From an uncultured Pseudomonadota bacterium (GTDB lineage Bacteria > Pseudomonadota > Alphaproteobacteria > UBA9219): a stretch of 56,801 nucleotides of DNA. Location: assembly GCA_903919315.1 (NCBI GenBank), contig CAIXHP010000011.1, positions 1 through 56,801 on the forward strand, read 5' to 3'. Below the pieces are notes generated by a model, which saw nothing but the letters and a program-made list of their open reading frames with translations, did no database searches and had not been told where the DNA came from. This document shows, piece after piece, positions 1 to 56,801 of this stretch. The translations under genes were made by a program, and so were the position numbers. The first letter of the stretch is position 1. The number at the start of each line of letters is the position of its first letter.

Positions 1-136
1 CGCTATTCCAAAGCAACCTACGCCGCCAAGTTCTCCTCCATCGCGGGCATCGTCAATCTCATCGCCGGTTTCTGAACCCAGCTCATCCGCCCAAGGCCCA
101 CCCGCGCCCAATTCCCTCCGACTTTCGCAACAGGTC
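1..136 (+). mobile_element. Right end of an IS5-family (IS427/IS1031-like) insertion sequence
   Basis: Bases 1-75 encode the last 24 residues of a transposase, ending YAAKFSSIAGIVNLIAGF and a stop. This matches the usual C-terminus of DDE_Tnp_4 transposases of the IS5 family. A short non-coding tail follows, ending at 136 in a likely terminal inverted repeat (about 120-136, gactttcgcaacaggtc). The next three bases, TAA, fit the TNA target duplication typical of the IS427/IS1031 group. The rest of the element lies outside the window, so the left repeat and the matching duplication cannot be checked. The insertion breaks the ATPase gene that follows. Confidence 0.7.
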
Positions 137-1844
137 TAATGAACACCTGTTTTATATGGCCAATGTTTTTATGAATATCTCTGATGAGGCCTTTTATAAG
201 ATTGCTAACAATGAAGAGAACGTCACTATCTAGGCTTGATACAGGATCATCGATGACAACAATCCGATCTGACACAGTGCCGCTTTCCGTGCTGCTGCCT
301 TTGAGTAAATGATAAAAATACAGAAATGTGATAAAAGATTTTTCTCCCTCGCTTAATGTATCTCCTACATCAACACCATCGCCACGAATGATTTGATAGA
401 AGCCTTCTTTTTCGGCCTTGGCTAGCTTGAAATTTGTAAATCCAAAGGACCCAAGAAGTCCGTTAATTTTGTCAATTGTTGGCTGAACGCTGGTTATCGA
501 ACGCTCCAAGGCTTGCAATTGATCTGTGTTATTTTTGATGTCTTGTTCCTTAGCTGAGAGCTTGGCTTCGATGCCTTGAATGGCTCGCTTGAGGTCAGTG
601 CTTTTTTGTTGATACGCTGTGTAGCCAATGTTTGCCTCGCTGAGCACAAAGCGCCAGACACAGCCGATAAGAGACTTCTTTTCGGATGATATGTTATCGA
701 TCAATCGATTGTGTTCGGATGCCTTTTGATTTGCTCCAGAAATCAATTCATAAATATGTGAGATGATTTCGTTTATCGCCTCAAGTGCGATTATGGTGCT
801 GGGCTCCTTAAGTTTTTGGCCAAGGTGCATCTTGTTCGCTTTTATTTTTGTTTCAAGAGCGTCGCAGAGCTGTTTAAACGCTGTAGCGTCAAGGAAACGA
901 TTCGCCTTTGCTAGGATATCGTTCATCTGTGCGATGATTGACGACGAATAGGCCTCATAGTTTGTTGCTATGGTTCTTAGCTCTGAAACGCCGTTTTCAA
1001 AATTATCATCAAAATATTCTTCTAGGCTTTTTGCGAAGGCAGCATTTATCTCTTGTTGGCAGAAAGGACAATGGTCATCGGTTCCTTTCAGATATTGCCG
1101 CCCTTCCTTAACCCAATCACTGTTGCCCAGACGTTCGATCATGGAGGCGATGTCTACATCACGTTTGCCGATGATCTTTTTTGCTAAGGCGTCTAGGCTT
1201 TCAATTTTGATCAGGTTCGATGCATCTGGCAGGGGATGAATGAGCTCTTTTGTTTGATTGTCGGAAAATACCGTTTTTGCCTTCTCAACAAGTTTCTCAT
1301 GCGAGATTAGTTCACTGTTATTGGTTAGAGCTTCTTGAAGAAACCTCTCTTTAAACTTGCTGGCGCTATTGCGTAATCCTGTAAAGGCGTCTTTGAAAGA
1401 CTCGTCATATTTCTTTTTGAATTCCCAACAATAATCCTCAAACTCTTTCTCTAGAGCCGCTTCCTTATCGCGTTCTGCTGTCAAAGACCCTGTTAGTTTT
1501 TCTTTGTCGCTGAGCAATCTCGTTTCAATAGCTTTCTTGTCGTCAATGCTTTCAATAATCTGATCGTTGCCGTCGCCAAGCGTAAAAATACCTTTTAACT
1601 TTTTGTCGGGATTGAAGTGATCTTTAACAAAATCTCTATTGTAGACAAAGGTTTGGCAACTAGTTTCTCTCGGATTGATGATGCAGCTCGAATAGTTTGA
1701 TGGGTTTGCAATCACCCTTGATATTGTGGTTTTACCCGATCCATTTGCCCCATAGACATAATTGACCTTAGCGAGGCCAGAGAGTTTTGCTCCCTCAGAC
1801 GAGTAGCTGGCTTCATCGCATATGTGAATCTCTCTGATCATCAC
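18..1844 (-). CDS. IS-truncated AAA_13 ATPase with zinc hook (RloC/PrrC-like)
   Basis: This is an SMC/Rad50-like ATPase. It has Walker A GANGSGKTT near residue 33, long charged helices, a CPFC zinc-hook motif near residue 258, an ABC signature LSEGEKS near 495 and Walker B VVIDDPVSSLDSD near 528. This arrangement is known from RloC-type proteins, in which the ATPase controls a C-terminal anticodon nuclease that acts in phage defence. Genuine coding ends near base 137, just after HIKQVFI. The last ~40 residues are read from the inserted IS end, so the downstream His-loop and any nuclease domain are lost. The gene is probably dead. Other AAA_13 defence ATPases share the same core, so the RloC assignment is a family-level guess. 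Confidence 0.65.
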   Translation of the reverse strand: MMIREIHICDEASYSSEGAKLSGLAKVNYVYGANGSGKTTISRVIANPSNYSSCIINPRETSCQTFVYNRDFVKDHFNPDKKLKGIFTLGDGNDQIIESIDDKKAIETRLLSDKEKLTGSLTAERDKEAALEKEFEDYCWEFKKKYDESFKDAFTGLRNSASKFKERFLQEALTNNSELISHEKLVEKAKTVFSDNQTKELIHPLPDASNLIKIESLDALAKKIIGKRDVDIASMIERLGNSDWVKEGRQYLKGTDDHCPFCQQEINAAFAKSLEEYFDDNFENGVSELRTIATNYEAYSSSIIAQMNDILAKANRFLDATAFKQLCDALETKIKANKMHLGQKLKEPSTIIALEAINEIISHIYELISGANQKASEHNRLIDNISSEKKSLIGCVWRFVLSEANIGYTAYQQKSTDLKRAIQGIEAKLSAKEQDIKNNTDQLQALERSITSVQPTIDKINGLLGSFGFTNFKLAKAEKEGFYQIIRGDGVDVGDTLSEGEKSFITFLYFYHLLKGSSTESGTVSDRIVVIDDPVSSLDSDVLFIVSNLIKGLIRDIHKNIGHIKQVFIRPVAKVGGNWARVGLGRMSWVQKPAMRLTMPAMEENLAA

Positions 1845-1915
1845 GAGAATATCCCCAGAGAATCTATGTTTCTTATCCTAGATACGTTCAAACATACTGG
1901 CAAAAGTGTCAAGAA

Positions 1916-1953
1916 GCATACCCCCGCAGAGCTATCGCCCTGCGGGGGTATGC
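1916..1953 (-). terminator. Strong hairpin terminator after the DUF736 gene
   Basis: A perfect 14-bp inverted repeat (gcatacccccgcag paired with ctgcgggggtatgc) with a 10-nt loop lies a few bases past the DUF736 stop codon. On the minus strand it is followed by a short T-rich stretch (TTCTT). It probably ends the mobilisation operon and insulates it from the truncated ATPase gene. Confidence 0.6.
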
Positions 1954-1959
1954 AAACCT

Positions 1960-2388
1960 TTACTGCGGCGACGGCTGCCTATGCGACCAGCCACGGGATT
2001 GGCTCTGCGCCTGATGTTGCGGCTGGGGCGTAGCATCGGCTTTCAGATCGTTACCGTCCTGACGGTTCCAGACTAGATTATAGCCGACGCCCTCCCTGTC
2101 CGGGAATAGCGCCGCGTTGATCGGCGCGGGCAGAACGGGCGAGTCGATACTGACCGTGTGCCAGAGCATCCCGTCCTTGTCTTTCGGGAAGGCCGCGCCG
2201 ATTTCATAGCCTTCCTTGGCTGGGTCGGCGATGAGGCGGAAATAGCTTTTGCCGTCGCGGCTGGTCATCGGCTCGAACAGCACCGGGGTGCTGCCCATGC
2301 CGAGGCCGTAAATGCGGCCCAGCAGAAAGCCGTCCTTGTCCACGTTAAAGCTGCCGATTTTGACGCTGTTCTTTTTGCCATTCTTCAT
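1960..2388 (-). CDS. DUF736 family protein
   Basis: The first ~110 residues match DUF736: an N-terminal KIGSFNVDKDGFLLGRIYGL, then a FEPM segment and a YNLVWNRQD end. These small proteins are common on alphaproteobacterial plasmids and integrative elements, usually near mobilisation or conjugation genes; their biochemical role is unknown. The C-terminus carries an extra Gln-rich tail (PQPQHQAQSQSRG), making it about 142 residues, longer than usual. I placed the start at the ATG at 2388, because AAGGAGA lies seven bases upstream. It sits at the end of a minus-strand set with the relaxase and mobC and ends at a strong hairpin. Confidence 0.75.
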   Translation of the reverse strand: MKNGKKNSVKIGSFNVDKDGFLLGRIYGLGMGSTPVLFEPMTSRDGKSYFRLIADPAKEGYEIGAAFPKDKDGMLWHTVSIDSPVLPAPINAALFPDREGVGYNLVWNRQDGNDLKADATPQPQHQAQSQSRGWSHRQPSPQ

Positions 2389-2442
2389 CAAATGTCTCCT
2401 TGCTCTGGGTTAAACAATCCGTGCCGCTGATGCGCCACGGTC

Positions 2443-2619
2443 TTACCGGCCCTTGTCGCGGGCCTGTAATCTCTGGCGCTGAATGTCCTTGAGGTAACGC
2501 AGCGCCTGTGTCGGAGATGTCCACAGCACCGTGCCGCTGCCGCGTTGGCGGACGCGATAGATGCGGATGCGCCGGGATTTGAGGACAAAGCTGTCGGCAC
2601 GAATGCAGGGCTGCTTCAT
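2443..2619 (-). CDS. Small hypothetical protein of the mobilisation module (58 aa)
   Basis: This short basic protein begins MKQPCIRADSFVLKSRRIRIYR. An AAAGGA Shine-Dalgarno-like sequence lies about six bases before the ATG at 2619. It sits between the relaxase and the DUF736 gene on the same strand with short gaps, so it is probably co-transcribed with them. I recognise no domain. The alternating basic and hydrophobic pattern could form a small beta-rich nucleic-acid-binding fold, but that is a guess. The longer in-frame extension upstream is less likely because it overlaps the relaxase end and has no good start. Confidence 0.5.
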   Translation of the reverse strand: MKQPCIRADSFVLKSRRIRIYRVRQRGSGTVLWTSPTQALRYLKDIQRQRLQARDKGR

Positions 2620-2650
2620 GTTCGTTCCTTTCGGTGATGTGGGATTGCTG

Positions 2651-3475
2651 TCAGCTGGCCAGTTCCGGCCATTTCCTAAAAAAAGCGCGGGGGTCTTTCT
2701 TGCCCCATGTCTTCCAGTCAAGAACCGCTTCCATCGGCCAGCCTCCCGCCTGTGCCTGTGGGCGTGACGGCGCAGGCGATGGCTTCGCGTTTTCTGCACT
2801 TGGCGTCCTAATGCGCTGCATGGGCATTTTCGGCGTCGCCGGAGGCTTCGCGCTGGTCTGACGGCTGCCGCCTGTGAAGCGGATGCGGCTGCTGGTTATG
2901 CGGCGCGGCGTTGCCATAAGTGGCGTCTTGACCTCACCGTGCCTCCCTGTTGTCGCCGCAGGCCTTTGCCGGGGTTTGCCGCTGCCTGTCGCGCCGCGTA
3001 GCTTGCTGTGCTGTCGTGGCGTCGGGGTTTGCAGCCCCAGTTCCTTTTCCATCTCCCGGCAGACTTCCTTGGATTTCAGCCAGTGATGGCCGGGCCAGAC
3101 CGCTCTGCCGCTCACAAGGCTGACGCGGTTCCAGATCACATGAAAATGCTGCCGCCCGTCCTTGACGTGTTCAACGATCACCCGCTGGTGATGGAACATT
3201 TTGTAACCGTATTTCTCCTCGCAGCGTTCAACGATGGCAAGAACCTGCTTGTCGGTCAGGTGTTCGCCCTTCATCGGGTTGATGCTGATATGATGCAGCG
3301 GCTTAGTGCAGCTGGTGCAACCGGCGATCACCCACATATTCTGAAAGGCCTGATCGAGGTTTTTGGCCGACGGGTCGCTAAGCTCGACAAGGCGCGTCTT
3401 CTCGTTCTGGCCTTGCTCCTTCATATAGTCGGCGGCGGATCGGTAGCCGCCCCGGATGTGGGATTTGATTATCAC
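2651..3475 (-). CDS. Relaxase / mobilisation nuclease (MobA/VirD2-like)
   Basis: The N-terminal ~150 residues are a Relaxase domain (PF03432 type). Candidate nicking tyrosines are Y11 and Y17. A HHISINP motif lies at 61-67, and the metal-binding cluster HVKDGRQHFHVIWNRV starts at 103 (His 103, 110, 112). The enzyme would nick the transfer origin, stay attached to the 5' end and lead single-stranded DNA into a conjugation channel supplied by another element. The rest is a basic, Pro/Ser-rich tail ending with EAVLDWKTWGKKDP. At 274 residues it is short and has no primase or helicase domain. The start is GTG at 3475, ten bases after the mobC stop. Confidence 0.85.
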   Translation of the reverse strand: MIIKSHIRGGYRSAADYMKEQGQNEKTRLVELSDPSAKNLDQAFQNMWVIAGCTSCTKPLHHISINPMKGEHLTDKQVLAIVERCEEKYGYKMFHHQRVIVEHVKDGRQHFHVIWNRVSLVSGRAVWPGHHWLKSKEVCREMEKELGLQTPTPRQHSKLRGATGSGKPRQRPAATTGRHGEVKTPLMATPRRITSSRIRFTGGSRQTSAKPPATPKMPMQRIRTPSAENAKPSPAPSRPQAQAGGWPMEAVLDWKTWGKKDPRAFFRKWPELAS

Positions 3476-3485
3476 TGGCTTTCGC

Positions 3486-4061
3486 TCAATAGCTCTTGCC
3501 TTCGGCCAAGGCCGTCCGCACAGCGCGTTGCGCGGCGATGAGCGATTGTTCCAGCCGGGATAGTTCCCGTTCCCCCTGATCGGGTTCCATGTCTCCGGCG
3601 TTCAGATGGCGGGCGATCTGGTTCAGGTTGTTGCCCTGCCGGTTCAGCTCCCGAATGGCGTCCTGCAACAGCTGCCGCTTCATCGGGTCGATGGTCGAGG
3701 CATAGCCCGGCCCCAGCGCCGAGGCGCGGATATATTCGCTGAGCGTCAGGCAGGTCTTCTTGGCCTGTTGAACGATGAATTCCCGTTCCTGCGGCGCGAA
3801 GCGAATGCCGATATGTGAAACGCGGGATTCCACGGGCTTTAGCCCGCATGCCCTCAGTGAAACGGCTTGCCGTTGAACGGAGGGCGCAACTTGCGCGTAG
3901 CTTTTACCCGTTTCACATATCTGTTCAACATTTTGTCTGACAGATGGAATCTGTTGAACGGGAGCCACATCATTCAATGTCGCATAGCGATTGCAGACAG
4001 ATTTTCCGACCTGTCGAAAAGCCTGCTGTATGGGCGATAAAGTCTTGGGTGTGTCGGTCAT
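3486..4061 (-). CDS. mobC: MobC-like relaxosome accessory protein
   Basis: Residues ~80-190 match the MobC family: a ribbon-helix-helix-like start (HIGIRFAPQEREFIVQQAKK, LTLSEYIRASALG), then the typical ELNRQGNNLNQIARHLN segment and a C-terminal helix. MobC proteins bind near the transfer origin, help open the DNA and recruit the relaxase. The first ~75 residues are extra and unrecognised. GGAGGAACC lies directly before the ATG at 4061. It immediately precedes the relaxase gene, the usual order in mobilisable elements. Confidence 0.8.
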   Translation of the reverse strand: MTDTPKTLSPIQQAFRQVGKSVCNRYATLNDVAPVQQIPSVRQNVEQICETGKSYAQVAPSVQRQAVSLRACGLKPVESRVSHIGIRFAPQEREFIVQQAKKTCLTLSEYIRASALGPGYASTIDPMKRQLLQDAIRELNRQGNNLNQIARHLNAGDMEPDQGERELSRLEQSLIAAQRAVRTALAEGKSY

Positions 4062-4167
4062 GGTTCCTCCAAAAAGGCATAAAAAATCCCGTGAACGGAT
4101 GTGATGTTCCGCACGGGGTATGATGAAGCTGATGGTCAGTTGAGCCGGATAATCTCAGAGCAAAAAG
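4062..4167. other. Candidate transfer-origin region upstream of mobC
   Basis: This non-coding stretch in front of mobC-relaxase contains an interrupted inverted repeat, cccgtg...cacggg, at about 4090-4117. Transfer origins commonly lie just upstream of mobC and have this kind of repeat beside the nick site. No nick sequence can be recognised by eye, so this rests on position and symmetry only. Confidence 0.3.
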
Positions 4168-4197
4168 AAACCGCCGTTCCGGCTGAAGCGGCGGTTT
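4168..4197 (-). terminator. Rho-independent terminator
   Basis: Stem aaaccgccg / cggcggttt, followed on the minus strand by TTTCTTTTT. It lies 25 bases past the stop of the 4222-4728 gene and separates that gene from the mobC operon. Confidence 0.75.
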
Positions 4198-4221
4198 ATG
4201 GTGTGTGCGGCTGGCTCTGGA

Positions 4222-4728
4222 TTATTGTTTCCTCGGTTCGCAAACCTCTTTTGCCGCCAAATGCCACTGGGTAGCCAAATCGCCAAGGCCACGCTTCAGG
4301 CAAGTTAGCGCCCGTGGGTTCCGCGCTGGCTGCGAATGACCGCATATTGCGATAACGGCATTCAAATCCTCCGGAGCAATAATCTTGCGGGCCAGTTTCA
4401 ACAGCTTCTCAACCGCCGTTTCTTTCCATGAAGCATGTTCATCGCTGGTGGGCCTGAAATCAGCCCGACGGCACAAGACCACTCCATAATAGGCACGGTG
4501 GAAGCGCAACCCTGCACGGTATTCGTCCCGGCTTAAAACGCCATAGGCGCGATAGGCGTCCAGCGGGCTTTCCCACACCGCGCGATAACGGCGGACAAGC
4601 TGACCGGGGCGGACGCTGCTGGGGATGGCTTCCCAGATCAATCCGCCATTCTGGCTGCGCCGCTCTTTCGTCGGGGTGGCTCCTGTTCTGGGGCCGGTAA
4701 TGCTCTTCTTGTGTTTATGCTTCGACAT
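4222..4728 (-). CDS. Hypothetical protein of the mobile island (168 aa)
   Basis: I recognise no family. The protein starts with a basic tail (MSKHKHKKSITGPRTG), then a segment rich in Arg, Tyr and Trp (LVRRYRAVWESPLDAYRAYGVLSRDEYRAGLRFHRAYYG), and ends in helices. The Arg/Tyr pattern resembles DNA-packing or phage-type accessory proteins, but this is only an impression. The start at 4728 is supported by GGAGAAG a few bases upstream. It is a single gene with its own terminator. It shares a ~240-bp A+T-rich intergenic region with the divergent HTH regulator and may be controlled by it. Confidence 0.6.
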   Translation of the reverse strand: MSKHKHKKSITGPRTGATPTKERRSQNGGLIWEAIPSSVRPGQLVRRYRAVWESPLDAYRAYGVLSRDEYRAGLRFHRAYYGVVLCRRADFRPTSDEHASWKETAVEKLLKLARKIIAPEDLNAVIAICGHSQPARNPRALTCLKRGLGDLATQWHLAAKEVCEPRKQ

Positions 4729-4919
4729 ATGACTTCTCCGTTAAAAATGGCCTGCTTCAAAAGTGAACGCTTTATAAAAATTCTTCTAATAAGCGCACCA
4801 TATCACGGAAATTCCGAAAGTCAAGATAATTATTCCATATGAATGCAATTAACATCCATATTGGATTGCAATAGAGGTTGTCTGACTATATTAACCGCTA
4901 TAATTTCACGTAAAACGCA

Positions 4920-4967
4920 CGTTTAAACGAATTTCCTTGATTTATCCGAAAACGTGGTATATATAAT
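4920..4967 (+). promoter_or_regulatory. Promoter and candidate operator of the HTH regulator gene
   Basis: A -35-like TTGATT (4937-4942) and a -10 region TATATAAT (4960-4967) lie immediately before the ATG at 4973. With TATATA at 4960-4965 as the -10 box the spacer is 17 bp. A perfect 10-bp palindrome, CGTTTAAACG (4920-4929), sits just upstream of the -35 box and could be an operator for autoregulation. The predicted transcription start falls on or next to the start codon, so the message would have no leader. Confidence 0.5.
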
Positions 4968-4972
4968 CCATT

Positions 4973-5632
4973 ATGAACATAACGGGACGACAAATACGCG
5001 GTGCGCGGGGCTTGCTGGGTTGGTCGATGGAAGAGTTGGCCGACAAAACCGGCGTTTCCCGCATCACCATCCGGCAAGTCGAAGCCGAAACCGCCCAGCC
5101 GCAGGAACGTACGCTGGCCAGCCTTCTTGCCGCCTTCGACAAGGAAGGAATCGAGTTTCAGGATAACGAGGGCGTCTGCATTCGCAAGCATCAAATGCGA
5201 ACCTATAGCGGCAAGGCCGGTTATCGTCAGTTGCTCGACCATATCTATGAAACCGTCAAGAAAGGTGGGCGCATCCGTCAGTTCAATTTCGGCGATGAAC
5301 GCTATGCCCCGATTGCCGACGATGCCGCCGCCGAACATATCCGGCGCATGGAAGAAATCGAAGGGCTGGACGCCAAGGTTCTGGTGCTGGAAGGCGAAAT
5401 CGGCAATCCCGTCAGCTATTGCAGCTATCGGACGCTGGATGCGGAATATGCCGATATGGCCCCTTGGTATCTCTATGGGGACATTCTGATCCTCCCCCTG
5501 ACCGAAGGCGGTAGGCGCGAATGCGTGACGATCCAGTCCAAACAGGTTGCCGAACGGTATGCGCGGGAGTTCGATTTGTTCTGGAACAAGGGGAATCCGG
5601 GCGAAAAACGCCTTAAAAAGGCCCGCAAGTAA
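4973..5632 (+). CDS. XRE-family HTH transcriptional regulator with C-terminal sensor-like domain
   Basis: Residues ~5-60 are a Cro/C1-type helix-turn-helix (QIRGARGLLGWSMEELADKT, GVSRITIRQVEAE, RTLASLLAAFDKEGIEF). Residues ~75-210 form a mixed alpha/beta domain with GGRIRQFNFGDERYAP and WYLYGDILILPL. That domain resembles the ligand-sensing, phospholipase-D-like half found on some HTH regulators of integrative elements. There is no Shine-Dalgarno sequence; the -10 box is about five bases from the ATG, so translation is probably leaderless. It is likely the repressor controlling itself and neighbouring mobile-element genes. The HTH is clear, the role of the second domain is inferred. Confidence 0.7.
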   Translation: MNITGRQIRGARGLLGWSMEELADKTGVSRITIRQVEAETAQPQERTLASLLAAFDKEGIEFQDNEGVCIRKHQMRTYSGKAGYRQLLDHIYETVKKGGRIRQFNFGDERYAPIADDAAAEHIRRMEEIEGLDAKVLVLEGEIGNPVSYCSYRTLDAEYADMAPWYLYGDILILPLTEGGRRECVTIQSKQVAERYAREFDLFWNKGNPGEKRLKKARK

Positions 5633-5694
5633 TTGATTTCGTTCGTTAGGGTTGCTTTTTCTGCTATAGTGCTGGTTGATTTTTAAGGCTGTTT

Positions 5695-6987
5695 TTGAAG
5701 TTATTTAACCAAGGCAATAGGGCGTATCGCATGATACCGGGCAAGCAATTTCAGCAGCAGTTTGGCGGCCTCTATACGGCTGTTATTCCCTATGAACAGG
5801 CTGACCCGCTCCATCGCAGTTCTCTCGGCGGCGTTCTCCGTGATGCGATCAAGCATGAGGCCAAGGTTCATGGCGCAGCTTTCGATCATGCCGGGTTCCG
5901 TAACGTGATGAAGGCAATGGCGACCGGCGATGTCGAAGTTCTGTTCTTCGCCGCAGCATGGGATTTGTGCGAACCTAAAATTATCGGCGCGACGATCAAT
6001 TTTCCGTCTGTATCGTTGGAGCGCAAAGGTGATGACATTGTTGCCAAGCGCGGCATTTATAGCGAGGACGTTTGTATTCTTCCCCCCATGGTGCGTGACC
6101 TGATTGTCGAAAGGCCGGTTGGCGGAGGCTTCCCAGCAGTCGGTATTGGCACACATTTTATCCAAGCAAGCATGCAGCACTTCTCAACAAAGGGCATGCG
6201 CGGCGGAGAAGTGCCAGCCGGACAGACATTCGAGTTTGCGCCACACAACAGCAAGATTGTCAGAATTCAGAAGCAGTTAGGAGCGAGGTTAGGCAAAGAT
6301 CAGGACAGCAGCTTGCTGCGGTTGCCCGCATTGACTGATAGCATCCGCGACAAATGGACAATGCCGGTTGAAGTAGTTGTCGTTCAGTTACCGGATGGTT
6401 CAAGCGATCCGAACAATTTTATCGTCCGATGGTCTGGCGCAGGTGGAATGCAGAAAATAGGAGCGGCTTTCACCAAAGGCATATCGACCTTCAAAGGCAC
6501 GACGGTGACGCAAGGACAGTTTATCAGCAATGGTCAACTGCCGGACGCGCCAATGGTCGAAAGTGTTCTGGCGTCTATCCTAAAAGCCGCTGACGATGAA
6601 CTACGCATGCGGCGTTGGGGACATCTAAAAAACCAGCCGCCCGGAAAATTCAGTCCGTCCATCCCATTGCTGGGAAATAAACAGCAGGCTTTTCGCGCCT
6701 TGATGCAGGCACAGAATGATGAGTTGTTCGCGCCGCCCCCTGCCAAAGACAACAGCCTGCTTTTTGGCGTCAAGCCGCCGCCGATGCACATTCACGCCCT
6801 GAATGAACCGGAACTGGTTGCTGGGCTTCGGTCACTGGGAGCGGAAACGCGCATGCTGGGGCCAAATGCCATGCAAACCGCTTCACTTAATCTGGCCAAA
6901 GCCACGGCAACAGAATCTGCCATCCGGCCACTAAAGCTGGTAGGATCAGGTTCTGTCCATACGCCGATATTTTCTCTAGTCGCTTAA
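5695..6987 (+). CDS. Unassigned 430-aa protein with a GNAT-like N-terminal half
   Basis: Residues ~85-215 follow the layout of GNAT acetyltransferases: a strand (VEVLFFAAAWDL), a strand with GATINF, then YSEDVCILPP, an acetyl-CoA-loop-like GFPAVGIGTHFIQAS, and finally NSKIVRIQKQLGAR, which resembles the closing N..A...Y.KLGA pattern. The second half, from about residue 220, is unrecognised and Pro-rich in places. The substrate is unknown. The start is uncertain: TTG at 5695 has AAGG seven bases before it, while ATG at 5731 gives a 418-residue protein. The gene lies 24 bases before the next small gene, so the two probably form a unit between the mobilisation and restriction modules. Confidence 0.5.
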   Translation: MKLFNQGNRAYRMIPGKQFQQQFGGLYTAVIPYEQADPLHRSSLGGVLRDAIKHEAKVHGAAFDHAGFRNVMKAMATGDVEVLFFAAAWDLCEPKIIGATINFPSVSLERKGDDIVAKRGIYSEDVCILPPMVRDLIVERPVGGGFPAVGIGTHFIQASMQHFSTKGMRGGEVPAGQTFEFAPHNSKIVRIQKQLGARLGKDQDSSLLRLPALTDSIRDKWTMPVEVVVVQLPDGSSDPNNFIVRWSGAGGMQKIGAAFTKGISTFKGTTVTQGQFISNGQLPDAPMVESVLASILKAADDELRMRRWGHLKNQPPGKFSPSIPLLGNKQQAFRALMQAQNDELFAPPPAKDNSLLFGVKPPPMHIHALNEPELVAGLRSLGAETRMLGPNAMQTASLNLAKATATESAIRPLKLVGSGSVHTPIFSLVA

Positions 6988-7011
6988 CCTTCTTTTGCCG
7001 CAAGGTATCCC

Positions 7012-7413
7012 ATGAATGCCGTGACCCAGAACCGTCTGGCCGAGGCCAGTTCGATGCTTGAAGAGGCCAAGCGCCTCAACGCCAACGGCCAACATGGCGC
7101 AGCGATGAAACTGGCTTATGCGGCTTCGGAATTTGTAGCGGCGGGTTACTTATCCAACGCTGTAGGCGAAAATCTTCCTCCGTCTGACGCTACCTATGAA
7201 CGGTTTGCCAAAACCATCCGCGAGCCAACCCGCCACCCGGCATTAGCCGCAGAAATTATAGGGCTTGTTGGCGACGTATCTGCCTTGCGCGAAATTTATG
7301 AACCGGCCTTGCTAGACGAAACCACGGACAAAGACGCCCGGCAGATGACTGACTGCGTGAAAGCGCTGGCTGCGCTTGTTAAAAGGATCGCCTTCGTTTC
7401 ATCATTTCGATAA
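7012..7413 (+). CDS. Small all-helical protein, possibly HEPN-like (133 aa)
   Basis: The protein appears to be a bundle of four or five helices, starting LAEASSMLEEAKRLNANGQHGAAMKLAYAASEFVAAGYL. This opening pattern (an amphipathic helix followed by an A..A..AAEF helix) resembles HEPN domains, and REPTRH at about 67-72 fits the loose Rx4-6H motif of HEPN ribonucleases. Both points are weak, because the motif is short and its position in the fold cannot be checked by eye. It follows the GNAT-like gene by 24 bases on the same strand. A HEPN toxin paired with a transferase-type antitoxin is one possible reading; a structural accessory protein is another. Confidence 0.45.
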   Translation: MNAVTQNRLAEASSMLEEAKRLNANGQHGAAMKLAYAASEFVAAGYLSNAVGENLPPSDATYERFAKTIREPTRHPALAAEIIGLVGDVSALREIYEPALLDETTDKDARQMTDCVKALAALVKRIAFVSSFR

Positions 7414-7543
7414 CAATGCAAAAAGCGATGCGCCTTCCTAAAGCGCTTTTGTTGCCGCCGAAAGATGTTCTTGTTTTGTTCACCCATATGTGTTATGCAT
7501 GTTCACACGGTGAGCAATGAGAAAAAATGCCGCCATGTAGAAT

Positions 7544-7717
7544 GTGTTGGATGAGGAACGGGACATCTTGGTTTTGCTGATCTTCGACCCGACAAAGGGC
7601 AGAAGGAGCTTTGAGCTTAGAGATTATATGTTAGATTGCCCAACCAAACCGATTCCTTCCTTAAGAAGCCTTAAACGTTTGTTTAACATTCAGCTCGTTG
7701 GGGGCCAATACTCATGA
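7544..7717 (+). CDS. Possible 57-aa leader ORF coupled to the methyltransferase
   Basis: An uninterrupted frame from a GTG at 7544 encodes a plausible small protein (LDEERDILVLLIFDPTKGRR, then FELRDYMLDCPTKP). It stops with TGA overlapping the methyltransferase ATG at 7714 (ATGA). Such overlaps usually mean translational coupling, and small controller ORFs often precede restriction-modification genes. There is no clear HTH in it and no strong ribosome site. It could also be the remains of a longer gene. The rest of the ~300-bp gap from 7414 shows only A+T-rich sequence. Confidence 0.3.
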   Translation: MLDEERDILVLLIFDPTKGRRSFELRDYMLDCPTKPIPSLRSLKRLFNIQLVGGQYS

Positions 7718-8937
7718 GTCGCTCCAATCTCCAAATCCGCGATAGAAGTCAGGATTATGCCTCGGGCTATAAGCATATGGCTTGTGGATCGTCTCGCGGT
7801 CTCATGAAGAACAAATCTCAGAAGGCCGATAAGCTCCAAGTCTTGACTCAAAAACCCATTGCGTTTTCTTTGTTTTCTGGAGGCGGAGGACTTGACATAG
7901 GAATGGAACAGGCTGGCTTTCAACCGTTATGCTGCATAGAGATCGATCCTCATTGCTGCACTACTTTGACGCATAATCAGCCCGCCTATCTTAAGGACGC
8001 ACGGATTATAAATAGTGATGTAAGAAAAGTTTCTCCTGACGCTCTGATGCGTGATTTTGGTTTAGTGCCGGGAGAGCTTGACCTGCTTTATGGTGGACCT
8101 CCATGCCAATCCTTTAGCCAGATTGGCAAACAAGACGGTTTAAGTGATGATCGTGGTTTGCTGTTATTCGAGATGGCGCGCTTTGCCCAAGTTCTACGCC
8201 CTAAGGTGATATTGATAGAGAATGTAAAGGCTCTTGGGACGGCAAAAGACCTTAATGGCGAACGCGGCGGAGTTTTGAAGAAATTACTGCTTAAGCTGCA
8301 TAAATTAGGATACGCCACGCACGTAAAAGTTGTTAACTCGGCCGAATTTGGGGTTGCTCAACTGCGCGAGCGTATATTTATTGTGGCGGTGCAAGCTGGA
8401 TATGAATTTGAATTTCCTGAATCAACGCACGGCCCCAACGGTAAGGCCGCCCGACTTACTGTCGGAAATGCTCTAAAGGGGTTGAGAAAGCCCGTAGGAA
8501 AAGAGCAAGCAAAAGGTAACACCAACAATCATGTGGATATTACCCCAGCAGGAGATCGTCTACGCATCAGCTTTGTATCGGAAGGCTCCTATTTGGCTTG
8601 TGCGAATGCTCCAGCAAAGATTAAGGGGCGTTTGAGTAAAAAAGATACGACAAAGTTCCTTAGGCTTTCTCGCAGCGGTCAATCAAACACTTTGAGGTGT
8701 GGCGAAATCTTCTTCCACCCACTTGAGGATCGTTACTTGACCCCTAGAGAATATATGCGAATTCATGGCTTCCCGGATGACTATTATCTGCAAGGACCTA
8801 TTCGGGGAAGATCGGGGCGCGTTAGGCATTTGGATCAACACAGGCAAGTGGCAAATTCGGTTCCCCCACCTGTTGCAAAGGCCGTAGCAACTCAAATCCT
8901 TCAAACCCTATCGGCGATGTCAGACGATGGCGATTAG
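7714..8937 (+). CDS. DNA (cytosine-5-)-methyltransferase
   Basis: All main C5-methyltransferase motifs are visible: motif I FSLFSGGGGLDIGMEQAGF (near residue 51), motif IV with the catalytic cysteine GGPPCQSFSQIGKQ, motif VI ENVKAL, motif VIII QLRERIFIVAV, and motif IX/X near the end (REYMRIHGFPDDY, QVANSVPPPVAKAV). It would transfer a methyl group from S-adenosylmethionine to C5 of cytosine and protect the host from the nuclease encoded downstream. The target sequence cannot be read from the protein. The ~45 residues before motif I are unusual; an internal ATG at 7804 is an alternative start. It is the first main gene of a four-gene operon and overlaps the next gene by 11 bases. Confidence 0.9.
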   Translation: MSRSNLQIRDRSQDYASGYKHMACGSSRGLMKNKSQKADKLQVLTQKPIAFSLFSGGGGLDIGMEQAGFQPLCCIEIDPHCCTTLTHNQPAYLKDARIINSDVRKVSPDALMRDFGLVPGELDLLYGGPPCQSFSQIGKQDGLSDDRGLLLFEMARFAQVLRPKVILIENVKALGTAKDLNGERGGVLKKLLLKLHKLGYATHVKVVNSAEFGVAQLRERIFIVAVQAGYEFEFPESTHGPNGKAARLTVGNALKGLRKPVGKEQAKGNTNNHVDITPAGDRLRISFVSEGSYLACANAPAKIKGRLSKKDTTKFLRLSRSGQSNTLRCGEIFFHPLEDRYLTPREYMRIHGFPDDYYLQGPIRGRSGRVRHLDQHRQVANSVPPPVAKAVATQILQTLSAMSDDGD

Positions 8938-10207
8938 CGAACAGCAAATTCAACAAGTTATAGAGGCAATTAAAGCGTTACATAACGACAAGGGCGATGG
9001 CTATTGCTTTCCTTCCGATGAGATTTGGGGAAACATGTCTTCGCCCCCGCTGTCGCCGCAAAAGCCCGCTGTAATTAAAAAAGTAGCTAGCGATGGTTAT
9101 ATTCTTGGAACGGGGCGAACAACTCGCGCAAAAAGTGGGCCACGTAAAGGTGCTCCCACAACGGAATATACTTTTGGCCCAGAAATATCTCCGGACTCTA
9201 TTGATATTGCCCTTCAAGGCAGTGATAGCGATTGGTCTTACCTTGAAGACCAACCGTCGCCCAATGGGACAAAAGAGCTTGGGTTTCCATTGCAGCGGCT
9301 GCTTCACGGATGCCCGGGCTCAGGAAAAAGCTACAAACTTGAGGAGCAAGCATCTAAAGCCCATTGGGTAATTAGGGCCGTATTTCATCCCGAAACCCGA
9401 TATTCAGATTTTGTGGGCGGCCTACGGCCTGTCTCTATATATCGGGTTCCTAATGAAGGCGAAGCCCCTCGTTTTATTGGCGCAAAAGTTCCCGGCGAAC
9501 CATATGTCCAATACACGGTACAGCCGGGGGCGATGCTGAAAGCATACCATCTCGCGTGTGACAATCCAGACAAGTCTGTGGTTCTGTTAATTGAAGAGCT
9601 AAGTCGTGCGGTAGCGGCTCATGTATTTGGTGATACGCTTCAACTGCTGGATAGGGTGGATACAGAAAAAGCCGGAATACCATTGGGATATAGTGAATAT
9701 GAAATCGAACCCCGTGCGGATATAAGCGCGTGGCTAAGTATGCATTCTATTGTGCACAAGCATGTTAGGCCCGGACGTATGCGCTTTCCCAACAACTTGT
9801 ATATTTGGGCTACAATGAATCGCTCGGATCAGAATGCTCGGCAATTGGATGCTGCTTTCTTGAGGCGCTGGGACAAAGAGTACCTCTCGTATGACGCAAA
9901 GTGCGGTTATGACGATATGAAAGTTGTGTATGGCGGCGGCCAAGTTACATGGGAAAAGCTGCGAGAGGCGGTTAATAAAAAACTGATTAGCATTGGTGGA
10001 GTGCCAGAAGACAAATTCATAGGCCCATATTTCCTTAGCCCGACGAAATTAAAAAATCCAAACGTCCTTGCTGAGGATTTATGGGGATATTTATGGAGTG
10101 ATGTCTTAAAGGCGCGAGCCACGACGTTTTTTGTTGGCACACAAACTTTTTCGGACCTGCTAAAAGTCTGGAATCAAGGACAAGGTGCTCCCTTAGGCGA
10201 TCTGTAA
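8927..10207 (+). CDS. McrB-like AAA+ motor subunit of a LlaJI-type restriction system
   Basis: The AAA+ module carries Walker A GCPGSGKS near residue 127, an acidic Walker B region LLIEELSRA near 222, and the McrB-type sensor/arginine-finger block IWATMNRSDQNARQLDAAFLRRWD near 290. McrB-family proteins hydrolyse GTP (some ATP) and translocate DNA to drive cleavage by an McrC-like partner. The N-terminal ~110 residues may bind DNA or recognise the site, but I see no known domain there. The start lies inside the end of the methyltransferase gene, and the nuclease gene begins 17 bases downstream, which strongly suggests one operon and one complex. Confidence 0.8.
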   Translation: MAISEQQIQQVIEAIKALHNDKGDGYCFPSDEIWGNMSSPPLSPQKPAVIKKVASDGYILGTGRTTRAKSGPRKGAPTTEYTFGPEISPDSIDIALQGSDSDWSYLEDQPSPNGTKELGFPLQRLLHGCPGSGKSYKLEEQASKAHWVIRAVFHPETRYSDFVGGLRPVSIYRVPNEGEAPRFIGAKVPGEPYVQYTVQPGAMLKAYHLACDNPDKSVVLLIEELSRAVAAHVFGDTLQLLDRVDTEKAGIPLGYSEYEIEPRADISAWLSMHSIVHKHVRPGRMRFPNNLYIWATMNRSDQNARQLDAAFLRRWDKEYLSYDAKCGYDDMKVVYGGGQVTWEKLREAVNKKLISIGGVPEDKFIGPYFLSPTKLKNPNVLAEDLWGYLWSDVLKARATTFFVGTQTFSDLLKVWNQGQGAPLGDL

Positions 10208-10223
10208 TCTAGGATTATCCCAA

Positions 10224-11567
10224 ATGGATGCCCTCTATGCCCTTAAAAATTTTCTTTATGAAGGGCAGGTCATGTCATCTCTGGCGTGGCAAGAGCAGTT
10301 GCGTGTAACAGATACATCATTTCGCGCCTTTATGGCCGATGGCATATTCGTTCCTAGTAGTGCACAGGCGTTTAGACTGAACTTTGTCGGGGTTCTTTTT
10401 ACAGACAATGAAGCTTTTACTGTGCTTCCCAAAATATTCCGCAATTCAGTAGAAACAAAAAACGCGTCGCTTCAATATGATGTTGTAGCTTGTATCAGGC
10501 GATATATTGCGAGCGTCCGCAGGCGAACAAGACACGCTGAAGCCTCGGAAACCTTATCTTTGAAGGATGAAGGGGCAAAAATAATAGATGTGTTTTTGTC
10601 TCTTGTGGATTGGACTTTAGATAGGGGCATCCATTCTGAAAGAATAGAAGCACATGGCTTTGACTCCTCCGATATTGACTGGGGGGCAACCATGCGCGAT
10701 GGAATACCCCTACATATCGGGCGTTCGGTGGTGTATTCAGAAATCACGAGCCGAGAGATTACTAACCGATACGGCCCTCTGGCGCAAATACAAGCCAAGG
10801 CTTTGTTAGCCATGCATCAGGGGCTTAAACCGGCGTCTTTGCTGTGGCTGGATGAAAACGACCCCATTCTTGAAATGGCTGCCGATGTTATTGCCTCATT
10901 TGACGAAAATGAGAACGTCTCAGTACATACGGAAACTGATTTATTAGAGTATATGAACGGATGTAATCAAGATCACGACAAAGAGCTAGCAGGCATTCTC
11001 TTTGAATGGTTGTCTGGGGTTCAGCGTGGAATAGACCGTCCTAGCGCATATGGCACAACAGCTTTTGAGTATGTGTGGGAAGATATGTGCCGTGAAATTG
11101 TAAGAGAGCTTGGCGACCTAACGTCACACGAAGAAATTGCAAGTCAACCGTTGTATGTATTCCCCCACACAAATAAAAAACCCCAAGGGCAGCGCCCAGA
11201 CATACTTCGTCAGTTGCCTGATGGGATCGTTATACTTGACGCAAAATGGTATGATGCAGACAGCCGAGACTGGCCGGGCACTCAAGACGTTATTAAACAA
11301 ATGATGTATCAGGCTAGCGTAGCTAATAATCTGCGCGTCATTTGCAACGCATTCTTGGTGCCAACTTGCATGTATGGGCAAGAGATTTTCTGTGTTGGGC
11401 GGGCATGTATGGCCAACTCATCTGAGAAAATAGATGAAAGATTTCCTGAAGTGGAGTTGTTAGCCGTGCCTTGGAATCTCGCTTATGCGGCATATTGTGG
11501 CACGATTAACAATAAAATCATCGCTGCTTCCGTACTAAGCCCTAATGTCTGTGGCAGGTATGACTAA
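10224..11567 (+). CDS. LlaJI/McrC-like restriction endonuclease subunit
   Basis: The protein matches the LlaJI restriction endonuclease family (PF09563 type). Its N-terminal half resembles the McrC partner domain. The C-terminal third carries a PD-(D/E)xK nuclease core: RPDILRQLPDGIVILDAKWY near residues 335-354, with D, D and K as the likely metal-binding and catalytic residues, followed by the helix TQDVIKQMMYQASVA. With the McrB-like gene upstream it should form the cleaving half of the system, acting on DNA not protected by the methyltransferase. Its stop lies inside the start of the vsr gene. Codon use is A+T-rich like the rest of this operon. Confidence 0.75.
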   Translation: MDALYALKNFLYEGQVMSSLAWQEQLRVTDTSFRAFMADGIFVPSSAQAFRLNFVGVLFTDNEAFTVLPKIFRNSVETKNASLQYDVVACIRRYIASVRRRTRHAEASETLSLKDEGAKIIDVFLSLVDWTLDRGIHSERIEAHGFDSSDIDWGATMRDGIPLHIGRSVVYSEITSREITNRYGPLAQIQAKALLAMHQGLKPASLLWLDENDPILEMAADVIASFDENENVSVHTETDLLEYMNGCNQDHDKELAGILFEWLSGVQRGIDRPSAYGTTAFEYVWEDMCREIVRELGDLTSHEEIASQPLYVFPHTNKKPQGQRPDILRQLPDGIVILDAKWYDADSRDWPGTQDVIKQMMYQASVANNLRVICNAFLVPTCMYGQEIFCVGRACMANSSEKIDERFPEVELLAVPWNLAYAAYCGTINNKIIAASVLSPNVCGRYD

Positions 11568-12027
11568 TCGGTCTAAGAAAAGAAACTTAACGCGATCCGA
11601 GATTATGTCCCGTGTTCGCGGGAAAAACACATCCCCGGAGATTTTTGTTCGTAAGACTCTTTGTGCTTTGGGGTTGGGTGGTTACCGTCTTCACCGAAAA
11701 GGGTTGCCGGGTAAGCCAGATATTTGTTTTGTGAGAAGAAGGAAGGCTATCTTCGTTAATGGGTGTTTTTGGCACGGACACAATTGTACACATGGACGCA
11801 GACTTCCGGTAACCAATACTGACTATTGGTGTGCAAAAATATCCGGAAATAAGCGCAGAGATATAGATAACGCAGCCCAACTACGATCTCTTGGATGGTC
11901 TGTATTAACATTGTGGGAGTGTAAGCTTAAAGACCAGAAGCATTTGAGCATGAGACTGTCTCACTTCATGGGGGATACTCGAACAGTTGGTCGTTCTGTA
12001 AAGATAAAACAGGTTGTTTCTGGCTAG
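11545..12027 (+). CDS. vsr: Very short patch repair (Vsr) endonuclease
   Basis: Clear Vsr family member: TRSEIMSRVRGKNTSPE near the start, the fold core GLPGKPDICFVRRRKAIFVNG with the catalytic aspartate, the zinc-binding GCFWHGHNC, and the end region LRSLGWSVLTLWEC. Vsr nicks next to T:G mismatches that arise when 5-methylcytosine deaminates, starting repair back to C:G. Its place directly after the C5-methyltransferase and nuclease genes fits that job. It overlaps the nuclease gene by 23 bases; an ATG at 11560 (MTNRSKKRN) is also possible. It is the last gene of the operon. Confidence 0.9.
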   Translation: MSVAGMTNRSKKRNLTRSEIMSRVRGKNTSPEIFVRKTLCALGLGGYRLHRKGLPGKPDICFVRRRKAIFVNGCFWHGHNCTHGRRLPVTNTDYWCAKISGNKRRDIDNAAQLRSLGWSVLTLWECKLKDQKHLSMRLSHFMGDTRTVGRSVKIKQVVSG

Positions 12028-12246
12028 AGGGTCAACATAAAATGGGCTTTTGCGGCTGGTCTGTATTGGCTATATCTCTCCGCTGCTACCAAGTTTATCT
12101 TTACAAATCAAAGCGTTGTGCGTCGCCTGCAAGGGCGATGAGCACGCTTGTTTTGCCTTCTGGAAGCACTGTGGAAGCAAGAGGGAGAGAAATTCTGCGT
12201 ATTTGGCAGAGATACCCTTCCCCTCTTGTCAGTTTCAGCCTTGCAA
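12028..12246. other. Non-coding gap between vsr and cusA
   Basis: Convergent genes end on both sides. I see no convincing ORF or repeat. A weak interrupted inverted repeat (aagaggg...ccctctt on the minus strand, about 12175-12225) may be the end signal of the cus operon. The right edge of the mobile island may lie here, but no attachment-site duplication is visible. Confidence 0.3.
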
Positions 12247-15200
12247 TCACTCCGCTTCAGGTTTGTCTTGTCTCGCGTTGGCGTTGCCTTTCCATATGGC
12301 AAAGAGAACGGGATAGACGGCCAGCTCCATCAAAAACGATGTTAGAATGCCGCCGATCATGGGGGCGGCGATGCGTTTCATGACGTCGCTCCCTGCGCCG
12401 GTGGCGAACATGATGGGCAGAAGACCAAACAGCATGCAGGCGACGGTCATAACTTTGGGACGCAGCCGTTTGACGGCCCCGGTGATAATCGCCTCTTTTA
12501 GGTCGGCCCATCCGTTCATTCTGCCGTTGTTCACGGCGTTTTTGTAGGCGAGATCGAGATAAAGCAGCATGAACACCGCTGTTTCCGCATCCACGCCAAG
12601 CAGCGCGATGAAGCCGACCCAGACGGCGATGCTCATGTTGTAGCCCAGAAGATGCACGAACCAGATTGCGCCGATGGCGGAAAAGGGCACCGCCATAAGG
12701 ATGATTGCCGTTTTAACGAGCGATTTCGTGTTGAGATAAAGCAGCAAGAACACCACGAAGAGCGTGATCGGCAGCACGATCTTGAGCCGTGCCTGCACAC
12801 GTTCCATCGACTCGTATTGGCCGCTCCACACCAATTGATAACCGGTTGGCATGGTGACATTATTCGCAACGGCATCCTTGGCGTCATGGACATAACCGCC
12901 GATATCGCGCCCGCTGATGTCGACATAAACATAACCGGAAAGCCGACCATTCTCGTCGCGGATCATGGCGGGGCCTGTCCGAACGCTGATGTCGGCAAGC
13001 TGGCCGATGGGAACTTGCGCGCCGAAGGGCGTGCCGACCAGCACGCCCTTCAAGGAATCCAGATCGCTACGGAAATCGCGCATGTAGCGGACGCTGACAG
13101 CATAGCGCTCACGTCCCTCGACGGTCGTGGTAATGTTCTCGCCTCCAACCGCCGACATGAGAACGGCATTGGCGTCGTCCACCGACAATCCGTAACGCGC
13201 CAAGGCTTCGCGGTTCAGATCGAAATCAATGAAATATCCGCCGCTGGTGCGCTCGGCATAGGCGCTGGCCGTACCCTCAACGCCTTTCAGCGTTTTTTCG
13301 ATTTGTCCGCCGATTTTCTCGATCTCGTTCAGATCGGGGCCAAGGATTTTAATGCCGAGCGGCGTTCGCACACCCGTGGTGAGCATGTCAATCCGCGCCT
13401 TGATGGGCATCGTCCATGCCGGGGCAAGCCCTGGCAAAGTCAGCGCCTCATTAAAGCCTCCAGGGCCGTAAATAAGCTCCTGCGTGCTTTTATGGTCGGG
13501 CCAAAAGCGGCGCAGAATCTCTTTGATAAAATCAGGCGGCCAGTCGGAATACCATTGCGGCACAACCGGCCATTCGCTTGGAGGCTTCAGCAAAACAGTT
13601 GTTTCCATCATCGAGAACGGCGCGGGATCTGTCGCCGTTTCCGCGCGTCCGGCCTTGCCAAACACGCGCTCGACCTCCGGGAAACTTTTCAGAACCTTGT
13701 CCTGCTGATGCAGAAGTTTCGCCGCTTCTGTAACGGACAGTCCAGGCAACGTCGTCGGCATATAAAGCAACGCGCATTCGTCCAGTGGGGGCATGAATTC
13801 CGATCCCATGCGGAAGAACACCGGCAAGGTCAGAGCCATCGTGAGGAAGGCTGTGCCAAGGGTTAACCCTTTATGCTCCAACACCCACGCCACGATCGGC
13901 TGGTAGGCCCGCATCAGCGGACGGCTGATCGGATGATCGTCTTCCTTGTGAATTTTGCCGACAAGCAGCGCGTTCACAAAACGCGCGAAGATGCCATGCC
14001 CCCTGGCTATTGGTTTTGTCCGAATGCAGAGAACGAGAAGCGCCGGAACCAGAGTGATGGCGAGCAAGGCCGCTATCGCCATGGCGAAAGTCTTTGTGTA
14101 GGCAAGCGGCGTGAACAATCGTCCTTCCTGCGCTTCCAACGTGAAGACTGGCAGGAAAGACACGGCGATGACCAGTAGCGCGAAGAAACTCGGCGCGGCG
14201 ACTTCCTTGACCGCCTCCATCAAAAGCGCCTGTTTGTTGATGTTTCCTCCAGAACTGTCGGCCTGTTCCAGTTTTTTATGAGCCTGTTCAACCACGACGA
14301 TCGCCGCATCCACCATAGCCCCTATGGCAACGGCAATGCCTCCAAGCGACATAATGTTCGCCGTCATGCCCGAAAGTTGAATAGGGATGAAGGCCAGCAA
14401 GACCGTAATCGGGATGGAGATGATCGGCACAATAGCGCTGGGAAAGTGCCAGAGAAAGATCATGATCACGAGACTGACGATCAGCAATTCTTCGACCAAT
14501 GTGTGCTTGAGCGTGTCGATGGAACGGTCGATCAGGTCGGAACGGTCATAGGTGGTCACGATCTTGACGCCGTTGGGAAGCGTCGGCTCGATCTCTTTGA
14601 TTTTCGCTTTGACGCGTTGAATAACCTTTTCCGCGTTCTCGCCGACGCGCTGAATCACAATGCCACCAACGCCTTCGCCTTCGCCGTCCAGTTCCGCGAT
14701 ACCGCGCCGTAAATCCGGCCCAAAGCCCAAGGTTGCAATATCCCGAATGAGCACCGGCGTGCCAGTGGCGGGATTTGCCTTCACGACGATCTTGCCGATG
14801 TCTTCCAACGATTTGATATAGCCGCGTCCGCGTACCATGTATTCGCGTCCGCTCATTTCCACCAATCTTGCGCCGACATCGTTGTTGCCTTTTTGCAGGG
14901 CGGAAACGACATCGCCTATGGGAATGCCATAAGATTGAAGTTTGGCGGGATCAACCGTGACCTGATATTGCCGGACAAATCCGCCCAGCGGTGCGACTTC
15001 GGCCACGCCTGGCACCGCTTGCAAGGCGTAGCGCAACGTCCAATCCTGCAAACTTCGCAGCTGGTCGAGGCTGTTCTGGCCTGTTTGATCGACTAATGCG
15101 TATTCATAAACCCATCCCACGGCGGTGGCGTCTTTTGCCAACTCAACCGAGACGCCTTGCGGTAAACGCGACGTGATGGAATTCAGGTATTCCAGCGTGC

Positions 15201-15522
15201 GCGAACGCGCCCAGTAAAGATCCGTCCCTTCCTCAAAAATCACATAGACGTAAGAGTATCCAAAGTCGGAGAAGCCGCGAATATCCTTGACCTTGGGCAT
15301 CCCCAGCAAGGCCGAGGAAATCGGATAAGTGACCTGATCCTCGATAATATCAGGACTGCGATCCCATTTGGCATAAATGACAACTTGCGTATCCGATAGA
15401 TCGGGAATGGCGTCGAGTTTTGTGTTCTGAAGGGCATGCGCACCGACAAGGATCGCCACAAAAGTGAACAAGAACACAAGAAACTTGTTGCGGGCGCAAA
15501 GTTCGATAAGTTTCTCAATCAT
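12247..15522 (-). CDS. cusA: CusA-type heavy-metal efflux RND transporter
   Basis: This is an inner-membrane pump of the HME-RND family, full length at 1091 residues. Family signatures include FGYSYVYVIFEEGTD, PAIVPIISIPITVLLAFIP, and the proton-relay segment AIGAMVDAAIVVVEQAHK in the fourth membrane helix. Three conserved methionines that form the Cu(I)/Ag(I) site of CusA are present in their usual contexts: LLYMPTTLPG, FSMMETTVLL and ARIDMLTTG. This argues for copper/silver rather than cobalt, zinc or cadmium. It would take ions from the periplasm or cytoplasm and drive them out through the CusBC channel. It is the last gene of the operon, and its ATG overlaps the cusB stop. Confidence 0.92.
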   Translation of the reverse strand: MIEKLIELCARNKFLVFLFTFVAILVGAHALQNTKLDAIPDLSDTQVVIYAKWDRSPDIIEDQVTYPISSALLGMPKVKDIRGFSDFGYSYVYVIFEEGTDLYWARSRTLEYLNSITSRLPQGVSVELAKDATAVGWVYEYALVDQTGQNSLDQLRSLQDWTLRYALQAVPGVAEVAPLGGFVRQYQVTVDPAKLQSYGIPIGDVVSALQKGNNDVGARLVEMSGREYMVRGRGYIKSLEDIGKIVVKANPATGTPVLIRDIATLGFGPDLRRGIAELDGEGEGVGGIVIQRVGENAEKVIQRVKAKIKEIEPTLPNGVKIVTTYDRSDLIDRSIDTLKHTLVEELLIVSLVIMIFLWHFPSAIVPIISIPITVLLAFIPIQLSGMTANIMSLGGIAVAIGAMVDAAIVVVEQAHKKLEQADSSGGNINKQALLMEAVKEVAAPSFFALLVIAVSFLPVFTLEAQEGRLFTPLAYTKTFAMAIAALLAITLVPALLVLCIRTKPIARGHGIFARFVNALLVGKIHKEDDHPISRPLMRAYQPIVAWVLEHKGLTLGTAFLTMALTLPVFFRMGSEFMPPLDECALLYMPTTLPGLSVTEAAKLLHQQDKVLKSFPEVERVFGKAGRAETATDPAPFSMMETTVLLKPPSEWPVVPQWYSDWPPDFIKEILRRFWPDHKSTQELIYGPGGFNEALTLPGLAPAWTMPIKARIDMLTTGVRTPLGIKILGPDLNEIEKIGGQIEKTLKGVEGTASAYAERTSGGYFIDFDLNREALARYGLSVDDANAVLMSAVGGENITTTVEGRERYAVSVRYMRDFRSDLDSLKGVLVGTPFGAQVPIGQLADISVRTGPAMIRDENGRLSGYVYVDISGRDIGGYVHDAKDAVANNVTMPTGYQLVWSGQYESMERVQARLKIVLPITLFVVFLLLYLNTKSLVKTAIILMAVPFSAIGAIWFVHLLGYNMSIAVWVGFIALLGVDAETAVFMLLYLDLAYKNAVNNGRMNGWADLKEAIITGAVKRLRPKVMTVACMLFGLLPIMFATGAGSDVMKRIAAPMIGGILTSFLMELAVYPVLFAIWKGNANARQDKPEAE

Positions 15523-16769
15523 GGCTTTTGGCTCCCTTGGGTAAAATTCTGCAAGGCTGCGCGAATGTTGCTTTCAGCGTCGATGAGGAATGACGCGCTG
15601 GTCACGACGGCATCGCCTTCAGCCAATCCTTCGAGGACTTCCGCGTACCCATCGCTTATGATACCCGTTTTGACGGTCTGCGGCTGGAAAAGCCCATCGC
15701 CCCTGTCGATCAGAACGGCCTTGGTTTGACCGTTGTTCAAGAGCGCGGAAGTTGGAACCGCAAGCACAGGCTCGTGATGAGCGGCCTCAAGGCGCGTATT
15801 TCCGTACATATCGGTACGCAGAAGCTGTTCCGCATTGGGCAAGGAGAGTCTGACTTTTGCGGTTCGTGTCGATGGACTTATATCAGGATAAAGAAAATCG
15901 ACCTTGCCTTCGAAACTTTGTTCCGAAAAAGCGGCGAAAGTTACGGTGGCATTCTGTCCGACCGCGAGGAAAGCCAGGTCTTGCTCGAAAATATCGGCCA
16001 CAAACCAAACACTGGAGAGATCAACGAGCCGATAAAGCTTGTCGCCGGAAGCAAATTTCATTCCTTCAATGGCCTGCTTTTCCAGAACAGTTCCATCGGT
16101 TGGCGCGCGCATGATGATGCTGGTATTGACCTTACGTTCACGCTTCAGGCGTTCGATTTCTTCATCTGGCACGGCGAGCGTGACAAGACGCGCCAGAGAT
16201 CCACTTTTTCCTTGCGCGCTTAAGGATAATCCGCTTGAAGCGCTAAGATATTCCGTTTCGATCTGAATGAGTTGCGGGCTGTAAACGGTAAAAAGCGCAT
16301 CGCCCTTTTTGACGCGTTGTCCGGTTGCGTTGACATGCAGTTTTTCGACCCATCCCTCGAAACGCGGCGCGATGACGGTTTGTCGCGTTTCATCCATCTG
16401 CACCGTTCCTGCGGCCCTTACAGAGCGAGATAAAGGGCGACGCCCCACTTTTTCGGTCTTTACGCCAAGCCTTTGCACGCGCTCTGCCGAAACGCGCACG
16501 CTCCCCTGTTCCTGCGCGGCTTCGTTCTCATAGACGGGAACGTAATCCATGCCCATTTCGTCCTGTTTTGGCACAGGCGATGTGTCAGGCAGTCCCATCG
16601 GGTTTCGGTAATAGAGAATTTTTCCTTTGCCCGTGGGCGTGGGCGAAGCCTGTTCTTTCCCCGCGCTTGCAAGAGTCGTTTCAGCTTTTTTAAAGCCGAG
16701 GCCATAACCGATGCCGAGAGCGGCAGCCAGCGCCAGAAGAATGACAAACAGCCGAATGAGGAATCGCAT
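15519..16769 (-). CDS. cusB: CusB-type periplasmic adaptor of the copper/silver efflux pump
   Basis: This is a membrane-fusion protein linking the CusA pump to the CusC channel. The N-terminus has one membrane segment or uncleaved signal (FLIRLFVILLALAAALGIGYG). The metal-binding stretch YYRNPMGLPDTSPVPKQDEM follows, with the methionines that bind Cu(I)/Ag(I) in CusB. The beta-barrel/lipoyl parts come after it (VIAPRFEGWVEKLHVN, GDALFTVYSPQL, IMRAPTDGTV). Length and order match the family. It overlaps cusA by four bases (ATGA) and starts nine bases after the cusC stop, so the three are co-translated. Confidence 0.9.
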   Translation of the reverse strand: MRFLIRLFVILLALAAALGIGYGLGFKKAETTLASAGKEQASPTPTGKGKILYYRNPMGLPDTSPVPKQDEMGMDYVPVYENEAAQEQGSVRVSAERVQRLGVKTEKVGRRPLSRSVRAAGTVQMDETRQTVIAPRFEGWVEKLHVNATGQRVKKGDALFTVYSPQLIQIETEYLSASSGLSLSAQGKSGSLARLVTLAVPDEEIERLKRERKVNTSIIMRAPTDGTVLEKQAIEGMKFASGDKLYRLVDLSSVWFVADIFEQDLAFLAVGQNATVTFAAFSEQSFEGKVDFLYPDISPSTRTAKVRLSLPNAEQLLRTDMYGNTRLEAAHHEPVLAVPTSALLNNGQTKAVLIDRGDGLFQPQTVKTGIISDGYAEVLEGLAEGDAVVTSASFLIDAESNIRAALQNFTQGSQKP

Positions 16770-16778
16770 GACGATCTC

Positions 16779-18242
16779 CTATTGTTTCAAATTTATGGAT
16801 TGCGGGGATGGCAAGCCCTTCCATCCGCCCCCCAGAGCGGCGATAAGAGCAACGCTTGCGTCCAGTCGCGCGGCCTTCAGCATGACGGCATTCTGCTCGT
16901 TCGCACGCGCGAAGAGTTGCGCATTCAACAGTCCGTCATAGGGAGAAAGTCCCTGCGCATACTGATCTTTGGCGAGCTTTTCAGCCGCGCGAGCCGCAAC
17001 GGTCGCCGCCTCCTGCGCGTGCGCCTGATCGGCCAAAATCCGCTGCGCCGCGAGTTGATCCTCGACCTCTCGGAAGGCGATCAGAACCGTTTGCCGGTAA
17101 TTGGCCGCCACTTTATCATAGTCGGCTTTAGCCTGTTCCGCTTTCGCTTCCCGCGCGCCAGCATCCAGAATCTTTTCCGCCAGAGCGCCGCCAATTCCCC
17201 ACCATCCGTTAGAAGCTTGCAAAAGCGTGCCGAGAACGGAGCCTGTAAAGCCGGATGACGCTGTGAGCGTGACATCGGGAAACCACGCCGATTCCGCGAC
17301 GCCTATTTGCGCGTTGGCGGACATAAGGGCGCGTTCCGCCGACGCTATATCAGGACGCCTTTCCAGAAGCGCCGAAGGAATCTGCGGCGGAACAACGGGA
17401 ATGTGCTGGGTAAAGGACTTGGACGGCAGCGCAAAGGATGCCGGGGCTTTGCCAATAAGGATCGCAAGAGAATGTTCAAGCTGAACTCTTTTCAGCTTGG
17501 CGTTTTCAGATTGCGCATGAGCGCTCTCATATTGGGTTTTTGCCAGCAGGACATCCGCCTGCGCAACTTGCCCCGCGCGATACTGATTGGTCGCCAAATC
17601 GAGGATCTTTTGATTGGCTAGGGTTGATGCTTGAAGGTTACGGATGATCTCATCTTGAGCGCGTAGATCAAAATAAGTTGTTGCCAATGCTGCTTGCGTC
17701 GCGAGCCGTATCGAGGCCAAATCGGCGGCGCTTGCTTCGAACTTGGCTGTATCGCTCTCGACAGACCGGCGAACACGTCCCCACAGGTCGGGAGCCCATG
17801 TCGCCTCCGCTGTCGCGGCATAAGTTGTTCCCGGCGTTTGAGACGAAGCTCCTGCCGTTTTTGCTGTCGCCGCGCTTACCGATAACGTGGGATAGTATCC
17901 GGCTTGCGTTTGTTCCCGTATGGCTTTTGCCTCACGATAGGCTGCTTCTGCCGCCTTGATCGTTAGATTGGAAACGTCAACTTGCTTCTCCAAAGAGTCG
18001 AGAACTGGATCATTGTAAATTGTCCACCAATCGCCTCGATCAATCTGATCAAGCGGATGAAGTTGATGCCCGTCTCCTGCTTCTTTAAATGCTGGCGGCA
18101 CGTCCATAGGCGGGCGCGCATAATCTTCGCCAGACGTGCATCCAGAGAGCAACCCAACTCCAAGCCCCGCCATAGCAAGGGCTTGAAGCCAACTTCCTCC
18201 CCGAATACGAGGAGGAAGCGCGCCAAGGGATGGCTTCATCAT
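16779..18242 (-). CDS. cusC: CusC/NodT-family outer-membrane efflux lipoprotein
   Basis: This is the outer-membrane channel of the pump. The N-terminus has a hydrophobic signal ending in a lipobox, GVGLLSGC, so the mature protein is probably lipid-anchored. Two TolC-type OEP repeats follow, with the typical WWTIYNDPVLDSL and RRPDIASAERALMSANAQIG segments. The open frame extends upstream to 18320, but the tandem ATGs at 18242 and 18239 overlap the stop of the preceding gene (ATGA). This coupling, plus the signal peptide that follows, makes them the better start. Confidence 0.88.
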   Translation of the reverse strand: MMKPSLGALPPRIRGGSWLQALAMAGLGVGLLSGCTSGEDYARPPMDVPPAFKEAGDGHQLHPLDQIDRGDWWTIYNDPVLDSLEKQVDVSNLTIKAAEAAYREAKAIREQTQAGYYPTLSVSAATAKTAGASSQTPGTTYAATAEATWAPDLWGRVRRSVESDTAKFEASAADLASIRLATQAALATTYFDLRAQDEIIRNLQASTLANQKILDLATNQYRAGQVAQADVLLAKTQYESAHAQSENAKLKRVQLEHSLAILIGKAPASFALPSKSFTQHIPVVPPQIPSALLERRPDIASAERALMSANAQIGVAESAWFPDVTLTASSGFTGSVLGTLLQASNGWWGIGGALAEKILDAGAREAKAEQAKADYDKVAANYRQTVLIAFREVEDQLAAQRILADQAHAQEAATVAARAAEKLAKDQYAQGLSPYDGLLNAQLFARANEQNAVMLKAARLDASVALIAALGGGWKGLPSPQSINLKQ

Positions 18243-18649
18243 TTCGCAACCTGAAATTTCAGTGATGCCTGAACGGGGACTGGTTCGCCCGGAGGTATGA
18301 CTGAAACGTCGAGATTCCACTCACCGTACATGGTCAAGTCGCCGTTGAATCGATAGAGGCCATTGTCATCTTGCTCCAAAAGTTTCACGGGTGCTGGCAT
18401 ATCCATTTTGCCCATCACCATATGAAGTTTTGCGTCCTGGATTTTGCTTCCGGGGATGGCCTTGCCGTCTTTGACCGTTGTTATCCGTACTGAAAAAGGC
18501 GCAGACTTCCCGGCTTTGACAGGTTGTTCGACGACCTCGATTTTGTAATCAGACGGTGCGGCCAAAGACGCAGTTGGCGTAAGACCCGCAAAGGCCAAGA
18601 TAGCGCCTGTGACAAGCAGAGCTTGTCGTATTTTCCATTTCATCAACAT
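18239..18649 (-). CDS. FixH/YtkA-like periplasmic protein of the copper operon
   Basis: A signal peptide (ALLVTGAILAFAGLTPTASLAA) is followed by a ~100-residue beta-sandwich domain of the FixH/YtkA kind. The domain contains the Met-rich stretch LHMVMGKMDMPAPV and ends with GEWNLDVSVIPPGEPVPVQ. Related small proteins sit in many cus/cop operons and are thought to bind or pass copper in the periplasm, much as CusF does. That role here is inferred from the Met cluster and the position directly before cusC, with a four-base overlap. Confidence 0.7.
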   Translation of the reverse strand: MLMKWKIRQALLVTGAILAFAGLTPTASLAAPSDYKIEVVEQPVKAGKSAPFSVRITTVKDGKAIPGSKIQDAKLHMVMGKMDMPAPVKLLEQDDNGLYRFNGDLTMYGEWNLDVSVIPPGEPVPVQASLKFQVAK

Positions 18650-18787
18650 GTTTAATCCCTTTCGTTGCCCATGCTCTGCGACGCATATATTGCGTTTATG
18701 CGCGCGGGCTGAATGAACGTTATCGGCGCGGACGCAGCTTTGCCGTCAGGCAGCGCAAGCGCTCGGCCTCGTTATGCGTTTGGGGGA

Positions 18788-19156
18788 TTAAACTTTTGGA
18801 GGGGGGTAGTCAGGAGAAAGCGGACGACTGGTCGCCGTCGCGTCAAACGTGTCATAAGCCATGCGCATAGCTTGGCGAACGAATACAGGATAATGTGAGG
18901 GAAGCGCAGCTTGAGTCGTAGTTGCGCAAAACGCAGCGCAATCGCCGCCCTTCATACCGTGATCTGTATGCTGATCCTTATCGCACATTGGACAGCAACC
19001 GGCTTCATCCGATGAATCTGCTGCAACAGACAATATTCCGGATTGGGCATCATTCACCATTGATGCTGCCATAACAGGCACAGCAACGCCTTGCCCAAGC
19101 ACCAGAGACAGCGCGAGCATGAGAGTCAGCAACCGTCTAAAAACAGACCGGAACAT
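18788..19156 (-). CDS. Cys/His/Met-rich secreted protein, probable copper binder
   Basis: A hydrophobic signal (LLTLMLALSLVLGQGVAVPVMAA) is followed by a short exported part containing CCPMCDKDQHTDHGMKGGDC and a further CAAFC motif, a dense set of possible metal ligands. I do not recognise a named family; it resembles small DUF2946-like proteins found beside copper exporters. The frame is open to 19219, but the ATG at 19156 puts the signal peptide at the N-terminus, so I prefer it (GGAGG lies about 14 bases upstream, rather far). It is the first gene of the minus-strand operon leading to cusA, with a 138-bp gap before the FixH-like gene. Confidence 0.6.
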   Translation of the reverse strand: MFRSVFRRLLTLMLALSLVLGQGVAVPVMAASMVNDAQSGILSVAADSSDEAGCCPMCDKDQHTDHGMKGGDCAAFCATTTQAALPSHYPVFVRQAMRMAYDTFDATATSRPLSPDYPPPKV

Positions 19157-19297
19157 GCTGTAAAGGTAAATCCTCCGTGGACGATATGCAAGCCCGCGAT
19201 AAGCAACCCACAAAAACATATCGTACCAGCATTAATTTTTCTTTAACCTTGGGATAGCTCTAGTATTTTCAGCGTTGAAGCGCACCTGCGCAGCTTC

Positions 19298-19690
19298 TCA
19301 TTCAACATGAACAGTGACATCATAGCCCAGAGATTTTAGGGCTTTCGAGGTACGGCCATTTCTCGGAGGGAAGCGATCTGGCAGCGCCCAGCCTACCAAC
19401 TCACCAAACGCGCTAATGCCTAATCCATCAATTTTCCATTTGGGATCCGCCACAGCTTCCCAGAGACGATCCGGTAAGCCGACAGGTAAAATTTGGAGAT
19501 TGCTTGTTCAGAAAACTGGAGAGAATTGGGGTGCTAACCGCTACTTCGTCATCAAGGCGATATAGGCTATTGCATTCATCACCAGTGATCAGGTGGCATA
19601 TAAATTGGTCGATGGCGACCGTCCTGTCTTCTGAAAGCAGGGAAGAAGAGAGCGCGAGAAAAAGGCTTCCAAAGGCGGGGAAATTAAGCG
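19298..19690 (-). pseudogene. Frameshifted remnant of an unidentified gene
   Basis: The minus strand reads as protein-like sequence in two frames. The upstream part includes SEDRTVAIDQFICHLITGDE and CNSLYRLDDEVAVSTP. The downstream part has DPKWKIDGLGISAFGELVGW and DRFPPRNGRTSKALKSLGYD, then a stop at 19298-19300. The two frames meet near 19505-19515, and neither piece has a convincing start. This suggests an old gene broken by a frameshift and loss of its 5' end. I do not recognise the family with certainty. The upstream boundary is approximate. Confidence 0.4.
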
Positions 19691-19737
19691 AACATCAGCG
19701 CGCTCAAATCAGAAGATGTCAAAATCTTGAGGACAGG

Positions 19738-20403
19738 ATGGAATTCTCGCAAACGATGGCAGCGCGATACTCGTGCCGGAGCTTTCTGGAAAAGCCGGTT
19801 GACGAGGCCACGATCAAATCTCTGGTCGAAACAGCGCAACATTCACCCAGCTGGGGCAACACGCAGCCATGGCGGGTTTGGGGGGCGGGCGGGCAGGTCG
19901 CGCGATCCATCCGCGAACGCTTGGTGGAGCAGGCCAGCGCTGGCCAGCCCTCAAACCCCGAATTCCCCATGCCGCAGGACTTTTCGGCGGTTATGAAGAA
20001 ACGTTACGGCGAGCTTGGAAAAAGCCTGTTCGCCCTGTTGGGCATCGGACGCGGCGACGACGCCAAACGCGCGGAACACAACCTGCGCAACTTCGATGCG
20101 TTCGGCGCGCCCGCCCTGATCTTTGTCACGGTGCCGGCGGATCAAACGTCCTATGCTGTTCTGGATGCGGGAATGTTCGTCCACGCCTTTTGCCTAGCCG
20201 CCGTCGATAGGGGGCTGGTGACCTGCATCGAAGCTCAGCTGGCGCGCTATCCCGATACGGTGCGACAACACTTGCCCATTCCGGCGGACGGGAAAATTCT
20301 CGTCGGCATAGCCTTGGGCTACGCCGACACATCCGCCGTCATCAACAGCTTTCGCACCACGCGCGAACCGTTAGAGGCGATCCTGAACCTGACGGGGTTT
20401 TGA
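19738..20403 (+). CDS. Nitroreductase family protein
   Basis: This is an FMN-dependent oxidoreductase of the nitroreductase fold. The FMN-contacting start ARYSCRSFLEKPVDEATI, the SPSWGNTQPWRVW loop and the late GIALGYAD segment are typical, and the length (221 residues) fits. Such enzymes reduce nitro compounds or quinones with NAD(P)H; the natural substrate is unknown. The frame is open from 19504, but ATG 19738 has GAGG just upstream and lies at the start of the domain. The upstream part overlaps the remnant gene on the other strand and looks like chance coding. It converges with feoB. Confidence 0.8.
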   Translation: MEFSQTMAARYSCRSFLEKPVDEATIKSLVETAQHSPSWGNTQPWRVWGAGGQVARSIRERLVEQASAGQPSNPEFPMPQDFSAVMKKRYGELGKSLFALLGIGRGDDAKRAEHNLRNFDAFGAPALIFVTVPADQTSYAVLDAGMFVHAFCLAAVDRGLVTCIEAQLARYPDTVRQHLPIPADGKILVGIALGYADTSAVINSFRTTREPLEAILNLTGF

Positions 20404-20435
20404 GCCAAGGCCTGATCGCGCCCAAAGCGGCGCGG

Positions 20436-22433
20436 TCATCCGCCGACCAGAGCCAGCGCAAGGCGATAGGTGATGAAGGTGGCGATATAGGCCAGCGCGA
20501 TCATGTAGGCGAAGGAAAAGGCCGCCCACTTGACCGATCCGGTTTCCCGCCGGATCGTGACGAGCGTCGCGGCGCATTGGGGCGCGAACACATACCACGC
20601 CAGCAGGGCCAGCGCGGTGGCAAGGCTCCATTGCTGCGCCAGCGTTTCACTCAGTTTGGTTGCCGTGTCGTCGCCCGCTTCGATGGCGTAGACGGTTCCG
20701 AGCGCGGCGACCGCGACTTCACGCGCGGCCATGCCGGGGACGAGCGCGACGCTGATCTGCCAGTTGAAGCCGATGGGCGCGAGAACCGGCTCAATCGCGC
20801 GGCCGATGCTGGCCGCAAAGCTGTGGGACAGGGCGGGGCCGTGCGCGCCCTCCGGCGGTTGAGGAAAAGAGGCCAGAAACCAGATGACGACCATCATCGC
20901 CGTGATGGTGGTGCCCGCGCGGCGCAGAAACGCCTTGGCGCGTTGCAGCAGACCGAGAAGGACGTTCCGCGCGTTCGGCTTTTTATGGTCGGGCAGCTCC
21001 AGCATGAACGGCTCCGGCGGGACGCGCCGCCAGAACACGCGGCGCAGCGCGAACGAAGATCCCAACGCGCCCGCAAGGCCCAAAGCATAGAGTCCGAACA
21101 TCACCAAGCCCTGAAGCTGCAAGCCACCCAGAACCTGCTTCGCGGGGATAAACGCCGCGATAATGAGCGTGTAAACCGGGATGCGGGCCGAGCAGGTCAT
21201 GAACGGCGCGATCAGGATGGTCGACAATCGGTCGCGGCGGTTGTCGATCACGCGCGTCGCCATGATGGCGGGAATGGCGCAGGCGAAGCTTGAGATGAGG
21301 GGGATAAAGGCGCGGCCATGCAACCCCGCGCCGCCCATGATCTTGTCCATCAAAAACGCCGCCCGCGCCATATAGCCGAAGTCTTCCAGCAACAGGATGA
21401 ACAGGAACAAGATCAGGATTTGCGGCAGAAAAACAATCACCGCGCCCACGCCGCCGATTAGCCCGTCGCAGATAAAGCTGCGCAACAAGCCTTGGGGAAG
21501 CGCCTGTCCCACCGCCGCGCTCAGGGAATCGAAACCCCAACTGATGGCCTCCATCGGCGGCTGCGCCCATGCGAACACCGCTTGGAACATGAGGAACAAC
21601 ACGCCGAGCAAGATCAGAATGCCCCATACCGGATGCAGTAAAACCGCGTCAATCCGTGTCGTGACGGTGTTCGCCTTGACCGGAAGCGTGACGGCGGCGG
21701 CGATGATGCGATCCGCCTCGGCCTGCATCGCGCTCATGTCATCGCGGCTCGGCGGCGACCAGTCTCCAGTGTCATTCCCGCGCAAGCGGGAATCCAGCGG
21801 CGAGCGTCCGCGCGACGTAAGAGTCACATGTTCGCTATCGCTCACACTGGATTCCCGCTTTCGCGGGAATGTCTCGGACGGGGGGCTACCCGCCAATAAA
21901 TTCAAGGTTGGATATTCGGCGAGCCGGTCAAGCAGTCCCAACACGCCGTCCATGCCGCCCCGCCGCACCGCGACTGAGGTCACGACGGGCAGGCCCAAGG
22001 CGGCGGACAGGCGTTCGACATCGATGCCGATGCCGCGATGGCGGGCGATGTCGAACATGTTCAGCACGAGCGCCATAGGCCGCCCGACCCGGCGCAGCTC
22101 AAGCGCCAAACGCAGGGCCAGCCGCATGTTCGTGGCATCGGCGACGCACAGCAGAAAGTCCGGAATGTCTTCGCCGGGAATCCGGCCGAGAATGGCATCG
22201 CGCGTCACCTCTTCGTCGGGACTGCGCGCGCGCAGCGAATAGGTGCCGGGCAGGTCGAGGACGCGGAACGTGCGGCCCTGCGGAGTCGTGACGCTGCCTT
22301 CCTTGCGCTCGACCGTGACTCCGGGATAGTTGGCGACTTTTTGGCGGCTGCCGGTCAGCGCGTTAAACAGCGCGGTCTTGCCGCAGTTGGGATTGCCGAC
22401 AAGGGCAACGCGCGTCATTCGCTCCGTGGTCAT
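20436..22433 (-). CDS. feoB: Ferrous iron transporter FeoB with a repeat-derived insertion
   Basis: The cytoplasmic N-terminal GTPase domain has G1 GNPNCGKT at residues 13-20, a YPGVTVE switch, DLPG and NMFD. A helical linker follows, then the membrane domain with two Gate repeats, including FGYMARAAFLMD and a CxxxxP-type segment (SSFACAIPAIMATR). It imports Fe(II) across the inner membrane. Between the G domain and the linker helices lie about 33 residues (FPRKRESS...DSRLRGND) encoded by a palindromic repeat inserted in frame. The ATG at 22433 overlaps the feoA stop (ATGA); the open frame further upstream is feoA in another frame. Confidence 0.92.
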   Translation of the reverse strand: MTTERMTRVALVGNPNCGKTALFNALTGSRQKVANYPGVTVERKEGSVTTPQGRTFRVLDLPGTYSLRARSPDEEVTRDAILGRIPGEDIPDFLLCVADATNMRLALRLALELRRVGRPMALVLNMFDIARHRGIGIDVERLSAALGLPVVTSVAVRRGGMDGVLGLLDRLAEYPTLNLLAGSPPSETFPRKRESSVSDSEHVTLTSRGRSPLDSRLRGNDTGDWSPPSRDDMSAMQAEADRIIAAAVTLPVKANTVTTRIDAVLLHPVWGILILLGVLFLMFQAVFAWAQPPMEAISWGFDSLSAAVGQALPQGLLRSFICDGLIGGVGAVIVFLPQILILFLFILLLEDFGYMARAAFLMDKIMGGAGLHGRAFIPLISSFACAIPAIMATRVIDNRRDRLSTILIAPFMTCSARIPVYTLIIAAFIPAKQVLGGLQLQGLVMFGLYALGLAGALGSSFALRRVFWRRVPPEPFMLELPDHKKPNARNVLLGLLQRAKAFLRRAGTTITAMMVVIWFLASFPQPPEGAHGPALSHSFAASIGRAIEPVLAPIGFNWQISVALVPGMAAREVAVAALGTVYAIEAGDDTATKLSETLAQQWSLATALALLAWYVFAPQCAATLVTIRRETGSVKWAAFSFAYMIALAYIATFITYRLALALVGG
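21773..21871. repeat. Palindromic repeat inserted in frame inside feoB
   Basis: About 99 bp bounded by 25-bp inverted repeats with one mismatch (from cattcccgcgcaagcggg to the mirrored end cgctttcgcgggaatg). The interior includes gcgtccgcgcg and gttcgctatcgctca, and both are nearly repeated in the element at 31099-31249. Its length is a multiple of three and it has no stop in the feoB frame, giving the peptide FPRKRESS...DSRLRGND. This type of repeat is widespread between genes in many proteobacteria. Confidence 0.8.
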
Positions 22434-22762
22434 TTCTTGGTGCGCGGTTCGCGCGGCAAGGGGCACACAAGGATGCCGTTCGCGGCGCGGCGGTGCAGGG
22501 CGATGGTTGTGTTGTTGAGGCGCACGACGATGGGGTCGCGTCCCCAAAAGCCTTCATGCTTGATCTCGACCGTCGAGCCTTCGACAAAGCCCATTTCCAC
22601 GAGGCGACGCTCCAGCTCGCCCGATGACAGGCTTGATTTGTCGGTGCAGGCCGACGCGTCCACAGCGCGTATTGTGCCCCGGAATCCTTTAGCAGCCATG
22701 CCCAGCGGTGTCGTAGCCCCATCGTTGATGGGGGTTGGCGAAGGGCCAAAAGGTAGCGGCAT
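22430..22762 (-). CDS. feoA: FeoA family iron-transport accessory protein
   Basis: Residues ~24-105 form the SH3-like FeoA domain: GFRGTIRAVDA, then LERRLVEMGFVEGSTVEIKH, and the closing segment DPIVVRLNNTTIALHRRAA. FeoA binds FeoB in the cytoplasm and supports Fe(II) uptake. The protein is 110 residues, longer than the usual 75-85, because of a Pro-rich N-terminal extension; a start at the internal ATG before AAKGFRG would give a standard length. The stop overlaps the feoB start. A Fur-like box lies 50 bases upstream. Confidence 0.85.
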   Translation of the reverse strand: MPLPFGPSPTPINDGATTPLGMAAKGFRGTIRAVDASACTDKSSLSSGELERRLVEMGFVEGSTVEIKHEGFWGRDPIVVRLNNTTIALHRRAANGILVCPLPREPRTKK

Positions 22763-22811
22763 AATGCGAACTTTCCAAAATAAACAACGATGGTGCCGAC
22801 CTTAGGCCAGT

Positions 22812-22826
22812 TAAGAATGATTCTCA
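22812..22826. promoter_or_regulatory. Fur-box-like site between feoA and mntP
   Basis: On the minus strand the site reads TGAGAATCATTCTTA. It matches 12 of the 14 fixed positions of the Fur 7-1-7 core TGATAATNATTATCA. It lies 50 bp before feoA and 105 bp before the divergent mntP. Repression of feoAB by Fur when iron is plentiful is the expected effect; an effect on mntP is possible. Confidence 0.6.
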
Positions 22827-22930
22827 ATAAGAAAATGGCAGGAGCGCGTCGCCGTGGCCGGTTTGGCGTTGCTTTCGAGCCGGAGGTGCCCTAACTGTCT
22901 GCGCTTGGCGCGGTTGTTCGGGGACCTTTG

Positions 22931-23494
22931 ATGAGCGTTTTTTCCACGGTTTTACTGGCGTTCAGCATGTCCGCCGACGCTTTTGCGGTCGCGGTGGGCA
23001 AGGGCGCGGCTCTGCGGCACCCCCGCCCCAGCGAGGCCTTGCGGACAGGGCTTGTGTTCGGGGTCATCGAGGCGACCACGCCCGTGATGGGCTGGGGGCT
23101 GGGCGTGTTGGCGAGCGGCTTCGTCGAGGCCATTGATCACTGGATCGCTTTTGCGATCCTGCTGGCGCTCGGCATCAAGATGATCGTCGACAGTTTGGGG
23201 CGGCACGAAACGCGCGAGAAACCGTCGCGCCACAAACTGCGCGCGCTTATCCTCGCCGGTTTCGGCAGCAGCATCGACGCGCTGGGCGTGGGCGTGACGC
23301 TGGCGTTTGTCGACGCGAACATCTGGATTACGGCGGGAGCAATCGGTCTGGCCACCTTTACAATGGCCTCGATCGGCATCATGACGGGTCACATGATCGG
23401 CAAACGCGTCGGCAAAATGGCCGAAGGTTTGGGCGGCATCATCCTGATCGCCATCGGCGCAAAGATTCTCCTTGAGCACACCGGCGTGATCTGA
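22931..23494 (+). CDS. mntP: Manganese efflux pump MntP
   Basis: The protein has six membrane helices in two similar halves. The MntP signatures are both present: FSMSADAFAVAVGKGA in the first half and AGFGSSIDALGVGVTLAFVD in the second, each with the essential aspartate. It exports Mn(II) from the cytoplasm; the length of 188 residues is normal. The ATG at 22931 follows a G-rich GGGGA stretch. It lies divergent from feoAB across a Fur-like box, so iron uptake and manganese export share a control region. I could not fit the upstream 70 bases to the manganese (yybP-ykoY) riboswitch pattern. Confidence 0.9.
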   Translation: MSVFSTVLLAFSMSADAFAVAVGKGAALRHPRPSEALRTGLVFGVIEATTPVMGWGLGVLASGFVEAIDHWIAFAILLALGIKMIVDSLGRHETREKPSRHKLRALILAGFGSSIDALGVGVTLAFVDANIWITAGAIGLATFTMASIGIMTGHMIGKRVGKMAEGLGGIILIAIGAKILLEHTGVI

Positions 23495-23504
23495 ATCGCG
23501 GGTT

Positions 23505-26500
23505 TTAATGCGTCAGATGTGACGACGGGCCGCGCGGCGGCGTTCGTCGCGGCGGCGTACGCAGTTTCTCAACGCCGCCGCCGTGGAGAGCGCTGTAACG
23601 ACCGCTCAACCTCTGTTGACGCGCCGCTCTCCTCAAAGGCTTCGCTGGAGTTTGTGTAGCGGTGGCTTTGGGCTTCGCCGCAAAACGAATGTCTTTGATA
23701 TTTGAGGTCGAGTTGATGAGGCCGGACATGTTGGTGCGCAACGGCGGTGCGGGCATAGCGCGTTCCTGCAGGATTTCGACGTTGGCTTTCTGAGCGTGCT
23801 TGCGGAGCGCGCGCATGACCAACGGTGCCATCACGCCAAGCCCGCGCGTCATGCCATGGCGGATCAGGGGGTCAACGTCCGGCGCTGTCCAGACGGCCGC
23901 GATGACGGCCTTGGCTTCATCCGGCGACAAAACCTTCCTAAAGTCGCTTTGCGCCAGAAAGGCCCGCTTGACCTCGGTCAGGAACAAGGCTTCGCCGGAT
24001 GTTTTGCAGTGTGAGTCCAGTTGGTGGACGAGCGCGTCCGCGACCGACACACGCGACCGTGACAATGCATGCTGGCGCAAGGCTGCGCCCAGCACACGGC
24101 CTAAAAGCTTTTTCTGTTTGTCCGTGGGAGGCTCCAACGCCATGGCCCCATGGTCGAACTGACCGATTATCGCGCCTTGCAGTTTCTGCTGTCCGCCGTG
24201 GCGGTCATGGTCGAAGGGTTTGCCGCTCAGCAGCGCCTTTTGTTCGATGGTGAGGAGCGCTTTGGCGCTGGCGCGTTGATAGGCGGCGTCTTCCCCGGAG
24301 CCGGAAGGAAGGTCGTTGAAATGCGCGCCTTCGACAATACCCGTCTCCTTGTAGTCCGGCCCGTGCTCCAGCCATGGCGCGGTTCCGAACACGAATCTTT
24401 TTCCGTCGGCGACGATCACGACATTGTCATAGTGGTCCTGCGCGATGATCGCCTGTTTGGCGGCGAGATCCATGTCGGTTTCGACCTTGGCCATAGATCG
24501 GGCCTGCTGGATCATGTCGAGGACGGGGGAAAAGTTCGGGTGCTTGCCGAGGAAATGTTGAACGGCATCGGCAAGCACGCTGAACTCACGCTCCGCGCGC
24601 TCCCTGACGTGGGGGCGAAGGAACGTCGTGGCCGTATTGGTGCCGTCCGTGCGGTCGGTTTTGATCGTGATGCCATAGGCTCCGGCACCGAGGACGGGGC
24701 CGACATGCGCGATCCGTTCTTCCAATCCATTGGCCGCCACCAGTTTGTGCACGTCCCACTGGAAAGGTTTGTCGGCGGCGAATTTGGATTCGCCCATGTC
24801 CTTGCGCAGCCATTCGGGCGTGGCCGGATGGCTGTGAATGGCTTGTGCGGTCTTCACCCCCGCCGGGCCGAGAGCATAGAGAATATGCCGCAGCGATTTG
24901 CCGAAGTTGCCTTCGGCCAGTCCCGAAGTCTTTGCCGAAGGTTCGTTCGCCACAAGCAACGCGGTCAGGAACAAACGTTGCTCGCTCTCCGTGCTGACGG
25001 CGGCGTAACTCTCGACAAAGTCGTGCGCGATTTCCGCTTGGGTCGCGGCGGGCGGCCTGAGACGGCGCATGATGTTCCGGGCGCGGGCGCGAAGGCCCGG
25101 CTTTTCCGGAGGCGTGGCTGGCGGCAGCGGCACGGCGAGGTCGAGAACCAGTTTTTTATTGGCCTCGAACGCATCCGGCGCGTTAATAGGGAAGACGATC
25201 TTATCGAAATAGAGCGTGCGCACACCGAGCGGCATCGACCAGAAATTACGGTGCGCCTGCGTCGCGGCGTCGATTTCAACGTCGGGGTTGATGGAGCCGC
25301 CGTGCGCTTTTAACTTCTCGGCGAGTATTTGGGCTGTTCTGGGCAAGAGGGCGCTGAAAACGTTCTGATCTTTGAAGACTTGGACATAGCGGCTTGCCGA
25401 TTCACGGGTCAGGGGGGCGCGAATAAAGTCGATGGTGGCGCGGGTTAACGCCATGCTCTGGTTAATCAAATCAATCGATGCCTCGCCAAAGGCGATTTTG
25501 CCGTCTTGCCGCTTCATGCCCATGAGTTCGGCATCTACAATCTTGTCGCGAACGTAGAAGCTAAGCTCTTTCTGCATCCCCATGCGGGAGGCTAAACCCG
25601 ACAAGATTCCGAACCGCGTCGTCCCTTCCGTCTGTTGCGCGATGTTGTCGATCAGGGCGGTCGCCGTGGCCTCGAACGCGGGTTGGCCGTCGTCTTTGCC
25701 ATAAAGCTGGACGAGGCTGTCCACATAGGCATCCGACACCGTCTTGCGGAAATCAGGATCGGCGATCGCGCTTTTGTAGCGGCTCGCGCCAGCGGCGGGC
25801 AAAAGCTCCGGCGTTAGATCGCGGGTGAGAAGAATTTTCTCCGTCACCGCGCGTTTGGCGGCGGGATCAGTGATGGCGTTGAGCCGCTGCGTGATCTCTT
25901 GCTCGTACTGATGGCGCAGTTCGGGGTTGTTCAGGAACAAGGCGTAATGGGAAAACTGGACATAACTTTCGGCCAATTCCATGGTCGGAGGGTTCGATGC
26001 CAACTCATGGCGCGCCGATTTCACGAAGGCATCGTCCAGCAAATCGCGCGTATCGCGCAAGATCTCGCTCAAAAGACCAAACCGTGAAGCTTGCTCCAGA
26101 GCGACCATTTCATCGCGGCTGAAGGGACGCGCCGTGTTGGCGAGATATTGATGAACCTCCGTGGCCATAACCTCGGACAGGAAATACGCCGCTTTTTCTT
26201 TGGAATGGCTGCTTTCGAGGATGTCATAGCCAAATCTCTTGGCCGCCTTGTAGCGATCATTAAAGTCTGTGGCGTTCTGAATGGGTTTCAAGCCGAGCGC
26301 GGCCACAGGGTCGAAATGCCAAAGGTTGGTAGCGGAAAGCGTCTTGTCCTCTTTCAAATAGCGCGTGTTGGCGAGGAACTCGATGCGATGCTCAGGCAAG
26401 AGGGCAACGACAGGGTCGGTCACAAGCGACATATAGGGATGATCGGGGTCAATCCCCAAACGCATGCCGGCGACAAAGCGCTCATTTAGGCCAACGCCTT

Positions 26501-28580
26501 CCCTGCTATTGACGGCAATAGTATCGGCCAAGAGTGTGTGGAGACTGTTGTTTGGCCCTATGGAAACCGGTGGGAGTTCATGACTATAGCCCGAAAAAAA
26601 ATGGTTGAAAAACTGGCGGATCATGGGGGCATAGATGTCCGGGTGCTGCGCCGCCAGCGCTTTGAGCCGTTCAGCAAACGCGCGTTCGAACGTCGCGCCG
26701 CCGCCGACGACCGACAATTCAGGTGTCAGCAAATGGCGGTGTTTTTCAAAAAAATGATTGATCTGGCAGCTGTGTTTGTTGTGTTCGTCAAATTCCAGCA
26801 CACGTTCACGGCGGGCCGAATATGTATCCCTGTAGGAGCCGTACCAGTCCAATTTTTTTAGCTCTTCGTTGAGCCTCCACGATCCATCGGCATAACCCGT
26901 CTCGCGCACGATACGGTCAAAATCGTCGATGCGGCCCGGCCGTTCGAGAAGGCTCCAATCTGCTTCAGTGGCGGCTTCCGCGCCTCGGGCATCGCGTCGC
27001 GCCATCCGCTCGGTCTCGCTGTCCAACAAACGTTGTGCCAGTTCGGGCGAGGGTTCCGAATCAAAGGCTGGCCAGAAGCGTTCACGGATCCTATAGCCGA
27101 ACGTGTCCAACTCGTCGGACACCACCAATCCTTCGAGGGCGCGTGAAAGATCGTGGGACACGACCAACGGGTTCGTGAACGTGCTATAGTCACTTTCATA
27201 ACCATACATCTGATGTGTCAAAGTCGGTTGAGTATATCGAACCTCCACAAGGCCATATTCGCGCGTGATTCCCATCTGGGCCAAGGCGATCTGTATATCG
27301 GGGCTGCTGTTGTTATCCCGATCCGTTCGGGCCCAACCGACATGGCGTTTCCATGACAGCGGAATGCTGGTGTGAAGGTTGCCTTCGCGCCGCGCCTCGG
27401 TCACCGCCGTCAGCTCCGAGTCGGTCGGCAGCGGGAAGGTGGGCAGAAATTTCTCCTCTATTATGCGATTATTGCCACTGTCTCGCGGCAGATCTATGTC
27501 GATGGCCTCGTTCGTCAAACGCAGGGCGCGCGCGGCGGCTGTAGCGTCCTCGTGGCTGGAGGCGTGGATAAAGCCCCGCATGGCGCTCGTGAGGACTCCG
27601 ATCTGGCCCGGCAGACCGGTCAGGCCGGAATCTTTCCAAGTTTTATATACGACCGGGCACAGCTCGCCGGTCATCCGCGCCCACCCAAATGGATAATTTT
27701 TTTGACGCACGATGAGCTGGTCGGCGAGACCGGTAAAGGCGGCGACCTCGGCGGCATGGCCGGGATCAAGCTTGATGGATTTCACCGCCTCAATCAGATC
27801 GATGGCGCGCATGGAACGGTAGGAATCGTCCGGGTTCAGCTCCTCGGTTTCCAGAATGTGCCGGATGATGTTGATCTTTCCGGTGTTGTCCGCTGCGGCG
27901 AACCCGCGCTCGGAGAGGAGCTTTTCCATGTAACGGGCTTGCTTGAAGTTCCGGAAGGACTCCCATATGGCCTCGTCATGAAAAGGCGTCGGTGCCGTGT
28001 TCTCGGCTCCCCTCAAATTGATCAATACGACCACGGCATCTTCCGCCAACCGAACCCGCAGTTGTCCGCCGGTGTGGACATCCATATAGTTTTCGATTTT
28101 CCGGAGGCCTGCTCGCTGCGGCAAAGCGGCCAACGCCTCCGCCGTTGCGCGCGGCCGATAGCCGCTGTCCTGCAGCCTGAGGACACCCGCTATATCTGAT
28201 CCTTGTTCTTCGAGTTTCGAATTGTCATGCTCGCCCAGTCGTTGGTGCAACCGTTCATGCCCCAGTTCGTGAGTGAGGATGGCGGCGAAATGGTCTTCGG
28301 TCGGCAGGAGCTTGAGCAGATCGACGGTGAAGCAGAAGATGGGCGGATTGGCCTGAGGAATGACGAACGCGTTCGGCCCATCCTGCGTGCTGAGCAAATA
28401 GCGAAAATTATGGATCGCCGGATCATAGTCGTTGCCGAACAGCCGCCGCATGACGGGCGCGGCCTGAGCGGCGAAGTCCACGGCAACCGGATGGTCAGGA
28501 GGGATAATCTCCTGTTGCTCTATGAATTCTTCCGGCAGTTCACCGGCAACAAAGCGCTCTAAAATAGTCGGCACGTTCAC
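23505..28580 (-). CDS. Giant protein with M48-like peptidase motif and UbiB/ABC1-kinase-like C-terminal region (1691 aa)
   Basis: The N-terminus resembles M48 peptidases: NAFVIPQANPPIFCFTVDLL, then the zinc motif HELGH (residues 104-108), and EEQGSDIAGVLRLQDSGYRP where M48 enzymes carry ExEAD; the usual third-ligand Glu is displaced or missing. Residues ~150-1250 are helical and unrecognised. From ~1290 the sequence resembles UbiB/ABC1-type kinases: GAGAYGI near 1298, FLRPHVRERAEREFSVLADA (compare VLRPGVRE.IE.DL), HDRHGGQ near 1455 in place of the catalytic DPHPGN, and QFDHG near 1473 in place of DFG. The usual beta-3 lysine is not obvious. The tail is basic and Pro-rich. There is no signal peptide or membrane segment. 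It is a single gene, convergent with mntP, downstream of an XRE regulator. Function unknown; a secreted effector or large regulatory protein is possible. Confidence 0.8.
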   Translation of the reverse strand: MNVPTILERFVAGELPEEFIEQQEIIPPDHPVAVDFAAQAAPVMRRLFGNDYDPAIHNFRYLLSTQDGPNAFVIPQANPPIFCFTVDLLKLLPTEDHFAAILTHELGHERLHQRLGEHDNSKLEEQGSDIAGVLRLQDSGYRPRATAEALAALPQRAGLRKIENYMDVHTGGQLRVRLAEDAVVVLINLRGAENTAPTPFHDEAIWESFRNFKQARYMEKLLSERGFAAADNTGKINIIRHILETEELNPDDSYRSMRAIDLIEAVKSIKLDPGHAAEVAAFTGLADQLIVRQKNYPFGWARMTGELCPVVYKTWKDSGLTGLPGQIGVLTSAMRGFIHASSHEDATAAARALRLTNEAIDIDLPRDSGNNRIIEEKFLPTFPLPTDSELTAVTEARREGNLHTSIPLSWKRHVGWARTDRDNNSSPDIQIALAQMGITREYGLVEVRYTQPTLTHQMYGYESDYSTFTNPLVVSHDLSRALEGLVVSDELDTFGYRIRERFWPAFDSEPSPELAQRLLDSETERMARRDARGAEAATEADWSLLERPGRIDDFDRIVRETGYADGSWRLNEELKKLDWYGSYRDTYSARRERVLEFDEHNKHSCQINHFFEKHRHLLTPELSVVGGGATFERAFAERLKALAAQHPDIYAPMIRQFFNHFFSGYSHELPPVSIGPNNSLHTLLADTIAVNSREGVGLNERFVAGMRLGIDPDHPYMSLVTDPVVALLPEHRIEFLANTRYLKEDKTLSATNLWHFDPVAALGLKPIQNATDFNDRYKAAKRFGYDILESSHSKEKAAYFLSEVMATEVHQYLANTARPFSRDEMVALEQASRFGLLSEILRDTRDLLDDAFVKSARHELASNPPTMELAESYVQFSHYALFLNNPELRHQYEQEITQRLNAITDPAAKRAVTEKILLTRDLTPELLPAAGASRYKSAIADPDFRKTVSDAYVDSLVQLYGKDDGQPAFEATATALIDNIAQQTEGTTRFGILSGLASRMGMQKELSFYVRDKIVDAELMGMKRQDGKIAFGEASIDLINQSMALTRATIDFIRAPLTRESASRYVQVFKDQNVFSALLPRTAQILAEKLKAHGGSINPDVEIDAATQAHRNFWSMPLGVRTLYFDKIVFPINAPDAFEANKKLVLDLAVPLPPATPPEKPGLRARARNIMRRLRPPAATQAEIAHDFVESYAAVSTESEQRLFLTALLVANEPSAKTSGLAEGNFGKSLRHILYALGPAGVKTAQAIHSHPATPEWLRKDMGESKFAADKPFQWDVHKLVAANGLEERIAHVGPVLGAGAYGITIKTDRTDGTNTATTFLRPHVRERAEREFSVLADAVQHFLGKHPNFSPVLDMIQQARSMAKVETDMDLAAKQAIIAQDHYDNVVIVADGKRFVFGTAPWLEHGPDYKETGIVEGAHFNDLPSGSGEDAAYQRASAKALLTIEQKALLSGKPFDHDRHGGQQKLQGAIIGQFDHGAMALEPPTDKQKKLLGRVLGAALRQHALSRSRVSVADALVHQLDSHCKTSGEALFLTEVKRAFLAQSDFRKVLSPDEAKAVIAAVWTAPDVDPLIRHGMTRGLGVMAPLVMRALRKHAQKANVEILQERAMPAPPLRTNMSGLINSTSNIKDIRFAAKPKATATQTPAKPLRRAARQQRLSGRYSALHGGGVEKLRTPPRRTPPRGPSSHLTH

Positions 28581-28721
28581 TCTCTATGCTGAGTAAACCC
28601 GCCCCATTAAACCAAATAATCATTAGTTTCGGCTTAAAATACCGCGTCGCTCTACGATAAAACCCGGGCATTCGGGGTCATCTGTGCGGAATCAAAGGAT
28701 ATATTTGGTTAACAGGTGCCG

Positions 28722-29174
28722 CTACGCCATCGATTTGATGAGTTCGTAGACCTTGCGGCGCTGTTTCGGGTCGCTGATGCGGTAATAGGCGCGGATCAGT
28801 TCCATCGTTTCGCGGCGGCGCAGCAGTTCCGCATCGGCTTGTTCCGGGCCTTCCAACGGCGCTTGGGCGCTCTCGCCGAAACCGGGGACGGCATTGTTCG
28901 GCGCATCGCTCGCCATCTCGTCAAAGAAATAAGATACCGGCACCTCCAACAGACGCGATATCTGGTAAAGGCGGCTCGCGCCCATACGGTTGACACCGCG
29001 CTCGTACTTTTGGATCTGCTGAAACGTCAACCCAGTCGCCTTGCCGAGATGCTCCTGGCTCATGCCCAAAAGATTGCGCCGCAGCCTCAGTCGCGCACCC
29101 ACATGGATGTCGACCGGATCCGGTGGTTCAACCCGCCGAGGGGGCGTATTTACAGTTTCATCCGTCATTTCCAA
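28722..29174 (-). CDS. XRE-family transcriptional regulator (alphaproteobacterial type)
   Basis: A Cro/C1 helix-turn-helix covers about residues 23-78 (IHVGARLRLRRNLLGMSQEH, TGLTFQQIQKYERGVNR, SRLYQISRLLEVPVSYFFDE). A linker and a conserved C-terminal helix ending in RRKVYELIKSMA follow. This layout is very common in Rhizobiales and Rhodospirillales, often as several paralogues linked to cell-cycle or symbiosis-related control. The targets here are unknown. The gene stands alone, 141 bp upstream of the giant peptidase-like gene on the same strand, so it could regulate or be co-transcribed with it. An in-frame ATG two codons later (MTDETV) is an alternative start. Confidence 0.85.
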   Translation of the reverse strand: MEMTDETVNTPPRRVEPPDPVDIHVGARLRLRRNLLGMSQEHLGKATGLTFQQIQKYERGVNRMGASRLYQISRLLEVPVSYFFDEMASDAPNNAVPGFGESAQAPLEGPEQADAELLRRRETMELIRAYYRISDPKQRRKVYELIKSMA

Positions 29175-29400
29175 CCTTCAAACATACATATACGAGTATG
29201 CCGGATTATATGGCGAAAAGAAGGAACCACAAAGCTTTCACACCGGAATTGCGCTCGTAAAGAGCGAAAAGTTTGGCTCAAAGCCGCGCATGGGCAGGGG
29301 GTTCTTTCGATCCGCTCACGCCAGAGCGTGTCCGGATCAGGTCATGCATTCGCCCAAGGGAATACCCCCGTAGGCCCGAAATAGCAACAATTTCGGACAA

Positions 29401-30981
29401 TTACGGCTTCCAACTCCCGGCCCACCTGAAGCATGTCGCCCCGCACAGCAGCAACCCGAACAGCATCCATAGAGGACGGTCACGGTCTTGGCTGTAGGGT
29501 GTAGGGGCGGGCAGGGGCAAGGGCAGGTCGCTGTCCACAAAGCCCGCCTGCTCCCATCCCAACCGCGCCCGCACGCGGCCATAGGCATCGACCACTGCCG
29601 TAACGCCCATGTTGGCGGCGCGGACGAGGGGCAGACCTTCTTCCACCGCCCGGACGCGGGCGATGGCGAAATGCTGGTAGGGGCCGATGGTATGCTCGTA
29701 CCACGCGTCGTTGGTGGCGTTGAGGAGGAATTGCGGCGGATCGCCTTTCTCGACGACCGCGCCGGAAAATATCGCTTCGTAACAAATCAAGGGACTGAAC
29801 GGCGGCAACCCCGCCACGCGCGTTGTGCGCGGCCCTGCGCCGGAGGAAAAATCCGTCCCCATGCCCGCCACCGTCGGTAAAGACAGCAGCGACCGCAACG
29901 GCATGTATTCGCCGAACGGCACGAGATGGAATTTGTCATAGCCCGCCACCACGCGCCCGTGATCGTCGATGGCGATGATCGCGTTGTAATAACGTTTGGT
30001 TGCCGCTTCGCCTCCCGCGCTGCGATCCGTCCGCACGACTCCGGTAATGACGCTGGTGCCCGGCGTCATCCGCACGGCCAGTTCGCGCCGATGTTCGGCA
30101 TCCTCAACCAGATAAAAGGCCGTCGCGGTTTCGGGCCAGACGATGTGCGTGACCGGTTTTTGCGCGGGCGCGAAGGAAAGATCGAGCAAGCGTTCGAAAT
30201 TCAGTTCGCGCTGATCCGCTTTCCATTTCAAAGCTTGGCCCATGCCCGGCTGCACCAGCCGCAACCGTACGCCGTCCGCCACCGCGTCGCTCGCGTGGCT
30301 GAGGCGTCCTTGCCCCCAGCCCGCGACGGCGGCGAGGCCGACAAGGCTGGCGACGAGAACGGCCAACCCAGAGCGGGACAACGCGCCGCCCCGCGCCGGA
30401 AAACAAGCGGCAGGTAACACCGCCAGCACAAGCGTTACCAGCGTCAGCCCATACAGGCCGATCACGCTGCTGAGTTGCAACACAGGCAGCACGTCGCTCC
30501 AGACATAGCCGGTCACGTCCCACGGAAAGCCGGTCAGCAGATGTCCGCGCGCAAAGTCGGCCAGAAACCAGAACAGCGCCAGCGCCACCAGTCCGCCCCC
30601 ACGCTCCACCCCCCAGCGTCGCGCCGCCATCGCCGCAAAGCCATAGTAAAGCGCCATCGCGGCAGGCAGCCCAAACACCGAAAACGGCAGCGCCCACCAG
30701 AAGGTCTTGATGTCGACGAATAGCGACCCCGCGATCCAGTAAAAGCTGATTGTCAAAAGCCCAAAGGCGAAACTCCATCCCACGGCGAAAGCCTGCCGCA
30801 GCGTTCGCGTTCCTTGCAGCAGAAACGCCAGCGCCGGAAAACAGAACCACAGCGCCGCCACCGCATTGAACGGCGGAAAGGCGAGCGCCGCTATTGCCCC
30901 ATACAGAAACGCCTGCGCCAACCGCCGCCAGCCTTGCGCGGCGCGGAGATGTTTTGCCCAAAGAGAGAACCAGTGAATCAT
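29401..30981 (-). CDS. lnt: Apolipoprotein N-acyltransferase
   Basis: Lnt adds the third acyl chain to lipoproteins in the inner membrane. The N-terminal half has about six membrane helices. The C-terminal nitrilase-like domain shows the catalytic triad: Glu in WPETATAF (near residue 282), Lys in YDKFHLVPFGEYMP (near 349) and Cys in ICYEAIF (near 400). A final membrane helix closes the protein. Length (526) is normal. A hairpin (ccgaaat...atttcgg, about 29376-29398) just past the stop may end the transcript, though without a clear U-run. It is a single gene between an XRE regulator and a repeat-bearing gap before proA. Confidence 0.92.
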   Translation of the reverse strand: MIHWFSLWAKHLRAAQGWRRLAQAFLYGAIAALAFPPFNAVAALWFCFPALAFLLQGTRTLRQAFAVGWSFAFGLLTISFYWIAGSLFVDIKTFWWALPFSVFGLPAAMALYYGFAAMAARRWGVERGGGLVALALFWFLADFARGHLLTGFPWDVTGYVWSDVLPVLQLSSVIGLYGLTLVTLVLAVLPAACFPARGGALSRSGLAVLVASLVGLAAVAGWGQGRLSHASDAVADGVRLRLVQPGMGQALKWKADQRELNFERLLDLSFAPAQKPVTHIVWPETATAFYLVEDAEHRRELAVRMTPGTSVITGVVRTDRSAGGEAATKRYYNAIIAIDDHGRVVAGYDKFHLVPFGEYMPLRSLLSLPTVAGMGTDFSSGAGPRTTRVAGLPPFSPLICYEAIFSGAVVEKGDPPQFLLNATNDAWYEHTIGPYQHFAIARVRAVEEGLPLVRAANMGVTAVVDAYGRVRARLGWEQAGFVDSDLPLPLPAPTPYSQDRDRPLWMLFGLLLCGATCFRWAGSWKP

Positions 30982-31098
30982 GGGGAAGGCGTAACCTAAA
31001 TGGTGAAAACCGCCCCCACCCTACACCGCGCCCCCGCCCCGGCGAAAGCAGGAACAGCGCAAAACAGCAAAGCGCGAGCCAAAACGCTCGCCACCCCC

Positions 31099-31249
31099 GT
31101 CATTCCGGCCTTGAGCCGGAATCCGTCGCCGCGCGTCCGCGCGGCAGGTGAGTCAAAACACCCTCACGGACAGCGCAAGCGGCGACGTTTTCGGACTCAT
31201 GTGCTCGCTATCGCTCGCTGACGGATTCCGGCTCAAGGCCGGAATGACG
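31099..31249. repeat. Palindromic dispersed repeat between lnt and proA
   Basis: 151 bp bounded by perfect 29-bp inverted repeats (from cgtcattccggccttgag to the mirrored end ctcaaggccggaatgacg). The interior has further stem-forming sequence and shares gcgtccgcgcg and a tcgctatcgctc block with the copy inside feoB. It fills most of the 288-bp gap; no gene is visible there. Confidence 0.8.
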
Positions 31250-31269
31250 CGGCCCTCTCACGGGTGACG

Positions 31270-32544
31270 CTACCCCCGCACTTCGCCGTGGCCGTGGACG
31301 ACGTATTTAAAGGTCGTGAGTTGTTCCAGCCCCACGGGGCCGCGCGCGTGGAGGCGGCCTGTGGCGATGCCGATTTCCGCACCCATGCCGAACTCGCCGC
31401 CGTCCGCGAATTGGGTCGAAGCGTTGTGCAGGACGATGGCGCTGTCCACTTCGCGTAGAAACTGTTCCGCCGCCGCCGCGTCGTTCGTCACGATGCTGTC
31501 GGTGTGGTGCGAACCGTAATGCTCGATATGCGCGATGGCGCCCGCCACGCCGTCCACGACCTTAACCGCGATGATGGCATCGAGATATTCCGTGAACCAG
31601 TCGTCTTCTGTGGCCGGTTTCACCCGTTTGTCCGCGTCTTGTGCCATGGAGTCGCCGCGCACCTCGCAGCCCGCTTCCAGCAACGCGGCAATCAGGGGCT
31701 TCAGGTGCGTCACCGCGCAAGCTTGATCGACCAGCAGCGTCTCTGTCGCGCCGCAAATCCCTGTGCGCCGCATCTTCGCATTTACGATGACGCGCGTCGC
31801 CATGCCGAGATCGGCCGCGCCGTCAACATAGACATGGCAATTGCCGTCCAGATGTGCCAGCACCGGAATCCGGCTCTCCTCCTGCACCCGCGCAATGAGC
31901 GACTTGCCGCCGCGCGGCACGATCACGTCGATACAATCCTGCAGACGCAACAACGCGCCCACGGCGGCGCGGTCAGCCGTCGGCACCATCTGCGCGGCGG
32001 CGGCGGGAAGGCCCGCTTCGATCAGGCCTTCGGTGAAAGCGGCGGCGATGGCCTGCGAACTGCGAAAGCTTTCCGAGCCGGGACGCAGGATGCAGGCGTT
32101 GCCGGACTTCAGGCACAAAGCGGCGGCATCCGCCGTCACGTTCGGGCGGCTTTCGTAAATCACGCCGATAACGCCCAAAGGCACACGCACCCGCGCGATG
32201 GCCAAACCGCTCGGCACGCGCCAGTCCGCCGTGATGCCGCCGACAGGATCAGGCAACGCCGCGACGGATTCCACCGCTTTGGCCATCGCCTCGACCCGCG
32301 CCGGATCAAGCCGTAAACGGTCGAGTTGCGCCACTGTCAGATTCAGCGCCGCCGCGTCCTGAAGATCGCGCCGGTTCGCCCCTAAAATTTCGTCCATGCG
32401 ACGGCGCAATGTCTGTGCCGCAAAGGCCAGCGCCTTGTTTTTCGAATCCGTGGACGCGGTTTTAAGCGCGCGCCCCGCTCCCCGCACCGCTTGCCCCAGC
32501 GCTTGCATGGCCTCGTCCTGCGGTTTCGTCGTGGCGGTTTTCAT
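31270..32544 (-). CDS. proA: Glutamate-5-semialdehyde dehydrogenase (gamma-glutamyl phosphate reductase)
   Basis: Second step of proline synthesis: it reduces gamma-glutamyl phosphate to glutamate semialdehyde with NADPH. The family pattern is clear, with [35 protein letters not shown], the catalytic-cysteine region [16 protein letters not shown], and [20 protein letters not shown] near the end. I chose ATG 32544; the open frame further upstream overlaps proB. It starts 13 bases after the proB stop, so the two form an operon. Confidence 0.93.
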
Positions 32545-32557
32545 GGCTTTGTGTCCT

Positions 32558-33697
32558 TTACACCAGCGCCAGATCATCGCGATGGATCATTTCCTCGCGC
32601 GAGCTGTAGCCCAGCAAATGTTCGAAGGCTTCGCTCTTATGCCCCATGATCTTGCGCGCTTCGTCGCCGTTGTAGGCGATCAGCCCGCGCGCGATCTCCG
32701 CGCCGTTCTGGATGCGCACCGAAACCGGATCCCCGCGCTCGAACGCGCCCGTTACGGCGACGACTCCGGCGGCCAGCAAACTCTTGCCCTGCTGCAAGGC
32801 CTGCGCCGCTCCCGCGTCGATGTTGAGGACACCTTGCGGGTTCAGGCTGCCCGCGATCCAGATTTTCCACGCCGCGACGGGCGAATGCTCCGGCAGAAAC
32901 CACGTGCAGCGCCCGCCGTCCCGCAAAGCCTGAACCGGATGCGCGAGGCTCCCCCGCGCGATGGCCATCGCGCAGCCCGCCTTCATCGCGATCCGCGCCG
33001 CCACCAGTTTCGCTTTCATGCCGCCGCGTCCGGTGCCGGAACGCGTCTCGCCCGCCATGGCCGCGATCTCCGGCGTGATGGCGCGGACTTCGGGAATGAA
33101 CTGCGCCGTGGGGTCGAGTCCGGGATCGGCGGTATAAAAGCCTTCGGTGTCGGACAACAGCAGCAGGACATCCGCCTCCATCATCGCCGCCACCCGCGCC
33201 GCCAGTTGGTCGTTGTCGGTAAAGCGCAGCGCCGGAGTCGTCACCGTGTCGTTTTCGTTGATGATCGGGATGACGCCAAGCCCCAGCAGGTTCCGCAGCG
33301 TGGCGCGAACGTTGAGGTAAGAGCGCCGCTCTTCGGTGTCGGATGGCGTGAGAAGGATTTGCGCCACGGCGACGCTGTGCAGCGCCAAAGCTTCCTGATA
33401 GGCATGAGCCAACCGGATCTGCCCGCAAGCGGCGGCGGCTTGGGATTCCTCCAGCCGCAGCGGCCCCGGCGGCAGTTTCAACACCCGCCGCCCCAACGCC
33501 ACCGCGCCGGAAGTCACCAGAATGATGTCCTGTCCGGCGTTGCGGCAGGCGACGACGTCTTTGATGAAACCCGCCAACCAGTCATGGCGAACTTCCTCGC
33601 GCGCGCCGTCCACCAGCAGGGACGAACTGATCTTAATCACAACCCGCCGCGCCGAAGCCAGCGGGGCAGGGGTCGCTTGAGTGTAGGACAAAGTCAT
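32558..33697 (-). CDS. proB: Glutamate 5-kinase with PUA domain
   Basis: First step of proline synthesis: ATP-dependent phosphorylation of glutamate. The amino-acid kinase domain runs to about residue 265 ([59 protein letters not shown]). A PUA domain follows ([21 protein letters not shown]). It is full length (379) and is probably feedback-inhibited by proline like other ProB proteins. It is the first gene of the proB-proA operon; no regulatory site is obvious in the 53-bp gap upstream. Confidence 0.93.
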
Positions 33698-33750
33698 AAC
33701 CCCAGCTTAGACGAAACCGGATGCCGCCGCCAAGCCGCGTCGCGTCCCCG

Positions 33751-34245
33751 CTATCGGCCTTCTTGCAGCAGCCTGTCGGCGAAGCGTTGGCGGTCTTCGG
33801 GGGACATGGTGCTGATTTTGGCGGCAGCTTTCTCCTGCGTTTGCCGCCGCACATCATCCATCAACGCATCGGTGGCGCCAAAATGCTGCAAAACATCCTC
33901 TTTGCTGACGGTGTTGGCCTTGAGTTTTTGGGCGAAGTCGGCGCGTAAAGCTTTAATCTTTTCAAAGCTTTGCTGCATGGATTCAAGCGCGCCGCTCATT
34001 TCATCCGGACTGAAAAGGCTAGAGGGCCCGAAAAACGGAGGCGGCGGCCTGTGATGTGCGCCCTGCATAGGTGGGGGAGGGGGGGGCATCATCATGGGGT
34101 CTTCGCCGCCCATCATGAAGGGAGGCGGAGGCATTGCGCCGGGCAGAGTCACGCGTCCCAGCAAAAAGGCGACCAGAAAAATGTTGGCCGCGATAGAACA
34201 AGCGAGAATGAAACGTCGTTTGTTGCCGAAATTTTCGCCGCTCAT
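33751..34245 (-). CDS. CnrX/CpxP-like periplasmic sensor protein
   Basis: One N-terminal membrane anchor (FILACSIAANIFLVAFLLG) is followed by a Met/Pro-rich segment (runs of PPPP with MMMGG-type Met clusters) and a helical domain of the heavy-metal-resist/CpxP kind (ALESMQQSFEKIKALRADFA, ... MSPEDRQRFADRLL). Such proteins sense metal or damaged protein in the periplasm and control a partner anti-sigma factor. Its ATG overlaps the stop of the probable anti-sigma gene (ATGA), giving the order sigma, anti-sigma, sensor seen in cnrYXH-type systems. The Met/His-rich stretch suggests copper or another soft metal, but the ligand is not known. Confidence 0.65.
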   Translation of the reverse strand: MSGENFGNKRRFILACSIAANIFLVAFLLGRVTLPGAMPPPPFMMGGEDPMMMPPPPPPMQGAHHRPPPPFFGPSSLFSPDEMSGALESMQQSFEKIKALRADFAQKLKANTVSKEDVLQHFGATDALMDDVRRQTQEKAAAKISTMSPEDRQRFADRLLQEGR

Positions 34246-34562
34246 AAAATCACCTCGTTCAAGTTGCTGGCACCAAGAATGACGCCGTCAAGCGTAAGTG
34301 TCGAGACGGACGGCGCGGACGTGACGGAAAAGGGTTTAACCTGCGACGCGCTGCCCAGCCAAAACCCCAGCAGCGCCAGACCGATCAACGCAAAGGCGCT
34401 GTGGGGCCGGAAAGTTTGCCGCTGCGCCCACAACGGAATGACCGCTGCGCCCGCACGCGGCTGCGCGCGCCGCAGGATGCGCTCCATCAATTCCGGCGAA
34501 GGTTCCTCGACTTTGTAGCTGTCCAACAGCGCGGCGAGTTCGCGATCAAAGATGTCCGGCAT
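34242..34562 (-). CDS. Probable membrane anti-sigma factor (CnrY-like)
   Basis: A small protein of 106 residues from ATG 34562, which has GGGAG eight bases upstream. A cytoplasmic N-terminal half (MPDIFDRELAALLDSYKVEE, PSPELMERILRRAQPR) is followed by one membrane helix (SAFALIGLALLGFWLGSA) and a short periplasmic end. There is no zinc-binding ZAS motif. The assignment as anti-sigma rests on topology and its position: it overlaps the end of the sigma-factor gene by 17 bases and the start of the sensor gene by 4. Confidence 0.6.
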   Translation of the reverse strand: MPDIFDRELAALLDSYKVEEPSPELMERILRRAQPRAGAAVIPLWAQRQTFRPHSAFALIGLALLGFWLGSASQVKPFSVTSAPSVSTLTLDGVILGASNLNEVIL

Positions 34563-35112
34563 GTTTATACTCCCGTTCTTCACTTATCAGTTCGTCCTTG
34601 AGCCGTTGCTTGGCACGAAACAAAAGCTGTTGGAACGCGCCGAGCATGATGTCCATCGCGTCGGCGGCTTCCTGATTGCTCAGCTCTTCGTAGTAGCCGA
34701 GAACAATGGCGATCCTTTGGCGCTCCGGCAACACCTGCAGCGCGCGCCTGACGCGATCGCTCAGTTGGTCGGCGATCATCTTTTCGTCCGCGCCGGGCGC
34801 GTCGTCGGCGAGAAGATCCAAATCTTCCATTGCGGCGGGAACCGCTTTACGCCGTCGGTCGAGACAAGCGTTAATCACCACCCGATAGAGCCACGTCGAG
34901 AATTTTGCCCTCGGTTCCCACCGCACGGCCTCGTCCCAGATTTTTAGGCACACTTCTTGCGTTACGTCTTCTGCATCCTGCCGGTTGCCGAGCACACGCT
35001 CGGCAACCTTCAGGCTTTTGCCGAGATGCCTGCCGACAAGCATCCTATAGGCATCTTTGTCCTGCCGCGCGATACGCGCCATAAGTTCGTGGTCAGGATC
35101 GGAAACGGCCAA
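34546..35112 (-). CDS. ECF-type RNA polymerase sigma factor
   Basis: Region 2 (ARQDKDAYRMLVGRHL, NRQDAEDVTQEVCLKIW, FSTWLYRVVINACLDRRRK) and region 4 (LQVLPERQRIAIVLGYYEEL, SNQEAADAMDIMLGAFQQLL, RAKQRLKDEL) are both clear, with a short linker and no region 1 or 3. This is a group 4 (ECF) sigma factor, 188 residues. It should be held at the membrane by the overlapping anti-sigma gene product and released by the sensor. A promoter of ECF form lies 56-80 bp upstream and matches one in front of the divergent EF-hand gene, which suggests autoregulation and that the EF-hand gene is a target. Confidence 0.9.
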   Translation of the reverse strand: MAVSDPDHELMARIARQDKDAYRMLVGRHLGKSLKVAERVLGNRQDAEDVTQEVCLKIWDEAVRWEPRAKFSTWLYRVVINACLDRRRKAVPAAMEDLDLLADDAPGADEKMIADQLSDRVRRALQVLPERQRIAIVLGYYEELSNQEAADAMDIMLGAFQQLLFRAKQRLKDELISEEREYKHAGHL

Positions 35113-35167
35113 TGCTTTACCTTTGAGTTCTGTTCGGTCGGCGGCGCACGCCCTTCATACAACGTTA

Positions 35168-35192
35168 AACGCCGGGAGCGGACGAAACTTAC
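35168..35192 (-). promoter_or_regulatory. ECF-type promoter of the sigma-factor operon
   Basis: On the minus strand GTAAG (35188-35192) and CGTT (35168-35171) are separated by 16 bp, the spacing known for GGAAC-N16/17-CGTT ECF promoters of alphaproteobacteria. The wider match CGTAAGTTT ... GCGTTTAACG is nearly the same as that of the divergent promoter at 35264-35289. The sigma gene starts 56 bp downstream. Confidence 0.55.
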
Positions 35193-35263
35193 GCTCTTGG
35201 CCCGGCAAAATCAGCCGCCTTGGGAAGAAATTGCCGCCCGCCGCGCCGCGCAAAAAACATTTC

Positions 35264-35289
35264 GTAAGTTTTCCGACCTGTCCCGCGTT
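35264..35289 (+). promoter_or_regulatory. ECF-type promoter of the EF-hand gene
   Basis: GTAAG (35264-35268) and CGTT (35286-35289) with a 17-bp spacer, within CGTAAGTTT ... GCGTTCAACG. It is almost the same as the promoter before the sigma operon, but points the other way. The EF-hand start codon is about 50 bp downstream, after a near-perfect AAGGAGGT ribosome site. Confidence 0.55.
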
Positions 35290-35339
35290 CAACGGATTGG
35301 CGGGATGCAAATCGCCAACCACACCTCAAGGAGGTTTCA

Positions 35340-36107
35340 ATGACGAGTATATCGAACTTGTCGGGCGGAAGTCAGGCCGCCAGCCTCGCCAGTATGCGGC
35401 AAGCCATGTTCAGCAAGATGGACGCGGACAGCAGCGGAACGGTGAGCAAGGACGAATTCGTTGCGGCACGTCCCAAAAATGTTACCGCCGATCAGGCCGC
35501 CACTCTGTATGGCAAGATCGACACCACCGGCTCGAATGCCCTGTCCAGCGATCAGCTGGATCAAGGCATGGAGGCCAACAAACCGAGCGATGGCGCGGGC
35601 AGCCTCGGCAGCAGCGGGAGCAATCTTTCCAGCGATTTGCTGTCGACGCTGATGCAGTTGCTCTCGCAAAGCAGTTCGTCTTCGACCGGCGCCTCTCAAA
35701 CAAAGCCTTCCGCGACCGCTATGTTCAGCAAGATGGACACGGACGGCGACAACAAGGTGACGGAATCCGAATTTGTCGCCGCCCGCCCGGACGATGTGAG
35801 CGCAAGCCAAGCCAGCGAGTTGTTCGCGTCCATGGACACGAGCGGCACAGGCTCGATCACATCGGATCAGCTTAAGTCCTCGATGGCCAAAGGGCCGGGC
35901 GGCCCGCCTCCCGGAGGGCCTCCCCCCGGAGGTTCCCCGCCTTCCGGTGCGGCGCAAAGCTCGGACAGCTCAAGCTCGACCTCGGACTCAACGTCCCTTG
36001 TCGCCATGCTGGAAGAGCTGTTGAAGGCGGCCAAGGCGTACGCGTCCACTGCCAGCTACAGCAGCGCGACCACCGACGAAACCTCGTTGCTGACGACCAC
36101 GGCCTGA
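35340..36107 (+). CDS. EF-hand calcium-binding protein with four EF loops
   Basis: Four EF-hand loops are visible: DADSSGTVSKDE (28-39), DTTGSNALSSDQ (61-72), DTDGDNKVTESE (133-144) and DTSGTGSITSDQ (166-177). They form two pairs separated by a Ser/Gly-rich linker. The first loop of each pair is followed by the same F-VAARP motif, so the protein arose by internal duplication. A Pro/Gly-rich stretch (PPPGGPPPGG) and a Ser/Thr-rich tail follow. There is no signal peptide, so it is either cytoplasmic or exported by another route. It would bind calcium. AAGGAGGT lies seven bases before the ATG. Its promoter suggests control by the adjacent ECF sigma factor. Confidence 0.85.
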   Translation: MTSISNLSGGSQAASLASMRQAMFSKMDADSSGTVSKDEFVAARPKNVTADQAATLYGKIDTTGSNALSSDQLDQGMEANKPSDGAGSLGSSGSNLSSDLLSTLMQLLSQSSSSSTGASQTKPSATAMFSKMDTDGDNKVTESEFVAARPDDVSASQASELFASMDTSGTGSITSDQLKSSMAKGPGGPPPGGPPPGGSPPSGAAQSSDSSSSTSDSTSLVAMLEELLKAAKAYASTASYSSATTDETSLLTTTA

Positions 36108-36131
36108 CCCAGAGCCTGTGATCGCCGCGAA

Positions 36132-36163
36132 AAGCGCCGGACGAAAGTTCGGCGCTTTTTGTT
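36132..36163 (+). terminator. Rho-independent terminator of the EF-hand gene
   Basis: Stem agcgccg(gac) / (gtt)cggcgct with a gaaa loop followed by TTTTTG, 25 bp past the stop codon. Confidence 0.85.
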
Positions 36164-36270
36164 TAACCACAGTGCCGTGGGCGACAACCGCCTTGATCGC
36201 TTCGTGAATTCATGCTGAGTTCAGGGGCTTTTTCCGACGCGAGTCTTTCTTTTTCAAGCCCGGGGCTGTC

Positions 36271-37446
36271 ATGACCAATCCGAACCATTATCTCTTCACG
36301 TCCGAATCCGTCGGCGAAGGCCATCCCGACAAGGTGTGCGACCGCATTTCGGACTCGATCGTCGATTTGTTTCTGAAAGAAGACCCGCACAGCCGCGTGG
36401 CGGTCGAGTCCTTGGCCACCTCCAACCGCATTGTTCTGGCCGGAGAAATCCGTGGGCCGGAAAGCATCACGGCGCACGACATGGAGAAAGCGGCGCGCGA
36501 GGCCGTGCATGAAATCGGCTACGCGCAAAAGGGGTTTCACTGGCAATGGCTGGACGTGGAAATTTATGTTCACGCCCAATCCGTCGACATCGCGCAGGGC
36601 GTGGACGCATCCGGCGACAAGGACGAAGGCGCGGGCGATCAGGGCATCATGTTCGGATATGCCTGCACCGAAACGCCGACGCTCATGCCCGCGCCGATCT
36701 GCTATTCGCACAAGATTCTGCGCCTGATCTCCGAAGACCGCCACATGGGCAAGTTGCCTCTGCTGGGGCCGGACGCGAAGAGTCAGGTGACGCTGGAATA
36801 TGTGAATGGTAAGCCGGTACGCGCCGCGCGCATCGTCGTGTCCACCCAGCATGACGAGAGCATCGATCAGGCCGACGTGCGCGAACTCGTGCGCCCCTAT
36901 GTCGCCAAGGCGTTGCCGGAAGGCTGGATGTGCGACGACGAGCATTTCTACGTCAACCCCACCGGGCGCTTCGTCATCGGCGGGCCGGACGGCGACGCCG
37001 GATTGACGGGCCGCAAGATTATCGTCGACACCTACGGCGGCGCGGCCCCGCACGGCGGCGGCGCGTTTTCGGGCAAAGACCCCACCAAGGTGGATCGCTC
37101 GGCGGCCTATATGGCGCGTTATCTGGCCAAGAATGTCGTGGCGGCAGGCATCGCGGATCGTTGCACCATCCAGTTGGCCTACGCGATCGGCGTTTCGGAG
37201 CCGTTGGCGGTGTACGCTTCGACTCACGGCACGAATAAGGTGGACGACGCAAATCTGGTGGACGTGTTGCGCCAGATCGTTCGGTTGACGCCTCGTGCGA
37301 TCCGCGAGCATTTGGGGCTAAACCGGCCTATTTACAAGAAAACTTCGTCCTTTGGTCACTTTGGACGTGAACCTGAGGCGGACGGGCATTTCTCGTGGGA
37401 ACGCCTCGATCTGGTCGCGGAATTGAAGCGAGCCTACAAACTCTGA
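36271..37446 (+). CDS. metK: S-adenosylmethionine synthetase
   Basis: Makes S-adenosylmethionine from methionine and ATP. The characteristic motifs are present: [20 protein letters not shown] at the start, [12 protein letters not shown], and the phosphate-binding loop [19 protein letters not shown]. Length 391 is normal. The 107 bases between the previous terminator and the ATG contain no sequence that I could fit to the SAM-II or SAM/SAH riboswitch consensus. The stop is two bases before the GTG of trmB, so the pair is probably co-transcribed. Confidence 0.95.
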
Positions 37447-37448
37447 TC

Positions 37449-38114
37449 GTGTCCGAGCCGTCGTCCCGCCTCTTTGGCCGTCGCAAGGGCCGTCCGTTGC
37501 ATGTGCGCAAAAGCGCGCTGGTGCGCGAGCTGCTGCCGACGTTGCAGATCGATCCCGCCGCCACCCCCGACCCGCGCGCGCTGTTTGCTGTTCCTCCCGT
37601 TGAGGTGTGGCTGGAAATCGGCTTTGGCGGCGGCGAGCATTTGGCAGCGCAGGCGGCGCGGCACCCGGACATCGGCTTTGTCGGTTGTGAACCGTTCCTG
37701 AACGGCGTCGCCAGCCTGTTGGATCACATCGACCGTGAGCAATTGGCGAACATTCGGATTTTCCCCGACGACGCGCGGGTGCTGCTCGACGCGATGCCGG
37801 ATCATGCTCTTGATCGTTGCTTTGTGTTGTTCGCCGACCCGTGGCCCAAGAAGCGCCACGCCGAGCGCCGCTTCATCGGACGCGCCAATCTGGATCGTCT
37901 GGCGCGAACGCTGAAGTCGGGGGCCGAATTGCGCTTGGCGACGGATGTCGCGCCGTTGGCCGCGTGGATGCGTGAACAGGTTGCGGCGCATCCCGCCTTC
38001 GTCTGCATCGGCGACGGCCCGACGCCTCCGCCCGACTGGGTCGCCACGCGCTACGAACAAAAAGGCCTCGCCGCAGGCCGCCAGCCGGTCTATCTCGGCT
38101 ACCGGCGGGTATGA
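37449..38114 (+). CDS. trmB: tRNA (guanine-N7-)-methyltransferase
   Basis: Methylates G46 in the variable loop of tRNAs using S-adenosylmethionine. Motifs: LEIGFGGGEHLAAQA (cofactor loop) and FADPWPKKRHAERRF (catalytic and tRNA-binding), plus the TD.A.W region (LRLATDVAPLAAWM). The frame is open from 37395, but the GTG at 37449 lies two bases after the metK stop and gives a standard length (221). It fits functionally behind metK, which makes its cofactor. Confidence 0.92.
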   Translation: MSEPSSRLFGRRKGRPLHVRKSALVRELLPTLQIDPAATPDPRALFAVPPVEVWLEIGFGGGEHLAAQAARHPDIGFVGCEPFLNGVASLLDHIDREQLANIRIFPDDARVLLDAMPDHALDRCFVLFADPWPKKRHAERRFIGRANLDRLARTLKSGAELRLATDVAPLAAWMREQVAAHPAFVCIGDGPTPPPDWVATRYEQKGLAAGRQPVYLGYRRV

Positions 38115-38149
38115 TGGCCTTTTTAGGGGAGATCATCCACGCCGCCGCC

Positions 38150-38911
38150 CTAATGCCAGCGCACGAGCGCGTAGCCGCCGCGCGGGGCGTTTTCACGCGC
38201 CTGCGTTCCAACATTGAGGCTGAGGTGGTCGGAGGCCATCCATGTTCCGCGCACGTCATGCCCACGCGCGTGATCGTTGAGCGCCGGATCGCCGTCGTCG
38301 AAACGCGCGGTGAGAACGCCCCAAGGCCGCCCGTGATCGTGCGCGCCAAAGGCCAGACTGGCCTTAATGCCCCACAGACCGCGCGCGCCAGCCCACCCCA
38401 TGCCATAGAACGGCTCTAGGTTCAGGCGAACGTCGTCGCGCAGGTCGCGCCGATAGTGAAAGCCGAGCAGGGCGGCATCGCGCCACGGCAAGACACCGTC
38501 CGCATGGCGATAACCGGGGACGAGCCAAAACGCCTCGGGCGCATCGTCATCGCCCTGCCGCCACAACGCCGCAAAAAAGGAAGGCTGATTCTTGCCGGAC
38601 CCGCGCAAAAAGGCATCAAGTCCCACGGTGCGTTCAAAGCGTTGCCACCCTTGATCGGCGAAGCGCAGCGGTCCTGTCAGCGCGTTGCTGGAAAGCGCCG
38701 CCAGCAGATGATGACGGCCATAGGCGGCTTCGGCGCTGTCGTCGTCGCGATGGGGGCCATAGGCTGTGAGACGGCTGGGCAAAAGCGGCATAGAGCTGTC
38801 GTTCGTCGCGGCGCACAGCGGCGACGCGATGGCAAAGCCGAGCAAAAGCGCAAAAACCCCCGTCCGGAAACCGGCCTTGAGCGAGGTTCGTGATGCGGCG
38901 GCCTCGGGCAT
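38150..38911 (-). CDS. Secreted hypothetical protein, possibly outer-membrane
   Basis: I do not recognise the family. From ATG 38911 there is a signal peptide (TGVFALLLGFAIASPLCAA), then a ~225-residue exported part rich in Trp, Tyr and Gly with alternating strands (GFHYRRDLRDDVRLNLEPFY, IKASLAFGAHDHGRPWGVLT, and a final GGYALVRWH). The pattern of short amphipathic strands suggests an outer-membrane beta-barrel, although the last residue is His, not the usual Phe. The open frame continues upstream to 39262, but that part overlaps the kup start and has no signal. It converges with trmB. Confidence 0.55.
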   Translation of the reverse strand: MPEAAASRTSLKAGFRTGVFALLLGFAIASPLCAATNDSSMPLLPSRLTAYGPHRDDDSAEAAYGRHHLLAALSSNALTGPLRFADQGWQRFERTVGLDAFLRGSGKNQPSFFAALWRQGDDDAPEAFWLVPGYRHADGVLPWRDAALLGFHYRRDLRDDVRLNLEPFYGMGWAGARGLWGIKASLAFGAHDHGRPWGVLTARFDDGDPALNDHARGHDVRGTWMASDHLSLNVGTQARENAPRGGYALVRWH

Positions 38912-39176
38912 ACCAAAACTCCGCGACGGAAGGCGCAAGGAACCAAGCAAAGTAGGCGTTCCTCGCCATGCGTTAGTATACTCCAACGGCCTCGCGATAG
39001 GGGAAAATTGATGGCGAAACCGGATAGATAACGCGCGGCACCAGCGATTCCCCCCAGCCGGTGTGGGTGATAGGACTCGCTTTTTCCCGCCTGCGCCGTA
39101 TGATCCGTGGCGTGAAACGATGCGTCGCCGATTCCGTCGCGCCCGCGTCGAGGCTCCCTTTGCATGAGTTTCCCCC

Positions 39177-41063
39177 ATGTCGCCGGATATCATTCCCACG
39201 GAGAAAAAAAGCCCGCAGGCCATGCTCGCCTTGGCGGCGTTGGGAATCGTATTCGGTGACATCGGTACCAGCCCGCTTTACGCGATGCAGGAATGTTTTG
39301 CGCACGGCTTGCCGCCCGACCCCGTCAATGTCTTTGGCATCACGTCGCTGATCTTTTGGAGCCTGACCATCGTTGTCTCGCTCAAATACGTTCTGATCGT
39401 CATGCGGGCGGACAATCGCGGTGAGGGCGGCATTCTGGCGCTGATGGCGCTGGCGACGAGCGGTGCGCGGCGCAAGCGCAACGGCCGTGTGAGCCTGATC
39501 GCGCTGATCGGACTGTGCGGCGCGTCGCTGTTCTTTGGCGACAGCATTATCACCCCCGCCATCTCGGTGCTGAGCGCGGTCGAAGGCCTCAACGTCGCTG
39601 CCCCGCACATGCAGGAACTCGTGCTGCCGCTCACGGTGCTGATCCTGCTGATGCTGTTCTTGTTTCAAAGCAAGGGCACGCAGATGGTAGGGAATTATTT
39701 TGGCCCGATCATGGTCGTGTGGTTCGTCGTCCTCGGCGCGCTGGGGTTGCGTTCTATCGTGGCGAACCCAGCCATTCTGGCGGCGGTCAATCCGGCCTAT
39801 GCCCTCGACATCGTCTTTCACCACGGATGGATGTCGTTCGTTATTCTGGGCGCGGTGCTTTTGGCTTTTACGGGCGCAGAGGCGCTGTACGCCGACATGG
39901 GGCATTTTGGCCTCAAACCGATCCGCATGGCGTGGGTTGGCGTGGTGATGCCAGCTCTCCTGCTCAATTATTTCGGCCAAGGAGCGTTGTTGCTCGCGAA
40001 TCCCGAAGCGATCAGCAACCCCTTTTACCTGTTGGTGCCCAAGGAACTGATGCTGTGGATGGTCGGACTGGCGGCCATGGCAACGGTGATCGCGTCGCAG
40101 GCTGTGATTTCCGGCACATTCTCGGTCGTGCAGCAGGCCATGCACCTCGACTTCCTGCCGCGCTTTACCGTGCGCCACACCTCGGCGCAGGAATTTGGGC
40201 AAATCTATATGCCGCAGATCAACTGGCTGCTGTGCTGCGGCGTGTTGTTGCTGGTGGTGCTGTTCCGTTCGTCGGGAGCCTTGGCCAACGCCTATGGTTT
40301 TGCCGTTGCTGGCACGATGTTTTCGACGGCGCTTTTGGTCTACAGCGTGGCGCGCAATATCTGGCGCTGGCCGTGGTTGCTGAGCGTCGCGGTGTTGGGC
40401 TTTATCCTGGCCGTTGACCTCATGTTCTTCATATCGGCGACTCTCAAGATTCCCGACGGCGGCTGGTTGCCGTTGGGCATCGGCGCGGCTATGCTCACGA
40501 TCTTCATCACATGGCGACAGGGCCGCGATGTCGTGCGCGCCCACCGGCGCATTCGTAGCCGCCGGTTGGAAGCGTTTCTCGAAACCGTCACGCCGGATCG
40601 CCCGCTCCGCGTTCTCGGTACGGCGGTCTATCTGTTCAGCTTGCGCTCGCTGATGCCGTCCGCGCTCACCAGCAATCTGCATCACAACAAAGTCCTGCAC
40701 GACCGCGTGATCATCCTGACCATCGTGACCGAAGAAGAACCCCGCGTGCCCGACGAAAACCGCATCACTGTTCAGGCGATGGGCAAGGGGATGTGGCAGG
40801 TCGAGTTGCACTACGGCTTTATGGAACGCCCCGATGTGGTTAAGGACTTGGAAACCTACCTGATGGCCGACTGCCCGCTTAATCTGAACGAGACATCCTT
40901 CTTCATCGGCCATGACGTGTTCGTGGAAGGCACCCACTCGCTCAGGCCGCAATGGCGCGGCAAGCTGTTCCTCTGGATGTCCAACCACGCCGTGGACGCC
41001 TACGAATACTTCCGCATCCCCCCCGACATGGTGGTCGAACTGCGGGTGCAGGTCGAAGTGTGA
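39177..41063 (+). CDS. kup: Kup-family potassium uptake transporter
   Basis: About twelve membrane helices followed by a ~170-residue cytoplasmic C-terminal domain. The Kup signature lies near the start, GIVFGDIGTSPLYAMQE, with further family segments ADNRGEGGILALMALA, GDSIITPAISVLSAVEGL and FSVVQQAMHLDFLPR. It brings K+ into the cell with protons and is typically used at low pH or when other uptake systems are limited. Length (628) is standard. It is a single gene. The long open frame on the opposite strand (38973-41156) is a shadow. Confidence 0.95.
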   Translation: MSPDIIPTEKKSPQAMLALAALGIVFGDIGTSPLYAMQECFAHGLPPDPVNVFGITSLIFWSLTIVVSLKYVLIVMRADNRGEGGILALMALATSGARRKRNGRVSLIALIGLCGASLFFGDSIITPAISVLSAVEGLNVAAPHMQELVLPLTVLILLMLFLFQSKGTQMVGNYFGPIMVVWFVVLGALGLRSIVANPAILAAVNPAYALDIVFHHGWMSFVILGAVLLAFTGAEALYADMGHFGLKPIRMAWVGVVMPALLLNYFGQGALLLANPEAISNPFYLLVPKELMLWMVGLAAMATVIASQAVISGTFSVVQQAMHLDFLPRFTVRHTSAQEFGQIYMPQINWLLCCGVLLLVVLFRSSGALANAYGFAVAGTMFSTALLVYSVARNIWRWPWLLSVAVLGFILAVDLMFFISATLKIPDGGWLPLGIGAAMLTIFITWRQGRDVVRAHRRIRSRRLEAFLETVTPDRPLRVLGTAVYLFSLRSLMPSALTSNLHHNKVLHDRVIILTIVTEEEPRVPDENRITVQAMGKGMWQVELHYGFMERPDVVKDLETYLMADCPLNLNETSFFIGHDVFVEGTHSLRPQWRGKLFLWMSNHAVDAYEYFRIPPDMVVELRVQVEV

Positions 41064-41101
41064 GGCGGCGATAGAGCCAAAAGGATCATAAAGAAGAAAC
41101 C

Positions 41102-41191
41102 AAATGGGTTCCCCGCCTACGCGGGGATGACGATACCGTATTGAATCCAAACGCAAATTCCGTCATGCCCGCGAAGGCGGGCATCCCATTT
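41102..41191. repeat. Palindromic dispersed repeat between kup and tRNA-Arg
   Basis: 90 bp with imperfect inverted ends of about 31 bp (from aaatgggttccccgcc to the mirrored end gcgggcatcccattt). Each end is itself a small hairpin (ccccgcctacgcgggg; gcccgcgaaggcgggc). It belongs to the same general class as the copies in feoB and before proA, although the interior differs. Confidence 0.7.
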
Positions 41192-41339
41192 TTCCTTAAT
41201 CAACCCACCCGGCACAAACGCGTAACGCCCGTTTTCCCCTCGTTTCCGTCCCTTTTTCAGAAATCTGGCCATAATCCGCCCCGGAATGCTAACCTCCGGA
41301 AACCAAATCTTAGCCATCCAAGCGGATACTCAACCCGCC

Positions 41340-41416
41340 GCGCCCTTAGCTCAGTTGGATAGAGCAGCTGCCTTCTAAGCAGCAGGTCAGAGGTTCGAAT
41401 CCTCTAGGGCGCGCCA
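41340..41416 (+). tRNA. tRNA-Arg (anticodon UCU)
   Basis: A complete cloverleaf can be folded: acceptor GCGCCCT/AGGGCGC with discriminator G, D-arm with AGCTCAGTTGGATAGAGC, anticodon stem CTGCC... with loop CTTCTAA (anticodon TCT, reading AGA), T-arm with GGTTCGAATCC. The CCA end is encoded at 41414-41416. Confidence 0.95.
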
Positions 41417-41602
41417 GACTTTTTATCAGACAATCCAAAATATCAAAGGTGGCCACTGCTGGGGCTTTCGAAGCCCGTTGGTTTCAGATATTTTCTGAGC
41501 TTGCTTCTTGCATCCAGCGAAGAATGGCGATGCCAATTCGGCTAAGAGGACTGCCATTCGATAAGCACATATTTATGTGAGAAACCATCATCGGAACAAA
41601 AA

Positions 41603-42076
41603 ATGCAGTCGAAAAAAAACCATTCCCAACCGACTTATACCACCCCAGCCAATCTCTTTACTGCGGCAAAATCTTATGCATTGGCAATGAATATGATTTT
41701 TTCGCGCGACATCATAAGCACTGCGCTATCGGCTCCGTACTATTTGTTGGCCGGGTTTTCACTGGAGTTATCTTTCAAAAGCATTGTTCTGCTTAAAGGC
41801 AATGACGAAAGCGAGATTAGAAAACTGGGGCACGACTTAAATCAATGCCATAAGCTTGCTATACAGCGCGGATATGTGCCAGCCAATGGAGAGCTGTTGT
41901 CTCACATGGTGGGGTTGATGGCCGCGGCTCACAAAAATCTAGAGCTTCGCTACATTCCCGACAAAACAGAAATCCAGTTACCCAAGCCGGATATCCTGAG
42001 AAAGGTCATAGGAAAGCATCTTGACGCGATCGAGGAACAGTTTCCAATTTGGCCAAAAGATATGGATGCGCCGTAA
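41603..42076 (+). CDS. HEPN-like hypothetical protein (157 aa)
   Basis: An all-helical protein. The stretch APYYLLAGFSLELSFKSIVL followed by IRKLGHDLNQCHKLA resembles HEPN/AbiV-like proteins, in which a membrane-like helix is followed by a K.GHDL..L motif. Function unknown; some relatives take part in phage defence or toxin-antitoxin systems. There is no clear partner gene: tRNA-Arg lies 186 bp upstream and pyrC ~160 bp downstream. Lower G+C than its neighbours and the position behind a tRNA hint at a small acquired insertion. Confidence 0.5.
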   Translation: MQSKKNHSQPTYTTPANLFTAAKSYALAMNMIFSRDIISTALSAPYYLLAGFSLELSFKSIVLLKGNDESEIRKLGHDLNQCHKLAIQRGYVPANGELLSHMVGLMAAAHKNLELRYIPDKTEIQLPKPDILRKVIGKHLDAIEEQFPIWPKDMDAP

Positions 42077-42245
42077 TCCAGAAAACCAATTATCGCATAT
42101 TTTGCACGTTCGTCCTATCCGGTGACCTCCCCCGCGCGACTCGCTTGCGCGACCACCCATTTTCCAACATACAGAGGGGCAGGGGCGGCGGGCTGGTTTT
42201 GGCGGTCGGGTCGCCTGATCTCTTGCGATTTTGGATGCGCCCGCG

Positions 42246-43364
42246 ATGATCTCCCTGACCCTTCCCCAATGGTACGACCTGCACGCGCATTTTCGGCAGG
42301 ATGAATTGCTGGCTCCGATGGTGGAGCAGCATCGGCGCATGGGCTGCGCGGGGGCGCTCGGCATGCCGAACACAAAGCCGCCTTTGGCGCGGGTGTTCGC
42401 CAAGGACGAAGACGCGACCGCTTGGAGCGTCGAACGCTATCTTGACCTGTTTCGCAAGGCGTGGCCCGCTGCGCTTGATCTGATCGTCCCGCTGTACCTG
42501 ACCGCCGCGACGACTCCGGCGATGATCGAGGCGGGGGCGAAAAGCGGATTGCTGCGCGCGTGCAAATACTATCCGCCGGGCGGCACGACCAATTCCGAAC
42601 ACGGCGCGGCGTTTCGCGGCTATGTTGAAAACGGCGTGTTGGCGGCGATGGAGGCTCACGGCATCGTTCTGTGCATCCATGGCGAAGCGCATGGCGTGCA
42701 GGGCGATGCCTATTTTGGCCGCGCATCCAACGCCGAAGAAGATTTCTACCGCAACCAGATGCCCGCGCTGGTCGAAAAGTTCCCGCGCCTGAAAATCGTG
42801 TGCGAGCATGTGACGACCAAGGTTGCCGCCGATTTTGTGCGGCACAGCGGCCCCAACGTCGCCGCGACGGTAACGCCCCAACACTTGCTCTACAGCATCG
42901 CCCACTTTCTGCAGGGCTGCAAATATCACCTCTATTGCATGCCGATCGTGAAGTTTGACGAAGACGTCGCGGCGCTGCGCCGCGCGGTCACGGCGGCGGA
43001 CAACACGCAGTTTTTTGCAGGCACCGACAGCGCGCCGCACACGGTCAAGGCAACACCCTGCGGCTGCGCCGCCGGATGCTACACGGGCGGTGTCGCGCCC
43101 CAACTCTACGCCGAAGCCTTCGAAAAAGCGGGCATCGCCATGGACAGCGCCGAAGGGCAGGGGGCTTTCAAAAAGTTCCTGTGCCTGAACGGCCCCGCTT
43201 TCTATGGCCTGACCGTGCCGCAGGAAACCTTCACCTTGTCGAAAGCGCCGCAGGAAATCGGCCTTGTCGCCACGCCAGCGGGAACCGTCACGCCGCTGCC
43301 CATCGGCATGCAGGCGCAGCCGACGGATAAAGCCACTCTGTCATGGAGCGTCACACCATGCTGA
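42246..43364 (+). CDS. pyrC: Dihydroorotase
   Basis: Closes carbamoyl-aspartate to dihydroorotate in pyrimidine synthesis. This is the class II (E. coli PyrC-like) form: metal site HAHFRQ near the start, ACKYYPPGGTTNSEHG containing the lysine that is carboxylated, then HGEAHG, CEHVTT and GTDSAPH. Length about 372 is a little above usual. The start is ATG 42246 or the in-frame ATG 42231. The last bases overlap pyrD, so the two steps are translated together. Confidence 0.93.
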   Translation: MISLTLPQWYDLHAHFRQDELLAPMVEQHRRMGCAGALGMPNTKPPLARVFAKDEDATAWSVERYLDLFRKAWPAALDLIVPLYLTAATTPAMIEAGAKSGLLRACKYYPPGGTTNSEHGAAFRGYVENGVLAAMEAHGIVLCIHGEAHGVQGDAYFGRASNAEEDFYRNQMPALVEKFPRLKIVCEHVTTKVAADFVRHSGPNVAATVTPQHLLYSIAHFLQGCKYHLYCMPIVKFDEDVAALRRAVTAADNTQFFAGTDSAPHTVKATPCGCAAGCYTGGVAPQLYAEAFEKAGIAMDSAEGQGAFKKFLCLNGPAFYGLTVPQETFTLSKAPQEIGLVATPAGTVTPLPIGMQAQPTDKATLSWSVTPC

Positions 43365-44353
43365 TGCGTTTGTTGCACCTGTTGGACAGCGAAACCGCCC
43401 ACGCCACGACTCTCGCCGCTCTGAAATGCGGCTTGGGCCCACGGATTCGCGAGCCGAAGGATCTTAGCCTCACGCTGTTCGGCAAACGTCTGCGCAATCC
43501 CATCGGCCTGTCCGGCGGCGCGGATAAGCAAGCCGAGGCGCTGGCCGGATGGTCGCGCATGGGCTTTGGCTTGGTCGAGGCCGGAACGGTGACCGTCAAC
43601 CCGCGCTCCGGCAATTCGCGCCCGCGCTGCTGGCGCTTCAAAGACAACAACAGCATGGTCAACTGGATGGGCTTGCCGGGCGACGGGATCATCCCCTTCG
43701 TCGCCAATCTGGAAGCCTTTCAGCATGAACCGGAACGCAAAGACCTGACGGTCGGCGCGAGCATCGCTTCGCCGGACGGAAAGCTCGAAGAATTCGCGCA
43801 ACTGGCCAAGGCGTGCAGCCCGTTCGTCGATTACCTGACGCTCAACGCGTCATGCCCCAATGTCGCGCATGCGAACGCTCAGGGTGCGCCGGAAAAGACA
43901 GCCGCCGATCAAGTCAAGGCGTGCAAGGATGCAGCGAACGGCAAGCCGATTTTGCTGAAGCTCGGCCCGACGCGGGATCAAGCCGTCTTGAATCGCATGG
44001 TCGAGGCCGCCTTGGCGGCGGGCGTGGATGGCTTTGTCGCGTGCAACACGCTGACGAACGCGGATCGCGGCTTGGCGGATGGTCTTGCCCTCGATTGGCC
44101 GATGCGCGACGGCAGCCCCGTCGGTGGCTACAGCGGCCCGCATCTTCTCCCCATCGCCTGCTGGATGGTGCAGGAAATCCGCGCGCTGGTCGGCAAAGAC
44201 AGACCCATCATCGGCGTGGGCGGTGTGCAGAGCGGCGCGGACGCGCTGCGCCTGTTGGACGCGGGGGCCAACGCCATCCAGCTCTACACCGGCCTGATCT
44301 ACAAAGGCCCGGCGCTCGTTCAGGACATTATGAAGGCGCTGGCGGCGCGGTAA
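43358..44353 (+). CDS. pyrD: Dihydroorotate dehydrogenase, class-2 layout with a class-1-like active-site Cys
   Basis: Oxidises dihydroorotate to orotate with FMN. The N-terminal helices (LLDSETAHATTLAALKC) and the start of the barrel (NPIGLSGGADKQAEAL) fit the membrane-associated, quinone-linked class 2, as does the end GVGGVQSGADALRLLDAGAN. However, the active-site loop reads LNASCPNV, with Cys where class 2 enzymes usually have Ser (ISSPN); Cys is the class 1 base. The start is ATG 43358 overlapping the pyrC stop, or ATG 43343. A hairpin follows the stop. Confidence 0.88.
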   Translation: MLMRLLHLLDSETAHATTLAALKCGLGPRIREPKDLSLTLFGKRLRNPIGLSGGADKQAEALAGWSRMGFGLVEAGTVTVNPRSGNSRPRCWRFKDNNSMVNWMGLPGDGIIPFVANLEAFQHEPERKDLTVGASIASPDGKLEEFAQLAKACSPFVDYLTLNASCPNVAHANAQGAPEKTAADQVKACKDAANGKPILLKLGPTRDQAVLNRMVEAALAAGVDGFVACNTLTNADRGLADGLALDWPMRDGSPVGGYSGPHLLPIACWMVQEIRALVGKDRPIIGVGGVQSGADALRLLDAGANAIQLYTGLIYKGPALVQDIMKALAAR

Positions 44354-44365
44354 CGCGGGCAGGGC

Positions 44366-44399
44366 AAAAAAAGACGGACGGGGTTTCCCCCGTCCGTTC
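44366..44399 (-). terminator. Terminator between pyrD and carD
   Basis: An 11-bp stem gacggacgggg / ccccgtccgtc-like with loop ttt. On the minus strand it is followed by seven Ts, so it mainly ends carD transcription; it may also stop pyrD reading from the other side. Confidence 0.8.
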
Positions 44400-44422
44400 A
44401 GTTGTCGACGATAAAGAAGAGA

Positions 44423-44938
44423 TTAAGCGGCTTTCTTGTCGCGTTCCTTGGTCAGAACGCCTTCCAGCTTTTGCGTGGCCTTGGTCTGGTCGATCTTTTC
44501 GACGGCCGCCAGTTCACGCGCCAGACGTTCCAGCGCCGCCTGATAGATTTGGCGTTCGCTGTAGGAGTGTTCCGGCTGATCAACGCCGCGATGCAGGTCG
44601 CGCACCACTTCGGCGATCGACACCGGATCGCCGGAGTTGATCTTTGATTCGTATTCCTGCGCGCGACGGCTCCACATCACGCGGCGAACCTTCGACTTGC
44701 CCTGCAGGGTGGAAAGGGCTTCCTTGATGCGGTCGCGCGAGCTCAGGCGGCGCAGGCCCGACGTCTTGGCCTTGCTGACCGGAACCTTGAGGCGCATGCG
44801 ATCCTGTTCGAACATGATGGAGTAGAGCGAAACGCTCTGACCCGCCACGGCATAACTGTCGACACCTTCGACCCGGCCAACGCCATGCGCCGGATAAACC
44901 ACGAAATCGCCCTTTTTGAATTCCAGTTTTTCAGACAT
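44423..44938 (-). CDS. carD: CarD-family transcriptional regulator
   Basis: The N-terminal RNA-polymerase-interacting domain is clear (FKKGDFVVYPAHGVGRVEGV). A helical DNA-contacting C-terminal domain follows (VMWSRRAQEYESKINSGDPV, EVVRDLHRGVDQPEHSYSER). CarD binds the polymerase beta subunit and stabilises open promoter complexes, often at rRNA and stress genes. I chose ATG 44938, which has GGGGGAG upstream and gives the standard length of 171; the longer frame to 45067 reads through the leader. It is a single gene with its own terminator. Confidence 0.92.
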   Translation of the reverse strand: MSEKLEFKKGDFVVYPAHGVGRVEGVDSYAVAGQSVSLYSIMFEQDRMRLKVPVSKAKTSGLRRLSSRDRIKEALSTLQGKSKVRRVMWSRRAQEYESKINSGDPVSIAEVVRDLHRGVDQPEHSYSERQIYQAALERLARELAAVEKIDQTKATQKLEGVLTKERDKKAA

Positions 44939-45337
44939 GTTGCTTCGACTCCCCCGACATGAAAACGAAACGCCCAGAATGAGACTCTTTAACAGCACTT
45001 TATGACAAAACGAGGATCGTCCTAGCCTCGCATTCCCCTTAAACTCCGCCGGACAAAGGCGCGTCACGCGATGCCGATGGCCTGTGACCTTGCCGTGCCG
45101 AATGAAGAAAAAGGAACCTGCTACGCCAAATTCGTTCCGCCTTCCGCAGGAGTGCCGTCTAACTCAGCTAACTATATACCATTTATTAGGGAGTATTACA
45201 AAACTTTCGCGAAACAAAATTCTTTATCGTGCAATATCAATATGTTAGCTGTGCCGATTCGGACGTTGCGTTAACCTTATTTTTGTCGGCGTTAACCAAA
45301 TCGGGAAAAGGCCAGCAAAAAGGAAAGGGCAAACGGA
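44939..45337. other. 399-bp non-coding region between carD and lpxC with a candidate carD promoter
   Basis: No gene is visible. The middle is A+T-rich. On the minus strand TTGTAA (45196-45201) and TATATA (45173-45178) are 17 bp apart, a reasonable sigma-70 promoter for carD. It would give a leader of about 230 nt. I see no recognised riboswitch in that leader. Confidence 0.35.
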
Positions 45338-46330
45338 TCAGGCGTCGAGGGCTTGGCGCTCGTCGGCATTGCCCAAACGCCAAGCCGAGGGGTCGGCGAA
45401 CAGCGCGCGCAGCAGCTGATTGTTGAGCGCATGGCCGGAGCAATTGCCGTGGAAGTGGCCCCGGATCGGCGCGCCCGCCAACGCCAGATCGCCGATGGCA
45501 TCCAGCAGCTTGTGCCGCACGAATTCGTCGCCATAGCGCAGGCCGCCTTCGTTCAGGATCGTGTCGCCCTTGATGACGATGGCGTTGTCCAGCGAACCGC
45601 CGCGCGCAAAACCCTGCTTGCGCATCATGTCGACTTCTTCGAAGAAGCCAAAGGTGCGGGCGCGCCCGATCTGGGTCTTGAAACCGGTCGCCGACAGCGT
45701 GAAGTCAAAATGCTGATTCATCATCGGGCTTTGGTGAAAGGCGATGTCAAAGCTAAAACGCGGCGCTTCGCCGGGCGACAGCATGGCCGTCTTCCCGTTG
45801 ACGTTGATCGCGACGGGCTTGAGGACGGTGATTTCGCGGCGTGGCGCGTCCAGCTCCTGCGTTCCAGCCAATTCGATCAGGAACACGAACGCATCGGAGC
45901 TGCCGTCCATGACGGGGACTTCCGGCCCATCGATTTCCACGATGGCGTTGTCGATGTCGGCGGCGCGCAACGCGGCCATCAGATGCTCGATCGTGGCGAC
46001 CTTGCCGCCGTGGTCGTTGCCGATGACGGTGCAAAGCCGCGTGTCGACGACATGATCCCACCGCGCCGGAATCGCGCGCGCTCCGTTTTTGAGATCGGTA
46101 CGAATAAACACGATGCCGGTGTCAGGCTCAGCCGGAAGGAGGCGGAGCGTGACCTTGTCGCCAGAGTGAACCCCAATCCCCGTGCATTGCGCCGGACGGC
46201 TCAACGTGCGCTGCGCCGAAGCGTAAGCGGAACGCGGCATCATAAGGCCGGAGGCCAAAAGAGCCTGAGCGGGCGCAGCGCCGAACGTTTCTTGAGGACA
46301 GGCATCATAAGGAGACATGGGAACGACCAA
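45338..46330 (-). CDS. lpxC: UDP-3-O-acyl-N-acetylglucosamine deacetylase
   Basis: Committed step of lipid A synthesis, a zinc deacetylase in the cytoplasm. Motifs: TGIGVHSGDKVTLRLLPAEP, the zinc histidine in VATIEHLMAALR, EIDGPEVPVMDGSSDAFV, and a second zinc site in FVRHKLLDAIGDLALAG, with HFHGNCSGHALNN containing the catalytic His. The N-terminus has about 35 extra residues before the domain; the start could be 46330 or the next ATG at 46318. It lies behind ftsZ, but a strong terminator between them suggests its own promoter. Confidence 0.93.
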   Translation of the reverse strand: MVVPMSPYDACPQETFGAAPAQALLASGLMMPRSAYASAQRTLSRPAQCTGIGVHSGDKVTLRLLPAEPDTGIVFIRTDLKNGARAIPARWDHVVDTRLCTVIGNDHGGKVATIEHLMAALRAADIDNAIVEIDGPEVPVMDGSSDAFVFLIELAGTQELDAPRREITVLKPVAINVNGKTAMLSPGEAPRFSFDIAFHQSPMMNQHFDFTLSATGFKTQIGRARTFGFFEEVDMMRKQGFARGGSLDNAIVIKGDTILNEGGLRYGDEFVRHKLLDAIGDLALAGAPIRGHFHGNCSGHALNNQLLRALFADPSAWRLGNADERQALDA

Positions 46331-46484
46331 ACGCGATTCGTGTTACGACCGGAACTGTGATGCTGTTGTAGCTCCCGATGCTGCAAAGCGATATTCAAGT
46401 GTGGTTACGGTTTGTTACAGGCGTAACGTATTGATTTTGCAGCGTTATTTGCTCTGGTGCCGCAGAGATAGCCGCGCCATCCGC

Positions 46485-46529
46485 CAACAAAAACGGGATC
46501 GCAGCTTTCGCGGCGATCCCGTTTTGTTG
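46485..46529 (-). terminator. Terminator after ftsZ
   Basis: A long stem (caacaaaaacgggatcgc / gcgatcccgttttgttg, one bulge) with a short loop and built-in T-runs on the minus strand, 13 bp past the ftsZ stop. Confidence 0.8.
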
Positions 46530-46541
46530 ACCGTAACACGC

Positions 46542-48278
46542 TCAGTGATTGGTCTGCCGCCGCAGGAAAGCGGGAATGTCGAGCAGATCGGCTGGTTCCG
46601 CCGACAACGCGGGGCGGTCGGTCGGGTCGACGCTGAGCCGCGCCTGTTCCGCCTTTGCCTCTTCCGCGTCCAGTTCTTCCTGACGGGTCGAGGAGGGGCG
46701 CACCATGCCAAAGCCGGTGATGCGTTGGAACAGCGATTGCGACCGTTGGTTCACATGCGTCGTGGCCGTGCTCTGGTTCGTCGCGGTCGTCAGCTGCGTG
46801 ACCCGCATGTCGTTGGTGGTTCCCGTGGCCTCGCTGCGATGGGTGGGCGCGCCGTGCTGGGCATGAGCGGTCGGGGGGAGCGTGCGATGCTCCGCCACCG
46901 GCTGGCTGGCCGCCTGACGCAACGGTGAAATCGGCGCGTGGGGCATCGTCGCGCGCGGTGCCACGGCAACCGGCTCGGCGCGATGCCGTTCGGCAGGCGC
47001 GGCCGGAGCCACGTCGCGTTCGGGAATCTCGTCCACCACCGGAGTCGCCATCTGGGCCTGAGGCTGATGAACGGCTTGCGGCGCGGCGGCCGCCGGTTGA
47101 TGTTGTTGCTGCGACACCATCTGCGGCGTGACCGTGGACGGCATGGTGAAATAGGATGTGGAAACGTTCACGCTCGGCGCGGCCGGAGTCGCCGCGACGT
47201 TGCGGACCGGAGTCGGCGCGGCGCGGCGCGGCGCTTCGACCGGCGCGGTGCGAACCGACGGCGCGACCGAGGACGATCCGGCGGCGGCGCGTTGCCGTTG
47301 CTGTTCCGCCAGCGCGGCATCGATGCCGGTCGCGATGACCGAAACGCGAATGCGGCCTTCCAAATCTTCGCCCAAGGTCGAGCCGACCTTGATCTGGGCT
47401 TCGGCATCGACTTCTTCGCGGATGCGGTTGGCGGCCTGATCCATTTCGAACAGGGTCATGTCGAGCCCGCCCGTGACGTTGATAAGAACGCCGCGTGCGC
47501 CCTTCATCGAAATATCGTCGAGCAGCGGGTTGGAAATCGCGGCTTCGGCGGCGCGGATGGCGCGGTTCTCGCCTTCGGCCTCGCCGGTGCCCATCATCGC
47601 CTTGCCCATCTCGCCCATCACCGTTTTCACGTCGGCGAAGTCGAGGTTCATAAAGCCCGGCATGACCATAAGATCGGTGATGCCACGCACGCCCGAATGC
47701 AACACTTCGTCGGCGAGGCGGAAAGCCTCGGCAAAGGTGGTGCGCTCGTTGGCGATGCGGAAAAGATTCTGATTGGGAATGACGATCAACGTGTCGACAT
47801 ACTGTTGCAGCTCGGCGATCCCGCCTTCCGCCTGCCGCATGCGCTGCGAACCTTCGAAATGGAACGGCTTGGTCACCACGCCGACGGTCAGGATGCCGCT
47901 TTCGCGCGCGGCGCGGGCGATGACGGGCGCGGCGCCTGTGCCGGTTCCGCCGCCCATGCCCGCCGTGACGAACAGCATGTCCGAGCCTTCAAGTAAGGCG
48001 AGAATATCGGGGAGTTGCTCCTCGGCGGCGGCGCGGCCCACATCCGGCTTCGACCCCGCGCCCAGACCGCGCGAGAGGTTGATGCCCAGCTGAAGCTTGC
48101 GCGGCGCCAGCGACATCGCCAGAGCTTGCGAATCCGTGTTGGCGGCGATGAAGTCGCAGCCTTCGAGCGTGGAGCGGATCATGTTGTTGATGGCATTGCC
48201 GCCGGCCCCGCCGACTCCAACCACCGAGATGCGCGGACGCAACATGTTATCTGGCTCCGCCATCGACAAATTGATCAT
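46542..48278 (-). CDS. ftsZ: Cell division protein FtsZ
   Basis: A tubulin-like GTPase that forms the division ring. Near the start is [18 protein letters not shown], then the tubulin signature [13 protein letters not shown], and the T7 loop [12 protein letters not shown] long Pro/Gln/Ala-rich linker follows (about 200 residues). The conserved tail [11 protein letters not shown], which binds partners such as FtsA, ends the protein. Length 578 is in the range of alphaproteobacterial FtsZ. I chose ATG 48278, which has AGGAGGT eight bases upstream; the longer frame is leader. The usual ftsQ-ftsA upstream genes are absent; a phosphate permease gene lies there instead. Confidence 0.95.
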
Positions 48279-48492
48279 AACTGACCTCCTGCAAAGTAAA
48301 AAACGCCCATTCATATGGAGCCTTTCGTTTGATTCGCGCAAGCGTTCTTCGCGCGAATCGACAAAGAAATTCAGTTGGTTAGATTTGTCGGCGGGTCGAT
48401 ATTGCGACGCTGCGCGGGAAAGCAAACGCATTCCAAAGCGTTAGGCCACAATCTGCATCCAGCTTCTTAGATAATCCCTCGCGCCGGTGCGG

Positions 48493-49530
48493 TCAGGGGG
48501 TTGCAAAGTGTGGGCGCAGCAAGGCGAGTATGGCTCCGCCCAGCATGGCCGCCGCCGGAATCGTAATCACCCAAGCGATCAGGATATTGCCCGCGATGTT
48601 CCAGCGCACCGCGCCCACATTCCGCGCCGCGCCCGTGCCCAGAATGGCACCGGTCGTCACATGCGTGGTGGAGACGGGCAGCTTGAGCAGCGTGGCGAGC
48701 AGGATGGACGACGCGGCGGAGACCTCCGCGCAGAATCCGCCCGGCGGCCTCAGGCGCGTCAGCTGTTGCCCCAATGTATCGACAATGCGCCATCCGCCGC
48801 ACAGCGTGCCGAACGCCATCGTGCCATAGGACAACACCAGCACCCACGTCGGAATGACGAAATGATCGACCGCGCCATAGGTCAGCAACGCGCCGGTGAT
48901 GATGCCCGCCGTCTTTTGCGCGTCGTTGCCGCCGTGCGTCAGACTAAGAAACGCCGAAGACAGCAATTGCAACGCGGCAAAGCTCTTGTCAGATTTTTCA
49001 TGCGGAATCTTGGCCGTCAGCAGCATGACCGTTTTCATGACCACCCCGCCCAATAGCAAGCCCAACGTCGGCGCAAGAAAAATGAACAACAGCGTTTTGC
49101 CCCAGCCGCTCCACAAAATCACTGACAGGCTGTGTTCCCACCCGTGTTGCAAGGCATAATTGGTGATGGCCGCGCCCGCATAGGCTCCCAGCAAGGCGTG
49201 CGAAGAACTGGTCGGCAGCTTGAACCACCATGTCGTAATGCCCCACCCCGTCGCGCCCATCAATCCGGCCAGAATGACCGTCAGAGTCACGAATTCCTGC
49301 GCGACCATCCCGTTGCCGACCATCTTGGCGACACCGGTATCAAAAACGAAGACAGCGGCAAAGTTAAACGTCGCCGCCCACAGCACCGCGCGAAAAGGCG
49401 ATAAAACCCGCGTGGCCACAATGGTGGCAATGGAATTGGCCGCGTCGTGGAACCCATTGACGAAATCAAAAGCGACGGCGAAAGCCACCACCGAAAGAAG
49501 CAGAAACAGCGTCGGCTCCGGCATATCCAA
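48493..49530 (-). CDS. pitA: Inorganic phosphate transporter (Pit family)
   Basis: An inner-membrane protein with two PHO4 repeats. The first has GFHDAANSIATIVATRVLSP, the second has LTHGGNDAQKTAGIITGALL, the two signature motifs of Pit permeases. About ten membrane helices can be picked out, with a hydrophilic middle part (AKIPHEKSDKSF). It imports phosphate with protons, usually as a metal-phosphate complex. 345 residues is at the short end. It is a single gene upstream of ftsZ with a 214-bp gap. No phoU-like partner is seen. Confidence 0.9.
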   Translation of the reverse strand: MDMPEPTLFLLLSVVAFAVAFDFVNGFHDAANSIATIVATRVLSPFRAVLWAATFNFAAVFVFDTGVAKMVGNGMVAQEFVTLTVILAGLMGATGWGITTWWFKLPTSSSHALLGAYAGAAITNYALQHGWEHSLSVILWSGWGKTLLFIFLAPTLGLLLGGVVMKTVMLLTAKIPHEKSDKSFAALQLLSSAFLSLTHGGNDAQKTAGIITGALLTYGAVDHFVIPTWVLVLSYGTMAFGTLCGGWRIVDTLGQQLTRLRPPGGFCAEVSAASSILLATLLKLPVSTTHVTTGAILGTGAARNVGAVRWNIAGNILIAWVITIPAAAMLGGAILALLRPHFATP

Positions 49531-49721
49531 ATATCCTCAAAAGGATTGGGGACGAGCAGGGGGAGCCTAAGCGAGCCGGGTGAGAGTCGCCAGTGGCTTT
49601 ATGGGGGGGCTTTGGCTGTGAATAGCGGGACTCTGAGTGCCCTGAGTTATAGAACGTTGAGCGTGGCTCGAGTATGCCGTTTTGGCGTGTTTCCGATGGA
49701 TGTTACGAAGCATGTCATCCT

Positions 49722-50438
49722 TTATATCAAGTCTTTCTGTAAACTTTGGATCATACAAGCCAGAACGATAGTCAGGCCAAGATACAACACGGCATATTCA
49801 AATCGCGTAGATGCTTCCACGTCATGGTAGGCTGGATTTTCCGCCGCTTTCGGATAGCGTTTCCAGACCGTAATAAGATGTGGGATCGCCAGCAGAGCAA
49901 CGATGATCAGCATGGGGCTGGGGCGGTACATCCAGATTATTACTAATAAGGGAACGCCCAACAGCCATAGCCGTGGAGAAAGCAAAGAGGTTATCCTTCC
50001 TCCATCAAGCGGATATAGTGGTATCAAATTAAACAAGTTGATTACGAAACCAGCCTGAGCCAGAGCTATAATCAACCCGCTGTCTGTATGCCGACCCAAA
50101 AAAAACAAGGCAAACGAGGCCATGGTACCTATAAACGGCCCGGCGTAGGCAACATAGGCATCTATTTCTGCATTTGTGGGCTGTTCCTTTAATTCAATCC
50201 ATGCCCCCACAAATGGGATAAACATCGGAAGCCCGACGTTCAGATTCTTTTGCCTAGCGGCGAGATAATGCCCCATTTCATGAAAAAGGAGTAACCCCAC
50301 AATGCCAACTGCGTATTTCCAACCATACAACAGAGCATAGCTGCCCATGGACAAAAAGATGGTGCCTGCCGATACAAAGACTTTGGAGAACTTTGCAAGG
50401 CTAAGTGATTTAATGAGGAACAGAAGGAGGATTTTCAT
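49722..50438 (-). CDS. Site-2 protease-like M50 metalloprotease
   Basis: A membrane zinc protease: HEMGH in a membrane helix (VGLLLFHEMGHYLAARQ, residues ~74-90) and the second metal site NLIPLYPLDGGR near 152. Five or six membrane helices are visible. Related proteins cut membrane-bound regulators. It overlaps the end of the upstream DUF2167 gene by 29 bases, so the two are co-translated and may act together; both also share a short hydrophobic stretch around KFSKV. The substrate is unknown. Confidence 0.85.
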   Translation of the reverse strand: MKILLLFLIKSLSLAKFSKVFVSAGTIFLSMGSYALLYGWKYAVGIVGLLLFHEMGHYLAARQKNLNVGLPMFIPFVGAWIELKEQPTNAEIDAYVAYAGPFIGTMASFALFFLGRHTDSGLIIALAQAGFVINLFNLIPLYPLDGGRITSLLSPRLWLLGVPLLVIIWMYRPSPMLIIVALLAIPHLITVWKRYPKAAENPAYHDVEASTRFEYAVLYLGLTIVLACMIQSLQKDLI

Positions 50439-51405
50439 CCTGTGGCCTGTCCTGATCTTTTTTCCGTTTTCCGAAAAGACTCGCGAAGCGCTTTCTGGCG
50501 GTCGCTAAAGATACGAGGCCTACCAGCAAAGCAACTTTCGAGAACTTAATGAGAAATACCCCAATAAGTGCGAGCAGCCCAAGTTTCTTTGCCGCTACGC
50601 CGGCAACAAGGGCAGCAAGACCATACTCTGCAACATGGTCAGTCCCTTCGGCAAAATCGGCATAGGTTTTCCCTGGATTATACTCCAGGGCGGCGATCAA
50701 CTCGTTTGCATGTACTTTATCTGTGGTCACGGTTTGGTCGGAAGTCACAAGGTTAAGCTGGAAATACCCGGTTCTTCCGAGGGCATAGGTGTTGTAATTC
50801 ACGGTTTGCATGGCATCCGGCGGCGAACCCCTGTCATGAAGAAGCATGGACCATACTAGGTGGTGTGATGAAGGATCATATTTGGGGGCTTCAATCCAGT
50901 CGACGACATCTATCGGGGGTATGTTGCGTTTGATCCGCTCTTTGTTGCCCTCTTCTGTGCCTGCCTTAATGGTTTCCAACAGATCGGTCGGGTTCCAGTT
51001 CTTTGCGTCCTCGTCCTTAATATAGCCAGACTTGATGAAATCAATCGTGATGAACCACGCAAACGGATCTTCTTCAGGAAGTATCATGCCAACAAATTCG
51101 GGCCCAGTCTGGTTGCCCAAAAGGCTCATGTAATTTCGGCCTTCGTCCGCAGGAATAAACAGATAGCCTTGTGGCAACTTTAGATGCCCTTCATCAATAA
51201 ACTTGACGTCACTTGGCCCGCGGGTTGCTTTCTGGATTGCTGAACGAAGAGTTTGAACAAGAGCTTTGTCTTGCGGGGAGAGTTCGTTTTCAGTTTGCGT
51301 TTGCGCATCCTCAGTCTGCGCCTGCGCTGAATGAATTCCCATAAGATTGATTGTAGAGAGAAATAAAAAGAATGTGGTCAGAGCAAACTGTAAGGCATTT
51401 CTCAT
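50410..51405 (-). CDS. DUF2167 membrane-anchored protein
   Basis: A signal peptide (TTFFLFLSTINLMGIHSAQA) is followed by the DUF2167 domain (GHLKLPQGYLFIPADEGRNY, TGPEFVGMILPE, WNPTDLLETIKAGTEEGNKE, ... DWIEAPKYD). Two C-terminal membrane segments follow (GLAALVAGVAAKKLGLLALI and KVALLVGLVSL), then a Lys/Arg-rich tail. The large domain is therefore periplasmic. Function is not established for the family. The overlapping M50 protease gene downstream suggests that it could be the protease's substrate or partner. Confidence 0.8.
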   Translation of the reverse strand: MRNALQFALTTFFLFLSTINLMGIHSAQAQTEDAQTQTENELSPQDKALVQTLRSAIQKATRGPSDVKFIDEGHLKLPQGYLFIPADEGRNYMSLLGNQTGPEFVGMILPEEDPFAWFITIDFIKSGYIKDEDAKNWNPTDLLETIKAGTEEGNKERIKRNIPPIDVVDWIEAPKYDPSSHHLVWSMLLHDRGSPPDAMQTVNYNTYALGRTGYFQLNLVTSDQTVTTDKVHANELIAALEYNPGKTYADFAEGTDHVAEYGLAALVAGVAAKKLGLLALIGVFLIKFSKVALLVGLVSLATARKRFASLFGKRKKDQDRPQDENPPSVPH

Positions 51406-51644
51406 TCAAGCACCCACTTGTACAAACTTGTTGCATAAACGCCCCGCAGACACAAAGGGGGCGGCGACATGATAAGCTGTAACATGTACTCACCATTGAT
51501 CGTTTATCTTTTTTACTTGCAAGCAGTTTATGTTTGGTTAACCCAGAGACGGGCGCATAGTTAATTGATCCTCGCTAAGTCGCCGCCTATGACAGCGCGA
51601 ATATACTAGTCTTGGTGCCGCCCAAATTTCAGGCTGAGATTGGC

Positions 51645-53327
<1,683 letters not shown>

Positions 53328-53392
53328 GGCCGTCCGCCGGGGTCTGATGGTTAAGAAACGCCGCGCCGCGCTCGCGTTTCACCACCCCATTA

Positions 53393-53659
53393 TCAGGCAA
53401 AGCCCACCCGGCGCAACACCCTCGTTACGGACGAGCGTATGGGAACAGCCCTATGAATGGCATAGTGCAGCGTTCCCGTCAGGCGCAGAAACATCGTGGT
53501 CAGAAACTCGGCACTGACCAACGTGGTGTCGGCATCCGCCCTGGCCTTAAGCAGAAGGCCACACAAGGCTTGATCCAGACTGTCGAAGGCAGCGTTGGCC
53601 GTAACCTCTTGTGGCATATTGCGCCCCATAGGTGATATCGAGCGGGAATTGGGTTTCAT
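53393..53659 (-). CDS. Possible small hypothetical protein (88 aa)
   Basis: An open frame with a plausible helical protein (ANAAFDSLDQALCGLLLKAR, TLVSAEFLTTMFLRLTGTLHYAIHRA). No family is recognised and no Shine-Dalgarno sequence precedes the start at 53659. It lies between ettA and the divergent toxin-antitoxin genes. It may be real or a chance frame. Confidence 0.35.
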   Translation of the reverse strand: MKPNSRSISPMGRNMPQEVTANAAFDSLDQALCGLLLKARADADTTLVSAEFLTTMFLRLTGTLHYAIHRAVPIRSSVTRVLRRVGFA

Positions 53660-53697
53660 GAAAGGTCATAGAATTAGCCCGAATTTTATGGTCATTA

Positions 53698-53749
53698 TTG
53701 TCGCAACAAACGCGACAATGTTGACATTACTGGCGACAACCGGCATATT
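53698..53749 (+). promoter_or_regulatory. Promoter and operator of the ParD/ParE operon
   Basis: A perfect inverted repeat TTGTCGC-aacaaac-GCGACAA (53698-53718) lies just before the -35 box TTGACA (53721-53726). A third GCGACAA half-site (53733-53739) lies in the 17-bp spacer before the -10 box CATATT (53744-53749). This is where a ribbon-helix-helix antitoxin would repress its own operon. Confidence 0.6.
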
Positions 53750-53784
53750 GTTCTTAGTGTTTTCAACCTGTTAGCGAGGTTCGC

Positions 53785-54057
53785 ATGCTCTCAACTCGTA
53801 TCAACGCCCGCTTGTCCGGCCCCTTAGCCGCTTTCGTTGAGCGCATGGTGGGCATCACAGGCCTTTACGAAACCCCCAGCGAATATGTTCGCGACCTGAT
53901 CCGCCGCGATATGGAACAACGCGAAGCGCGCCTCGATCTGTCCTCCATTATGACGGGCTACCGTGATCTGGCAGCAGGCGCGATCATTCCTTCATCGGGC
54001 GATTTTCATAAGGACATGAAGACGATGGCAAAGAAAGAAGCGGACGGCTGGCAATGA
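53785..54057 (+). CDS. parD: ParD-family antitoxin
   Basis: The N-terminal ~50 residues have the ribbon-helix-helix pattern of ParD/CopG proteins (TRINARLSGPLAAFVERMVG, TPSEYVRDLIRRDMEQREAR). The C-terminal part should wrap around and block the toxin. It is 90 residues and its stop overlaps the toxin start (ATGA), the normal gene order with the antitoxin first. It probably represses its own promoter through the inverted repeats at 53698-53739. Confidence 0.8.
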   Translation: MLSTRINARLSGPLAAFVERMVGITGLYETPSEYVRDLIRRDMEQREARLDLSSIMTGYRDLAAGAIIPSSGDFHKDMKTMAKKEADGWQ

Positions 54058-54410
54058 GCAAGCCCGTTCTTTATTTGACTCGTCAGGCGTTACGGATGCT
54101 TCTTGATATCCACACCCGCTCCATCAAGCAGTGGGGCGAGGCTACGGCAGACCGCTACGTGGCCGATCTTTACGCCGTCATGAACAAAGTCGCGGCAGAA
54201 CCCAGTCTTGGAAATCTCAGGAAACAGCGGTCATTGCCTTTCTTGATGGTTCCCGCAGGAAAGCATTTTGTCGTGTATGACTGCATAAAGACGGGGGTCG
54301 TGGTCGTAACGCTCTTGCACCAGCAACGCGACATCGAACACATCATCGCCGACATGGAGCCAAAATTTCTTGCCGAAATCGAAGCGATCAAGAAAACCAT
54401 GAAAACCTAA
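54054..54410 (+). CDS. parE: RelE/ParE-family toxin
   Basis: ParE/RelE fold: a first helical hairpin (YLTRQALRMLLDIHTRSIKQ, WGEATADRYVADLYAVMNKV), then the strand region FLMVPAGKHFVVYDCIKTGV and TLLHQQRDIEHII. ParE toxins poison DNA gyrase, while RelE toxins cut mRNA on ribosomes; the ParD-type partner favours ParE. At 118 residues it is longer than the usual ~100 because of a C-terminal helical tail. Translation is coupled to the antitoxin gene. Confidence 0.8.
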   Translation: MSKPVLYLTRQALRMLLDIHTRSIKQWGEATADRYVADLYAVMNKVAAEPSLGNLRKQRSLPFLMVPAGKHFVVYDCIKTGVVVVTLLHQQRDIEHIIADMEPKFLAEIEAIKKTMKT

Positions 54411-54450
54411 ACGCGGATATCTTTCCGGCCTGTGTCGAAAAGTGCGCCGA

Positions 54451-55410
54451 TTATGTGTTATCTGTAAATAGCTCGGTGGAAAGGTAACGCTCGGCACTGT
54501 CTGGCAAAAGCGTGACGATGGTCTTTCCGGCCATTTCGGGGCGCTTGGCAAGCTGGATCGCCGCCGCCACCGCTGCTCCGGATGATATACCAGCAAGGAT
54601 GCCTTCCTTGCGCGCCAGATCCCGCGCGTGAGACAAGGCATCCTCGTTGGTGATATTCAAAATTTCATCAATTCCCCTGACGTTCAAAATGTCAGGGATA
54701 AAATTAGCCCCGATACCTTGGATCTTGTGAACGCCGGATTTTCCGCCTGTCAGGACGGGGCTATTGGCAGGTTGAGCGGCGACGATCTTGATATCGGGTT
54801 TGTGCTTGTGCAAGCCTTCAGACACGCCTTGCACTGTTCCTCCCGTACCGACACCGGCCACAAAGACATCGACTTTCCCGTTTGTGTCCGCCCAAATTTC
54901 TTCTGCCGTGGTGAGCGTGTGAATGGCAGGATTGGCTGGATTGGAAAACTGACGCGGCATAATCGCATTCGGGCGCGTTTTGACGATCTCTTCAGCCTTG
55001 CGGAGCGCACCCGCCATACCTTCTTCTGCGGGCGTCAGGACAATTTCAGCGCCCAAGAAGGACAGAAGCTTGCGTCGCTCAATGGACATATTGTCCGGCA
55101 TGGTCAAGACAAGGCCATAGCCCTTCACGGCGGCGATAAACGCAAGACCGATACCTGTATTTCCAGATGTCGCTTCAATAAGAATGCCGTTGGGAACCAG
55201 CGTGCCGTCCCGTTCGGCAGCTTCGATCATGCCCAATGCAGCCCTGTCTTTAACCGACGAAAGCGGGTTGAAGTATTCCAGTTTCGCCAGAACGGTGGCA
55301 ACGCTTCCAGCCTCTTGGGGCATCCTGTTCAACCGGACAAGGGGTGTCCCGCCGATAGTCTCGATGATGTTTTGGTAAGTGGTGCCTCGTGCGGGGGAAA
55401 GGTTCGACAT
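54451..55410 (-). CDS. cysK: Cysteine synthase A (O-acetylserine sulfhydrylase)
   Basis: A PLP enzyme that makes cysteine from O-acetylserine and sulfide. The PLP lysine lies in NPLSSVKDRAALGMI, the substrate loop in EATSGNTGIGLAF, the phosphate-binding loop in VGTGGTVQGVSEGL, and the serine contact in ISSGAAVAAAIQ. I chose ATG 55410, which has GGAGA five bases upstream and gives 319 residues, over the frame start at 55428. It starts 14 bases after the cysE stop, so both steps of cysteine synthesis form one operon. Confidence 0.95.
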   Translation of the reverse strand: MSNLSPARGTTYQNIIETIGGTPLVRLNRMPQEAGSVATVLAKLEYFNPLSSVKDRAALGMIEAAERDGTLVPNGILIEATSGNTGIGLAFIAAVKGYGLVLTMPDNMSIERRKLLSFLGAEIVLTPAEEGMAGALRKAEEIVKTRPNAIMPRQFSNPANPAIHTLTTAEEIWADTNGKVDVFVAGVGTGGTVQGVSEGLHKHKPDIKIVAAQPANSPVLTGGKSGVHKIQGIGANFIPDILNVRGIDEILNITNEDALSHARDLARKEGILAGISSGAAVAAAIQLAKRPEMAGKTIVTLLPDSAERYLSTELFTDNT

Positions 55411-55424
55411 GGGAATCTCCTGTT

Positions 55425-56285
55425 TCAATTGTTTTCGGGAATGACGGCCTGATCCATCTCGTCTGCTGGGCGTGCGCTTCTTGGCTTGCCGACGATCTTG
55501 GCGGGGATACCGGCAACCGTCGTGTGGGGTGGCACACTCCGAAGCACCACGCTTCCTGCCGCAATGCAGGCTCCAACACCTATTTCAACATTGCCAAGGA
55601 TCGACGCGCCCGCGCCGATCATAACGCCTGTACAAACCTTGGGGTGCCGGTCGCCTTGCTCCTTGCCCGTGCCTCCGAGTGTGACATTGTGAAGGATAGA
55701 AACGTGATCTTCGATCACAGCGGTTTCTCCGATGACGAGGCCCGTCGCATGGTCGAGCATAATGCCGCTACCGATAATGGCGGCGGGGTGAATGTCCACG
55801 CCGTACAAAAGAGAACTGCGGTTCTGAAGGAGCAACGCATCGTCTGTTTCTCCATTCAGCCAGAGCGCATGAGCCAGACGATGGGTCTGAAGCGCATGGA
55901 AGCCCTTAAAATACAGAAATGGTGTCAAAGCGTCCGTGACGGCGGGATCGCGTGCGACAATGGCTCCCAAGTCGCGGGAGGCCGCCAAAACAAGATCGGG
56001 GTGTCTTTCATAAAGTCCAACCAGCCTCTTTTCCAAGACGTTAGGAGCAAGAAGAACATCCGTTTGTTGGTGCGAAAGTGTTCGGCTTAGGCTTTGAGGC
56101 AAATTATCGCTGTCCAGAATGATCGTCTGGATCAGAGTTGCCGATAAAGAACCGCGTCGAAGCCTGTTTTCGGCAGCAAGGCGCAGTTCGCGCCAAAGCC
56201 CCTCCAAAGTCGAGGAAACGGCCTTCGGCAAAAAGGAGACGGATGGTTTTGATGTGTTGGGCGCACACAATGCGAAAATGTTCAT
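55425..56285 (-). CDS. cysE: Serine O-acetyltransferase
   Basis: Makes O-acetylserine from serine and acetyl-CoA, feeding CysK. An N-terminal helical domain (to about residue 160, FLYFKGFHALQTHRLAHALW) is followed by a left-handed beta-helix of hexapeptide repeats (VDIHPAAIIGSGIMLDHATG, VIGETAVIEDHVSILHNVTL). The active-site His and Asp lie in LDHATG and the region before it. The C-terminus ends in NN rather than the usual I/L that binds CysK, so formation of a standard cysteine synthase complex is doubtful. It is the first gene of cysE-cysK. Confidence 0.92.
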   Translation of the reverse strand: MNIFALCAPNTSKPSVSFLPKAVSSTLEGLWRELRLAAENRLRRGSLSATLIQTIILDSDNLPQSLSRTLSHQQTDVLLAPNVLEKRLVGLYERHPDLVLAASRDLGAIVARDPAVTDALTPFLYFKGFHALQTHRLAHALWLNGETDDALLLQNRSSLLYGVDIHPAAIIGSGIMLDHATGLVIGETAVIEDHVSILHNVTLGGTGKEQGDRHPKVCTGVMIGAGASILGNVEIGVGACIAAGSVVLRSVPPHTTVAGIPAKIVGKPRSARPADEMDQAVIPENN

Positions 56286-56745
56286 TTGAGGTCTCTGTCG
56301 TTTGCCTGAAAATCAGGCTTGTTGTTCCTTGTGGCGCAAGCGCCGCTAACCTCGCGGAGACCGCGAAAATAGTTAGTTACAAGGACAACAACAGAGAAGC
56401 ATGAACCCACGGCTCCAATTGAGTTAACCCATCTAGCCTAGGTATTTGTCGACGGAACGTCAAGATTTTGCTTCATCCTGTATGTCCTGCTTCTGGCTCA
56501 AACGGCAATTTGCAAGGCCGACTCTATCGACCCCTTAAGTGCATTCCCGAGCTTCAGAAGAGCTTCAAGAAGTCGATCCTGAATATCTGGCCAGCACGTC
56601 AGGTGCTAACGGATCGGATGGGACGTTTGCAGGCATTTATGGGGATTGCCGAAACTGTTCTCAATAGACTCGTTGCGAAAGAGGCATTGAATCTTTGTTA
56701 ACCGGCTTGTGATTCAAGGGTGGAGAGGCGTTGGAGGCCTCTCCG
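56286..56745. other. 460-bp region upstream of cysE with no convincing gene
   Basis: An inverted pair, gttgttccttgt (about 56319) and acaaggacaacaac (about 56380), flanks two small G+C hairpins (ggcgcaagcgcc; cgcggagaccgcg) in front of cysE and could be a control site. A 77-residue open frame at 56468-56701 shows no known domain or ribosome site. Confidence 0.3.
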
Positions 56746-56801
56746 ATGGCAAAGTTTAATAGCGCGGCGCTTTTACGCAAGCGGCAATTTCAGCGCCTGA
56801 C
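56746..56801 (+). CDS. Possible start of a gene cut by the window end
   Basis: An ATG with GGAGG about nine bases upstream opens a frame (MAKFNSAALLRKRQFQRL) that runs off the end. It is too short to identify. Confidence 0.25.
   Translation, partial: MAKFNSAALLRKRQFQRL

Follow-up and report, generated by a model that had tools for sequence, protein, structure and literature searches.

In the window (the whole stretch of DNA analysed, 56,801 nt from an uncultured alphaproteobacterium), an operon for an ECF sigma factor and a gene for an EF-hand protein lie back to back, and the intergenic region between them carries two copies of one promoter-like box pointing apart (Table 1). These boxes are best read, with a probability of about 0.87, as promoters of the adjacent sigma factor, by which it would drive both its own operon and the EF-hand gene. 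Promoter function with autoregulation is very likely, and so is the place of the EF-hand gene among the targets of the neighbouring sigma factor. The sequence-only reading had proposed this circuit, and it is still the most likely one, both boxes having been retained in the window and its relatives wherever the gene order was retained.

Table 1. Features of the sigma factor/EF-hand locus, with positions in the window.
Feature	Position	Strand	Basis
CnrX/CpxP-like membrane-anchored periplasmic protein (putative), 164 aa	33751..34245	minus	Homologues in the same position; weak Metal_resist match
113-aa putative anti-sigma factor with a single predicted membrane helix	34242..34583	minus	Same operon position in all relatives
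ECF sigma factor, 188 aa, PRK05602 family	34546..35112	minus	Pfam Sigma70_r2 and r4; TTG start, AAAGGT upstream
ECF promoter (predicted) of sigma operon	35193-35163	minus	CGTAAGTTTCGTCCGCTCCCGGCGTTTAACG; CGTAAGTTT-N-GCGTTTAACG; 16 nt GTAAG to CGTT; kept in 7/7 readable sigma upstream regions
ECF promoter (predicted) of EF-hand gene	35263-35294	plus	CGTAAGTTTTCCGACCTGTCCCGCGTTCAACG; CGTAAGTTT-N-GCGTTCAACG; 17 nt GTAAG to CGTT; kept in 8/8 EF-hand upstream regions
EF-hand protein, 255 aa, Ser-rich	35340..36107	plus	Pfam EF-hand families, best E 9e-18; homologues conserved

Sequence, rarity and conservation of the divergent boxes

Both boxes were present where the sequence-only reading had put them, and the spacers (16 nt on the minus strand, 17 nt on the plus strand) and the distances of 56 and 50 bp to the start codons were confirmed on the sequence. 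The CGTT of the minus box ends 56 nt before the TTG of the sigma gene (35112) and that of the plus box about 50 nt before the ATG of the EF-hand gene (35340). The two boxes are divergent, both are intergenic, and their shared form is CGTAAGTTT-N-GCGTTyAACG. They had been assigned to the GGAAC-N16/17-CGTT type of promoter (RpoE/EcfG-like), and this assignment was rejected: the CGTT-type -10 and the spacing of 16-17 nt do fit, but the -35 element is CGTAAG, not GGAAC. Across the 15 promoters of the family the -35 was CGTAAG in 13 and of the ATAAG type in two.

The pattern CGTAAGTTTN{10,16}GCGTTNAACG was found twice in the window and in none of 100 shuffles. When the whole 2.4 Mb genome was searched with CGTAAGTTN{10,18}CGTT (that is, CGTAAGTT-N-CGTT), exactly two matches were obtained, both of them the window boxes. 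Since the bare core GTAAG-N15..18-CGTT occurs in the window twice against 0.93 expected, which is near chance, the significance is carried by the longer match and by conservation. No further strong box was found by pattern search of the window's own genome; four of five other looser matches were inspected and none was convincing, so that a larger regulon in this genome was rejected.

Homologous loci came from five genomes within the same family (G005, G006, G008, G009 and G010) and from public MAG contigs L025 to L027, the last of which appears to be the G010 contig itself. TAAG-N16/17-CGTT in the correct orientation was found in all 15 readable upstream regions of the window and its relatives (7 sigma-side, 8 EF-hand-side), while 2000 dinucleotide shuffles averaged 0.083 and never exceeded 2. 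The sigma-side count is of sigma genes whose upstream region was readable, the promoters of the remoter divergent loci in G021 and G022 not being legible with confidence, and the EF-hand-side count takes in the window, G001 and a contig-end copy in G005. The boxes are near-invariant and the spacers variable, with the family consensus CGTAAGTTT-N13-CGTTTAA. A natural control for the EF-hand-side box is provided by contig L026, in which a different gene replaces the EF-hand gene and the sigma-side box alone is present. The G001 assembly, 99% complete, has kept the EF-hand gene and its box; no ECF sigma gene was found in it, and besides fragments it holds two sigma genes, by length of the RpoD/RpoH type. 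At its locus (contig C42) a well-kept minus-strand box precedes the EF-hand gene, and no ECF sigma gene lies divergent to it. Contig L025 (DYDL01000063.1) is labelled Desulfocapsa, yet its sigma factor groups inside the window's alphaproteobacterial clade; it is either a misplaced contig in that MAG or the product of a transfer.

The divergent double box was rejected as a class-wide pattern: its strict form was found in none of 385 genomes, a form that misses the window's own 17-nt plus box, in a sample outside which most family genomes with the double box lie. In G008 and G010 the same kind of box precedes a gene for a Ser-rich protein with the motif DGSVTTTITYEDG, which is likely a second member of the regulon. 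This short protein (motif TNxDGSVTTTITYEDG) was seen behind a box at G008:C28:203851 and at positions 8019-8071 of locus L037, and homologues were found in G030, where the gene adjoins a sigma locus, and in G016, G021 and G022. A gene of the TIGR02466 family recurs beside the EF-hand or Ser-rich genes of sigma loci (L035 8788-9459, L037 7319-7972, L043 4001-4642).

Proteins of the locus

The sigma factor scored 210.8 bits against NF004113 (PRK05602), above the curated cut-off of 208, and belongs to that family. The 113-aa protein encoded next matched an anti-sigma profile weakly (E 1.1e-4, 22 bits of 100 needed), and is called a putative anti-sigma factor. The product of the third gene has a single membrane helix and is helical in its C-terminal part; the sequence-only reading had likened it to CnrX and CpxP. 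By position the assignment is likely: in the three tandem loci of the same sigma family that were scanned, the gene after the anti-sigma position has a product that matches Metal_resist clearly, at 58.6 to 102.9 bits against a cut-off of 29.2. By score it is weak, as the match of the window protein to Metal_resist (PF13801) fell under the gathering cut-off (E 0.008, 16.8 of 29.2 bits), as did that of its L025 homologue (23.5 of 29.2 bits). The AlphaFold model is a helical hairpin of low confidence (pLDDT 62), and in a fold search CnrX entries ranked first with a non-significant E of about 1. Searches by sequence with the sensor homologues gave no match among solved structures, and no His or Cys is invariant among them.

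The 255-aa protein has EF-hand loops, from which calcium binding is likely. Its best profile match was the XopAW family (NF041410), whose EF-hand layout it shares, at 82.1 of 120 bits and thus under the cut-off; the L025 protein reached 93.5 bits against the same cut-off. A reading as a type III effector was rejected on this score and on the single FliP gene per genome: each genome has one FliP-type export gene, and so nothing points to an injectisome in addition to the flagellar apparatus. Inspection of the N-terminus, MTSISNLSGGSQAASLASMRQ, revealed no hydrophobic stretch and no evident signal peptide, and the protein is therefore not evidently a periplasmic output. The EF-hand and target proteins of the window's family share a short unsigned N-terminus (M-T/S-S-V/I-S) and Ser-rich linkers; that such proteins might be exported through the flagellar apparatus is a speculation.

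Related loci and the recognition helix

Across the class, 70 further PRK05602-family loci were sampled. In 36 of them the sigma gene is preceded, immediately or at a short distance, by an EF-hand gene, always on the same strand (tandem) and never divergent, and an EF-hand frame was found in none of 37 other sigma loci, a mixed control that includes RpoD- and RpoH-type genes (the PRK12515 control family gave 8 loci). The tandem EF-hand proteins that were read mostly start with a hydrophobic, signal-peptide-like stretch. One of the CaBP type (L103 906-1349) gave a sub-threshold lanmodulin match (39.9 of 135 bits), which means that its metal could be one other than calcium. At 17 of the 36 tandem loci CGACGGA...CGTT precedes the EF-hand gene, against about 0.5 expected for the core word, the distance from CGACGG to CGTT being mostly 16 nt; the window's CGTAAG-N16-CGTT is thus the same geometry with a changed -35. 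In the examples read, the tandem loci share with the window the sigma family, the anti-sigma position and the Metal_resist gene behind it; they differ in the tandem placing of the EF-hand gene, in CGACGG for CGTAAG and in the recognition helix.

At two adjacent positions of the region 4.2 recognition helix, all eight sigma factors of the window's group have QQ. The 70 class members have ES in 61 cases and QQ in none, and ES is present in 21 of the 21 with a CGACGG box. These positions align with RS in an AlgU-type chain, residues which we take to be -35 contacts in E. coli RpoE. The change of the -35 and the helix together (CGTAAG with QQ, CGACGG with ES) is as expected if the window sigma factor reads the boxes. 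When 80 sigma sequences were placed in a tree, the window's group (8 rows, with 99/99 support) fell outside a 32-row clade to which 25 of the 36 tandem loci belong, many inner branches being unresolved and the bootstrap not settled. This placement and the different type of EF-hand protein suggest, as a suggestion only, that gain or exchange of the EF-hand partner was a separate event. The window locus is a rearranged form of a partnership that turns out to be common in Alphaproteobacteria.

The sequence-only reading knew of no description of such a link, and in this it has been overtaken: an EF-hand gene that adjoins an ECF sigma gene and is regulated jointly with it was reported in 2026 for Caulobacter vibrioides, where cabp, encoding a periplasmic EF-hand protein, directly precedes sigV (PMC13171946). 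In that report SigV modulates cabp, CaBP raises sigV expression, and both genes are induced by acid and by calcium limitation; both also depend on SigT, which was proposed as a master ECF over sigV, and the membrane link of the system was left open (PMC13171946). The cabp start was mapped by 5'RACE and its promoter read as GGAAA-N13-CGTTCA (PMC13171946), a spacing equal to GG-N16-CGTT, the class-wide geometry. Because of the class-wide motif, and because the published 5' primer for cabp ends in gcgacgga (PMC13171946), the -35 is probably CGACGG, at 16 nt from CGTT, and not GGAAA with a spacer of 13 nt. A PRK05602 match above the cut-off was obtained in the C. vibrioides control genome (sigV or another gene). 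The window resembles cabp-sigV, for which mutual regulation is reported, in the direct adjoining of EF-hand and sigma genes and in promoter geometry (CGTAAG-N16/17-CGTT). In Caulobacter, however, the genes stand in tandem, cabp itself contains the sigV promoter, and CaBP, of 133 aa, is Sec-exported; in the window the order is divergent, the changed box is present in two intergenic copies, and the EF-hand protein is larger and has no signal peptide evident on inspection. By analogy, the anti-sigma and CnrX/CpxP-like genes beside the window sigma gene are candidates for the membrane component that the Caulobacter work did not name. In CnrYXH of Cupriavidus metallidurans, metal binding to CnrX is relayed via CnrY to the release of CnrH (PMC7689651). 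The window, its roles being putative, has a similar set of ECF sigma factor, membrane anti-sigma and membrane-anchored helical periplasmic protein, but differs in its gene order, in having no efflux genes at the locus and in the want of an invariant His or Cys in the sensor homologues.

Control of the locus and its meaning

In the proposed circuit the one-helix 113-aa anti-sigma factor would hold the sigma factor at the membrane in the resting state, its own state being set by the CnrX/CpxP-like protein, and a signal presumed to arise in the envelope would bring about release. The free sigma factor would then act at the minus box on its own operon, a positive feedback that would also resupply inhibitor and sensor, and at the plus box, from which the EF-hand gene would be transcribed. 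Recognition by the neighbouring sigma factor is argued for by the confinement of the only two strong genome matches to the sigma/EF-hand intergenic region, by conservation in 15 of 15 regions with the sigma-side box alone kept in L026, by the recurrence of the box ahead of a second protein that G008 and G010 share, and by a -35 and a recognition helix that both differ from the rest of the family. The mapped start of Caulobacter cabp, its promoter of matching geometry and the SigV effect support the reading as promoters. Counting against this account are the G001 box and the anti-sigma and sensor calls, which were made from weak profiles and position.

It is most improbable that the boxes match by chance or belong to a repeat with no role as promoters: the bare core occurs in the window about as often as chance predicts, but the conservation of the boxes far above the shuffled mean rules out a chance match, and orientation and distance are correct for both start codons. 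Use of the boxes mainly by another sigma factor, a master ECF to which the neighbouring sigma gene would be one target, as sigV to SigT, is unlikely. It would agree with the reported SigT dependence of sigV and cabp (PMC13171946), with the box kept in G001 and with one further ECF-like sigma gene in the window's genome (G000:C5), but a master ECF would have many boxes; in the window's genome the strong box is restricted to this locus, and in the family it co-occurs with the neighbouring sigma factor and its QQ helix. Compatible with control by the neighbouring sigma factor, and not opposed to it, is a place for the EF-hand protein inside the control loop, altering sigma release on calcium as reported for CaBP/SigV. 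This is conceivable but rather doubtful for the window, where a protein of other than the exported CaBP type and with no signal peptide has no obvious contact with a periplasmic sensor; in its favour, CaBP raises sigV expression (PMC13171946), and EF-hand and sigma genes keep company both in the 36 tandem loci and in the divergent family.

Tentatively, and with less than even odds, the loci may represent a class-wide calcium-linked envelope-stress module (PRK05602 sigma factor, anti-sigma factor, CnrX/CpxP-like sensor and EF-hand protein). It would have been assembled at least twice with different EF-hand proteins (an exported CaBP type in tandem, an unsigned XopAW-like type in divergent order). 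In the window's lineage the -35 and the recognition helix would have changed in step, and the EF-hand protein would act in the loop, not as a passive output. Beyond cabp-sigV, the window adds the divergent order, a changed -35 accompanied by a helix change from ES to QQ, and an EF-hand protein in which no signal peptide is evident. A report from a single species becomes a widely conserved, testable partnership, with named candidates for its missing membrane component and a sigma-family promoter motif that agrees more closely with the mapped Caulobacter start than does the published reading. The interest lies in the breadth of a partnership of a kind that has only just become known (2026), and in the fact that promoter and recognition helix changed jointly, which offers a natural pair of -35 and helix states for studies of ECF promoter specificity.
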